From contig CAJXJI010000003.1 of the NCBI GenBank assembly GCA_913054235.1, positions 1 through 40,971 on the forward strand: a stretch of 40,971 nucleotides of DNA, written 5' to 3'. A model generated the notes under the pieces. The model ran no database searches and was not told where the DNA came from. It was given only the letters and a program-made list of their open reading frames with translations. The position numbers and the translations under genes are program-made. Source of the DNA: an uncultured bacterium. GTDB taxonomy: Bacteria; Patescibacteriota; Minisyncoccia; Minisyncoccales; UBA10102. Within the stretch, counting starts at the first letter, position 1. Each line of letters begins with the position of its first letter. Below, one piece after another: positions 1-40,971 of this stretch.

Positions 1-141
1 AGGAGTTTCAGTAGGAGTCTCTGCGTCGTCATCACCGTCCAAAAGGTCGGTGGAAGGAGCAGAAGTTTCCTCAGAAGACTCTTCTTCTTTTTCCTCTTCG
101 TCCATGATGATAGAAGTCATTTTTGTTTCTTCGAGAATCAT
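1..141 (-). CDS. N-terminus of an unrecognised acidic protein (partial)
   Basis: This is an open frame that runs off the left edge of the window. It starts at an ATG at 141, or at a second in-frame ATG at 120. The 47 visible residues start MILEETKMTSIIMDEEE and continue as a very acidic, Ser/Thr/Pro-rich stretch (EEKEEESSEE, then GDDDAETPTETP), which is likely disordered. No family can be named from this piece. It has its own strong promoter at 220-248 and a roughly 70-nt leader with two hairpins, so it is transcribed away from the ruv operon. No Shine-Dalgarno sequence is visible before either ATG. Confidence 0.6.
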   Translation of the reverse strand, partial: MILEETKMTSIIMDEEEKEEESSEETSAPSTDLLDGDDDAETPTETP

Positions 142-174
142 ATTTTTCTGTTTCCGTTTTTAATTGTTATTAAA

Positions 175-215
175 AGGGGCATAGCCCCTAATGTAAACGG
201 TCAGACCTTTCACCG
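175..215 (-). promoter_or_regulatory. Two leader hairpins before the acidic gene
   Basis: Within the predicted 5' leader there is a perfect 6-bp hairpin with a 3-nt loop (AGGGGC/GCCCCT, 175-189). On the transcript it is followed by UUUUAA. A second hairpin, CGGT/ACCG, sits at 198-215 close to the predicted transcription start. A GC hairpin followed by U residues could act as an attenuator, but the U-run is short. The function is inference. Confidence 0.4.
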
Positions 216-219
216 ACCT

Positions 220-248
220 ATTGTATGCTATTTGTTCTCTCTTGTCAA
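220..248 (-). promoter_or_regulatory. Sigma-70-type promoter for the leftward acidic gene
   Basis: On the minus strand TTGACA (243-248) is followed by a 17-nt spacer and TACAAT (220-225), close to the bacterial consensus. Seven G residues lie directly upstream of the -35 box. The predicted start near 213 gives a leader of about 72 nt. Confidence 0.75.
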
Positions 249-254
249 CCCCCC

Positions 255-734
255 CTAAGAAGAGGCACGAAAGGATACGTTTGAGATTGCAATGGCAAGA
301 GCTAGAGCATCGGCAGCATCATCTGGAGAAGGAAGGTTGTCTAATTTAAGAATTTGCTGAACCATGTACTGAACTTGTTTCTTTTCTGCCTTCCCATACC
401 CAGTTACTGCCATTTTAGCCTGCAAAGGGGTGAGCTCTTCTAAGATAACCTTGTTTTTGGCGGCGAGCAGGAGCACAACACCTCTTGCCTCAGAGACTGG
501 GAGAGCGGTTTTTAAGTTCTTAAAGAAATATAGCTTCTCAACGCATACAAGCTCTGGCTTATACTTCTTAAAGAGCTGTGTAAGTCCTTGTTCCAAAAGC
601 AAAAGCCGCTCGTGGGCGGGCATATCTTTTGGAGTCTCAATAGTTCCATGGTCAATCCATTTTAGACGAGGAACTGTCTCAACAACGCCAAATCCTGTAG
701 TGGCTGTGCCAGGATCAATGCCAAGGATAATCAT
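255..734 (-). CDS. ruvC: Holliday junction resolvase RuvC
   Basis: This 159-residue protein has the normal RuvC length. RuvC is the dimeric endonuclease that cuts Holliday junctions handed over by RuvAB. The four acidic catalytic positions are visible: Asp7 in GIDPGTATTGFGV, Glu66 in VCVEKLYFFKN, and Asp139/Asp142 in SPDDAADALALAI. The ATG at 734 overlaps the yebC stop as TAATG, so translation is probably coupled. The gene is last in ruvB-yebC-ruvC; ruvA lies elsewhere, at 12001. The stop codon adjoins the G/C run of the oppositely oriented promoter region. Confidence 0.97.
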   Translation of the reverse strand: MIILGIDPGTATTGFGVVETVPRLKWIDHGTIETPKDMPAHERLLLLEQGLTQLFKKYKPELVCVEKLYFFKNLKTALPVSEARGVVLLLAAKNKVILEELTPLQAKMAVTGYGKAEKKQVQYMVQQILKLDNLPSPDDAADALALAIAISNVSFRASS

Positions 735-1453
735 TAGTCTTTGATGTTAGCGTAGATCTCTTGCACCGCATCACTTTCGTCTAATGCTAAAAAGAGTTTT
801 TCTGCGCTCTCAATATCTGCTTGTGAAAGCAAGACACGTTCTTTGGGAATCCAATCTAATGAAGTAGATTCCAGGGTAATGCCTTGCTCCTCTAAAGCTT
901 TTTTCACCTTTTCAAGCTCAGTAGGGTCTGTATAGATCTCAAGCGCCCCATCTTCTTTCCAGTAGGTATCTTGTGCGCCAGCTTCAATTGCGAGAAGCTC
1001 TATCTCGTCTTTTGGCTTGTCATACGCCAAGATGGTAATAGTTCCTCTTCTGTCAAACATCCAGCGCACTGCGCCCTCACCTGCAAGTTTCCCTTTATTC
1101 TTTTCAAATGCTTGTTTTATTTCTCCTAGTGTTCTATTTTTATTATCGCTGATGCCCTCAATAAGGATGGCAATGTTATTGGGGCCATACCCTTCAAAGA
1201 GTATTTCTTCTAAAGCAGCTCCTTTTTCTTCCCCAGTTCCACGTTTTATTGCCCGCTCAATATTAAGGGTAGGCATATTAAAGGAGTGGGCTCTGTCTAT
1301 TGCCATACGGAGCCTTGAGTTGGACGCAGGATCACCTCCGCCTTTTGCTGCAATGGCAATTTCGCTTGCCATTTTGGAAAATATCTTTGAGCGCTGGGCA
1401 GCAGCAATCCCTTTCTTGTGCGCTACAGTTTTTGCATGAGAGTGACCTGACAT
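734..1453 (-). CDS. yebC: YebC/PmpR/TACO1 family protein
   Basis: This 239-residue protein shows the family signature from its first residues: MSGHSHAKTVAHKKGIAAAQR, then a lysine-rich helix, GGGDPASNSRLRMAIDRA and IERAIKRGTG. Family members have been described as DNA-binding regulators and, more recently, as factors that help ribosomes through difficult stretches; the sequence cannot decide which applies here. It lies between ruvB (2-nt gap) and ruvC (1-nt overlap), a common bacterial arrangement. The length is full and nothing appears broken. Confidence 0.95.
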   Translation of the reverse strand: MSGHSHAKTVAHKKGIAAAQRSKIFSKMASEIAIAAKGGGDPASNSRLRMAIDRAHSFNMPTLNIERAIKRGTGEEKGAALEEILFEGYGPNNIAILIEGISDNKNRTLGEIKQAFEKNKGKLAGEGAVRWMFDRRGTITILAYDKPKDEIELLAIEAGAQDTYWKEDGALEIYTDPTELEKVKKALEEQGITLESTSLDWIPKERVLLSQADIESAEKLFLALDESDAVQEIYANIKD

Positions 1454-1455
1454 AG

Positions 1456-2475
1456 TTAAAATAAATCCTTTTGGGGGAGGGTAATATCGAGATGTTTGTA
1501 TGCTCTCGGTGTAGCAACCCTCCCGCGCGGAGTACGCTCTAAAAATCCAAGTTGCAACAAGTAGGGTTCATATACATCTAAAATGGTCTCCTGCTCTTCT
1601 GCAGCCATGGCAGCTAAGGCTTGAATACCAACTGGCCCTCCGGAAAATTTCTGGATGATAATGCGCAAAATCTTTCTGTCATCAGGCTCAAGGCCAAGTT
1701 CATCAATCTCAAGAAAGCCAAATGCTTCTGCTGCATGCTTCTCATTAACAAGACCAATCTCATTAATGGTTGCAATGTCTCGAACTCTTTTAAGTATCCT
1801 ATTTGCAACTCGAGGCGTAAAGCGTGAGCGCGAAGCAATAGCTGCTATTGCTTCTTTTGTAAGCTGCAACTGAAGAATGGAGGAAGAGCGCTCTACAATT
1901 TTCTCAATGTCTCTTTGTTCATAGAAGTTTAACTGAAAAATGGCTCCAAAGCGATTTCGAAACGGCGCAGGAAGTTGCGCCATTTTGGTAGTAGCGCCAA
2001 TTAACGTAAAGCGAGGCAAGGAAAGATCCATTGTTCTTGCCATGGGCCCCTTTCCTAAAACCAAATGGAGCTTGTAGTCTTCCATGGCAGAGTAAAGGGT
2101 TTCAAGAATTCCTCTTGGCAGGCGATGACATTCGTCAATAAAGAGTATTTCTCCATCTTCAAGATTGGTAAGAAGTGAAGCAACATCTCCTGAGCGCTCC
2201 AAAGACGTGCCAGAACAAAAAGTCATCTTAGCTCCCATCTCTTTTGCTACTACTTGAGCAAGCGAGGTTTTTCCAAGACCAGAGTTGCCATAAAATAGCA
2301 AGTGTTCTAAGACATCATTACGTTTTTTTGCTGCCTCAATAATTATACTCAAAGATTTTTTAAGCTTTTCTTGCCCTATATACTCTTGCCAGGTTTGAGG
2401 CCTCAGTGCAGTGTAGAGAGGTTCTTGGGTTTCATTTTGTTCCATATTTTTTACGCTGTGGTCTTTTGGAATCAT
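1456..2475 (-). CDS. ruvB: Holliday junction branch-migration helicase RuvB
   Basis: RuvB is the AAA+ motor that drives branch migration with RuvA. The 339-residue protein contains the Walker A motif GNSGLGKT, Walker B ILFIDECHR (most RuvBs have DEIH), sensor 1 GATTK, the arginine-finger region FRNRFG, sensor 2 FTPRVANRILKR and a C-terminal winged helix (GGPVGIQALA). The start at 2475 is the longest ATG choice; a second ATG at 2445 (MEQNETQEP) also fits. A minus-strand AT-rich segment with TATAAT lies about 30 nt upstream and overlaps the promoter of the rightward RNA. This is the first gene of ruvB-yebC-ruvC. Confidence 0.96.
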   Translation of the reverse strand: MIPKDHSVKNMEQNETQEPLYTALRPQTWQEYIGQEKLKKSLSIIIEAAKKRNDVLEHLLFYGNSGLGKTSLAQVVAKEMGAKMTFCSGTSLERSGDVASLLTNLEDGEILFIDECHRLPRGILETLYSAMEDYKLHLVLGKGPMARTMDLSLPRFTLIGATTKMAQLPAPFRNRFGAIFQLNFYEQRDIEKIVERSSSILQLQLTKEAIAAIASRSRFTPRVANRILKRVRDIATINEIGLVNEKHAAEAFGFLEIDELGLEPDDRKILRIIIQKFSGGPVGIQALAAMAAEEQETILDVYEPYLLQLGFLERTPRGRVATPRAYKHLDITLPQKDLF

Positions 2476-2487
2476 GGAAGGGGGGGG

Positions 2488-2516
2488 TTGACATCTACTG
2501 TATTATATATTATACT
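2488..2516 (+). promoter_or_regulatory. Promoter for the small RNA candidate at 2.5 kb
   Basis: TTGACA (2488-2493), an exact 17-nt spacer and TATACT (2511-2516) form a near-consensus promoter. It is preceded by eight G residues. The predicted start is about 2523. No plus-strand protein gene follows, so it most likely drives an RNA. Confidence 0.75.
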
Positions 2517-2522
2517 CATTGG

Positions 2523-2714
2523 GGTAGGAAATAGAAGAGAATACCGTTTTAGCTGGGGACCTGGAGTTATCTGTCTTGGAGGGTGGATCGGGTCATGCTG
2601 AACCATACCCCGGGGTAATTTCACATTTGCGTTCCAAACACCAAATGGTCCCCAGCTAAGCTGGTATTCACTCAGTAGTAACGCGCTCTATCTCTTTGAG
2701 CGTTGTTGTTTTTT
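2523..2714 (+). ncRNA. Candidate structured small RNA, 6S-like in shape, family unassigned
   Basis: The region between pilB and ruvB, both leftward, holds a complete rightward transcription unit: promoter at 2488-2516, a long inverted repeat and an intrinsic terminator. The arms at 2539-2561 and 2647-2669 pair over about 23 positions with one or two mismatches. The core is AGCTGGGGACC/GGTCCCCAGCT and the outer part GAATACC/GGTATTC. Inside are further short helices (TTGGA/TCCAA, GGGT/ACCC). Total length is about 190 nt. One long interrupted hairpin of this size recalls 6S RNA, but no conserved 6S sequence was recognised, and the signal-recognition-particle motif GGAAGGNAGCAGCC is absent. The 3' part is antisense to the end of pilB. 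Confidence 0.55.
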
Positions 2715-3981
2715 CCAATACTTTAAATAGGCCGTCCTGGTACATGCTTACCATACCGGCTTTTTGTGCGTATGCTCTTAATTCGCCAATAGAAGGGGAT
2801 TTTGATACAAAGGTTTCCAAAGCATCATCTGCAACAATCGCCTCAAAAATACCAACTCTGCCCCTGTATCCTGTGTTATTACATGCTGCGCACCCTTGAG
2901 GCTCTATGAGTTTAAGTGTGGAAGGAATCTTTGGTATTAACTCTTTTGCAAGATCTTTTAAACCTTCTTGTATTGTTTTTAATTCAAGTAGAGTAGCTGT
3001 TCTGGTTTTAGCGCATGCTGTACACACTTTTCTTATCAGGCGCTGGGCAATGATGAGGCTTAGCGCAGCAGAAACATTTATTGGATTTGCCCCAAGGGAA
3101 AGAAGTCTTGCAATGGTTCCTGCGGCGTCATTTGTATGCAGCGTAGAAAAAACAAGGTGCCCTGTTAAGGCTGCTTGAAGCGCAATACCTGCAGTTTCTT
3201 GATCTCGGATTTCTCCTACCAAAATAACATCTGGGTCTTGGCGCACAATTGCGCGAAGGCCAGAAGCAAAAGTATACTCTTTTGGCGCAACTTGGGTTTG
3301 GGAGATTCCTTCCAAGTGATATTCAATAGGATCTTCAATGGTAACAATTTTAATTTCAGGTTTCTGTACGCTCTTTAAAAAAGCATACAAGGTGGTGGTT
3401 TTTCCTGATCCTGTTGGACCTGTTACTAAAATCATACCGTTGGGTTTTTTAATTTCCTCCTGAAACAACAAAAGAAGGTTTTTTCTTAAGCCCAGGTCCT
3501 TTATTGTTTTTAAGCTTTTTGGATTAAGAATACGCAAGACCAAGGATTCTCCGTGTTCTGAGGGAAGAGAAGAAACCCTGATTTCAATAGGTAGGGACTC
3601 TTCTAAAACAAAAGTGAACCTTCCGTCTTGAGGACGGTCTGAAACATTGAGCTTAATGCCAGAGAGGAGCTTTATTCGAGAGAGCAAGGCTCCATAGGTT
3701 TTCAAAGAAAGCAAAGCTGTGTCCTGTAACATGCCATCAATGCGAACGCGGAGTCTTGCATCCTGCTCTTGTGCTTCCAAGTGCAGATCTGAAGCCTCCA
3801 AAAATACAACTGAGGCAAGAAGCGCTACAAGAAGAGTGCTGGTATCATCTGTTTGCCACGAAGTAAGCTTTAGCGAAAGATCCTTTAAAGACTTTACTTC
3901 ATTTTTAAGTTCTCCTGCAAGCTTTTTTGCAAGAGTAATCTTTCCGGTAATTTTTTGTCGAGTTCCTTGCGCGGGACTCAT
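2668..3981 (-). CDS. Type IV pilus/type II secretion assembly ATPase (PilB/GspE family)
   Basis: This 437-residue protein is a cytoplasmic hexameric ATPase that powers extension of type IV pilus-like fibres. It shows ASDLHLEAQ, the Walker A motif GPTGSGKTTT, the Asp box (TIEDPIEYH), Walker B VILVGEIRD, the His box STLHTND, and the tetracysteine zinc site (CTACAK ... CAACNNTGYRGRVGIFE). It lacks the large N-terminal MshEN-type domain of long PilBs. The ATG at 3981 overlaps the stop of the upstream gene as ATGA, so the two are coupled. No other pilus gene is in the window, so the exact machine (pilus, competence or secretion) is unclear. Confidence 0.9.
   Translation of the reverse strand: MSPAQGTRQKITGKITLAKKLAGELKNEVKSLKDLSLKLTSWQTDDTSTLLVALLASVVFLEASDLHLEAQEQDARLRVRIDGMLQDTALLSLKTYGALLSRIKLLSGIKLNVSDRPQDGRFTFVLEESLPIEIRVSSLPSEHGESLVLRILNPKSLKTIKDLGLRKNLLLLFQEEIKKPNGMILVTGPTGSGKTTTLYAFLKSVQKPEIKIVTIEDPIEYHLEGISQTQVAPKEYTFASGLRAIVRQDPDVILVGEIRDQETAGIALQAALTGHLVFSTLHTNDAAGTIARLLSLGANPINVSAALSLIIAQRLIRKVCTACAKTRTATLLELKTIQEGLKDLAKELIPKIPSTLKLIEPQGCAACNNTGYRGRVGIFEAIVADDALETFVSKSPSIGELRAYAQKAGMVSMYQDGLFKVLEKTTTLKEIERVTTE
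2680..2714 (+). terminator. Intrinsic terminator of the 2.5 kb small RNA
   Basis: AACG(CG)CTC at 2680-2688 pairs with GAGCGTT at 2698-2704 (7 bp with a 2-nt bulge). It is followed by a run containing GTTGTTTTTT. The terminator lies within the 3' coding end of pilB on the opposite strand. Confidence 0.6.
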
Positions 3982-4511
3982 AGTTTTGCTTTGAAGTGCT
4001 CTTGAAGTGAAGGAAGAGTGCTTTTTGTTATAAACAGCACCCAGTTACCTTTTTGCGTCCCTTGGTTTTGCTCCTGCACTTTTTCCCTTATATCCTGGCG
4101 TTTGCTCCACAAAAGGCCATGTGTTCCTTTGCCTGTTTCGTATAACACAAGAAAGGAAGACTCTTCAGCTCCATACTGCTTTAATTCTTCCATTGAACCT
4201 TTCAGGGCAAGAGAGGTGGCGCGACATTCAATAAAGTCTTTTTTTTGAAGTGAGGTAATATAGATGTCTGAATTTGGCTTGTATTCAACATTAGAGATGA
4301 GTCTTTGTGCAAGAGGGGCTAAGGAAGGCGTAACTGGAGAAAGGAGCTTGCTCTCCGCCTTACCATCTTCTAGAATAACATTGATTTCAGTATCTTTTTT
4401 GAGCGTGAAATAGAGGGTAAGATCTGTTTCCTCCTTTTCATATTGGATTTGTGAAATCCAGGGAGCTAAACCCTTGAGCTTTACTGCAAATGTTTTCTTT
4501 TGCTGCTCCAT
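3978..4511 (-). CDS. Hypothetical protein translationally coupled to the PilB-like ATPase
   Basis: This 177-residue soluble protein of unknown family has no signal peptide, membrane segment or recognisable catalytic motif. The N-terminal half alternates strands (FAVKLKGLAPWISQIQYEKEE). The middle contains YITSLQKKDFIECRATSLAL, and the C-terminus is helical and basic (LQEHFKAKL). Its stop overlaps the ATG of the PilB-like ATPase (ATGA), so the pair is made together. It could be an accessory or the missing N-terminal partner of the ATPase, but that is only positional inference. The start at 4511 lies 23 bp from the divergent tsaE start. Confidence 0.75.
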   Translation of the reverse strand: MEQQKKTFAVKLKGLAPWISQIQYEKEETDLTLYFTLKKDTEINVILEDGKAESKLLSPVTPSLAPLAQRLISNVEYKPNSDIYITSLQKKDFIECRATSLALKGSMEELKQYGAEESSFLVLYETGKGTHGLLWSKRQDIREKVQEQNQGTQKGNWVLFITKSTLPSLQEHFKAKL

Positions 4512-4534
4512 ATATTCAAAACTAGCGTAATTTC

Positions 4535-4978
4535 ATGAAAAAGTCAATTCACTCTGATTCTTTAAAAACAACACAGGACATTGCAAAAGAACTTGCAAGA
4601 ATTATTTTAACAGCCCCAAAAAAGAAGGGTGCTTTCGTATTTGCACTAAAAGGAGAGTTGGGAGCCGGCAAAACTTCTTTTGTTCAGGGACTAGCAAAAG
4701 GACTTGGCGTAAAAAAGAATGTATTAAGTCCCACCTTTTTGATTGTAAAATCTTACAATATTAAAAAAGGAAGAACATTGTATCATATTGATTGCTATCG
4801 CTTGAAAAATGGAAAAGAACTTTTAGAACTGGAGTGGAAAGAAATTATAGGAAACTCTAAAAATATTGTAGCAATAGAATGGGCAGACCACGTGAAACGT
4901 ATTATCCCAAAAGATGCTCTTTGGATTTCTTTTGTGCAAGGCAATGAATTGACCGAGAGAAAGATTGTGATAGGCTGA
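4535..4978 (+). CDS. tsaE: tRNA threonylcarbamoyladenosine synthesis ATPase TsaE
   Basis: TsaE is the small P-loop ATPase that works with TsaB and TsaD to add threonylcarbamoyl to A37 of ANN-decoding tRNAs. The 147-residue protein has Walker A GELGAGKTSF (residues 40-49), then LSPTFLIVKSY, the HIDCYRL motif and the late VAIEWADH motif, all typical of TsaE. It is divergent from the pilB pair. Its 3' end carries the likely promoter of the structured RNA that follows. Partner genes tsaB and tsaD are not in this window. Confidence 0.95.
   Translation: MKKSIHSDSLKTTQDIAKELARIILTAPKKKGAFVFALKGELGAGKTSFVQGLAKGLGVKKNVLSPTFLIVKSYNIKKGRTLYHIDCYRLKNGKELLELEWKEIIGNSKNIVAIEWADHVKRIIPKDALWISFVQGNELTERKIVIG
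4949..4976 (+). promoter_or_regulatory. Likely promoter of the 4.98 kb structured RNA
   Basis: TTGACC (4949-4954), a 16-nt spacer and TAGGCT (4971-4976), preceded by an extended TGA, lie inside the last codons of tsaE. The predicted start falls at about 4981-4984, exactly where the RNA's closing stem starts. The -10 match is weak, so confidence is moderate. Confidence 0.45.
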
Positions 4979-4980
4979 AG

Positions 4981-5130
4981 TCGGTGCCTATTGCTTGCCC
5001 AAAGGAACAGCACATCCTTCTAGGGCGCACGGCTGTGTGGGCTCTTAACAATCCTAGGGTTTAGCCTGGATAAGCCTCATTGCCTCGCATGTTGGCACCG
5101 ATGGCCGAGGACTCTGTTCTCGGCCTTTTT
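4981..5130 (+). ncRNA. Candidate structured RNA with pseudoknot and terminator, family unassigned
   Basis: The 177-nt gap between tsaE and polA folds into an ordered structure. A perfect 8-bp closing stem TCGGTGCC/GGCACCGA joins 4981-4988 to 5094-5101. Inside is a hairpin GCCC-A-AAGGA/TCCTT-CTA-GGGC whose loop ACAGC can pair with downstream GCTGT, forming a pseudoknot. A second arm is GGGCT/AGCCT enclosing ATCC-AGG/CCT-GGAT. A strong terminator follows directly. I compared it by eye with 5S rRNA, SRP RNA, RNase P, 6S and common riboswitch motifs and recognised none. Because polA has its own -10 after the terminator, this is more likely an independent RNA than a polA leader, though a riboswitch is possible. 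Confidence 0.6.
5103..5130 (+). terminator. Intrinsic terminator of the 4.98 kb RNA
   Basis: GGCCGAG (5103-5109) and CTCGGCC (5119-5125) form a perfect 7-bp stem with a 9-nt loop. It is followed by TTTTTCTTTT, a textbook rho-independent terminator. Confidence 0.9.
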
Positions 5131-5140
5131 CTTTTATTCA

Positions 5141-5149
5141 TGCTAAAAT
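5141..5149 (+). promoter_or_regulatory. Extended -10 for leaderless polA mRNA
   Basis: TGC-TAAAAT (5141-5149) ends six nucleotides before the polA ATG at 5156. A start about 7 nt past the -10 would coincide with the ATG, giving a leaderless message. No Shine-Dalgarno sequence is present. Confidence 0.6.
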
Positions 5150-5155
5150 ACTTGT

Positions 5156-7372
5156 ATGCCAGAAAAGAAAAAGCTTCTCATTATTGATTCAAACTCTTTA
5201 ATTCATAGGGCTTTCCATGCCTTGCCTCCTATGAGTAATTCAAAAGGGGAAATGGTAAATGCGGTTTATGGATTTGTGCTAGCTTTTTTTAGGGCTATTA
5301 ATGAGTTTCATCCAGACTATATCGCAGCTACGTTTGACCATCCTGCTCCAACCAAGCGAGAGAAGAAATTTAAAGAGTATAAGGCAAAGAGGGCAAAAGC
5401 TCCAGATGAATTGTATAGCCAGATACCCAAGATAAAAGAGGTTTTGAAGGCCTTTCATGTGCCTGTGTTTGAGGAGGCAGGGTTTGAGGCAGACGATATT
5501 ATTGGAACCATAGCAAAACTTGCTCAAAAAAGACAAGCTGTTCCTTTGCTAGAAACCACTATTCTCTCAGGGGACATGGATTTGCTTCAGCTTGTGGACA
5601 AACAAACTAAAGTATATGCCATGCGAAAAGGAATTAAGGATTCTGTGCTTTTTGACAAAAAAAAGGTGCAAGAGCGCTTTGGAATAGGACCTGAATTAGT
5701 TGCAGATTGGAAGGGGCTTCGCGGAGATCCTTCAGACAATATTCCTGGGGTTCAGGGAGTTGGTGAAAAAACCGCAACACAACTTCTTTCTTCTTTGGGT
5801 TCCTTGGAGTCTGTGTATTCTGAGCTCAAAGCAAGAGAAGAAATTCCTGGTATTTCTTTAAAATTAAGAGAAACTCTTTTAAAGGAGCAAGACATTGCTT
5901 TTTTAAGCAAGGATCTGGCTACTATTGATTGCAATGTACCTTTAGATTTCAGTTTGCCTAATCTTGCCTGGCAAGAGTTTAACAAAGAAGATGTACAAAA
6001 AGTTTTGCTGGGATTTGGTTTTCGAACGTTAGTTACGCGCATACCGGATGTTGGAGATAAAGAAGAGAGCCAGGAAGAAATATCAAAAGAAGATCAACTT
6101 ACAGAAAAACTCAAGCATTTATATGAGGAAGGCGTGCTATCAGAAAAGATATATGAAATAGAGCAGGAGCTTTCTTTGGTGCTTCGAATGATGGAGAAAA
6201 CTGGAATTCAAATTGATAAGAAGTTTTTTAAAAAGCTTTCAGGTGAGCTTCAAAAGAACTTAAAAAATCTGGAAACAAGTATTACAAAAAAAGCAGGAAC
6301 TGCGTTTAACATTAATTCACCCAAACAATTATCCGAGATGCTTTTTGAGAAAATGGGACTTTCCTCGCGAGGCTTGCATAAAACCCCAGGTGGAGTTATT
6401 TCCACTGCATCTTTGGAGTTAGAAAAGCTTCAAGAGGGAAACCCCATCATACGTGAGGTTTTAAAGTATCGAGAGTTAGCAAAACTACAAAACACATATG
6501 TTACTCCCCTGCCTCTTTTGGCAGATAAAGAGGGGAGGGTGCATACGCATTTCGATCAGTTAGGGGCTGCAACCGGGAGATTGTCTTCCTCAAACCCGAA
6601 TCTTCAAAATATTCCTTTGCAGGGAGAATGGGGGCAGAAGATTCGCCGTGGCTTTGTTGCAAAGAAAGGATTTTTGTTGGTTTCTTTTGACTATTCACAA
6701 GTAGAGCTTCGTATTGCATCTCATATTGCAGGGGAAGAGAAAATGCAGGAAATCTTTTTTAGAGGAAGAGATATTCACCAAGAAACCGCTGCTGTAGTAT
6801 TTGGAGTGAAAGACAAAGATGTTACCTTGCAAATGAGGTTTCGGGCAAAGGCATTAAACTTTGGGATTCTCTATGGCATGGGAGCTCGTGGGTTTTCTCA
6901 GTCAGCTGGCATCCCATATCAGGAAGCAGAGGATTTTATTGAGAACTACTTTGTGCAGTTCCCTCATATTGCAAGATATATGCAAGACACTATAGATTCG
7001 ACGCGAGAGCTTGGGTATGCAGAAACCTTGTTTGGCAGAAAACGCTATCTTCCTGATATTCAGTCCAGTACTCCACATATTCGCGCTGCTGCAGAGCGAG
7101 TTGCTATTAACCATCCAATCCAAGGAACCCAGGCTGATATTATTAAAATGGTAATGGTGAGTATTGCAAAGGAATTGAGCTTACAGCAAGAGGAATGTTT
7201 GATGCTCCTGCAAATTCACGATGAATTGTTGTTTGAGATACGCAATGATATAGTGAAAAAAAGAGTACAAGAGATTACGCTCCTTATGGAAGAAGTGGTT
7301 GAGCTAAAGGTTCCTTTGCAGGTAAAGGTAACCTTGGGGCAAAACTGGGGAGTTCAAAAAAAGGTTCAATGA
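5156..7372 (+). CDS. polA: DNA polymerase I lacking the 3'-5' exonuclease domain
   Basis: This 738-residue protein is shorter than typical full-length PolA (about 930). The N-terminal 5' nuclease domain (about 1-290) has LLIIDSNSLIHRAFHALP, FEADDIIGTIA, TILSGDMDLLQLV and GLRGDPSDNIPGVQGVGEKTA. A short linker then leads straight into the polymerase thumb. The roughly 200-residue proofreading domain and its DxE motif are absent. The polymerase domain has motif A (FDYSQVELRIASHIAGE), motif B (RFRAKALNFGILYG, with the Phe at the position that sets dNTP versus ddNTP preference) and motif C (LQIHDELLFE). The protein should process flaps and fill gaps without proofreading. The stop overlaps the next ATG (ATGA). 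Confidence 0.96.
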   Translation: MPEKKKLLIIDSNSLIHRAFHALPPMSNSKGEMVNAVYGFVLAFFRAINEFHPDYIAATFDHPAPTKREKKFKEYKAKRAKAPDELYSQIPKIKEVLKAFHVPVFEEAGFEADDIIGTIAKLAQKRQAVPLLETTILSGDMDLLQLVDKQTKVYAMRKGIKDSVLFDKKKVQERFGIGPELVADWKGLRGDPSDNIPGVQGVGEKTATQLLSSLGSLESVYSELKAREEIPGISLKLRETLLKEQDIAFLSKDLATIDCNVPLDFSLPNLAWQEFNKEDVQKVLLGFGFRTLVTRIPDVGDKEESQEEISKEDQLTEKLKHLYEEGVLSEKIYEIEQELSLVLRMMEKTGIQIDKKFFKKLSGELQKNLKNLETSITKKAGTAFNINSPKQLSEMLFEKMGLSSRGLHKTPGGVISTASLELEKLQEGNPIIREVLKYRELAKLQNTYVTPLPLLADKEGRVHTHFDQLGAATGRLSSSNPNLQNIPLQGEWGQKIRRGFVAKKGFLLVSFDYSQVELRIASHIAGEEKMQEIFFRGRDIHQETAAVVFGVKDKDVTLQMRFRAKALNFGILYGMGARGFSQSAGIPYQEAEDFIENYFVQFPHIARYMQDTIDSTRELGYAETLFGRKRYLPDIQSSTPHIRAAAERVAINHPIQGTQADIIKMVMVSIAKELSLQQEECLMLLQIHDELLFEIRNDIVKKRVQEITLLMEEVVELKVPLQVKVTLGQNWGVQKKVQ

Positions 7373-8406
7373 AATTTTCTATTCAAATTGCAGTAATGTT
7401 GATTGTTGCGTTGCTATTTTTGGTCTCTTTGATTTCTGTATATTTTGCAGCGCAAGACGAGCAAACACTGCCACTTATTCTTGTTGCCGGGGCAAATATT
7501 GTGGCGGTTATTTTACTAACCTTTGTTATAACAAGAGGAATTCTCCGTCCCTTAAAAGTTATTAAGGCAGTAGTTATGAAAGTAGGAAGAGGGGATCTTT
7601 CGCTACGAATTCAAAAGACTGGTGCCCGAGAAATAGAAGAACTGCAAAACGCGTTCAACGGAATGATTACGAGAGTACAGCGCACACAAGAAATGAAAAC
7701 AGAATTTGTTTCTTTAGCCGCCCATCAGCTTCGTACACCCCTGACCGCTATTAAATGGAGCACCAGGATGGTGATAGATGGAGATACGGGTCCTGTGAAC
7801 AAAGAGCAACAAGAGCTTTTGGAAAAAATATCTGAATCAACCGATCGAATGATTGAGCTTATTAATGATTTATTAAACGTAGCAAGAATTGAAGAAGGCC
7901 GGTATTTGTATAAACCGGCTTTTGCACAGATAGATGATATTGTAAAAAGCATGGTTGAGTTATATCAGGATGTAGCCAAGCAAAAGGAGGTGACGCTGGA
8001 AGTAAAAAGTTTAAACGACAATATTCCCGAAGTGATAATTGATGTAGAAAAGATAAAACTGGTGGTGCAGAGTCTTTTGGAAAATGCCCTTCGCTATACT
8101 CCAAAAAAAGGAAGAGTGACTGTGCAGGTTTTGCACAGTGCAAAGGAGGTGCAAGTTTCTATTGAAGATACAGGTATTGGGATTCCAAAGGACCAAGAGT
8201 CTCGGATTTTTGATAAGTTCTTTCGTGCCACAAATGCAAAGGAAGTGGAGGTGAATGGGTCTGGTCTTGGCCTCTATCTTGCCAGTAACATTATGAAAGC
8301 TCACGGAGGAAAGATACGGTTTAAGTCAAAAGAAGGAAAGGGAACTATCTTTACCCTTGCTCTGCCTATTAAAAAAGACATTGAAGAATTTTTAAACAAA
8401 GGGTAG
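7369..8406 (+). CDS. Membrane sensor histidine kinase (HAMP-HisKA-HATPase)
   Basis: This 345-residue protein has two N-terminal membrane helices (about 5-27 and 33-57) with almost no loop between them. A HAMP segment (residues 55-110), a HisKA box with phospho-acceptor His119 (SLAAHQLRTPLTAIKW) and an ATPase domain follow: N box LLENALRYTPKKG, G1 DTGIGIP, F box FDKFFRA and G2 GSGLGLYL. With virtually no external domain it probably senses the membrane or an intracellular cue. The ATG overlaps the polA stop. The stand-alone receiver gene 11 nt downstream is its likely partner. No signal can be inferred. Confidence 0.93.
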   Translation: MKFSIQIAVMLIVALLFLVSLISVYFAAQDEQTLPLILVAGANIVAVILLTFVITRGILRPLKVIKAVVMKVGRGDLSLRIQKTGAREIEELQNAFNGMITRVQRTQEMKTEFVSLAAHQLRTPLTAIKWSTRMVIDGDTGPVNKEQQELLEKISESTDRMIELINDLLNVARIEEGRYLYKPAFAQIDDIVKSMVELYQDVAKQKEVTLEVKSLNDNIPEVIIDVEKIKLVVQSLLENALRYTPKKGRVTVQVLHSAKEVQVSIEDTGIGIPKDQESRIFDKFFRATNAKEVEVNGSGLGLYLASNIMKAHGGKIRFKSKEGKGTIFTLALPIKKDIEEFLNKG

Positions 8407-8417
8407 TATATAGTAGT

Positions 8418-8783
8418 ATGACAAAGATTTTAATCGTTGAGGATGATAAGTTCTTGCGAGAGTTGCTTGTAAAAAAGGTGGGATCAGAAGGATATGAAGT
8501 AGTTGTAGCTACGAACGGAGAAGAGGGGCTGCGCATGGCAAAAGAAGAAAAGCCCAAGCTTATTGTTTTGGACCTTATTTTGCCTGCCATGCATGGATTT
8601 GAAGTATTGCGTTACATTAAGGAAGCAGAGGAAACCAAACATATCCCAGTCATCATTCTTTCCAATCTTGGACAAAAAGAAGATATTGATAAGGGGGTTA
8701 AACTTGGAGCAAAAGATTACATGATTAAGGCCCACTTTACTCCTGGGGAAATCACAGAAAAGATTAAGGAAATATTAGCGTAG
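8418..8783 (+). CDS. Stand-alone response regulator receiver
   Basis: This 121-residue protein is a single receiver domain with no output domain. The acidic pocket is Asp9/Asp10, the phosphorylation site is Asp52 (LIVLDLILPAMHGFE), the switch Ser is 82 (VIILSNLG) and the conserved Lys is 104 (DYMIKAHF). It follows the histidine kinase, so the two form a two-component pair. Without a DNA-binding domain it must act by protein contact, as CheY-like regulators do. A TAGTAT hexamer lies 8 nt before the ATG, so a separate leaderless start is possible. Confidence 0.92.
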   Translation: MTKILIVEDDKFLRELLVKKVGSEGYEVVVATNGEEGLRMAKEEKPKLIVLDLILPAMHGFEVLRYIKEAEETKHIPVIILSNLGQKEDIDKGVKLGAKDYMIKAHFTPGEITEKIKEILA

Positions 8784-8809
8784 CTTTGTGTGGCGCCCAG
8801 TTAGAATCT

Positions 8810-9769
8810 ATGCTTCTTTTATTACACGGCCCCGAATCGTATCTTGCGCGCCAAAGAGTGCGTGAGCTCAAAGAAGATGCGATTGTAAAGGGTGTGCTTG
8901 TTGAAGATATTGATTGTGGTGATACCGATTCGAAAGAAGTATTTTACAAACTCAATACTCCTTCTTTGTTTGACTCCCAAAAGCTTTTGATTTTTCATGA
9001 TGCGTTTTTAGTAAAGGAGTTTGAAGAAAAAGACATTCAAGATATTTTACTTAAGGCTAATCTTCATACTTTAGTTTTTGTTGCAAAAGATGCAAAGAAG
9101 ACAAGCTCGTTATTTAAGTTTCTTTTGCGCCATGGGAAAAGTGAGGAGTTCCTAAAGCTCAAAGGAATAGATCTTAAAAATTGGGCTTTACGCGAGATAA
9201 AAAAGTATGATAATTCCCTTGCTCCTGAAGCACTGGAGGAGTTGCTTTTTTCCTGTGGGGACGATTTGGAACGTCTTGCTCAAGAAATATCAAAGCTTGC
9301 AGCTTTTACATACTCTTTTGTAAAAAAAGAAGTAACAAAGCATGATGTATCAGTGCTTGTAGAAAAACCATTGGAGCCAAAAATCTTCTCTACCATTGAT
9401 GCAATTTGTACAAGAAACCGAAAGCTAGCAATCAAGCTTTTATCAGAACATCTTCACAAAGGAGAGTCTCCGCTTCAGTTGCTCAGCATGTTTGCTTGGC
9501 AGTTTCGTATTCTTTTATCTCAAAAAGATTTAATGGAGCGAGGAGTGCCAGCAGGAGAGATTGCGCAAAAACTAAAACTTCACCCCTTTGTTGCAAAAAA
9601 GAATTTTATTGCAGCAGAACTTTTTTCGCTTAACGAGCTAAAAGAGTTATACAAAAGGATATTTTCCCTGGACCTTGCATTTAAGACCGGAAAGGGAAAT
9701 CCAGAGCAACTTTTGTATTTGTTTGCAATTAGTGCTGCCTCAAAAAAAACCAGCGACTCTAGCCGCTGA
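8810..9769 (+). CDS. holA: DNA polymerase III delta subunit (clamp-loader)
   Basis: HolA opens the sliding clamp as part of the clamp-loader. The ATG at 8810 gives 319 residues starting MLLLLHGPESYLARQRVREL, which matches the family start (a P-loop-like fold without an active Walker A). A TTG further upstream at 8786 would add eight unlikely residues. The middle shows the family pattern LEELLFSCGDDLERLAQEISKLA and the C-terminal domain SPLQLLSMFAWQFRILL. The 3' end converges with rpsT and overlaps it by 11 bp, and the two share a hairpin terminator. Confidence 0.93.
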   Translation: MLLLLHGPESYLARQRVRELKEDAIVKGVLVEDIDCGDTDSKEVFYKLNTPSLFDSQKLLIFHDAFLVKEFEEKDIQDILLKANLHTLVFVAKDAKKTSSLFKFLLRHGKSEEFLKLKGIDLKNWALREIKKYDNSLAPEALEELLFSCGDDLERLAQEISKLAAFTYSFVKKEVTKHDVSVLVEKPLEPKIFSTIDAICTRNRKLAIKLLSEHLHKGESPLQLLSMFAWQFRILLSQKDLMERGVPAGEIAQKLKLHPFVAKKNFIAAELFSLNELKELYKRIFSLDLAFKTGKGNPEQLLYLFAISAASKKTSDSSR

Positions 9770-9775
9770 CTTTTT
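9742..9775. terminator. Bidirectional terminator inside the holA/rpsT overlap
   Basis: CAGCG (9751-9755) and CGCTG (9764-9768) form a stem. On the minus strand it is followed by GTTTTTTTT, a strong terminator for rpsT. On the plus strand it is followed by ACTTTTT, a weaker terminator for holA. The stem is entirely within coding sequence of both genes. Confidence 0.7.
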
Positions 9776-10025
9776 GTATAAGTTTAGTAAGGCGAGATTT
9801 CTTTCTTGCTGCAGCATTCTTTTTAATAATTCCTCTTTTTGCTGCTTTATCAATCGCCTTGTAGAGTTCAGGGAGAAGCTTTACTGCTTCCTCTTTCTTC
9901 TCTGTTGTAGCTAGTTTCTTGGTTTGCTTTACCAAGGTCTTCATGGTGTTTTTGCGCTTGAGGTTTCTAATTTTCCCTCGTACGTTTTGGCGCAGAGCCT
10001 TTTTTGCAGATTTTGTTATTGGCAT
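9759..10025 (-). CDS. rpsT: Small ribosomal subunit protein bS20
   Basis: This 88-residue, very basic helical protein starts MPITKSAKKALRQNVRGKIRNLKRK and ends KKNAAARKKSRLTKLIQKVSG, the standard S20 pattern. S20 binds 16S rRNA during early 30S assembly. It has its own promoter (TTGATA-17-TATATA) whose -10 overlaps the uvrB stop codon, and the ATG lies 7 nt after the -10, so the message should be leaderless. It converges with holA. Confidence 0.96.
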   Translation of the reverse strand: MPITKSAKKALRQNVRGKIRNLKRKNTMKTLVKQTKKLATTEKKEEAVKLLPELYKAIDKAAKRGIIKKNAAARKKSRLTKLIQKVSG

Positions 10026-10031
10026 ATCTTT

Positions 10032-11987
10032 TTATATAGCATTTTTTCCTTTTTTTATCAAGTCCCTTATCTCAGCTGCGCGCTCAAAGTCTAGGTTCTT
10101 TGCAGCGGTCTTCATCTCTTTTTTTAAGAGTTCGGGATCACTCAATCCCGCAAACTCTGCTTCAATGTCTTTTCCTTTTTGCTCAAGCTCCCAATCCAGC
10201 ACCTCTTTTATAATAGGCATGGGAGTTATGCTGTGTTCCTTGTTATACTCCTCTTGAATTTTTCTTCTGCGGTCTACTTCGGTAATAGCATTTTTCATAG
10301 AGAGAGTTGTTTTGTCTGCATACAAGATAGCTCTGCCTTCTTGGTGTCGTGCTGCTCTTCCCATGGTTTGAATGAGCGTTGTTTCATTTCGCAAGAATCC
10401 CTCTTTGTCTGCATCCAAAATTGCAATCAAAGTAACCTCTGGGAGATCAAGCCCTTCTCGCAAAAGATTAATACCAACAAGTGCATCTATCTCTCCCTTT
10501 CTTAGTCTTGTAAGAAAACCAGGGCGATCCAGAGTCTTTACCTCAGAGTGCAGCCATTCAATATTAAGACCTTGCTTGGAAAGAAAGCTTGCAATTTCCT
10601 CTGCTAATCTTTTCGTTAAGGTAATAACTAAGGCGCGTTGTCCTTTTGCTTTTAACTTTTTTAGTTCTTTTGTAAGATCTTGTAATTGATTTTTGGTTTC
10701 CCTAATCTCAATTGCTGGTTCCAAAAGACCGGTAGGACGAATAATCTGCTCTACAATATATTCTTGGCCTCCTTCTTGCATGGCAAGATCCTGCTCAAAC
10801 TCACCTGGGGTAGCAGAAACATGGATTCTTTGCCCTGTTTTATCAAAGAATTCGCTAAATGTTAAAGGGCGATTATCTAATGCTGAAGGAAGGCGAAATC
10901 CAAAGTTAATTAATGATTGCTTTCTTGCTTTGTCTCCCGCTGACATAGCACGCAACTGGGGCAGAGCAAGATGGCTTTCGTCCAAGAAAACAAGAAAGTT
11001 ATCTTGAAAGTAGTCCAGGAGAGTAAAAGGCGGAACTTCAGGAGAGCGAAATTCCATATGGCGCGAATAGTTTTCAATGCCGTGGCAGTACCCAGTCTCC
11101 TCAATCATTTCCAGGTCATAGTTTGTGCGTTGCTCCAAGCGCTGTGCTTCCAGGAGCTTGTTTTGTTTTTTTAGTGTAAGTAAAGTATCTTGCAATTCCT
11201 TTCTAATATTTTGCATTGCAATTTTTAGCTTATCTTCAGAGGCAATCCAAAACTTTGCAGGGTAGAGTAAATAATTACTATTGAGTATTTGGTATTTTGG
11301 GTTGAGTGGATCTTTGGCAGTTGAAATACTTTCTATAATATCTGAATCAAGCTCTATTTTTATAAGTTCCTTTCCAGTAACAAGATATATTTCAATGACT
11401 TGTCCCCTGACCCGAAATGTTCCAGGGTGAAAATCAATATCATTTCGTTCATACTGGAGCGAAGTAAGAGAAGAGAGAAGTTCCTTTCTTGTAATATGTT
11501 GTCCTGGTTGGATTTCCAAGGACACTTTTTGGTATTCTTCAGGAGATCCTATGTTGTAAATACAAGAGACAGACGCTACCACAATAGAATCTGGCCTGGA
11601 CAAAAGATCCTGCACTGCTTCATGTCGCATGCGATCTATAGTTTCATTAATCTTTGCATCCTTTTCAATATAGGTGTCGGTCTGGGGAATATATGCCTCA
11701 GGCTGATAGTAGTCATAGTAGGATACAAAATAGTGGACTGCGTTATGAGGAAAAAACTCTTTAAACTCCTGATACAGTTGGATAGCTAATGTTTTGTTTG
11801 GAGAGATAATAAGGGCAGGTCTTTGGCTTTTGTAGATGAGATTGGACATGGTAAAGGTTTTCCCCGATCCCGTCACACCCAAGAGCACCTGATTTTTCGC
11901 GCCAGATGTAAGATTCTCTGCAAGCTTTTTTATGGCTTGTGGTTGATCTCCCGTAGGTTTAAAGTTGGAAACTAATTGAAACTTCAT
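10032..11987 (-). CDS. uvrB: Excinuclease ABC subunit UvrB
   Basis: UvrB is the damage-verification helicase at the centre of nucleotide excision repair. The 651-residue, full-length protein has Walker A GVTGSGKTFT, the beta-hairpin region YYDYYQPEAYIP, Walker B VFLDESHLALPQ, the helicase motif GINLLREGLDLPEV and IQTMGRAARH, plus a C-terminal UVR motif (ELLKKEMKTAAKNLDFERAA) for UvrA/UvrC contact. Its ATG lies 13 bp from the divergent ruvA ATG. A TAGATT -10 with TTGCCT -35 sits within the start of ruvA, so the message probably begins within a base or two of the ATG. uvrA and uvrC are not in the window. Confidence 0.97.
   Translation of the reverse strand: MKFQLVSNFKPTGDQPQAIKKLAENLTSGAKNQVLLGVTGSGKTFTMSNLIYKSQRPALIISPNKTLAIQLYQEFKEFFPHNAVHYFVSYYDYYQPEAYIPQTDTYIEKDAKINETIDRMRHEAVQDLLSRPDSIVVASVSCIYNIGSPEEYQKVSLEIQPGQHITRKELLSSLTSLQYERNDIDFHPGTFRVRGQVIEIYLVTGKELIKIELDSDIIESISTAKDPLNPKYQILNSNYLLYPAKFWIASEDKLKIAMQNIRKELQDTLLTLKKQNKLLEAQRLEQRTNYDLEMIEETGYCHGIENYSRHMEFRSPEVPPFTLLDYFQDNFLVFLDESHLALPQLRAMSAGDKARKQSLINFGFRLPSALDNRPLTFSEFFDKTGQRIHVSATPGEFEQDLAMQEGGQEYIVEQIIRPTGLLEPAIEIRETKNQLQDLTKELKKLKAKGQRALVITLTKRLAEEIASFLSKQGLNIEWLHSEVKTLDRPGFLTRLRKGEIDALVGINLLREGLDLPEVTLIAILDADKEGFLRNETTLIQTMGRAARHQEGRAILYADKTTLSMKNAITEVDRRRKIQEEYNKEHSITPMPIIKEVLDWELEQKGKDIEAEFAGLSDPELLKKEMKTAAKNLDFERAAEIRDLIKKGKNAI
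10033..10061 (-). promoter_or_regulatory. rpsT promoter overlapping the uvrB stop
   Basis: On the minus strand TTGATA (10056-10061), a 17-nt spacer and TATATA (10033-10038, preceded by TGC) lie seven nucleotides before the rpsT ATG. The -10 includes bases of the uvrB TAA stop. Confidence 0.7.
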
Positions 11988-12023
11988 GTAAGATAAATCT
12001 ATGATTTCTTATCTTAAAGGCAA
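11965..12023. promoter_or_regulatory. Overlapping divergent uvrB/ruvA promoters
   Basis: For ruvA, TTGGAA (11965-11970), an 18-nt spacer and TAAGAT (11989-11994) end 6 nt before the ATG. For uvrB on the minus strand, TTGCCT (12018-12023), a 16-nt spacer and TAGATT (11996-12001) end 8 nt before its ATG. Each promoter extends into the other gene's coding sequence. Confidence 0.5.
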
Positions 12024-12579
12024 GGTTATAGCTTTGGGCTCAGATTATATCATAACAGAGACTCAAGGAGTAGGGTATAAGGTGTATGTTGCAGAGAATC
12101 GTGTCTCTTCCTATTTAGTGGGAAACGAAACAGAAATATACTGCCATCTTCACATAAAACGAGAAGAAACTTTGGAGCTGTATGGCGTAGAGTCGCCCCA
12201 AGCCTTGGAAGTGTTTGAAACTTTAAATAATATCTCTGGCATTGGACCAAAAGCTGCTTTAAACATTGCTTCTCTGGGCACTATGGAGCAATTAAGAGGA
12301 GCAGTTGAAAAAGGAGATGTAAGCTATTTTGCCAAGGTTCATGGGATAGGACAAAAAAGGATACAAAAGATTATCTTGGAGCTTACAGGGAAGCTACGCT
12401 TGCTTAATGGAAAAAATCCTACTGGTGAGGATAGTGAGGCAGCAGATGCTCTTGTTGCTTTAGGGTTTAGTAAAAAGCAGTCAAAAGAGGTATTGTCGCG
12501 CGTGCCTCTTGAGATCACACAGACTGATCAGCGCATTAAAGAGGCTCTAAGAGCCTTAGGACGGGGACAAAACAATTGA
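12001..12579 (+). CDS. ruvA: Holliday junction-binding protein RuvA
   Basis: RuvA forms the tetrameric platform that holds a four-way junction for RuvB. The 192-residue protein has the N-terminal OB fold (MISYLKGKVIALGSDYIITE, GVGYKVYV), tandem helix-hairpin-helix motifs (NISGIGPKAALNIAS and VHGIGQKRIQKIILEL), an acidic linker and the C-terminal RuvB-contact domain (ADALVALGFSKKQSKEVL). It is separated from ruvBC by 10 kb and is divergent from uvrB. It uses a UGA stop, which shows UGA is not reassigned here. Confidence 0.96.
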   Translation: MISYLKGKVIALGSDYIITETQGVGYKVYVAENRVSSYLVGNETEIYCHLHIKREETLELYGVESPQALEVFETLNNISGIGPKAALNIASLGTMEQLRGAVEKGDVSYFAKVHGIGQKRIQKIILELTGKLRLLNGKNPTGEDSEAADALVALGFSKKQSKEVLSRVPLEITQTDQRIKEALRALGRGQNN

Positions 12580-12698
12580 TAAGGGAGTTTTTTGTGCTTA
12601 GGATAGGGGTAGTTCGCAGCTCAGGAGGTAGTTGCTTAATAAGAAAAGACAAGATTCAGTTTTTTTTGGCCAAAAGAAAACGAAACCGAAGGGGTGTA

Positions 12699-12788
12699 AT
12701 GAACACCAAAATCGGGATCAGTTTTGGTCTCGCTCTTCTCATGGCTATCGCGATATTCGCGACAATGTTTGCCTTGGGTATGTTTTGA
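12699..12788 (+). CDS. Short membrane ORF ending at an in-frame UGA
   Basis: From the ATG at 12699, AAGGGG lies 7 nt upstream as a fair Shine-Dalgarno sequence. The frame encodes 29 residues, MNTKIGISFGLALLMAIAIF followed by ATMFALGMF, which is almost entirely one hydrophobic helix or an uncleaved signal anchor. It stops at TGA (12786-12788), but the same frame stays open for 73 more codons. It could be a true membrane mini-protein, the anchor of a longer protein read through UGA, or the start of a decayed gene. No homologue was recognised. The preceding 119 nt (12580-12698) shows no convincing promoter or gene. Confidence 0.45.
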   Translation: MNTKIGISFGLALLMAIAIFATMFALGMF

Positions 12789-13010
12789 ACGTCTGAGGCA
12801 CGTGTCTCAAATGATAATCCACCAAGCAATGATGACAGCAGAATTGTGCGTTTTATCGATAGCAACTCACTGACGAAGATCTTACCAGTCACGAAGATCA
12901 CCGACCCACCATCTTTGGTAACCGGACTTCTAAGTGATACGAAGCGCAACAACACGACGACCTTCGCAGAGTGGATGGCACAACGGACGGGCGCCACGTC
13001 CCGTCTTTAA
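12789..13010 (+). other. Open extension in the same frame after the UGA (73 codons)
   Basis: Directly after the UGA the frame continues to a TAA at 13008-13010. It encodes a polar, Ser/Thr/Asn-rich sequence (start TSEARVSNDNPPSNDDSRIV, end FAEWMAQRTGATSRL). Codons here favour ACG, ACC, ATC and GAC more than neighbouring genes do, suggesting a different origin or expression class. A hydrophobic anchor followed by a polar tail is a sensible exported-protein layout, supporting either read-through or a recent nonsense mutation. The antisense frame is also open, so chance cannot be excluded. Confidence 0.4.
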
Positions 13011-13014
13011 CAAA

Positions 13015-13048
13015 AGGAGACAAAAGCTACATCTGTGCCGAGTCTCCT
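13015..13048 (+). repeat. Hairpin downstream of the interrupted ORF
   Basis: AGGAGAC (13015-13021) and GTCTCCT (13042-13048) form a perfect 7-bp stem with a 20-nt loop, just after the TAA. No T-run follows. It may stabilise the 3' end or belong to a structured RNA. Confidence 0.5.
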
Positions 13049-13058
13049 AAGTAGTATC

Positions 13059-13098
13059 GCAGGAGGAGGTGCAGCCAGCATCCCTCCTGCTTTTTATT
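13059..13098 (+). terminator. Intrinsic terminator of the 12.7 kb unit
   Basis: GCAGGAGG (13059-13066) pairs perfectly with CCTCCTGC (13083-13090) and is followed by TTTTTATTT. It ends whatever is transcribed through 12699-13010. Confidence 0.85.
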
Positions 13099-13150
13099 TC
13101 TTCAAAAAATCATGATACTCTAAGTATATAGATACGCTAGGTTAATTTAG

Positions 13151-14410
13151 ATGTTAAATGTTTTAAGAAAGATTACTCCAAAGTTTCTTTTAAGCTGGTA
13201 CCATTTTTTATGGTCTTTTTTTGGAGCTGTGTTTTATGGATTTCCTGCAAGAGGAATGACCGTTATTGCAATAACAGGAACCAATGGAAAGTCTACCACC
13301 GTAGATATGCTTTCCCGTATATTTAAAGAAGCTGGATTTAAAACAGCTTCCATGTCTTCTGTTCGTTTTCAAATACAAGAAGAAGAATGGAAAAACAAAA
13401 TGAAGATGACAATGCCGGGACGCTTTGCTATTCAACAATTCTTGCGCCAAGCAAAGAACAAAAAGTGCACACATGTTGTTTTGGAAGTAACGTCAGAAGG
13501 AATGCTTCAACATCGCCACAGGTTTATTGGTTTTCATACTGCTGTGTTTACCAATCTTTCCAAAGAACATATTGAGAGGCACGGTTCTTTTGAAAATTAT
13601 AAAAACACAAAGGGATCATTATTTTCCATGGTAAAAAATACCCATGTTATTAATACAGATGATGAACATGCATCTTTCTTTTTAAAGTTCCCCGCAAAAA
13701 AGATATATACCTATTCTATTCTTAGTGCAATAAAGGATGAGCTTGGCACTAGAGGAGAAAATGTAAAAGAGAATAAAGGACTGGAGTTTTCTGTTAACGA
13801 TACGCAGCTTTACCTAGGACTTCTTGGAACGTTTAATGTGGAGAATGCGCTTGCTGCAATTACAGTAGCCATGGCGCAAGGGATTTCCCTTGAGGTTTGC
13901 AAAAAGGCTTTAGGAAAAATGAAAAGTATTCCCGGGCGCATGGAAGAAGTAATCTCCCTGCCCATTCGAGTTGTTGTGGATTATGCTTTTACTCCTGCTG
14001 CCTTAAAGAAAGTGTATGAGACACTAAAACCTTCTTCTGGGAAATTACTATGCGTCCTAGGATGTGCTGGGGGTGGACGAGATGCGTGGAAGCGCCCTAT
14101 TTTAGGCAAGATTGCCCTTGAACACTGCGATACTATTATCGTGACAGATGAAGATCCCTATGAGGAAAACCCAGAGAAAATTATGGATGAGGTGATTGCA
14201 GGAACAAAAGGGAAAGCAGAGAAAGTAATAAATAGGAGAGATGCTATTAAAAAAGCATTAAGCTTAAGTAAAAAAGGAGATACTGTCGTTATAACAGGGA
14301 AGGGATCTGAAGATTCTATTGCAATAGCCAAAGGGAGAAGAATTCCCTGGGATGACAGGGAAGTAGTTAAAGAAGAATGGACAAAGTTGAATAATTATGG
14401 TAAGGTCTGA
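13151..14410 (+). CDS. MurE-like Mur ligase without domain 1
   Basis: This 419-residue ATP-dependent amide ligase belongs to the Mur family. After a short hydrophobic N-terminus (LLSWYHFLWSFFGAVFYGFP) comes the P-loop ITGTNGKSTT (about residue 41), then LEVTSEGMLQHR, NLSKEHIERHG, the domain-3 entry VVVDYAFTPAALKKV, LGCAGGGRDAWKRP and DEDPYEENP. The last two resemble MurE (UDP-MurNAc-tripeptide synthetase). The usual N-terminal UDP-MurNAc-binding domain (about 90 residues) is missing and replaced by a membrane-like segment, so the substrate may differ. No other peptidoglycan gene is nearby. Confidence 0.85.
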   Translation: MLNVLRKITPKFLLSWYHFLWSFFGAVFYGFPARGMTVIAITGTNGKSTTVDMLSRIFKEAGFKTASMSSVRFQIQEEEWKNKMKMTMPGRFAIQQFLRQAKNKKCTHVVLEVTSEGMLQHRHRFIGFHTAVFTNLSKEHIERHGSFENYKNTKGSLFSMVKNTHVINTDDEHASFFLKFPAKKIYTYSILSAIKDELGTRGENVKENKGLEFSVNDTQLYLGLLGTFNVENALAAITVAMAQGISLEVCKKALGKMKSIPGRMEEVISLPIRVVVDYAFTPAALKKVYETLKPSSGKLLCVLGCAGGGRDAWKRPILGKIALEHCDTIIVTDEDPYEENPEKIMDEVIAGTKGKAEKVINRRDAIKKALSLSKKGDTVVITGKGSEDSIAIAKGRRIPWDDREVVKEEWTKLNNYGKV

Positions 14411-14454
14411 AGGTGTACATATGCAAGATGTGAGAATAATCACTATCTTTTTTT

Positions 14455-14688
14455 ATGACAAAACCCTTATTTTCAAAAAGTACGAGGAAGTATATTCGTT
14501 TTCAAAAAGCCCACATTCGTAGGGAGTTTTCAGACACAAAAAAGCAAAGAGAACTTATACGAGAACTCATAGAGAAATTTACCGTAAAACCTAAGAAGAA
14601 AGAAGAAAAACAAAAAGAAAAAAAAGAAGAAACGCCTAAAAAAGTTATTACAAAAAAGAAAGTGGTAACCGCAGCAAAGAAAAAATGA
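14455..14688 (+). CDS. Small basic protein with a lysine/glutamate-rich tail
   Basis: This 77-residue protein has an N-terminal part (MTKPLFSKSTRKYIRFQKAH, then a helical RELIRELIEKFT) that looks folded. From about residue 45 it is an almost pure Lys/Glu run ending KKVVTAAKKK. It resembles small ribosome- or RNA-binding proteins in composition, but no family is recognised. Its stop overlaps the ATG of the NIF3-family gene (ATGA), so the two are co-translated. An A-rich composition alone could mimic this tail, but the start, length and coupling favour a real gene. Confidence 0.7.
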   Translation: MTKPLFSKSTRKYIRFQKAHIRREFSDTKKQRELIRELIEKFTVKPKKKEEKQKEKKEETPKKVITKKKVVTAAKKK

Positions 14689-15626
14689 AGATACAGGAAA
14701 TTTATCAAAAGGCAATAGAAATGGGAATTGATGCTGATTTTCGCTCCAAAGAGGATGTGGCGAAAGTTTTGGGGCGCAACAAAAAGAAATTTGAAAAGCT
14801 TTCTGAGGAACAAAAAAAAGAGTTTGATCAAGAATCTTTAACCAATCCATACTCTGATACCAGAGTTTTGCATATAGCAGAGGATAAAGAGATAAAAAAA
14901 GTAATGGTTGGTATTGATATTGAGCCAGCAGAACTTCTCATTGCAAAGCAATTAGGAGATATTGATCTTGTTATTTCTCATCATCCAATAGGCAGGGCCT
15001 TAGCAGATATGCACGAGGTAATGGAGCTTCAAGCTGATTTGTATAGTAAGTATGGAGTGCCAATTAATGTTGGAGAAGCACTTACAAAAGAGCGTCTTGG
15101 AGAAGTTGCTCGAGGTGTAAATCCAAGAAACAATTGGCGCACCGTGGACGCAGCTCGTATTCTTAATATGAATCTTATGTGTCTCCATACTGTTGCAGAT
15201 AATATTTCAGGAAACTTTGTGCGAGAAAAGCTTGAAGCAGGAGCTCCTGAGCAACTGGAAGATTTAATGAAAGTTTTAAGTGATATTGAAGAGTATAAAG
15301 AGGCAATTTTAAGAGGGGTTGGTCCTCGGATATTTGTAGGGAACTTGGAGAATCGATGTGGAAAGATTCTGGTTAATATGACAGGAGGCACTGATCCTTC
15401 TCCTAAAATGTACGAACGGATTGGGCATGCTGGAATTGGAACAGTTGTGGATATGCATGTTGCGGAGGATGCAAAAAAGGAGGCAGAAACAGCTCATCTT
15501 AATGTAGTTGTGGCAGGACACATGTCTTCTGATTCTATTGGTATGAACCTCATTTTAGATGAACTTAAAAAGCAAGGAATGGAAATTGTTCCTTGCGGAG
15601 GTCTCTTTCGAATTTCTCGAACGTAA
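14685..15626 (+). CDS. NIF3-like (YbgI/DUF34) metal-binding protein
   Basis: This 313-residue protein belongs to the NIF3 family, whose members form toroidal hexamers with a di-metal centre. The family has been linked to GTP cyclohydrolase-like or metal-buffering roles, and its function is not settled. Visible motifs are VMVGIDIEPAELLIAK, the metal site LVISHHPIG, the middle helical insertion, GTDPSPKMYERIGHAGI, and the C-terminal VVVAGHMSSDSIGMNLI with its conserved histidine. The N-terminus has about 60 extra helical residues. It is coupled by ATGA overlap to the small basic protein. Confidence 0.88.
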   Translation: MKIQEIYQKAIEMGIDADFRSKEDVAKVLGRNKKKFEKLSEEQKKEFDQESLTNPYSDTRVLHIAEDKEIKKVMVGIDIEPAELLIAKQLGDIDLVISHHPIGRALADMHEVMELQADLYSKYGVPINVGEALTKERLGEVARGVNPRNNWRTVDAARILNMNLMCLHTVADNISGNFVREKLEAGAPEQLEDLMKVLSDIEEYKEAILRGVGPRIFVGNLENRCGKILVNMTGGTDPSPKMYERIGHAGIGTVVDMHVAEDAKKEAETAHLNVVVAGHMSSDSIGMNLILDELKKQGMEIVPCGGLFRISRT

Positions 15627-15631
15627 GGCCG

Positions 15632-15659
15632 TTTGACTATCTTTCTTACATGCTACAAT
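15632..15659 (+). promoter_or_regulatory. Promoter of the EF-Tu domain 2-like gene
   Basis: TTTGAC (15632-15637), a 16-nt spacer and TACAAT (15654-15659), preceded by the extended TGC, lie exactly 7 nt before the ATG at 15667. Transcription should start on the A of the ATG. Confidence 0.7.
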
Positions 15660-15666
15660 AAAACAT

Positions 15667-15972
15667 ATGGTAAAGAAAAAACCAAAAGTAAAAAAGACGG
15701 TTAAAAAGAAAATAGTTTTAAAAACTCAAGAAAAGCCAATTGGCAAGGTTTCTCACTATTTTGACAAGATTAAGGTAGCTGCTATTAAATTAAAGGCTCC
15801 ATTGAAAAAGGGTGACACTATTCGTATTGAGGGTGGAACTCTAATGATTAAGGTAAAGATTTCTTCTATGCAAAAGGATCATAAGCCTATAGCAAAAGCT
15901 AAAGCAAGAGATGAAATTGGAATTAAAGTTTTAAAAGTGGTTCGCGAAGGATACCGCGTTTTTAAGGTATAG
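15667..15972 (+). CDS. EF-Tu domain 2-like beta-barrel protein
   Basis: This 101-residue protein has a lysine-rich N-terminal tail of about 20 residues followed by a single beta-barrel: IGKVSHYFDKIKVAAIKLKA, PLKKGDTIRIEGGT, SSMQKDHKPIAKAKARDEIG and VREGYRVFKV. This matches the stand-alone translation-factor domain 2-like proteins (also found at the C-terminus of U32 peptidases). These presumably bind RNA or ribosomes, but their role is unproven. It has its own leaderless promoter. The GTPase domain is absent, and the length is normal for the stand-alone form. Confidence 0.82.
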   Translation: MVKKKPKVKKTVKKKIVLKTQEKPIGKVSHYFDKIKVAAIKLKAPLKKGDTIRIEGGTLMIKVKISSMQKDHKPIAKAKARDEIGIKVLKVVREGYRVFKV

Positions 15973-16015
15973 AAATTTAGGCAAGATAACGAGAAAATAA
16001 GAGCAGCCAAATAAT

Positions 16016-16369
16016 ATGGTCACAGAAAGATTTCATCATATTCTCGATTTAGAAAATTGTAATGGGAATATTGAGGACCCTAAGGCGTTAATAAGTTTTG
16101 TTGAAAAAATTGCCTCTGCAATAGAAATGAAAATAATAGGAGGCCCAATTATTCAAGAAGGCGTAAAGGATAACCCTGGCCTAAGCGTGTTAGCTCTTGT
16201 TGATCTTTCACATATTTCTGTGCACACCTTTACTAAATACAAGGAAGCTTTAGTAGATGTTTTTTCTTGCAAGGAGTACGACAAGGAAAAGGTATTGGAA
16301 ATTAGTAAGGAATTTTTTGCTACTCCTGAAACAAAAATTCGTCACAAGGAAGTTTGGTGGGGTAAGTAA
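16016..16369 (+). CDS. S-adenosylmethionine decarboxylase-like protein
   Basis: This 117-residue protein resembles prokaryotic AdoMet decarboxylase (SpeD), a self-cleaving pyruvoyl enzyme of spermidine synthesis. The family core GLSVLALVDLSHISVHTF and ALVDVFSCKEYD align with the usual GVSGVVVISESHLTIHTW and AAIDLFTCG. Ser65 (pyruvoyl precursor), His70 and Cys85 are kept, but the residue before the cleavage serine, normally Glu, is Leu64. That may alter or abolish self-processing. No spermidine synthase or other polyamine gene is nearby, so the physiological role is uncertain. Confidence 0.8.
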   Translation: MVTERFHHILDLENCNGNIEDPKALISFVEKIASAIEMKIIGGPIIQEGVKDNPGLSVLALVDLSHISVHTFTKYKEALVDVFSCKEYDKEKVLEISKEFFATPETKIRHKEVWWGK

Positions 16370-16392
16370 AACAGAAGGACACAATAGCATAA

Positions 16393-17529
16393 ATGAATAA
16401 CAGGTTTTTACTTGCACTGTCCATTTTAGTAGGCACTATTATTGGTGGGGGAATATTTGCACTCCCCTATGTTTTTTCACAGAGCGGGATTGTGCCCGCC
16501 CTTTTTTATTTTATACTTCTTGGAGGAGCAGTAATATTGCTCCATTTGTTTTTTGGAGAGGTTTGCTTGCGAACGAAAGAAAAGGCACGATTGATTGGAT
16601 ATGCCAGTAAATATCTTGGTTCATGGGGTAAGGGTTTAGCTACGTTCTCTACCTTATTTTGGATTATAGGGACTCTCTTGGTGTACATTATTTTGGCAGG
16701 TGACTTTCTCTATATTATTTTAGGAGAGATAATTCCTTTTTCCCAGACTGCTTTTTCTCTGTTATTTTGGGCACTACTTTCGTTTTTCATTCTTCGAGGA
16801 ATTCAATTAATAGCCAAGGCTGAGCTTATAATGAATATTGTATTATTTGCTGGTATTTTTCTCATTTTTTTCTTTGCTACGCCTCATATACAATTAAAAA
16901 ACTTTTCTCTCATCAATACAGATAATCTCTTTTTGCCCTATGGCGTTATTTTGTTTGCTTTGGCAGGATGGCCTGCTATACCAGAGATCGTAGATTTCTT
17001 TAAGGGAAAACATGAGAAAAGAAATATTGATAACGTTATTGTTATTGCTGGAGTGATTATCATTGCGCTCTATCTTGCATTTTCCTTGTTCGTGGTGGGG
17101 GTTTCGGGAAGCGCAACCTCTCCCGATGCTTTGCAAGGATTAATACCATTTTTGGGGAAGGGGGTGATTGTTTTGGGATCTGTGCTTGGACTTACTGCTA
17201 TTGCAGCTTCCTTCTTGATCTTAGGGAATTATTTGAAAAATTCCTTGAGGTATGATTTTCATTTTCCGTATATTTTTTCAGCTGGTATTTCAATCATTGC
17301 TCCCTTACTATTATTTTTGATTGGATTTCAAGAGTTTATCTTAGTGCTAAGTATTGTTGGCCTTATAGCTGTGATTGATGGTGTACTCATTGTTGCTTTG
17401 TTTTTGAAAGTAAAAAATAAAGGGACAAGGGAGCCAGAATATGAGCTTCGTATTCCTCGATTCCTTCCTTACCTGGTAGCCATTGTATTAATAGGAGGAG
17501 CAATAGTAGAGCTTCTTTCTTTTTTATGA
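16393..17529 (+). CDS. Aromatic/hydroxy amino-acid permease family protein
   Basis: This 378-residue integral membrane protein has about 11 hydrophobic helices. The first helix carries the amino-acid/polyamine transporter signature GTIIGGGIFALPYVF. The overall pattern, including FALAGWPAIPEIVDFFKG in the middle, resembles the tyrosine/tryptophan permease group (HAAAP/AAAP superfamily). It probably imports an amino acid with H+ or Na+. CPR bacteria usually cannot make most amino acids, so such uptake fits. Its stop overlaps the start of a 33-residue membrane peptide (ATGA). Confidence 0.82.
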   Translation: MNNRFLLALSILVGTIIGGGIFALPYVFSQSGIVPALFYFILLGGAVILLHLFFGEVCLRTKEKARLIGYASKYLGSWGKGLATFSTLFWIIGTLLVYIILAGDFLYIILGEIIPFSQTAFSLLFWALLSFFILRGIQLIAKAELIMNIVLFAGIFLIFFFATPHIQLKNFSLINTDNLFLPYGVILFALAGWPAIPEIVDFFKGKHEKRNIDNVIVIAGVIIIALYLAFSLFVVGVSGSATSPDALQGLIPFLGKGVIVLGSVLGLTAIAASFLILGNYLKNSLRYDFHFPYIFSAGISIIAPLLLFLIGFQEFILVLSIVGLIAVIDGVLIVALFLKVKNKGTREPEYELRIPRFLPYLVAIVLIGGAIVELLSFL

Positions 17530-17627
17530 TAGATAATATTTTAACAGTTTTATTCTTGATTGTAGGTCCCGTGGTGTTTATTCTTTGGATGTTGAGCGCA
17601 CAACTTGCACCCATATTGGAAGGATAA
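17526..17627 (+). CDS. 33-residue single-span membrane peptide
   Basis: The ATG at 17526 overlaps the permease stop (ATGA) and the frame ends at TAA 17625-17627, just before the acylphosphatase start. The peptide starts MIDNILTVLFLIVGPVVFIL and ends with QLAPILEG: one membrane helix with short polar ends. Placement between two overlapping genes, a clean start and stop, and a short exact fit argue for a real coding unit. It could be a small permease subunit or regulator. No homologue was recognised. Confidence 0.55.
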   Translation: MIDNILTVLFLIVGPVVFILWMLSAQLAPILEG

Positions 17628-17629
17628 TT

Positions 17630-17917
17630 ATGCAAAATACTCGTTTTCATCTACTTATCTCAGGAAGGGTGCAAGGGGTTTTGTTTAGGCAAGGCGCAAG
17701 AGCAAAAGCCTTGGAACTTGGATTAACTGGATTTGCAAAGAATTTACTAGATGGAAAAGTTGAAATTATAGTTGAAGGACCAAAAGAAAAAGTAAAAGAG
17801 TTTATAGAATGGACAAATAAAGGACCTGGTCTTGCCAGGGTGGATAATGCTGAAATGGCAGAAGAAGAGTACACCGGAGAGTTTGAAGGATTTGTGGCTC
17901 GTGAGTTTGGGTTTTAG
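17630..17917 (+). CDS. acyP: Acylphosphatase
   Basis: This 95-residue protein hydrolyses the carboxyl-phosphate bond of acylphosphates such as acetyl- or carbamoyl-phosphate. The active-site arginine and asparagine lie in the standard motif: SGRVQGVLFRQGARAKALEL, then GLTGFAKNLLDGKVEIIVEG. The ATG at 17630 is chosen because GGAAGGA precedes it by 5 nt and the family starts there. An upstream in-frame ATG at 17585 lies within the small membrane peptide's frame region. It is the last gene of the permease unit. Confidence 0.93.
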   Translation: MQNTRFHLLISGRVQGVLFRQGARAKALELGLTGFAKNLLDGKVEIIVEGPKEKVKEFIEWTNKGPGLARVDNAEMAEEEYTGEFEGFVAREFGF

Positions 17918-17942
17918 ACAAAAAGGTGTAGTTTTAAGGGGT

Positions 17943-17971
17943 TTGATACCAACTTGACGTTCTGCTATAAT
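17943..17971 (+). promoter_or_regulatory. Promoter of the membrane protein-VIT pair
   Basis: TTGATA (17943-17948), a 17-nt spacer and consensus TATAAT (17966-17971) with extended TGC. The start would be about 17978, giving a leader of about 7 nt before the ATG at 17986. Confidence 0.75.
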
Positions 17972-17985
17972 AGGAAGCGTACAAG

Positions 17986-18375
17986 ATGAGAAGAATTGTT
18001 GCAAAAATACCACGAACACAGATTATGCAGGCTGTTCCTAGAGCGTCTTTGGGAGCTTTGCCTATGCTTATTTCTTTTGAATTAGGATTTGCCTTGCTTG
18101 CAGGATACTTTGCGGCTCGCTTTATTGCAGGAAGGAAAACCTCTGCGCCCAATTGGAAGCATATTCCTTCTTTAGTGTTTAGCGTGGGAGACTGGCGAGT
18201 ACATCTTCATCATTGGTTAATCTTTTTAGCCATCTTTATTACAGCTGCTATTGCCAGCTTTTTTATTGTTTCTCCGTTTGCGTTTTATGGCTTTTTGGGT
18301 GGGGTTATTGTTCAAGGAGTGTTTCACTACGATGATTGGCCCAAGGTGGTTGTTCGCAAACAAAAGAGCTCATGA
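17986..18375 (+). CDS. Hypothetical multi-span membrane protein with HHW and HYDDW motifs
   Basis: This 129-residue protein has a basic N-terminus and about four hydrophobic segments. Between them lie clustered polar residues: GDWRVHLHHWLIFLA and a C-terminal VIVQGVFHYDDWPKVV. Histidines and aspartates next to membrane helices could bind a metal. Its stop overlaps the start of the VIT-type transporter (ATGA), so both should be made together from the strong promoter upstream. Family unknown; a role with the metal transporter is positional inference. Confidence 0.75.
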   Translation: MRRIVAKIPRTQIMQAVPRASLGALPMLISFELGFALLAGYFAARFIAGRKTSAPNWKHIPSLVFSVGDWRVHLHHWLIFLAIFITAAIASFFIVSPFAFYGFLGGVIVQGVFHYDDWPKVVVRKQKSS

Positions 18376-18935
18376 TACTCAAGGAATTTTTCCTGCGATT
18401 TAAAGAGGGCGTCTATATCGGAGATTTCGTATATGGAGCAAACGATGGCATTGTTACCACGTTTGCTGTAGTGGCAGGAGCTGCAGGAGCACTCTTGTCT
18501 CCTGGTATTGTTATTATACTGGGGCTTGCTTCTTTGGGGGCAGATGCTTTTTCCATGGGAGCGTCCAATTTCTTGGCGATTCGTTCTGAGAAAGAATTGG
18601 AAAAAAAGAAAAAACTGCAAAACAACGAAGAGATTCCTAATAACGATATAGTTACTCCTTTGCAGCATGGAGGAGTAACGTTTACGGCTTTCATGGTAGC
18701 TGGAGCAGCTCCTCTTATTCCCTATCTATTTTTAATATCATCTTCTCAGCAGTTTTTAATTTCTAGCGTATTAGCTGCTGTTACTTTTTTTGTGGTAGGA
18801 AGTATTCGCACTCTTATCACTGGAGGGAATTTTATAAAAGCGGGATTGGAGATGCTGTTGATAGGAGGCGTTGCAGCAGGGTTTGCCTATGGAATTGGCT
18901 TTGGAGTAAAAACAATGTTTGGAATTATTCTGTAA
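18372..18935 (+). CDS. VIT1/CCC1-family iron/manganese transporter
   Basis: This 187-residue membrane protein from the ATG at 18372 (ATGA overlap with the previous gene) has five likely helices. Helix 1 carries the family signature DFVYGANDGIVTTFAVVAGA. It is followed by LGLASLGADAFSMGASNFLA, a charged loop (RSEKELEKKKKLQNNEE) at the position of the cytosolic metal-binding region, and glycine-rich C-terminal helices. Family members move Fe2+ or Mn2+ out of the cytosol. The metal loop is shorter than in plant VIT1. An upstream in-frame start at 18336 would overlap the neighbour needlessly. Confidence 0.87.
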   Translation: MILKEFFLRFKEGVYIGDFVYGANDGIVTTFAVVAGAAGALLSPGIVIILGLASLGADAFSMGASNFLAIRSEKELEKKKKLQNNEEIPNNDIVTPLQHGGVTFTAFMVAGAAPLIPYLFLISSSQQFLISSVLAAVTFFVVGSIRTLITGGNFIKAGLEMLLIGGVAAGFAYGIGFGVKTMFGIIL

Positions 18936-18936
18936 C

Positions 18937-18990
18937 ATGGAAATTATTACAAAAAATCCAGAATTGTATTCTTTTGAAAAGAAAAAGTGA
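18937..18990 (+). CDS. Possible 17-residue leader peptide
   Basis: The ATG directly after the VIT stop encodes MEIITKNPELYSFEKKK and ends at TGA 18988-18990, four nt before the nuclease ATG at 18995. It may couple translation of the nuclease to the VIT gene, or be a chance ORF. It lies in a different frame from the nuclease, so it could also reflect an old frameshift at the nuclease N-terminus. Confidence 0.25.
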   Translation: MEIITKNPELYSFEKKK

Positions 18991-18994
18991 ATGT

Positions 18995-19735
18995 ATGAGT
19001 ATTGATTACTTCAAACATAGGTATGGATATGAGGTAGAGGGTATGTGGATGCCAAGGGTAACTGCGATTACCTCGCTCATATCAAGACCTTTTTTTGCTG
19101 GAAGCTATCGCTCAGCTGAGTGGGGGAACAAGGTACACTATGCTGTTGAAAAAATTCTAAAAGAAGAGATGCATGAGGCAGAAAAAGAAATTGAGCCTAC
19201 CCTTCGTGTTTTTGAACAATGGAGAAAGGAATACACCGTGCGTATTATAAGTCCAAAAGAGGATATTGAGTGTAAGGTATATGACTTTGAGAATGGGTAT
19301 GCAGGGACCGTAGACATGGTAGCTGAAGTACAGGGAACAAGAGGAATCGTAGATTTAAAAACTGGAAATGCCATAAGAGATGAGCATTCTTTGCAAACCG
19401 CAGCTTACCTTAATGCATATAATAAAGGGGTTCAAAAAAAGCTTCAGGCAAAAACTCGATGGATTTTGCGTATTGATCAATATGAAGAGTGTAAAGGATG
19501 TTTGGCTAAAAGGAGCATGAAAAGTGGGAAAGAGCGAATCTCTGGGGGGAATGAATGGTGTAATCATCAATGGTCTTACGCAAAAGGAGAAACCGAGTTT
19601 GTGGAACTTGAAGGAAAAGAAGAGGACTTTCAGGCATTTCTTGCAGCAAAGGAGGTGTGGGAGTGGTACCATCGAGCATTTTTAAGAAAAGTTGCAAACT
19701 ACCCCAAAAACGTTATGCAAAAAGTATTAATATAA
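18995..19735 (+). CDS. PD-(D/E)XK superfamily nuclease (RecB/Cas4-like)
   Basis: From the ATG at 18995 the product has 246 residues; an in-frame TTG at 18974 is less likely. The N-terminal YGYEVEGMWMPRVTAITSLI resembles the start of single-domain RecB-like nucleases. The catalytic core reads WGNKVHYAVEKIL, YAGTVDMVAEVQ (metal-binding Asp), GIVDLKTGNA (the D-x-K motif) and QTAAYLNAY (the downstream Gln/Tyr motif). A cluster of cysteines (EECKGCLAKR, NEWCNHQW) could bind zinc or an iron-sulphur cluster, but the spacing is not typical Cas4. No CRISPR array or cas gene is nearby, so a DNA repair role is more likely. Confidence 0.82.
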   Translation: MSIDYFKHRYGYEVEGMWMPRVTAITSLISRPFFAGSYRSAEWGNKVHYAVEKILKEEMHEAEKEIEPTLRVFEQWRKEYTVRIISPKEDIECKVYDFENGYAGTVDMVAEVQGTRGIVDLKTGNAIRDEHSLQTAAYLNAYNKGVQKKLQAKTRWILRIDQYEECKGCLAKRSMKSGKERISGGNEWCNHQWSYAKGETEFVELEGKEEDFQAFLAAKEVWEWYHRAFLRKVANYPKNVMQKVLI

Positions 19736-19737
19736 TT

Positions 19738-20073
19738 ATGCAAAAGATTCTTGGATTTATCCTCCTTGCAGCAGGCATAGGTATTATTCTCTATTCGCTT
19801 TTTTCCTCATATCTGATTTTTACTGGAACTAATGATGCGCCAGAACTCTTTTTAGTTGCCAAGGAGGAATCTGTGGGCTCTTCTTTTTCTGTTGGCTCTC
19901 TTGAAGATTTACAAAATCAGCTTCCTGACTTGCTCGGGCAACAATTGGAGGGATTCCTGCCAGCAGGCAGTATTGCGCAAATGCTAAATTTTGCTGTTTG
20001 GTCTATGTTTGCAAGCCTCCTTTTATTTGGAGGTTCGCTCATAGCTGGCATTGGAGTAAAGCTCGTAAAATGA
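19738..20073 (+). CDS. Hypothetical two-span membrane protein
   Basis: From the ATG at 19738 the product has 111 residues: an N-terminal helix (ILGFILLAAGIGIILYSLFS), a polar loop of about 50 residues (SLEDLQNQLPDLLGQQLEG) and a second helix near the C-terminus (MFASLLLFGGSLIAGIGV). The loop should face outside. It starts 2 nt after the nuclease gene, and its stop overlaps the endonuclease Q ATG (ATGA), so it sits in a tight operon with two DNA-processing enzymes. Function unknown. Confidence 0.75.
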   Translation: MQKILGFILLAAGIGIILYSLFSSYLIFTGTNDAPELFLVAKEESVGSSFSVGSLEDLQNQLPDLLGQQLEGFLPAGSIAQMLNFAVWSMFASLLLFGGSLIAGIGVKLVK

Positions 20074-21314
20074 AATTAGTTGCTGATTTCCATATCCATT
20101 CTCGATTCGCAAGAGCTACCTCAAAAGAGATGAATCTTTGCAATCTTGATTTATGGGCTCAGAAGAAAGGTATTCAGGTTATGGGAACAGGAGACTTTAC
20201 GCACCCTTTATGGCTCAAAGAATTAAAAGAGGAACTGGAGCCAGCAGAGGAAGGATTGTATAAAAGAAAAGAAGGAGGCAAGACCAGATTTGTTTTTTCA
20301 AGTGAAATCAGTTGCATTTATAAAAAGGGAGGTAAAGTTAGAAAGGTTCATCTTCTCCTGATAGTTCCGTCTATAGTTGCAGTAGAGAAAATAAATACAC
20401 AACTTTCTTTAATAGGGAATCTCAAATCTGATGGTAGGCCTATTTTGGGGCTGGATGCAAAGGAGGCAGTAAGGATTGTACTGGAAGCTGATCCGTCTTC
20501 TTTGGTAGTCCCAGCTCATATTTGGACTCCATGGTTTGCTGTGTTTGGTTCAAAGTCAGGGTTTGATTCTTTAAAGGAGTGTTTTGATGAATACACAAAA
20601 TATATCTATGCAATTGAAACTGGATTATCCTCTGACCCTCAAATGAACTGGAGATTATCTGCACTGGATAACATTACTTTTTTAAGCAATTCAGACTCTC
20701 ATTCTTTGCCAAAGATTGGAAGAGAGGTAAATGTTTTTGATACAAAGTTAAGCTATCCTGCGCTGCGAGAGGCTATTGTAAAAAAAGATCCAAAGAAATT
20801 TCTGTATACTGTAGAGTTCTTTCCAGAAGAGGGAAAGTATCATTATGATGGCCATCGTTTATGTAATGTGGTAATGAGTCCAGAGGAATCAAAAAAGCAG
20901 AACAATCAGTGTCATGTGTGCAAGAGGCCGCTGACTATAGGAGTACTTAATCGTGTAGCAGAGTTGGCTGATCGAAGAGAAGGAGAAAAACCAAAGAATG
21001 TCATTCCCTACAAATCCCTTATTCCTCTGCAGGAAATTATTGCAGATGCTCAACATCAAGGGGTTGGTACAAAGCGAGGAAAAGTGGAGTATGAAAAACT
21101 CATTTTGCAGATTGGAACTGAGTTTACTGTCTTGCTGGATGCGACAGAAGAGGAATTGACCAAAGTAACTTCGCCGGAAATTGCACAAGGAATTTTGCGA
21201 GTGCGAGAGGGGAAAGTAAAGATTGAACCTGGGTATGATGGAGAGTATGGTAAAATTCAAATCTTTAATAAAGAGGAAGAGCAAGGTGTCGCCATGCAAA
21301 AGTCTTTGCTTTGA
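20070..21314 (+). CDS. Endonuclease Q (EndoQ), PHP-fold repair nuclease
   Basis: From the ATG at 20070 the product has 414 residues. The start LVADFHIHSRFARATSKEMN, followed by GTGDFTHPLWLKELKEELEP, is the PHP-type metal site typical of EndoQ (related to Bacillus YqxK). Later elements are SSEISCIY, VPAHIWTPWF, FLSNSDSHSLPKIGREV and a zinc-binding region (HRLCNV with CHVCKRP). EndoQ is known to cleave 5' of deaminated bases (uracil, hypoxanthine, xanthine) and abasic sites. The C-terminal extension (helix-hairpin-helix-like) is kept. The -35 of the next gene overlaps its stop. Confidence 0.88.
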   Translation: MKLVADFHIHSRFARATSKEMNLCNLDLWAQKKGIQVMGTGDFTHPLWLKELKEELEPAEEGLYKRKEGGKTRFVFSSEISCIYKKGGKVRKVHLLLIVPSIVAVEKINTQLSLIGNLKSDGRPILGLDAKEAVRIVLEADPSSLVVPAHIWTPWFAVFGSKSGFDSLKECFDEYTKYIYAIETGLSSDPQMNWRLSALDNITFLSNSDSHSLPKIGREVNVFDTKLSYPALREAIVKKDPKKFLYTVEFFPEEGKYHYDGHRLCNVVMSPEESKKQNNQCHVCKRPLTIGVLNRVAELADRREGEKPKNVIPYKSLIPLQEIIADAQHQGVGTKRGKVEYEKLILQIGTEFTVLLDATEEELTKVTSPEIAQGILRVREGKVKIEPGYDGEYGKIQIFNKEEEQGVAMQKSLL

Positions 21315-21338
21315 CACTTTCCTTACTTTCTGTACAAT
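21311..21338 (+). promoter_or_regulatory. Promoter of the PRTase-Lrp gene
   Basis: TTGACA (21311-21316), a 16-nt spacer and TACAAT (21333-21338) end 6 nt before the ATG at 21345. The -35 contains the endonuclease Q TGA. The message should be leaderless. Confidence 0.75.
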
Positions 21339-21344
21339 GTTTTT

Positions 21345-22202
21345 ATGAAGGATATTTTAAAATACGAACCTATTCAGCGCTTTCTTAAAGGGGTAGGAGA
21401 GGATGTTAAGAAGTATTTTGGCAAGGATCCTGGTTGCATCATCTATCTTGAGCCCAATGGTATTTGGTATGCTTTAGCCTTACATGAATGGCTTATAGGG
21501 CAGAAGAAAAATATCACGTTGCTTGCCATGGAAGACGACGCAGCAAATTTAAAAGAGAAGGAGGTGCGAGGCAGAAAAGTACTGGTGGTCGATGGAGATG
21601 TTGTTACTGGCAAGGCGTATAAAAGATCTATGGAGGGATTACGTCAGAGAAAAGAAAACCTAAAAATCAAAGATATAAAATTTGCAACGTATATTGATCG
21701 GCAAAACTTAGCAGATTTCTCTATCTGGAAATATACACCAGAGGCTATCTGGCATTTGGATCGATTTGATGCAAAAGATCTGCAGATTATTTCTTTTTTG
21801 GCAATAGATGGAAGAATGTCTTTTGTTGAAATAGGTAAAAAAATTCGCTTAAGTGCAGTTTCGGTAAAAAATAGAGTCGCTTTGTTAAAAGAACGTGTGT
21901 TAAGAGTACGAGCTACTCTGAACATTGATCATCTTTATACTATAGCAGCGCATCTTCAGATTGAGGGAGATGAGAAGGCGACACCTCGTTTAATAGAGAG
22001 GATGGAGAGCTTGCAGGAGGTATATCACATAGCTAAGATTACAGGAAGGTATAATCTATTGATAAGTGTTCTGGGGAGAAATTTGGAGGATATTGAGCGT
22101 TTTGTAGAAAAAGAGATACGAAGAGCCCCTGGTATTAATCGCTTTGAAGTTTACATTGGAGAAATTCCTTCTCTTCCAAAAACTGTTCGACCAAGATTGT
22201 AG
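21345..22202 (+). CDS. Phosphoribosyltransferase-Lrp/AsnC fusion regulator
   Basis: This 285-residue protein has two parts. Residues 1-140 look like a type I phosphoribosyltransferase: CIIYLEPNGIWYALALHEWL, acidic LLAMEDDAAN, then a PRPP-loop-like KVLVVDGDVVTGKAYKRS (79-95). From about 141 a full Lrp/AsnC regulator follows: HTH FDAKDLQIISFLAIDGRMSF, IRLSAVSVKNRVALL, then a RAM effector domain ending in FEVYIGEIPSLP. It may sense a nucleotide or PRPP and control transcription. The PRPP loop has Gly-Asp in place of the usual Asp-Asp, so catalysis is doubtful. It has its own leaderless promoter. Confidence 0.82.
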   Translation: MKDILKYEPIQRFLKGVGEDVKKYFGKDPGCIIYLEPNGIWYALALHEWLIGQKKNITLLAMEDDAANLKEKEVRGRKVLVVDGDVVTGKAYKRSMEGLRQRKENLKIKDIKFATYIDRQNLADFSIWKYTPEAIWHLDRFDAKDLQIISFLAIDGRMSFVEIGKKIRLSAVSVKNRVALLKERVLRVRATLNIDHLYTIAAHLQIEGDEKATPRLIERMESLQEVYHIAKITGRYNLLISVLGRNLEDIERFVEKEIRRAPGINRFEVYIGEIPSLPKTVRPRL

Positions 22203-22216
22203 GACAAAGGAAAGCC

Positions 22217-22244
22217 TTGACAGCATATCTTATTCTTCTATAGT
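22217..22244 (+). promoter_or_regulatory. Promoter after the PRTase-Lrp gene
   Basis: TTGACA (22217-22222), a 16-nt spacer and TATAGT (22239-22244). An ATG at 22250 opens only a 13-codon frame. The product is therefore either a tiny peptide or an RNA containing the 22285-22318 hairpin. Confidence 0.6.
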
Positions 22245-22284
22245 AAAACATGGTGCTATACGTGCAGATAGAGAAAAGAGTTAC

Positions 22285-22318
22285 TTTCTAAAGGGTTTTC
22301 CAATAATCCCTTTAGAAA
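22285..22318. repeat. Perfect 11-bp inverted repeat between two promoters
   Basis: TTTCTAAAGGG (22285-22295) and CCCTTTAGAAA (22308-22318) with a 12-nt loop. No T-run follows on either strand, so it is not a typical terminator. It could be an operator, for example for the adjacent Lrp-type regulator, or an RNA hairpin. Confidence 0.6.
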
Positions 22319-22329
22319 CCTTACTACTA

Positions 22330-22358
22330 TTGACAAGACTATTTGGAAACTATACAAT
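22330..22358 (+). promoter_or_regulatory. Second promoter before greA region
   Basis: TTGACA (22330-22335), a 17-nt spacer and TACAAT (22353-22358), near consensus. The predicted start near 22365 lies 23 nt before the ATG of the 47-residue ORF at 22388. Confidence 0.7.
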
Positions 22359-22387
22359 AAACCCTGCATGAAAAATGCTCTAAAACA

Positions 22388-22531
22388 ATGTTAATTATTA
22401 AAGATGTTTACAGGATTGATTTGCGGAAAAAAGATTTGTGGCTGGATTTGTTGACCAAAAGAAATTTTGATGAAGTAGTATCAATAAATCTGGTTCCTAT
22501 AAGGGGACTTGTTTTCATTTACACAAGATAA
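22388..22531 (+). CDS. Possible 47-residue small protein upstream of the Gre factor
   Basis: The frame from ATG 22388 to TAA 22529-22531 encodes 47 residues. It starts MLIIKDVYRIDLRKKDLWLD and ends NLVPIRGLVFIYTR, a charged, strand-helix-like composition without a membrane helix. It follows a near-consensus promoter, and codon choice (AAA, GAT, TTG, ATT) matches neighbouring genes. No Shine-Dalgarno sequence is present and no family is recognised. Its 3' end carries the -10 (GATAAT) of the Gre factor gene. Confidence 0.45.
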   Translation: MLIIKDVYRIDLRKKDLWLDLLTKRNFDEVVSINLVPIRGLVFIYTR

Positions 22532-22540
22532 TTTGGTACC

Positions 22541-23008
22541 ATGATGGAAGAAAAATATTACGTTACAAAACAAGGATTCAAAAAGATTGAGCAGGACTAT
22601 AAGGCGCTCTTGGAATTTAAGAAAAAAAAGATAACTGGGGATGAGATACCAAGTAGCTGGCATTCAGAGGAGGTAAATCCAGAGTACCTTTCTTTCCAGG
22701 AAGATATGAGTTTACTTGAAGCACGACTAGCAGAATACGAAATTATTCTTAAGAACACTGAAATTATCGTATCTCCTCCTAAAGCACAAAGAAACGAAGT
22801 GTATCTTGGAGCAAAGGTGCTTGTTGAAGTTGATGGAGAGAAAGACGAGTTCATTATTGTTGGTTCTATGGAGGCAAATCCAACCGCTGGCATGATTAGT
22901 AATGAATCCCCCGTGGGAAAAACTCTTATGGGAAGGGTGAAAGGAGAGACCGTGGTTGTTCATTCTTCTGTGAAAGTTGCCTATAAAATATTGAAGATTT
23001 CTTATTAA
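22541..23008 (+). CDS. greA: GreA/GreB-family transcription elongation factor
   Basis: Gre factors insert a coiled coil into the RNA polymerase secondary channel and trigger cleavage of backtracked RNA. The 155-residue protein has the N-terminal coiled-coil hairpin (YYVTKQGFKKIEQDYKALLE, acidic tip region SEEVNPEYLSFQED) and the C-terminal FKBP-like domain (YLGAKVLVEVDGEKDEFIIV, SNESPVGKTLMGRVKGE). The start at 22541 is supported by a GATAAT -10 ending 8 nt upstream; a second ATG follows directly at 22544. GreA and GreB subtypes are not distinguished. Confidence 0.88.
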   Translation: MMEEKYYVTKQGFKKIEQDYKALLEFKKKKITGDEIPSSWHSEEVNPEYLSFQEDMSLLEARLAEYEIILKNTEIIVSPPKAQRNEVYLGAKVLVEVDGEKDEFIIVGSMEANPTAGMISNESPVGKTLMGRVKGETVVVHSSVKVAYKILKISY

Positions 23009-23019
23009 TGTGGTATAGA
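22991..23019 (+). promoter_or_regulatory. Promoter of the cytidine deaminase-like gene
   Basis: TTGAAG (22991-22996), a 17-nt spacer and TATAGA (23014-23019) overlap the end of greA. The start near 23026 would give a leader of about 60 nt containing a clear Shine-Dalgarno sequence, unlike most genes here. Confidence 0.5.
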
Positions 23020-23085
23020 GAAAGACGCACCTTTCATCGTTGAGAAGCTTTATGCCCCTTGGCTTAAGCTAAAGGAGTGAAAGTT

Positions 23086-23679
23086 ATGAGCACCATAAAC
23101 TCTGTCAAGCATGTCAGGTTTCTTGATTTGCCGAAAGCAGATCAACAATTGGTGGAATTGGCAGCAGAGCAGGCAAATTATGCCTATAATCGTCTTCTGG
23201 GACGTTGGGCCGTTGGAGCAGCCATACGGATTCACCCCGATGGGGAGGAAAATTTCCGTGAAGCTCTACGAAGGCTGGGCGCAGAAAGAGTACGAAAAGG
23301 GATAGCTTGTATGGTCGGTGGGTCTAACGTGGAAGACCCAGACCAGATAGCTTTGTGCGAGTGCGGAGAGAAGGTGGCTCTAGCTGCAACCCAATCAATG
23401 GGTGTGGGCGATTACTGCGAAGCCATTGCAATCGTTGGGAAGCGAGAAGGGGAAGAGTTTGATTACATCGCTCTTTCTCCTTGTGATACTTGTCGGGGGC
23501 GAATAAGAGGCTATGGCCGACGCTCCGGCATGAACGAATGCTTTCCGATACTTTTGGCCCCTCGAGAGTTCAGGGAAGACGATGCGCGTGTGATTGTGAC
23601 TACTCTTGGGGAGCTCCAACGTGAAATTCCCTTTAACGTAGAGGGAATAGATATGAAACAACAGCTATACGTGGCGTAG
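23086..23679 (+). CDS. Cytidine deaminase-like zinc hydrolase
   Basis: This 197-residue protein shows the cytidine deaminase zinc site: RWAVGAAIRI, the ribose-binding GGSNVED (79-84), CGEKVAL (Cys93 ligand, Glu95 proton shuttle) and SPCDTCRGRI (Cys133, Cys136). It is longer than typical Cdd (about 130), with about 30 extra N-terminal residues, an insertion between the VGAA and NVE motifs and a C-terminal extension. The substrate may be cytidine, deoxycytidine or another base analogue. The ATG at 23086 is chosen because AAGGAG precedes it by 8 nt. Codon choice is more GC-rich than its neighbours, and it has its own promoter and terminator, suggesting acquisition. Confidence 0.83.
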   Translation: MSTINSVKHVRFLDLPKADQQLVELAAEQANYAYNRLLGRWAVGAAIRIHPDGEENFREALRRLGAERVRKGIACMVGGSNVEDPDQIALCECGEKVALAATQSMGVGDYCEAIAIVGKREGEEFDYIALSPCDTCRGRIRGYGRRSGMNECFPILLAPREFREDDARVIVTTLGELQREIPFNVEGIDMKQQLYVA

Positions 23680-23696
23680 GTTTCTCAACACAAAGC

Positions 23697-23732
23697 AAAG
23701 GGCTTGCCGAAATATCGACAAGCCCTTTTATA
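23697..23732. terminator. Strong terminator between the deaminase and HD genes
   Basis: AAAGGGCTTG (23697-23706) pairs perfectly with CAAGCCCTTT (23719-23728) over 10 bp, followed by TATATTTT. It lies between convergent genes and overlaps the stop of the HD gene. It probably serves mainly the plus-strand gene. Confidence 0.85.
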
Positions 23733-24369
23733 TTTTCTTCAGTTCTCGTGCAAACTTTTTATCAATTTGTGCTAAAAGTTCTATTAGGGTCGGATTGGAA
23801 AGTGTTTCCTTCATTTGTTGCCACCAAGAAATAATGGGAAATCTTTTGTCTTGTTTCCAATATTCCAGTGCTTGAAGAAAGTTTTCTGCCATATGGAGTT
23901 GGTATACAAGCCTCGCTTCTTTTGAAGTGCCAGTGCGATATTCTTGCCATATTTGTTGGATTTCACGAGCAACAGCAGGAGCAAGGCGTTTCGTTAGCTT
24001 TTTGAGGGCTGCATGCTCCTTTCTTTCACTCTCCTTGAAAAACTGAAGTTTTTCTTTTTGTGGAAGACGCACCCATTTTCGGTATATCTCTTTAAGGTTT
24101 GCCTTCTTATATTTTTTGAGAATTGGATCGTAAGGAGTAATATCACCAGCATATCCCCTTGCAAGGTCGTGAATAAGTACCATTTTTATGGCCTTACCCG
24201 AGTTTAAAGGAGGGACGCTGATCATGCAACAAGTCCATGCCATGAGTGCTTCTCGGAAGCTGTGCTCTCCTATAAGGGCGGGATCTTTGATTTTGCGCAA
24301 AACAAGACCCTTCTGGGGAAGGTTTTTAATCTTTCCAATTTCGGTAAAAAAAGTAAGGATATCTTTCAT
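23728..24369 (-). CDS. HD-domain phosphohydrolase (YfbR/HDDC2-like)
   Basis: This 213-residue protein carries metal-binding HD motifs near the N-terminus: LIGEHSFREALMAW and KAIKMVLIHDLARGYAGDIT. This order resembles the HDDC2/YfbR group that removes phosphate from deoxynucleoside monophosphates. A long helical C-terminus follows. The start at 24369 (MKDILTFFTEIGKIKNLP) is preferred over the ATG at 24390 because a TTTACA-16-TATACA promoter with extended TGC ends 11 nt before it. The substrate is not certain. Confidence 0.82.
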   Translation of the reverse strand: MKDILTFFTEIGKIKNLPQKGLVLRKIKDPALIGEHSFREALMAWTCCMISVPPLNSGKAIKMVLIHDLARGYAGDITPYDPILKKYKKANLKEIYRKWVRLPQKEKLQFFKESERKEHAALKKLTKRLAPAVAREIQQIWQEYRTGTSKEARLVYQLHMAENFLQALEYWKQDKRFPIISWWQQMKETLSNPTLIELLAQIDKKFARELKKI

Positions 24370-24380
24370 TGTTCTTTTTC

Positions 24381-24421
24381 TGTATAGCATTCTAGGAAAA
24401 AATGTAAAGAAAGGGTATAAT
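24381..24421. promoter_or_regulatory. Divergent promoters of the HD and UPF0104 genes
   Basis: On the minus strand TTTACA (24403-24408), a 16-nt spacer and TGC-TATACA (24381-24389) serve the HD gene. On the plus strand consensus TATAAT (24416-24421) ends 8 nt before the UPF0104 ATG at 24430. Confidence 0.6.
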
Positions 24422-24429
24422 TTTAGATT

Positions 24430-25431
24430 ATGAAACGACTCTTGGCATTTGTTATATTCCTTGTGCTGGGAATTATTTTATTTTCCAGTGTGATGCAAGC
24501 TGTGGGGTGGAATGAGGTATGGAGCGCTATCCAGAAATTTTGGGGAGGAAGGGGAGTGCTACTCTTTATTCTCACTCTCTTAATGCTTTCCTTGGGAGCG
24601 GTGCGCTGGAGGGAAATTCTGCGCTACCAGGGATACCAAGTTCCACTCCTTTCTTTGCTTAAGCAATACTTTGCGGGGTTTAGTCTTTCTTTTTTCTTTC
24701 CCATGGTGTTTTTTGGAAATGAGTTGTTTCGTTCCTATGCTCTTTTGGAGTTTCATAAAGTTCCTTTGCCGCGCGCTATTGTTTCTGTGGCTATAGAGCG
24801 GTTCTTGGACGCAACCGCCTATATTTTGTTTTTGGGGATTGGAATTGGATTCCTCCTCATATCAAAAAGTGTCCTTATCTCTTCATTTTTTTGGTGGATT
24901 CTCTTGGGTGCTGGAGTATTGGCTATGGCTCTTGTCTTCTTCTATTTTAAATCACATCGAAAGGAGAGTATCGTTAGAATGTTTTTTCCTCGTATTGCAG
25001 GAACCAACGGGTTTTTAGAAATGGAGCAAGAACTTCTCCACTTTTTTCGTTTGCGAAATCGGATATTTTGGGAAGGGCTGTTTCTTTCCTTTGCTAAAGC
25101 GTCTTTTACCTTGCTTCGCACCTTTGTTCTTGTAGCATTATTGGGGGAGTTCATTGGCTTTTTCCCGGCTATAGCTATTACTGGGTTTAGCTTCCTTTCT
25201 TTGCTGATCCCGATCCCAGGGCAACTAGGTAGCCATGAAGCATTACAGATTCTCGTGTTTCAATCTCTTGGTTTAGCATCGCATACCGGGGCAGCTTTTG
25301 CGTTTGTAGTTCGAGCAGTAGAAATTGTGGTGGCTATCGGTGGCTTAATTCTATTTTTGCATTTAGGAATTTCTTTACTAAAGCGTGCAGTGCTTAATAA
25401 GGCAGAACATATGTTTCAAAAATTCTTTTGA
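24430..25431 (+). CDS. UPF0104/lysylphosphatidylglycerol synthase membrane-region family protein
   Basis: This 333-residue membrane protein has about eight helices. The family pattern is clear: ILTLLMLSLGAVRWREILRY, LKQYFAGFSLSFFFPMVFFG, RAIVSVAIERFLDATAYILF and FLSLLIPIPGQLGSHEALQI with conserved Gly-x-x-Glu. It corresponds to the membrane part of MprF/AglD2-like proteins. No tRNA-dependent transferase domain is attached, so flipping or modifying of a lipid-linked substrate is more likely than lysyl transfer. The TATAAT 8 nt before the ATG implies a nearly leaderless message. Confidence 0.85.
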   Translation: MKRLLAFVIFLVLGIILFSSVMQAVGWNEVWSAIQKFWGGRGVLLFILTLLMLSLGAVRWREILRYQGYQVPLLSLLKQYFAGFSLSFFFPMVFFGNELFRSYALLEFHKVPLPRAIVSVAIERFLDATAYILFLGIGIGFLLISKSVLISSFFWWILLGAGVLAMALVFFYFKSHRKESIVRMFFPRIAGTNGFLEMEQELLHFFRLRNRIFWEGLFLSFAKASFTLLRTFVLVALLGEFIGFFPAIAITGFSFLSLLIPIPGQLGSHEALQILVFQSLGLASHTGAAFAFVVRAVEIVVAIGGLILFLHLGISLLKRAVLNKAEHMFQKFF

Positions 25432-25438
25432 TATATTT

Positions 25439-27154
25439 ATGCAGATAAAAAATAAAGAACTTAGTTATCTTTTTTCTCAACTTGCGCTCTATTTTGAGAT
25501 ACAAGGAGTTCCCTTTAAGCCGCAAGCTTTTTTGAAGGTTAAAGAGACCTTGGAGACGCTCAAGGAAGATGTAGAAAAGATATATCAAAAAGAGGGTTTT
25601 GGAGGATTGGAAAATATTCCTGGAGTGGGAAAAGGCATTGCAGGAAAAATAGAAGAGTATTTAAAAACCGGAGAAATACAAGAGCTCCAGGTGTATAGAA
25701 AAAAAATGCCCGTGAATATTGAGGAGTTAACTTTGGTGGAAGGCATTGGTCCAAAAATGATAAAGGAGTTGTGGGAACATCTTAAGATAAAGAATCTTGA
25801 AGAGTTTGAAAGGGCAGCAAAAAAAGGAAAGATAGCAAAGCTTCCTTTGTTTGGAGAAAAGAAACAGCAAAATATTCTTGAGGCTATTTCGTTTCTTAAA
25901 AAGTCTCAAGGAAGACAATTGCTCGCAAATATATATCCCATTGCAAAAAGATATGAAGAGGAACTTAAAGAGTCAGGACTGGTAAAACAGGCAGTTGTTG
26001 TAGGTTCTTTGCGACGCATGAAAGAAACAGTTAAAGACATAGATATTTTAGTTACCACAAAAGAGCCAAAAAAAGCTATGGATTTTTTTGTGGACATGAT
26101 TCCCCATGAAAAAGTGTTGAGCAAAGGGAAAACCAGAATATGCTTGCAAAGCTACGAAGGTTTTGATGTAGGCATAAGAGTTGTTGTGCAAGAGGTGTTT
26201 GGAGCTGCTTCTTGGTACTTTACCGGATCAAAGGAGCATAACGTGAAAATAGAAGCCCTGGCAAAAAAGAAGGGATTTACATTGTCTGAGCGTGGATTGT
26301 ATAAGGGAAAAACCCTTATTCCCTGCGCAACAGAAGAGGAAGTGTATAAAGCTCTTGGCATGCAATATACAGAACCTGAGCTAAGAGAGGACCAAGGAGA
26401 AGTGGAAGCTGCCTTACAAAGAAATCTTCCAACCCTTATTCCCTATGACGCTCTAAAAGGAGATCTTCAGGTACAGACTAATTGGACCGATGGAAAGCAT
26501 TCCATTGAAGAAATGGCAAAAGAGGCAAAAAAACAAGGATTAGAATATATTGTGATTACCGATCATACCACAGACCTCTCTATAGCGAGAGGACTAGATG
26601 AAAAGAAACTTCTCTTGCATGCAAAGGAAATAGACAAAGTACAAAAGAAGGTTCCTGGCATTAAGATTTTAAAAGGTGCTGAGGTGAATATTCGAAAAGA
26701 TGGCGCTCTAGATATTGCAAATGAGGCGTTAAGCAAGCTAGATGTAGTAGGAGTTTCCGTGCATTCATATTTTAAGATGTCAAAAAAAGACATGACAGAG
26801 CGTATTGTTCGAGCAATAAAAAATCCGCATGTGGATATTCTCTTTCATCCCACTGGGCGTGTTGTGAAAAAGCGCGATGCCTATCAAGTAGATATAGATA
26901 AGATTATTGAAGTGGCAAAAAAGACTGGAACTGTTCTTGAAGTAAACGGGTCTTCTCGCATGGACTTAAAAGATGTATATGCTGCAAAAGCAGTGCAGGC
27001 AGGAGTAAAATTAGTGATTGATTCTGATGCACACCACAAAGATCACTTTCAGTTTTTAAAATACGGTATTGCTCAAGCCAGAAGGGGATGGGTGAAAGAA
27101 AGCGATGTGATAAACACTCTTTCTGAAAAACAATTATTAACCTTGCTTAAATAA
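25439..27154 (+). CDS. polX: Family X DNA polymerase with PHP domain (PolX)
   Basis: From the ATG at 25439 the product has 571 residues. Order: helix-hairpin-helix DNA-binding regions (LENIPGVGKGIAGKIEEYL, LVEGIGPKMIKELW), the nucleotidyltransferase motif VVVGSLRRMKETVKDIDILV with two catalytic Asp, FDVGIRVV with the third, GAASWYFTGSKEHN, then the PHP domain (GDLQVQTNWTDGKHSIEEMA, VITDHTTDL, FHPTGR, DSDAHHKDH). PolX fills short gaps in base excision repair, and the PHP part is a Mn-dependent exonuclease. The first PHP motif normally has HxH or QxH; here it is QVQ, so exonuclease activity may be weakened. It lies 7 nt after the UPF0104 gene. Confidence 0.94.
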   Translation: MQIKNKELSYLFSQLALYFEIQGVPFKPQAFLKVKETLETLKEDVEKIYQKEGFGGLENIPGVGKGIAGKIEEYLKTGEIQELQVYRKKMPVNIEELTLVEGIGPKMIKELWEHLKIKNLEEFERAAKKGKIAKLPLFGEKKQQNILEAISFLKKSQGRQLLANIYPIAKRYEEELKESGLVKQAVVVGSLRRMKETVKDIDILVTTKEPKKAMDFFVDMIPHEKVLSKGKTRICLQSYEGFDVGIRVVVQEVFGAASWYFTGSKEHNVKIEALAKKKGFTLSERGLYKGKTLIPCATEEEVYKALGMQYTEPELREDQGEVEAALQRNLPTLIPYDALKGDLQVQTNWTDGKHSIEEMAKEAKKQGLEYIVITDHTTDLSIARGLDEKKLLLHAKEIDKVQKKVPGIKILKGAEVNIRKDGALDIANEALSKLDVVGVSVHSYFKMSKKDMTERIVRAIKNPHVDILFHPTGRVVKKRDAYQVDIDKIIEVAKKTGTVLEVNGSSRMDLKDVYAAKAVQAGVKLVIDSDAHHKDHFQFLKYGIAQARRGWVKESDVINTLSEKQLLTLLK

Positions 27155-27155
27155 T

Positions 27156-27590
27156 ATGCCAAAAGAACAATCAGCTGGAGCTGTTATATTCCGCAGAGAA
27201 GCAAAAGAGCTTTACTACCTATTACTCCACTACCCCACAGAAGCTCGCGTAAAAAAAGAGTATTGGGATTTTCCCAAAGGACATCTTGAAAAAGGTGAAA
27301 CGCAAAAACAAGCTGCAGCAAGAGAGGTTGCAGAAGAAACGGGACTAAAAGATATCATTTTTGTTCCGGGATTTAAAGAAGATATTCAGTATTATTTTCG
27401 AGTAAAAGGAAAGACTATATTTAAAACCGTTGTGTTCTTTCTTGCTCAAACAAAGAAAAAGGAAATAAAGATTTCCTTTGAGCATAAGGGATTTATATGG
27501 CTGCCTTTTGCAGGAGCAATGGAGAAACTTAAGTTTGCCAATGCGAGGAGAATTTTAAGAACTGTGGACCGTTTTTTAAAAGAAAAGTAA
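27156..27590 (+). CDS. Nudix hydrolase, Ap4A pyrophosphatase-like
   Basis: This 144-residue protein starts MPKEQSAGAVIFRREAKELY. It has a perfect Nudix box: GHLEKGETQKQAAAREVAEE followed by TGL. The WDFPKGH preceding it and the overall length resemble bis(5'-nucleosyl)-tetraphosphatases, which clean up Ap4A made by aminoacyl-tRNA synthetases. Another nucleotide-sugar or dNTP substrate is possible. It begins one nt after the polX stop and converges with rplT. Confidence 0.88.
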   Translation: MPKEQSAGAVIFRREAKELYYLLLHYPTEARVKKEYWDFPKGHLEKGETQKQAAAREVAEETGLKDIIFVPGFKEDIQYYFRVKGKTIFKTVVFFLAQTKKKEIKISFEHKGFIWLPFAGAMEKLKFANARRILRTVDRFLKEK

Positions 27591-27617
27591 AAACAAAAGA
27601 AGGGGATAAGCCCTTCT
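27587..27617 (-). terminator. Terminator of the infC-rpmI-rplT operon
   Basis: On the minus strand AGAAGGG and CCCTTCT (27598-27617) form a 7-bp hairpin with a 6-nt loop, followed by TTTGTTTTT. It overlaps the rplT stop. The plus-strand T content is weaker, so it serves chiefly rplT. Confidence 0.8.
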
Positions 27618-27963
27618 ATTGTTTCACTTGCTCAACGAGTCTTTGAAATGTTCCAGGATGTTTTTCTCGTAACTCTGCTAGTATTTTTCGGTCCAGAGTA
27701 ATACCTTGTTTTTTTAAGAGAGGGATGAATTTGCTATAGGTTAATCCTTGTTCACGTACTCCAGAAGAAATCTTAATCTCCCAGAGTTTTCGATACTCTC
27801 GTTTTTTAGTCTTTCTGTCAGTAAATGCATGCTCCCAAGCGTGACGGAGAGCATCTTTTGCCAGACGGTACTTTTTGTTTCGCCCAAATCGAAAACCCTT
27901 GGTTTGTTTTAAGACATTCTTTCTCCTTTTGTTTGCAGTGGTTCCTCGTTTTACTCGTGCCAT
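27616..27963 (-). CDS. rplT: Large ribosomal subunit protein bL20
   Basis: This 115-residue basic protein has the standard L20 start MARVKRGTTANKRRKNVLKQ and core YRLAKDALRHAWEHAFTDRK, KKREYRKLWEIKISSGVREQ. L20 is needed early in 50S assembly and in many bacteria represses its own operon. It is the last gene of infC-rpmI-rplT, 1 nt after rpmI, with a terminator on its stop. Confidence 0.97.
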   Translation of the reverse strand: MARVKRGTTANKRRKNVLKQTKGFRFGRNKKYRLAKDALRHAWEHAFTDRKTKKREYRKLWEIKISSGVREQGLTYSKFIPLLKKQGITLDRKILAELREKHPGTFQRLVEQVKQ

Positions 27964-27964
27964 G

Positions 27965-28165
27965 TTAGAAAGTTACCAGTTTTTTTATTTTCTTTGCGTC
28001 AGGAATACTTAAGGTTGTCCATTTTCGCGCCTGACGTCGTTGCTTTCCGGTTTTCTTTGTTCGGTAGTGATCTTGTCCTGCAATACGACGCAAAATCTTT
28101 CCACTCTTGGTGAACTTAAAACGTTTTGTAATAGATTTTCTTGTTTTTGCCTTTTTGGTGGCCAT
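27965..28165 (-). CDS. rpmI: Large ribosomal subunit protein bL35
   Basis: This 66-residue, very basic protein reads MATKKAKTRKSITKRFKFTK, SGKILRRIAGQDHYRTKK and ARKWTTLSIPDAKKIKKLV, the L35 pattern. It sits one nucleotide from infC and rplT in the conserved initiation factor 3 operon. No internal promoter is evident. Confidence 0.96.
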   Translation of the reverse strand: MATKKAKTRKSITKRFKFTKSGKILRRIAGQDHYRTKKTGKQRRQARKWTTLSIPDAKKIKKLVTF

Positions 28166-28166
28166 G

Positions 28167-28676
28167 TTACTTTTTCGTTATCACCATGGTTAATCCCCGA
28201 GGCTCCAGTTTCATATCGCGTTCTGTTCGAATGGGAATTAAGATAGTGAGTTGTTCTGTAAACTTTAAAATCTTTTCTCTTGCATGATCAAGCAATGCTT
28301 TCTGTCGTCCTCTGAGCCGAAGATTGATTCTGATATTGTCCCCACGCTTTAAAAACTTTTCCGCTTGCTTCACTCTTGTTTCAAGGTCGTGGTCTGAAAT
28401 ATTGAAGCTGAGGCGAATTTCTTTTAAATCTCCCCCTGTATGCTTTTTTGCCTCCCTCTCTTTCTTTCCTTGCGAATAGAGATACTTTCCGTAGTCTGCA
28501 ATTCTTGTTACGGGAGGATCTACTTTTTCAGTTACTTGAATGAGATCAAGACCAGCTGCTTCTGCTCGAGCGAGAGCCTCAGCTAAAGGAACTACGCCTG
28601 CTTGAGTTCCTGTTTCGTCAATTAAACGAACTTCAGTTGCTCGTATTTGTTTGTTTGTGTATATTTGTTTTGCCAA
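28167..28676 (-). CDS. infC: Translation initiation factor IF-3, non-AUG start
   Basis: This 169-residue protein is IF-3, which keeps the 30S subunit free and checks start-codon pairing. The N-terminal domain holds QIRATEVRLIDETGTQAGVV and LDLIQVTEKVDPPVTRIADY GKYLY; the C-terminal domain holds KEIRLSFNISDHDLETRVKQ and INLRLRGRQKALLDHA. The start is TTG at 28676. There is no in-frame ATG in the N-terminal region, and an upstream UGA limits the choice to TTG or an ATT two codons earlier. A rare start codon fits the known self-regulation of infC by initiation stringency. It lies 26 nt downstream of the tmRNA 3' end with no terminator between. Confidence 0.95.
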   Translation of the reverse strand: MAKQIYTNKQIRATEVRLIDETGTQAGVVPLAEALARAEAAGLDLIQVTEKVDPPVTRIADYGKYLYSQGKKEREAKKHTGGDLKEIRLSFNISDHDLETRVKQAEKFLKRGDNIRINLRLRGRQKALLDHAREKILKFTEQLTILIPIRTERDMKLEPRGLTMVITKK

Positions 28677-28702
28677 TGTAATTTGTGTAACTCAAAAATA
28701 TG

Positions 28703-29051
28703 TGGAGGTGGAGGGAATGACCCCTCGTCTAGAAGATATCCTATTAATACTTCTTCAGGCATAGCCTCATTCATGCAAGAAGAAGAGTTAAAATGGGGCG
28801 AAATCTCTTTTCTTTTTGATTCTGTTTATGTTGCAGAGTTTCCGAATCCGAAACAATGCCCTTCTCGATAATTGACACCCAGTTCTGCCTATCGAGATCA
28901 GCAGGAGGATGGCTATAGGTTTATGCTACAGCAAGAGCCCTTTGAGGGGCAAAGATGTTGGCATTTATGGTGCCCCAGGTTTTTTTGTGAGTATCCTGGA
29001 ACCTCAGCCTGCATATTAATGTTCTTTCCTCTATCGAAGCAATTCACCCCC
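28703..29051 (-). ncRNA. ssrA: Transfer-messenger RNA (tmRNA)
   Basis: A full one-piece tmRNA of 349 nt fills the space between smpB and infC. The 5' end GGGGGTGAATTGCTTCGATA has the tmRNA motif with UUCGA. The acceptor GGGGGTG pairs with 3' CACCTCC (one G-U), then discriminator A; CCA is not encoded. Helix P2 pairs ATTAATAT with GTATTAAT. Pseudoknot 1 (TGAG/CTCA with CCAGG/CCTGG) precedes the tag. The tag frame at 28962-28921 encodes ANIFAPQRALAVA-stop, with the resume codon at RNA position 90. A pseudoknot with TCTCGATA/TATCGAGA and another with GTTTC/GAAAC and GATTC/GAATC follow. The T-arm loop is unusual (6 nt, GTCATT). Confidence 0.95.
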
Positions 29052-29490
29052 GTTTTAGGGCCCGTTCCATTTCTTGCTGGGCCTCTCTTTTGCGCAGGAG
29101 CTGCCGCTTATCTCCTTTTCTCTTTCCTCTGGCAATGCCAAAGGCAAGCTTAATCTTGGCCTTGCTAGTATACACCTTCAAGGGCACAAAAGTCAATCCT
29201 TCCTGCTTTATCCTTCCATATAGCGAATGGAGCTCCACTTTTTGCAAGAGAAGCTTTCTTGCACGGTCAGGATCATAGTTTAAAGGAGCATTTTTCGGTT
29301 GGTAAGGAGGAATAGTAGCTCCCAGCAAAAAAAGCTCTTTGCCCCTGAAGCTCACAAAGGATCCAGCTAGTTGAATCTTTCCCTGGCGAATTGCTTTTAC
29401 CTCTTGCCCTGTGAGCACCAAACCCGCCTCAATAGTCTCAAGGATTTGATAATCATGGTGTGCTTTTCTGTTTTCAGCTAAAGTTGGCAT
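29044..29490 (-). CDS. smpB: SmpB, tmRNA-binding protein
   Basis: SmpB carries tmRNA to stalled ribosomes and mimics the codon-anticodon part. The 148-residue protein has the beta-barrel start NRKAHHDYQILETIEAGLVL, TGQEVKAIRQGKIQLAGSFV, YDPDRARKLLLQK and the basic C-terminal tail (FGIARGKRKGDKRQLLRKRE), which becomes helical in the ribosome. Its last codons and stop (29044-29051) are also the first eight bases of mature tmRNA. No promoter at proper distance from the tmRNA 5' end was seen, so the two are probably made on one transcript. Confidence 0.97.
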   Translation of the reverse strand: MPTLAENRKAHHDYQILETIEAGLVLTGQEVKAIRQGKIQLAGSFVSFRGKELFLLGATIPPYQPKNAPLNYDPDRARKLLLQKVELHSLYGRIKQEGLTFVPLKVYTSKAKIKLAFGIARGKRKGDKRQLLRKREAQQEMERALKRG

Positions 29491-29534
29491 ATATGCTATT
29501 CTTTAAAGCATAGATTCATTGTAGAGGAAAATAT

Positions 29535-29542
29535 GCTACATT
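29535..29542 (+). promoter_or_regulatory. Extended -10 of argS
   Basis: TGC-TACATT ends at 29542, 11 nt before the argS ATG, giving a predicted leader of about 4 nt. No clear -35 was seen. Confidence 0.45.
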
Positions 29543-29553
29543 AAAAATAGATT

Positions 29554-31260
29554 ATGATAGTTGAAAAATTAGAGAAACTTATAAAGAAAGTTCTTACGCA
29601 AGATGTTGAGGTTACCTTTGAGCACCCAGAGAATTTTGAGCATGGAGATTATTCTTCAAATGTTGCTCTGGTCTTGGGACAGCAAACAAAACAGAATCCA
29701 AGAGAGCTTGCAGAAAAGATAGCAGGAAGCATTGAGAAAGTAAAAGAAGTAGAAAGGATTGAGGTTGCTGGGGCCGGATTTTTGAATTTCTTTTTAGCCA
29801 AGGAATATTTAGTAAAGGAAGCACAAAAGATAGTAGAACAAAAAGAAAAGTATGGCTTAGGTGCAGAAAAGAAAAAGGTGATGATAGAGTTTACCGACCC
29901 CAATCCTTTCAAGGAGTTCCATATTGGTCATTTATATAGCAATGCCGCAGGAGAGAGTTTATCCCGGCTTCTTGTGGCAACAGGGGCAGAGGTAAAACGG
30001 GTGAATTACCAAGGGGATGTTGGATTGCATGTTGCAAAGGCGATATGGGGTATGCAAGAAAATCTTAAAGAAGAAGGACTTTCTTTAAAGAAATTGGGGG
30101 AAAAGGATTTATCATTCAGGATGAAGTTTTTAGGGCAGTCATACGCAAAAGGAGACAAAGCATATGTACAGGGAATTGCAAAAGAGGATATTGAGGATTT
30201 GAACATCAAAATTTTTGCTCAGGATAAAGACGTTCAAGAATTCTATGAACTAGGTAGGAAATGGAGTTTGGAGGCGTTTGAGCAAATTTACAAGCGCTTG
30301 GGGACAAAGTTTGACTATTACTACTTTGAAAGTGATGCTGCAAAGATAGGAAAAAAGATTGTAGAGGATGGGGTTAAGAAGGGAGTCTTTGAAAAAAGCC
30401 AAGGAGCAATTATTTTTCCTGGTGAGAAGTATGGTTTGCATACCAGGGTATTTATTAATTCTCAAGGACTCCCTACGTACGAAGCAAAGGATTTGGGATT
30501 GGCTCCCACCAAATACAAGGACTTTCCTTTTGACCTTTCTTTAAGTATTACGGGAAATGAACAAAAAGCCTATTTTCAAGTTGTGTTTGCCGCTTTAAAG
30601 GAAGTAAATTCAAAACTTGGAGAAAAAATGCAGCATATTTCTCATGGCATGGTGCGCTTGCCAGAAGGAAAGATGTCGAGCCGCACAGGAAATATTGTTA
30701 CAGGAGAAGGATTGATTGACGAGGTAAAAAGTAGAGTGCAGGATATTATGAAATCTTCAGAAAATGAAATGTCTGAGGAAGAAAAGGAGATTGCAGTAGA
30801 AATTATTGCGGTAGGCGCAGTAAAATACTCGCTTTTAAGAATAAGTCTTGGGCGAGATATTATCTTTGATTTTGAAAAGTCTTTGAGCTTGGAAGGAGAA
30901 AGTGGTCCGTATATTCAATATACGTATGCAAGATGCAAAAGTATTCTTCGCCAATCCTCTTTAAGTTCCAAAGAGTTTAATGTTGCTGAACTATCTTTTG
31001 AAGAAGAAAAGTTGTTACGATTACTTTATCGATTTCCCGAAGTAGTAAGGAGCGCTGCGCAAAACTTCTCTCCTCATATGGTTGCAAGCTTTGTATTTGA
31101 TATAGCTCAAGCGTATAATAACTTCTATGCCAAAAATCGTGTATTGCAGGCAGATACAAAGGAGCAAAAAGACTTTCGTCTTCTACTTACCGCTGCCACA
31201 GCTCAGATTATTCAAAATTCCTTGAATCTTTTGGGGATTAAGACTCTGGAGCGAATGTAA
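29554..31260 (+). CDS. argS: Arginyl-tRNA synthetase
   Basis: This 568-residue class I synthetase charges tRNA-Arg. The N-terminal additional domain (YSSNVALVLGQQTKQNPREL) is followed by the HIGH motif in PNPFKEFHIGHLYSNAAGES. Then come YQGDVGLHVAKA, KDLGLAPTKY, a region with HGMVRLPEGKMSSRTGNIVT taking the place of KMSKS, and the C-terminal anticodon-binding helical domain (SGPYIQYTYARCKSILRQ). Full length, no defects. It is divergent from smpB and 48 nt upstream of ileS, which has its own promoter. Confidence 0.96.
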   Translation: MIVEKLEKLIKKVLTQDVEVTFEHPENFEHGDYSSNVALVLGQQTKQNPRELAEKIAGSIEKVKEVERIEVAGAGFLNFFLAKEYLVKEAQKIVEQKEKYGLGAEKKKVMIEFTDPNPFKEFHIGHLYSNAAGESLSRLLVATGAEVKRVNYQGDVGLHVAKAIWGMQENLKEEGLSLKKLGEKDLSFRMKFLGQSYAKGDKAYVQGIAKEDIEDLNIKIFAQDKDVQEFYELGRKWSLEAFEQIYKRLGTKFDYYYFESDAAKIGKKIVEDGVKKGVFEKSQGAIIFPGEKYGLHTRVFINSQGLPTYEAKDLGLAPTKYKDFPFDLSLSITGNEQKAYFQVVFAALKEVNSKLGEKMQHISHGMVRLPEGKMSSRTGNIVTGEGLIDEVKSRVQDIMKSSENEMSEEEKEIAVEIIAVGAVKYSLLRISLGRDIIFDFEKSLSLEGESGPYIQYTYARCKSILRQSSLSSKEFNVAELSFEEEKLLRLLYRFPEVVRSAAQNFSPHMVASFVFDIAQAYNNFYAKNRVLQADTKEQKDFRLLLTAATAQIIQNSLNLLGIKTLERM

Positions 31261-31272
31261 ACCAGGAATACG

Positions 31273-31301
31273 TTGAAAAACGGCTGAAAATATGCTAGTT
31301 T
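31273..31301 (+). promoter_or_regulatory. Promoter of ileS
   Basis: TTGAAA (31273-31278), a 17-nt spacer and TAGTTT (31296-31301) with extended TGC end 6 nt before the ATG at 31308, predicting a leaderless message. Confidence 0.6.
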
Positions 31302-31307
31302 ATCTTA

Positions 31308-34169
31308 ATGGAAACGAACTTTCCCAAGCTAGAAGAGCAGGTTCTTAAGCGTTGGAGACGAGAAAAAACCTTTGAAAAATCTGTAACAAGGAGAAAAAGC
31401 TCTCCTTCTTTTGTGTTCTATGATGGCCCTCCAACTGCAAATGGAGCTCCTGGGTTCCATCATTTACTGGCAAGAGCATTTAAAGATGTTATTCCTCGCT
31501 ACAAAACTATGCGGGGATTTTCGGTTACAAGAAGAGCTGGATGGGATACACATGGTCTTCCTGTGGAGTTGCAGATAGAAAAGAAATTAGGGTTAAACTC
31601 CAAGAAGGACATTGAGAAGTATGGTATTGAAAAGTTTAACAAGCAATGTCGTGATTCTGTATGGGAATTTAAAAAAGCCTGGGAGGATTTAACCTTAAGA
31701 GCAGGGACATGGATAGACATGAAGAATCCCTATATCACCTATGAGACCCCGTACATTGAAACTCTCTGGCATATAGTAAAGATATGGTGGCAAAAAGGTT
31801 TGTTGTACAAAGACTATAAGGTGGTGCCTTTTTGCACAAGATGTGGTACGGCTCTGTCTTCCCATGAGTTAGCTCAAGGATATAAAACCATAAAAGATCT
31901 TTCTGTGTATGTGAAGTTTAAGGTAAAAGAAAAAAAGTTTCCTAACAAAACTTTTTTCCTTGCTTGGACCACTACACCCTGGACCTTGCCTGGTAATGTT
32001 GCCTTGGCAGTGGGCGAGAATATTCCCTATGTTTTAGTAAAAAAAGAAAAGGAGTACTACATTGTAGCAAAAGCTTTAGCTGAAAAAGTACTTGGAGAAT
32101 ATGACGTTGTAAAAACATTTTCTGGCAAAGATCTTATAGGAATTACATATGAGCCTTTGTTTTCGTTTAAAGAACCTGAAAAGGGAAAAAAGATATGGGA
32201 AGTTGTTGGGGCAGACTTTGTTTCTGTGGAGGACGGGACTGGCATTGTGCATACCGCGGTAGCGTACGGAGTAGAAGACTTTGAGCTGGGGAAAAAAGAA
32301 AATCTTGCCATGCTTCACTTAGTGGATGAACACGGAAGGTTTACAAAAGAAGCAAAACCCTATACAGGAAAGCCTGTAAAGGATGCAAATCCCTTAATTG
32401 TAGCTGATTTAAAAAAGAAAGGACTTTTACTTAAAGAAGAATGGTATGAACATGAATATCCTTTTTGCTGGAGGTGCTCTACTCCTTTGTTGTATTACGC
32501 AAGAGAGAGTTGGTTTGTAAATATGCAGAAGATAAAGACAAAGCTTTTGGCAAATAATCGAAAGGTAAACTGGATTCCTCCACATTTAAAAGAAGGAAGA
32601 ATGGGGGAATGGTTAAAGGAAGTAAAAGATTGGGCATTTTCGCGAGAGCGATATTGGGGAACCCCTTTGCCTATTTGGGAGTGTGAAGAGTGCGAAGAAA
32701 AGGAAGTTATAGGCTCGCTTAAAGAACTATTTTCAAAAAAGCTTTCTTCCAATCCGTATAAAGGGAAAAAAGACATTGATCTTCATCGTCCTTTTATAGA
32801 TGAGGTAAAGTTTTCTTGCGCTGTATGTAAGGGAACTATGATACGAGTGAAAGAAGTGATTGATGTTTGGTATGATTCGGGAGCCATGCCTTTTGCTCAG
32901 AATCACTGGATGGGGGAGAAAAAGCCAAAGGAGTTTCCTGCTGACTATATTGTAGAAGCTATAGATCAAACACGAGGCTGGTTCTACACCTTGCTTGCTG
33001 TATCAACGCTTTTGGGATTCGGACCTTCTTTTAAGAATGTTATTTCCCTTGGGCATATTTTAGATGAAAAGGGTGAAAAGATGTCTAAATCCAAAGGGAA
33101 CATTGTTGATCCCTGGGAGATGATTGGAAAATATGGAGTGGACGCTATACGTTGGTATTCATACACTCTAAATCATCCTTGGGATCCAAAACTGTTTGCA
33201 CAGCGAGATCTTCAACAAACATTGCGAAAGTTTATCCTCACTCTTTGGAATTCTCTGGCGTTTTATGAAACATATAGCATAAAGCAAAAGCCAGGATCTT
33301 TGAAAGTTCCCGTAAGTAAGAACGTACTGGATGAATGGATTGTTTCTCGCTTACATACAATTACTTTTGATGCGACAAAGAAGATGGATGAGTACGATAT
33401 TACAGGAGCTGCTCGGACGCTTGAAGCGTTTGTTATTTCAGATCTTTCTTTATGGTATATTCGAAGATCAAGAAATAGATTTCAAAATCCTACAAATAAA
33501 AAGGAACTTCAAGATGCAGTGTTAACGCTTGGGTATGTTCTTACACAGACAAGTTTACTTTGCGCTCCATTCATTCCTTTTGTAAGTGAAGTTGTGTTTG
33601 AGAAAACCAATGGAAAAGGGAGCGTACATTTAAAAGATTGGCCAAAGGCAGAGAAGAAAAGGCAAAAAGCACAACTGGAAAAACAAATGGAGAACGTAAG
33701 AAACATTGTAAGCAAAGCCTTGGCTTTGCGAGCAAAGGAAGGCTTTAAAGTGCGTCAGCCCTTAGCTGCGCTTACCATTAAAGAAAAGCTTCCAAAGGAA
33801 ATCTTGCTGTTGCTTCAAGATGAGTTAAACGTAAAGAAAGTTATTGTACATGCGCAAGCAAAAGAAGATGTAGCACTGGATACTAAGCTTACTCCTCAGC
33901 TAAAAGAAGAAGGGTTGGTGCGAGAGTTATTACGATATATTCAAGGCATGAGGAAAGATGCAAACTATAAGCCACATAATCGTATTTTGCTTCGTTACAC
34001 TGGAGAAGCAAGTCTCAAAAACTTGTTTGTAAATCATAAAGAAACGCTTGTAAAGATTGGGGGAATTGCAGAGCTTCTTGAAGGAGATCGACCAAAACAA
34101 GTGTTTGATGTTGAGAAAGAAGTATCTATAGATGGAAAAAAACTTTGGCTGGGCATTAGAAAAATCTAG
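31308..34169 (+). CDS. ileS: Isoleucyl-tRNA synthetase, eukaryote/actinobacterial-like type
   Basis: This 953-residue class I enzyme charges tRNA-Ile. The first signature is DGPPTANGAPGFHHLLARAF, a variant HIGH motif, with RAGWDTHGLPVELQIEKKLG. An editing domain follows (LAWTTTPWTLPGNVALAVGE, GTGIVHTAVAYG). Cysteine pairs (FCTRCG, FCWRCS, CEECEE, CAVCKG) may bind zinc. The second signature is EKMSKSKGNIVDPWE. The PPTANGxPGxHH form is typical of the second IleRS type, which in other bacteria is linked to natural mupirocin tolerance. The C-terminal tRNA-binding part is complete. recO starts one nt after its stop. Confidence 0.95.
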   Translation: METNFPKLEEQVLKRWRREKTFEKSVTRRKSSPSFVFYDGPPTANGAPGFHHLLARAFKDVIPRYKTMRGFSVTRRAGWDTHGLPVELQIEKKLGLNSKKDIEKYGIEKFNKQCRDSVWEFKKAWEDLTLRAGTWIDMKNPYITYETPYIETLWHIVKIWWQKGLLYKDYKVVPFCTRCGTALSSHELAQGYKTIKDLSVYVKFKVKEKKFPNKTFFLAWTTTPWTLPGNVALAVGENIPYVLVKKEKEYYIVAKALAEKVLGEYDVVKTFSGKDLIGITYEPLFSFKEPEKGKKIWEVVGADFVSVEDGTGIVHTAVAYGVEDFELGKKENLAMLHLVDEHGRFTKEAKPYTGKPVKDANPLIVADLKKKGLLLKEEWYEHEYPFCWRCSTPLLYYARESWFVNMQKIKTKLLANNRKVNWIPPHLKEGRMGEWLKEVKDWAFSRERYWGTPLPIWECEECEEKEVIGSLKELFSKKLSSNPYKGKKDIDLHRPFIDEVKFSCAVCKGTMIRVKEVIDVWYDSGAMPFAQNHWMGEKKPKEFPADYIVEAIDQTRGWFYTLLAVSTLLGFGPSFKNVISLGHILDEKGEKMSKSKGNIVDPWEMIGKYGVDAIRWYSYTLNHPWDPKLFAQRDLQQTLRKFILTLWNSLAFYETYSIKQKPGSLKVPVSKNVLDEWIVSRLHTITFDATKKMDEYDITGAARTLEAFVISDLSLWYIRRSRNRFQNPTNKKELQDAVLTLGYVLTQTSLLCAPFIPFVSEVVFEKTNGKGSVHLKDWPKAEKKRQKAQLEKQMENVRNIVSKALALRAKEGFKVRQPLAALTIKEKLPKEILLLLQDELNVKKVIVHAQAKEDVALDTKLTPQLKEEGLVRELLRYIQGMRKDANYKPHNRILLRYTGEASLKNLFVNHKETLVKIGGIAELLEGDRPKQVFDVEKEVSIDGKKLWLGIRKI

Positions 34170-34170
34170 T

Positions 34171-34632
34171 ATGGCATTTCATTATAAGACTCAAGGTATT
34201 ATACTAAAGCGACAGGACCAAGGTGAGGCAAATAGAATGTTTAAGGTGTTTTGCAGAGAATATGGGAAAGTTACAATGTTTGCGGTATCAGAGCGAAAGA
34301 TCACCTCAAAATTGCGAGGTGGACTGGAGCTTTTTTCTCTTTCATATTTAGAGTTTATTCAAGGGAAAAACAAAAAACTGCTAGTGGAAGCAATCCCGCT
34401 CAAACAATACCTCGCATCCACACAAGACCTTTCTTGCTTGCATTCGACCTTTAAGATTGCAGAACTTGTTGATCAGTATATGGCAGAGCAAGAAAAGGAC
34501 GAGAAGGTGTGGGATTTATTGGTACATTCTTTGCATGATTTGCAAGAGGGTAGTGCTCCTGAAAAAATATATCAATCATTTGTGCCTGAATTTATGACCT
34601 TAGCAGGATATGGAAAGGAAAGTATTGTATGA
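34171..34632 (+). CDS. recO: DNA repair protein RecO, short form
   Basis: This 153-residue protein has the RecO N-terminal OB fold (KTQGIILKRQDQGEANRMFK, YGKVTMFAVSERKITSKLRG) and the start of the helical domain. It is about 90 residues shorter than typical RecO (240 residues) and lacks the usual C-terminal part with its zinc-binding cysteines. The OB fold binds DNA and helps RecA loading with RecR. The ATG at 34171 is chosen as the family start; an upstream in-frame ATG at 34132 would read through the ileS end. The stop overlaps the next ATG (ATGA). Confidence 0.88.
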   Translation: MAFHYKTQGIILKRQDQGEANRMFKVFCREYGKVTMFAVSERKITSKLRGGLELFSLSYLEFIQGKNKKLLVEAIPLKQYLASTQDLSCLHSTFKIAELVDQYMAEQEKDEKVWDLLVHSLHDLQEGSAPEKIYQSFVPEFMTLAGYGKESIV

Positions 34633-36293
34633 GAATCTCTAAATTTCAATTAGCCATTATCTTGAGCGCAATTCTTGTAGGAATAGGTGGATTTTGGTTA
34701 TGGCAGAAAAATAGTTATTCAAAAGAAATCTTAAAATTGGAGATTATAGCTCCAAGCGAAGCAACAATGGGAGAGGAAATTACGTATGTTGTGAAATACA
34801 AAAATAATGGAAATGTGCGCTTACAAGATCCTATTTTAATCTTTGAATATCCAGCAGGAGCCGTGCCAACAGAGGGTGAAGATACTAGAATCACACAATC
34901 TCTAGATGATATTTATCCGGGGCAGGAAAGGAACCTTTCTTTTGCTTCTCGTCTCTTTGGCAAGGAAGGAGAGATAAGAGAAGCAAAGGCATTGCTTCAA
35001 TATACTCCAAGAAATCTTAATGCTCAGTTTGAATCTGAAACCATTGTTACCACTGTTATTTCTCATGTTCCTTTGACTTTTGAATTGGATTTACCTTCTC
35101 GCATAGAAGCTGATCAAGAATTTTCATTTGCTTTAAACTATTTTTCCAACTCAGAATATCCTTTATCTGATCTTAGAATTAAAATAGAGTATCCAGGAGG
35201 ATTTTCCTTTAGTAAAGCTACTTCTTCCCCTATTGGTGAATCAGAATGGAATGTAGGTCTTTTAAACAGGGCAGAGGGAGGGCGTATCTTAATTACGGGT
35301 TCCTTGAGGGGAGAGGTTCAGGAGGCGAAGATTTTCAAGGCAACCTTAGGGACTTGGAAAGAAGGGAAGTTTACTTTGCTTCGCGAAGCAATCAAAGGGA
35401 TTGAGATTACAAGAACACGTTTACTAATTTCACAAGAAGTGAATGGTTCCTCAGACTATATCGCCTCATCTGGTGATACTCTTCATTACGTCATCTTCTT
35501 TAAGAATGTTTCTGAAAAAACGCTGGAAAATTTGTTCTTAGTAGTTTCTTTGGAAGGGCGTCCTTTTGATTTGGAAAGTATAAAATCAGATTCTGGAGCT
35601 TTTCAGCAAGGAGACAATTCTATTATCTTTGAGTCAAAAAGTGTTTCAAGGTTAAGGTTCCTTGGAAAAGGTGAGGAAGGAAAGGTAGAGTTTTGGGTGA
35701 ATGTGAAAGAAGAATGGGAGACCTTTAGTGAACAAGACAAGAGCTTTGTTATAACAGACCGTATTATTCTTTCTGATGTGAGCGAGGAATTTGAGGTTAA
35801 GGTAAATTCAAGCATAGAAATTGATCAAACAGTTTACTTTGAAGATGAGGTGTTTGGGAATCAAGGTCCCTTGCCTCCTCAAGTTGGAGCGCCTACAACA
35901 TATACTATTGTGTGGCAGGCAAAGAATTTGTATAACGATGTTCAAAATGCAAAGGTGAAAGCGATTCTTCCAGCTCAAGTAAGTTTAACAGGAAGCGTAT
36001 TTAAAGAAGGAGAGGCCCTAACTTTTGATCAGGCTTCCCGCGAAGTGGTATGGGAAGTAGGAGATTTGTCTGCTGGCACAGGATCGTTTAAAACAGCTCC
36101 TTCTGTAGCTTTTCAAGTACGTCTTACTCCATCTGTGCTGCAGCAGGGAAACATTGCCCAGTTAATAGGAGAGGTGAGAATTCAGGCAGATGATCTATTT
36201 ACTGAGCAATCTTTATCTGCAGTAGATTCTTCAGTTGATACTACACTGCCAGATGATAATTCCGTGACAGCTCAAATGGGGGTTGTACAATAG
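34629..36293 (+). CDS. Surface protein with DUF11/Ig-like repeats
   Basis: This 554-residue protein has a single N-terminal membrane anchor (residues 6-26, FQLAIILSAILVGIGGFWLW). The rest is predicted outside the cell. Beta-rich repeats of about 110-130 residues recur, each with a pattern like GEEITYVVKYKNNGNVRLQD, ADQEFSFALNYFSNSEYPLS, SGDTLHYVIFFKNVSEKTLE and GAPTTYTIVWQAKNLYNDVQ, as in DUF11-type domains of cell-surface proteins. No catalytic motif is seen. It may form part of the cell envelope or mediate contact. It is coupled to recO by ATGA overlap. Confidence 0.82.
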   Translation: MRISKFQLAIILSAILVGIGGFWLWQKNSYSKEILKLEIIAPSEATMGEEITYVVKYKNNGNVRLQDPILIFEYPAGAVPTEGEDTRITQSLDDIYPGQERNLSFASRLFGKEGEIREAKALLQYTPRNLNAQFESETIVTTVISHVPLTFELDLPSRIEADQEFSFALNYFSNSEYPLSDLRIKIEYPGGFSFSKATSSPIGESEWNVGLLNRAEGGRILITGSLRGEVQEAKIFKATLGTWKEGKFTLLREAIKGIEITRTRLLISQEVNGSSDYIASSGDTLHYVIFFKNVSEKTLENLFLVVSLEGRPFDLESIKSDSGAFQQGDNSIIFESKSVSRLRFLGKGEEGKVEFWVNVKEEWETFSEQDKSFVITDRIILSDVSEEFEVKVNSSIEIDQTVYFEDEVFGNQGPLPPQVGAPTTYTIVWQAKNLYNDVQNAKVKAILPAQVSLTGSVFKEGEALTFDQASREVVWEVGDLSAGTGSFKTAPSVAFQVRLTPSVLQQGNIAQLIGEVRIQADDLFTEQSLSAVDSSVDTTLPDDNSVTAQMGVVQ

Positions 36294-36327
36294 GAGTAAG
36301 TGTGGCATAATAAAGATAGCAATAAAA

Positions 36328-36362
36328 CATGCTTTCAGGAAGTATGAGGCATGAGCTTTTTT
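36328..36362 (+). terminator. Possible terminator after the DUF11-like gene
   Basis: CATGCTTT (36328-36335) can pair with GAGGCATG (36346-36353) over 8 bp including two G-U pairs. The run AGCTTTTTT follows. A second perfect hairpin, ACGCCAT/ATGGCGT, lies at 36369-36387 without a T-run. Confidence 0.5.
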
Positions 36363-36473
36363 ACTAATACGCCATGGATGATGGCGTCCTCTCTCTTAAA
36401 AAGTATTCTACCTTCAAAAAAAGGAATAGGTAAATGGTTGCGGCGGAGGAAATGGAATTTGCTCGGACCTTAG
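36351..36473 (+). CDS. Possible 40-residue basic peptide before glyS
   Basis: An ATG at 36351 opens a 40-codon frame to TAG 36471-36473. It starts MSFFTNTPWMMASSLLKSIL and ends GKWLRRRKWNLLGP: a hydrophobic half followed by a strongly basic, tryptophan-containing half, like some membrane-active or toxin-like peptides. It contains the ACGCCAT hairpin at 36369-36387. There is no convincing Shine-Dalgarno sequence or -10, and it may be chance. Confidence 0.25.
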   Translation: MSFFTNTPWMMASSLLKSILPSKKGIGKWLRRRKWNLLGP

Positions 36474-36498
36474 AGGCGTCAGTATTATATTGGCGCCT
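36474..36498 (+). promoter_or_regulatory. Palindrome enclosing a -10 upstream of glyS
   Basis: AGGCG (36474-36478) and CGCCT (36494-36498) flank TATTAT (36483-36488), with TTGCTC 18 nt upstream. A repressor site around a -10, or an RNA hairpin in the glyS leader, would both fit. T-box sequences were looked for and not found. Confidence 0.35.
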
Positions 36499-36534
36499 TT
36501 GAATTTGAGAGGGAAATTTGCTAAGGTAGAGCTT

Positions 36535-37857
36535 ATGGAAGATCTCATGGCAAAAATCATATCTTTATCAAAACGACGAGGCTTTATCTTTCCTGGTTCT
36601 GAAATCTATGGAGGCCTGGCCAATTCTTTTGATTATGGGCCTTTGGGAGTTGAATTAAAGAATAATATTAAGCAAGAATGGTGGAAGCGTTTTGTACAGC
36701 AGCGTTCTGATATTGTAGGTATTGACGCTGCCCTCATAATGAATCCAAAGGTTTGGGAGGCTTCAGGACACTTGGAAAACTTTTCTGATCCGCTTGTAGA
36801 GTGTAAAAAATGTAACACTCGATTTCGAGAAGACCAGATACAGGATGAAAAGTGCCCCAATTGTAAGGGCAAAGAGTTTAGTTTGCCTCGCAACTTTAAC
36901 CTTATGCTCAAAACATTTCTTGGTCCGGCCGAAGATGCTGCAAATACGGTATATTTTCGCCCTGAAACAGCGCAAGCAATGTTTGTTGATTTTAAGAATA
37001 TTCTCAGTGCGAGCCGGCAGAATATACCCTTTGGTATTGCGCAGGTAGGGAAGGCATTTCGTAATGAGATTACTCCAGGAAACTTTATCTTTCGCACTCG
37101 TGAGTTTGAGCAAATGGAAATTGAATATTTTGTAAAGGAAGAAGAATGGGAAGAGCATTTTGAGAATTGGCTAAACGAAATGAAACAATGGTTAAAAGAC
37201 CTTGGGGTTTCAGAAAAGAAACTTCACTATGTTGATATTCCTGATGGTGAGCGCGCTCATTACTCAAAGCGAACGGTAGATATTGAATATGAGTATCCTT
37301 TTGGACAAAAAGAACTCTATGGTTTATCATACCGTGGGGATTTTGATCTTAAGAATCACTTTCCCAAAGATGCTCCCTGTCGCGACGCAGAGAGTAAAGA
37401 TGCTTTTTGGCCGCATGTTATTGAGCCAACATGGGGAGTAGATAGGTCTGTATTGGTAGCTATGCTGGAAGCCTATCATGAGGAAGAAGTACCCACCGCA
37501 GAGGAAGGGGAAAGTGCAACTCGAGTTGTGATGAAGTTTCCTTTCTGGGTAGCTCCAGTGAAAGTTGCGATTCTTCCATTAGTGAAAAACAAGCCAGAAG
37601 TAGTTAAAAAAGCACGAGAGGTCTTTGATATGCTTAAGCTACAGTTTCCTTGTCAGTATGATGAAGCAGGAGCAATAGGAAGAAGATATCGACGCCAAGA
37701 TGAAATTGGTACTCCTTTTTGTGTGACTGTTGATTTCGATACCTTAAAAGATAATTCTGTGACGATAAGAGATCGAGATACCATGAAGCAAAATAGAGTT
37801 TCCTTGGATTCTCTCATAACAACTATCAAGGAGCGATTGAATGATAAAGATAACTAA
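36535..37857 (+). CDS. glyS: Glycyl-tRNA synthetase, dimeric type
   Basis: This 440-residue class II synthetase is of the single-chain alpha2 type rather than the alpha2beta2 type. It starts at the ATG at 36535 (MEDLMAKIISLSKRRGFIFP); an upstream TTG at 36490 is less likely. Motifs: PGSEIYGGLANSFDYGPLG, the zinc-binding CKKCNTRF and CPNCKG, motif 2 region VGKAFRNEITPGNFIFRTRE, motif 3 region EPTWGVDRSVLVAM, and the anticodon-binding domain (FWVAPVKVAILPLVKNKPEV). The M16 peptidase gene starts inside its end (17-nt overlap). Confidence 0.96.
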   Translation: MEDLMAKIISLSKRRGFIFPGSEIYGGLANSFDYGPLGVELKNNIKQEWWKRFVQQRSDIVGIDAALIMNPKVWEASGHLENFSDPLVECKKCNTRFREDQIQDEKCPNCKGKEFSLPRNFNLMLKTFLGPAEDAANTVYFRPETAQAMFVDFKNILSASRQNIPFGIAQVGKAFRNEITPGNFIFRTREFEQMEIEYFVKEEEWEEHFENWLNEMKQWLKDLGVSEKKLHYVDIPDGERAHYSKRTVDIEYEYPFGQKELYGLSYRGDFDLKNHFPKDAPCRDAESKDAFWPHVIEPTWGVDRSVLVAMLEAYHEEEVPTAEEGESATRVVMKFPFWVAPVKVAILPLVKNKPEVVKKAREVFDMLKLQFPCQYDEAGAIGRRYRRQDEIGTPFCVTVDFDTLKDNSVTIRDRDTMKQNRVSLDSLITTIKERLNDKDN

Positions 37858-39103
37858 GCTTAAAAGCGGACTCAGGGTTCTTACTATTCCCCAACAAAAT
37901 ACCAGGACCGTGACAGTATTGGTATTGGTGGGGACTGGCTCCAAATACGAAGAAAAAAGAGTGAACGGAATCTCCCATTTTTTGGAGCATATGTTTTTTA
38001 AAGGGACAAAGAAGCGTTCTACTCCTTTTAAAATTGCAGGTCCCATTGAAAACGCTGGGGGGGTCTTTAATGCGTTTACATCCCAAGATCTTACGGGGTA
38101 TTACATTAAAGTTGATGCTGCGCATCTTGATTTGGCATTGGAAATTGTTGCAGATATCTTTTTAAATTCTCTGCTTGCGCAAAAGGAAATTACAAAAGAA
38201 AAAGGAGTGGTAGTAGAAGAAATTAATATGCGAAGAGACACTCCCATGATTCATGTTGCAGACTTATTGGAACAGTTCTTGTATGGAGATCAGCCAGCAG
38301 GATGGGATATTGCAGGAACAAAGGAAACAGTTCAAGGGCTTACTCGAGCTGATATTCTTACGTACGTTAAAAGTCAGTATGTTGCAGAAAATACATTGGT
38401 ATGCGTGGCAGGAAACATAAGAGAGAACAAGGTAAGGGAAAAAGTAAGAAAGCTTTTTTCTTCTATTTCACAAAAGAACTTTAAAGAAAAGATTGGGGTC
38501 AAAGAAAAACAAGAGAAACTTAGGGTACTTTTGGAATATCGCGCAACCGATCAAACTCATATTGCACTTGCAGCACGCGGATTTAATCTTTCTCATAAAG
38601 ATAGGTTTGCGCAGGAAATTATTGCTGCAATCTTGGGAGGCGGAATGAGTTCTCGTTTGTTTTTGGAGATTAGAGAAAAACTTGGCCTTGCTTACTACAT
38701 TTCAACCTCCTCTGAGGAAAATCCCGATACTGGTTTTCTTGCAACCTTTGCTGGAGTTAAAAATGAGAATGCGAAAATTGCCCTAAAGGTTATTATTAGG
38801 GAGTATAGGAAGTTGGCAAGAACTAAGGTTAGTGCAACAGAGCTTCGCAACGCAAAAGAACGTATTAAGGGAAGAATGGCGCTATCTTTGGAATCCTCAG
38901 ATGCTAAGGCTGAGTTTTATGGCATTCAGGAGATTTTGCAGAATCGATTTTTCACTCCAGAACAACTCTATGATAAGATAGAGAAAGTGAAAGTATCGGA
39001 TATTTTGCGAGTGGCAAAAAAGATGTTTGTATCTTCAAATCTAAATCTTGTGGTCTTAGGACCATTTAAAGATAAGAAGAGATTTCAAAAGATTCTCTCA
39101 TGA
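37841..39103 (+). CDS. M16-family zinc peptidase
   Basis: This 420-residue protein has the inverted zinc motif of M16 peptidases: NGISHFLEHMFFKGTKKRST (HxxEH), with the distal Glu in KGVVVEEINMRRD. The second half (LGGGMSSRLFLEIREKLGLA YYISTSS) is the inactive partner fold with the conserved R/Y loop. It resembles bacterial M16 processing peptidases. No signal peptide is seen, so it probably acts in the cytoplasm on peptides. It overlaps glyS by 17 nt and the next gene by ATGA, so the three are one operon. Confidence 0.93.
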   Translation: MIKITKLKSGLRVLTIPQQNTRTVTVLVLVGTGSKYEEKRVNGISHFLEHMFFKGTKKRSTPFKIAGPIENAGGVFNAFTSQDLTGYYIKVDAAHLDLALEIVADIFLNSLLAQKEITKEKGVVVEEINMRRDTPMIHVADLLEQFLYGDQPAGWDIAGTKETVQGLTRADILTYVKSQYVAENTLVCVAGNIRENKVREKVRKLFSSISQKNFKEKIGVKEKQEKLRVLLEYRATDQTHIALAARGFNLSHKDRFAQEIIAAILGGGMSSRLFLEIREKLGLAYYISTSSEENPDTGFLATFAGVKNENAKIALKVIIREYRKLARTKVSATELRNAKERIKGRMALSLESSDAKAEFYGIQEILQNRFFTPEQLYDKIEKVKVSDILRVAKKMFVSSNLNLVVLGPFKDKKRFQKILS

Positions 39104-40131
39104 ACGATCAAGGAAGATTATTAGATATTTCTTGGGGCACCATTTTAAAGATTGCGGTGGCGGGCCTTGTGATTTATATTCTGTTTTTAACCAGGGATAT
39201 TATGGTTTGGGTCCTTTTTGGTTTGATTATATCTATTCTTTTTGATCCTGCCATTGATTTTTTGCAAAAAAGAAGAATTCCTCGAGCCTTGGCAGTTATT
39301 TCAGTATACTCAAGTATTTTTGGTGCCTTAGCTCTTATGATTTGGAGCATGGCTCCACTTTTTGTAAATGAGATTCAACGATTTTCACAGCTGTTCCCTC
39401 AATACTTTGAAACTTTGTCTCCCATATTGCAGGGTCTTGGCATCGCAGCTTTTAGTGATGTGCAGACTTTTTTTGATGCCTTGAGCTTTGGAGTGGAAAG
39501 TATTGCAAGCAGTATCTTTTCTGCCTTCTTTGTGGTGTTTGGAGGAATTTTTTCTACCATATTTGTTCTCTCCATTTCCATCTTCCTTTCTATTGAGGAA
39601 AAATCTATTGAGAAAACTATCACTCTTTTATTTCCCAAAAAGTATGAAGTGTTTGCTTTGGATTTGTGGACACGCTCACAGCGCAAGGTTTCAGGTTGGT
39701 TTGCTTCAAGGCTCATTACCTCTATTTTTGTTGGTGTTGCAACCTACCTCACCCTATTTTTGTTTAATGTGCAATATCCCTTTTCTTTGGGGTTATTGGC
39801 AACCATTTTAAACTTTATCCCTATTATAGGGCCACTGGTGACAGGACTCTTACTGTTTATTATCGTTGCCTTGGATTCTACCCTAAAAGCAATCTTTATC
39901 CTTATTGCCTTTACTCTTATTCAACAAATTGAAGGGAACATTCTAACTCCTCTTTTAACCAAGAGATTCTTGGGTATTCCACCCGCTTTAGTTTTAATAG
40001 CTTTGGCTGTAGGAATGCAACTCTGGGGGATTATGGGAGCTATTTTGGCAATTCCTTTGGCAGGAATCATATTTGAGTTCTTGCGAGACTTTCTCAAAAA
40101 GCGAAAAGAGGAAAATGATAAAACCGCTTAG
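39100..40131 (+). CDS. AI-2E/PerM-family membrane protein
   Basis: This 343-residue membrane protein has about seven helices with the family features ILFLTRDIMVWVLFGLIISI, LFDPAIDFLQKRRIPRALAV, and the C-terminal block LNFIPIIGPLVTGLLLFIIV with LTKRFLGIPPALVLIALAVG. Family members are transporters or exporters of varied substrates (quorum signal AI-2, Na+/H+ exchange), and the substrate here is unknown. The ATG overlaps the M16 stop (ATGA). The 31 nt to rsmI contain a probable new -10. Confidence 0.87.
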   Translation: MNDQGRLLDISWGTILKIAVAGLVIYILFLTRDIMVWVLFGLIISILFDPAIDFLQKRRIPRALAVISVYSSIFGALALMIWSMAPLFVNEIQRFSQLFPQYFETLSPILQGLGIAAFSDVQTFFDALSFGVESIASSIFSAFFVVFGGIFSTIFVLSISIFLSIEEKSIEKTITLLFPKKYEVFALDLWTRSQRKVSGWFASRLITSIFVGVATYLTLFLFNVQYPFSLGLLATILNFIPIIGPLVTGLLLFIIVALDSTLKAIFILIAFTLIQQIEGNILTPLLTKRFLGIPPALVLIALAVGMQLWGIMGAILAIPLAGIIFEFLRDFLKKRKEENDKTA

Positions 40132-40162
40132 GTAGATTTTTGTTTTGGAAGTTTAATAAAAT

Positions 40163-40834
40163 ATGGGTACGCTCTTTATTATTGCAACGCCAATTGGGAA
40201 TCTAAAAGATGTTACTCTTCGTTCTTTGGAAATCTTAAAAGAGGTTGATGTTGTGTTGGCAGAAGATACAAGGGTTACAAAAAAACTGTTAGTGCATTAT
40301 GAAATTAAAACCCCTCTACTAAGCTATCATCAGCACAGTAAGGAGAGTGTGATGGAAAAAGCATTCCAGCTTCTTTTTGAAGGGAAAGACTTAGCTTTAG
40401 TTAGCGATGCTGGAACTCCAGGTATCTGTGACCCTGGAAACGAGCTCATTGCGTTTTTGCTTAAGAGAAATTCAAAAATACAGATTGTTCCTATACCAGG
40501 CGCTTCAGCTATAACTACGCTTTTGAGCATTGCAGGTATTGGAACGGATAAATTCTTGTTTCTGGGATATCCACCACACAAGAAAGGAAGAAAAAAGTTC
40601 TTTGAAGAAGTGGTGGCAAGTAAACACCCCGTTTTATTTTATGAATCTCCTCATAGGATTATGAAAAGCTTAAAAGAGATGGAAGCGTTAGATCCTAAAC
40701 TTTCTCTAGTTGTGGGAAGAGAGCTTACTAAACAATTTGAAACGATTTATCGGGGGAGCAGTAAAGAGATACAAAAGAAACTTGAAGAAAATCCCATAAA
40801 AGGAGAGTTTGTTTTACTCGTGTATTCATCTTGA
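40163..40834 (+). CDS. rsmI: 16S rRNA (cytidine1402-2'-O)-methyltransferase RsmI
   Basis: RsmI methylates the ribose of C1402 in the decoding centre using S-adenosylmethionine. The 223-residue protein starts MGTLFIIATPIGNLKDVTLR and contains VLAEDTRVTKKLL, LVSDAGTPGICDPG, PIPGASAITTLLSIAG and FYESPHRI, all characteristic. It is shorter than E. coli RsmI (286), missing the C-terminal extension. An AT-rich TAATAA lies 3 nt before the ATG, hinting at a separate start very close to the coding region. Confidence 0.95.
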   Translation: MGTLFIIATPIGNLKDVTLRSLEILKEVDVVLAEDTRVTKKLLVHYEIKTPLLSYHQHSKESVMEKAFQLLFEGKDLALVSDAGTPGICDPGNELIAFLLKRNSKIQIVPIPGASAITTLLSIAGIGTDKFLFLGYPPHKKGRKKFFEEVVASKHPVLFYESPHRIMKSLKEMEALDPKLSLVVGRELTKQFETIYRGSSKEIQKKLEENPIKGEFVLLVYSS

Positions 40835-40858
40835 CAATCAGATTTATTAATGTAAAAA
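40831..40858 (+). promoter_or_regulatory. Possible promoter of the last gene
   Basis: TTGACA (40831-40836) overlaps the rsmI stop codon. With a 16-nt spacer the -10 would be TAAAAA (40853-40858), which is weak. Confidence 0.4.
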
Positions 40859-40899
40859 ACAAGGAAAGAACTAGTCGTGGATTAATGGGGAGAGATAGG

Positions 40900-40971
40900 A
40901 TGACACGGGAGCAAGCCACGATTGCACTACAGACTGGTAAGCTCGTTACATGCAAAATAGGGGAGGAAATC
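40900..40971 (+). CDS. N-terminus of an unrecognised protein (partial)
   Basis: An open frame runs off the right edge. The ATG at 40900 is preceded by GGAG with 7-nt spacing, a good Shine-Dalgarno sequence. An in-frame ATG at 40885 is an alternative. The visible 24 residues begin MTREQATIALQTGKLVTCK; no family can be named. Codon and base use (ACACGG, CTCGTT) is more GC-rich than rsmI, like the deaminase gene at 23.1 kb. Confidence 0.45.
   Translation, partial: MTREQATIALQTGKLVTCKIGEEI

Follow-up and report, generated by a model that had tools for sequence, protein, structure and literature searches.

A conserved promoter-like site within smpB and a recurrent smpB-ssrA overlap in a Parcubacteria order

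The overlap between smpB and ssrA in Carsonella ruddii was reportedly mentioned by Mao et al. in 2009. It was published in 2014 together with the idea of a nonstop feedback; among the 2031 genomes considered in that study the overlap was found nowhere else, and it was called restricted to Carsonella (Hudson et al., PMC4131195). A related arrangement is known from the Alphaproteobacteria, where the tRNASec gene is nested in selB, processing of the RNA would make a nonstop mRNA, and a balance between RNA and protein is proposed (PMC8124441). A third case is arfA, which, as cited in PMC4131195, carries an RNase III site that gives rise to a programmed nonstop mRNA, the product of which depends on trans-translation activity.

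In this study, we describe a smpB-ssrA pair that resembles that of Carsonella: the end of smpB extends into ssrA, and maturation of the tmRNA should leave a nonstop smpB mRNA. However, the Carsonella overlap is variable and is found in decaying symbiont genomes whose SmpB has no tail, whereas the overlap reported here is exactly 8 nt long, uses the UGA of the tmRNA, and occurs in many Parcubacteria with a full-length SmpB and a candidate promoter embedded in smpB. Like selB and tRNASec, the pair places an RNA gene inside the gene of its partner protein, although in that system the whole tRNA is nested and the parts of PMC8124441 covered here describe no embedded promoter. Likewise, it shares with arfA, as that case is cited, a nonstop mRNA whose product would be dependent on trans-translation; however, ArfA is a backup factor and its gene has an RNase III site, whereas SmpB acts in the main pathway itself. 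The mechanism is prior art from Carsonella, and it is the range of the overlap that is corrected here, since it is not limited to Carsonella. In addition, the locus offers, for a group that is largely uncultured, a concrete candidate for the promoter of a stable RNA, and a clean case of promoter and protein in the same codons, which would help to explain why smpB and ssrA stay together. A literature search that reached few subscription journals turned up no account of a promoter for ssrA within smpB.

The smpB-ssrA junction

The window, by which we mean the whole 40,971-nt stretch of DNA that was analyzed, belongs to the genome of a Parcubacterium, approximately 478 kb in 31 contigs. Its minus strand carries smpB, ssrA, infC, rpmI, and rplT; argS and ileS run divergently. 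The smpB gene (29044 to 29490, minus strand) encodes a 148-residue SsrA-binding protein, which matched the profile TIGR00086 with 161.7 bits, above the curated cutoff of 119.1, and NF003843 with 178.8 bits; its product ends in ..LKRG, followed by a TGA stop at 29046 to 29044. Downstream of ssrA on the same strand lie infC, which encodes IF-3 (28167 to 28676), rpmI (27965 to 28165), and rplT (27616 to 27963). The infC gene has a TTG start located 26 nt past the discriminator base of the tmRNA (28676 to 28703).

The ssrA gene (28700 to 29051, minus strand) encodes a one-piece tmRNA with G1 at 29051 and the discriminator A at 28703; the 3' CCA is not encoded. It matched the full RF00023 model (positions 1 to 374) with 90.7 bits, compared with a gathering score of 47, and an E value of 4e-34. 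The acceptor strand GGGGGUG pairs with CACCUCC (28710 to 28704) in a 7-bp stem, the third pair of which is the G-U that serves as the alanine identity pair. This pair is G-U in 41 of the 45 genomes of the window's Parcubacteria order that have the same overlap, and the fifth is G-C in 26, G-U in 5, and A-U in 14 of them; the predicted pairing of the codons at the end of smpB is thus supported by covariation, mainly at the fifth pair. The tag frame that had been proposed was confirmed as ANIFAPQRALAVA, followed by a TAA stop (28921 to 28962, minus strand), and is identical in two relatives (G002 and G019); the frame, with its resume codon and stop, is conserved, ANIFAPQRALAVA being present in G000, G002, and G019.

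ARAGORN, when run on the sequence, missed the tmRNA that Rfam detected, perhaps because its T loop has 6 nt (GUCAUU, 28711 to 28726) in place of the usual 7. A 7-nt T loop is a common feature of tmRNAs that is not needed for membership of RF00023, and loops of 6 nt, rarely 5 nt, were found in most of the parsed members of the window's family. The 6-nt loop is a derived variant of this family and gives no ground for excluding the RNA from the tmRNAs. One genome of the comparison, G021, has a second tmRNA-like match (C4:3313-3700, 85.7 bits) in addition to a normal smpB-linked ssrA.

The overlap GGGGGTGA covers 8 nt on the minus strand (29044 to 29051): nucleotides 1 to 8 of the tmRNA (GGGGGUGA, 29051 to 29044) double as the end of smpB and take in positions 2 and 3 of the Arg147 codon CGG, all of GGG (Gly148), and TGA. 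The smpB stop is the conserved UGA of the tmRNA (nucleotides 6 to 8); as in the Carsonella type of overlap, it is read on the strand of ssrA and falls downstream of the tmRNA 5' end. The overlap between smpB stop and tmRNA acceptor that the original prediction had noted is thereby confirmed.

A putative ssrA promoter within smpB

It had also been claimed that no promoter sits at the right distance for an independent start of ssrA. This holds for the region directly before 29051, and a search of the 45 nt preceding G1 gave no promoter in any of the 45 overlapping genomes; it does not hold for the smpB coding sequence, where a sigma70-type sequence, TTGACT-N18-TATACT, whose -10 box ends 115 nt before G1, was found at 29196 to 29167. 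Its -35 box (TTGACT, 29191 to 29196, minus strand) occupies codons Leu99-Thr100 and its -10 box (TATACT, 29167 to 29172, minus strand) codons Tyr107-Thr108, with a spacer of 18. This spacer is within the 16 to 18 nt of a sigma70-type promoter, and the hexamers show more conservation than the coding function would require. The start predicted from this site, near 29160, comes close to the separate tmRNA start inside smpB that the original prediction had set against its own proposal.

When presence was scored as at least 9 of 12 matches at the same smpB site, 131 of the 142 linked genomes of the order had the embedded promoter. Ten of the 11 linked genomes without the standard site had a substitute: the site was shifted by 2 nt in two (G043 and G413), new TTGAAA-17-TAGAAT-like sites had arisen in smpB in the Staskawiczbacteria-like family f33 and in G384, and the promoter had moved to between smpB and ssrA in three genomes of family f9 (G032, G360, and G402). 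No promoter was found by scanning in the overlapping genome G422. Many named Parcubacteria carry a perfect TTGACA-18-TATAAT.

Matches at this site were about twice as frequent as expected from synonymous-codon shuffles. Leu99 is encoded by TTG, a codon with a background of approximately 20%, in 133 genomes out of 134, compared with an expectation of 32.5, and no other of the 139 testable columns is as biased (z, 20.6); Thr108 is ACT in 112 of 113 genomes (54.7 expected), and genomes with Asn or Ser at this residue use AAT and AGT, which maintain TATANT. The residues that accompany the promoter are Leu-Thr ... Tyr-Thr/Asn/Ser, whereas Tyr-Leu/Phe is common where ssrA lies elsewhere.

The motif is associated with linked ssrA. 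It is gone from smpB in all three genomes of the order from which ssrA has split off (G435, G416, and G034), and across the phylum it was found in 30 of 36 linked versus 2 of 36 unlinked genomes, linkage being assigned from coordinates, with Rfam placing the tmRNA directly downstream in most of the named loci that had no regex match. The corresponding Fisher P value of 9e-12 ignores shared ancestry, and a phylogenetically corrected test of pairs had too few supported pairs. The rnpB gene of the window's genome has a promoter of similar sequence, TTGACA-17-CATAAT, that ends 10 nt before its 5' end.

We consider it very probable that ssrA has its own embedded promoter, that the resulting pre-tmRNA has a leader of smpB codons that is trimmed by RNase P, and that the overlap is mostly neutral compaction. 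Overlap, promoter motif, codon-level conservation, and association with linked ssrA were seen in the sequences of genomes that are mostly metagenome assembled; an active promoter, its transcription start, and cleavage by RNase P are inferred from them. Transcription of ssrA would begin near 29160, within smpB, and give a 5' leader of approximately 109 nt (29052 to 29160, minus strand) that corresponds to the last third of smpB and would be removed by an RNase P cut between 29052 and 29051. That RNase P matures tmRNA at the 5' end is established (PMC3985003), and its RNA is encoded in this genome (C1:6963-7326, 129.3 bits).

Recurrence of the overlap and the fate of the smpB stop

We mapped SmpB and tmRNA in 60 relatives, in 142 evenly sampled members of the order, and in 287 genomes of the phylum, and the junctions were read from the sequence. 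The comparison across related genomes that the original prediction had proposed showed that the overlap is no one-off: among the 142 genomes of the order with a readable junction, the exact 8-nt overlap was present in 45, from 18 of 45 families, and overlaps of 1, 17, 18, 19, or 30 nt in a further 5; the smpB stop lay 0 to 12 nt ahead of ssrA in 50 and farther away in 42. Exactly the in-frame UGA of the tmRNA ends 45 of these 50 overlaps. One genome that was read from outside the order (G260) also has the overlap, as do records with the names Nealsonbacteria, Wildermuthbacteria, and Staskawiczbacteria. In L252, nucleotides 6 to 8 of the tmRNA are UGG rather than UGA, and smpB extends 29 nt into the tmRNA, a longer overlap.

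Nine of the 11 informative genera are mixed with respect to the overlap: the window's own genus has values of +8, +8, +8, +8, and -91, and others have +8/-52 and +8/-51. Parsimony on the SmpB tree required 38 changes, compared with 39.5 for shuffled labels, and a family concordance test likewise gave no signal of retention; SmpB trees are weak (approximately 130 columns), and the missing signal may be partly tree noise, whereas the mixing within genera is independent of the tree. The overlap is thus recurrent and labile across the order. A UGA at tmRNA nucleotides 6 to 8 was present in 14 of 50 genomes with a short gap versus 24 of 42 with a long gap (P, 0.006), a deficit to be expected if overlaps arise by decay of those short gaps that have an in-frame UGA. 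These counts would fit a neutral route, in which the upstream stop is lost and the tmRNA UGA takes over: when smpB loses its own stop near ssrA, reading would end at that UGA, provided it is in frame, one or two residues later.

Translation of smpB would then take place on a longer transcript, with the tmRNA's own UGA as its stop. No terminator-like site was found at the smpB-ssrA junction; because the smpB mRNA must also enter ssrA to reach its stop, some long transcripts should be cut to nonstop mRNAs, ending after Lys146 plus C. The argument that an RNase P cut at G1 of a long transcript strips smpB of its stop is sound, and the nonstop smpB mRNA is possibly a side effect rather than a maintained circuit.

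The original prediction went further and proposed a built-in feedback loop, in which smpB and ssrA share a transcript, RNase P makes smpB nonstop, and trans-translation tags SmpB and thereby balances the two partners; tagged SmpB would end in ..RALK-AANIFAPQRALAVA, with the first Ala from the charged tmRNA. The position of the stop within the tmRNA and the presence of RNase P RNA are consistent with this proposal, as are the recurrence of the overlap in so many families with the same in-frame UGA, the idea published for Carsonella, and the selB/tRNASec analogue. However, a conserved separate promoter would make the tmRNA supply independent of smpB transcripts, and losses of the overlap occur within genera, with about two-thirds of the relatives that share the gene order lacking it. 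Given a tmRNA that seems to be made from a promoter of its own and an overlap that has not been retained, we regard a selected loop as unlikely, and the proposal of balancing was not supported.

A broader combination is also improbable: that the ssrA promoter in smpB codons has shaped SmpB residues across the Parcubacteria and that, in the third of the order where the smpB stop is the tmRNA UGA, each long transcript yields either SmpB or tmRNA, with RNase P and trans-translation setting the SmpB level.

Other readings of the embedded site

It can be envisioned that the infC-rpmI-rplT operon downstream, and not ssrA, is what the embedded promoter drives, since a same-strand infC follows ssrA in 136 of 138 genomes of the order and stays with it in the split genomes. 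However, the promoter is kept where infC is divergent, elsewhere, or not near (L127, L259, and L297; also L130, L271, L276, L287, and L300), and a promoter that persists without an adjacent infC belongs to ssrA; we therefore regard the infC reading as very doubtful. On the simplest account, the putative site drives ssrA and may supply infC as well.

That the hexamers reflect only SmpB protein or codon constraint, with no promoter, is most improbable: they do encode a conserved LTxxPLxxYT stretch, and synonymous shuffles alone yield about half of the matches, but the near-invariant codons at Leu99 and Thr108, the retention of TATANT by AAT and AGT, the disappearance of the motif when ssrA is unlinked, and its replacement nearby when lost all argue against such a reading.

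Several minor observations concern smpB and its promoter. The records L286 and L295 and order family f33, all Staskawiczbacteria-like, have lost the standard promoter and carry TTGAAA-17-TAGAAT-like sites nearby in smpB. L303, titled Spirochaetia, has an smpB-ssrA pair that is Parcubacteria-like and includes the embedded promoter; it is possibly a misnamed or misbinned contig. Finally, strong synonymous bias (z, approximately 11) was seen order-wide at Leu17 CTG (29440 to 29442), Val31 GTA (29398 to 29400), and Leu81 CTT (29248 to 29250).
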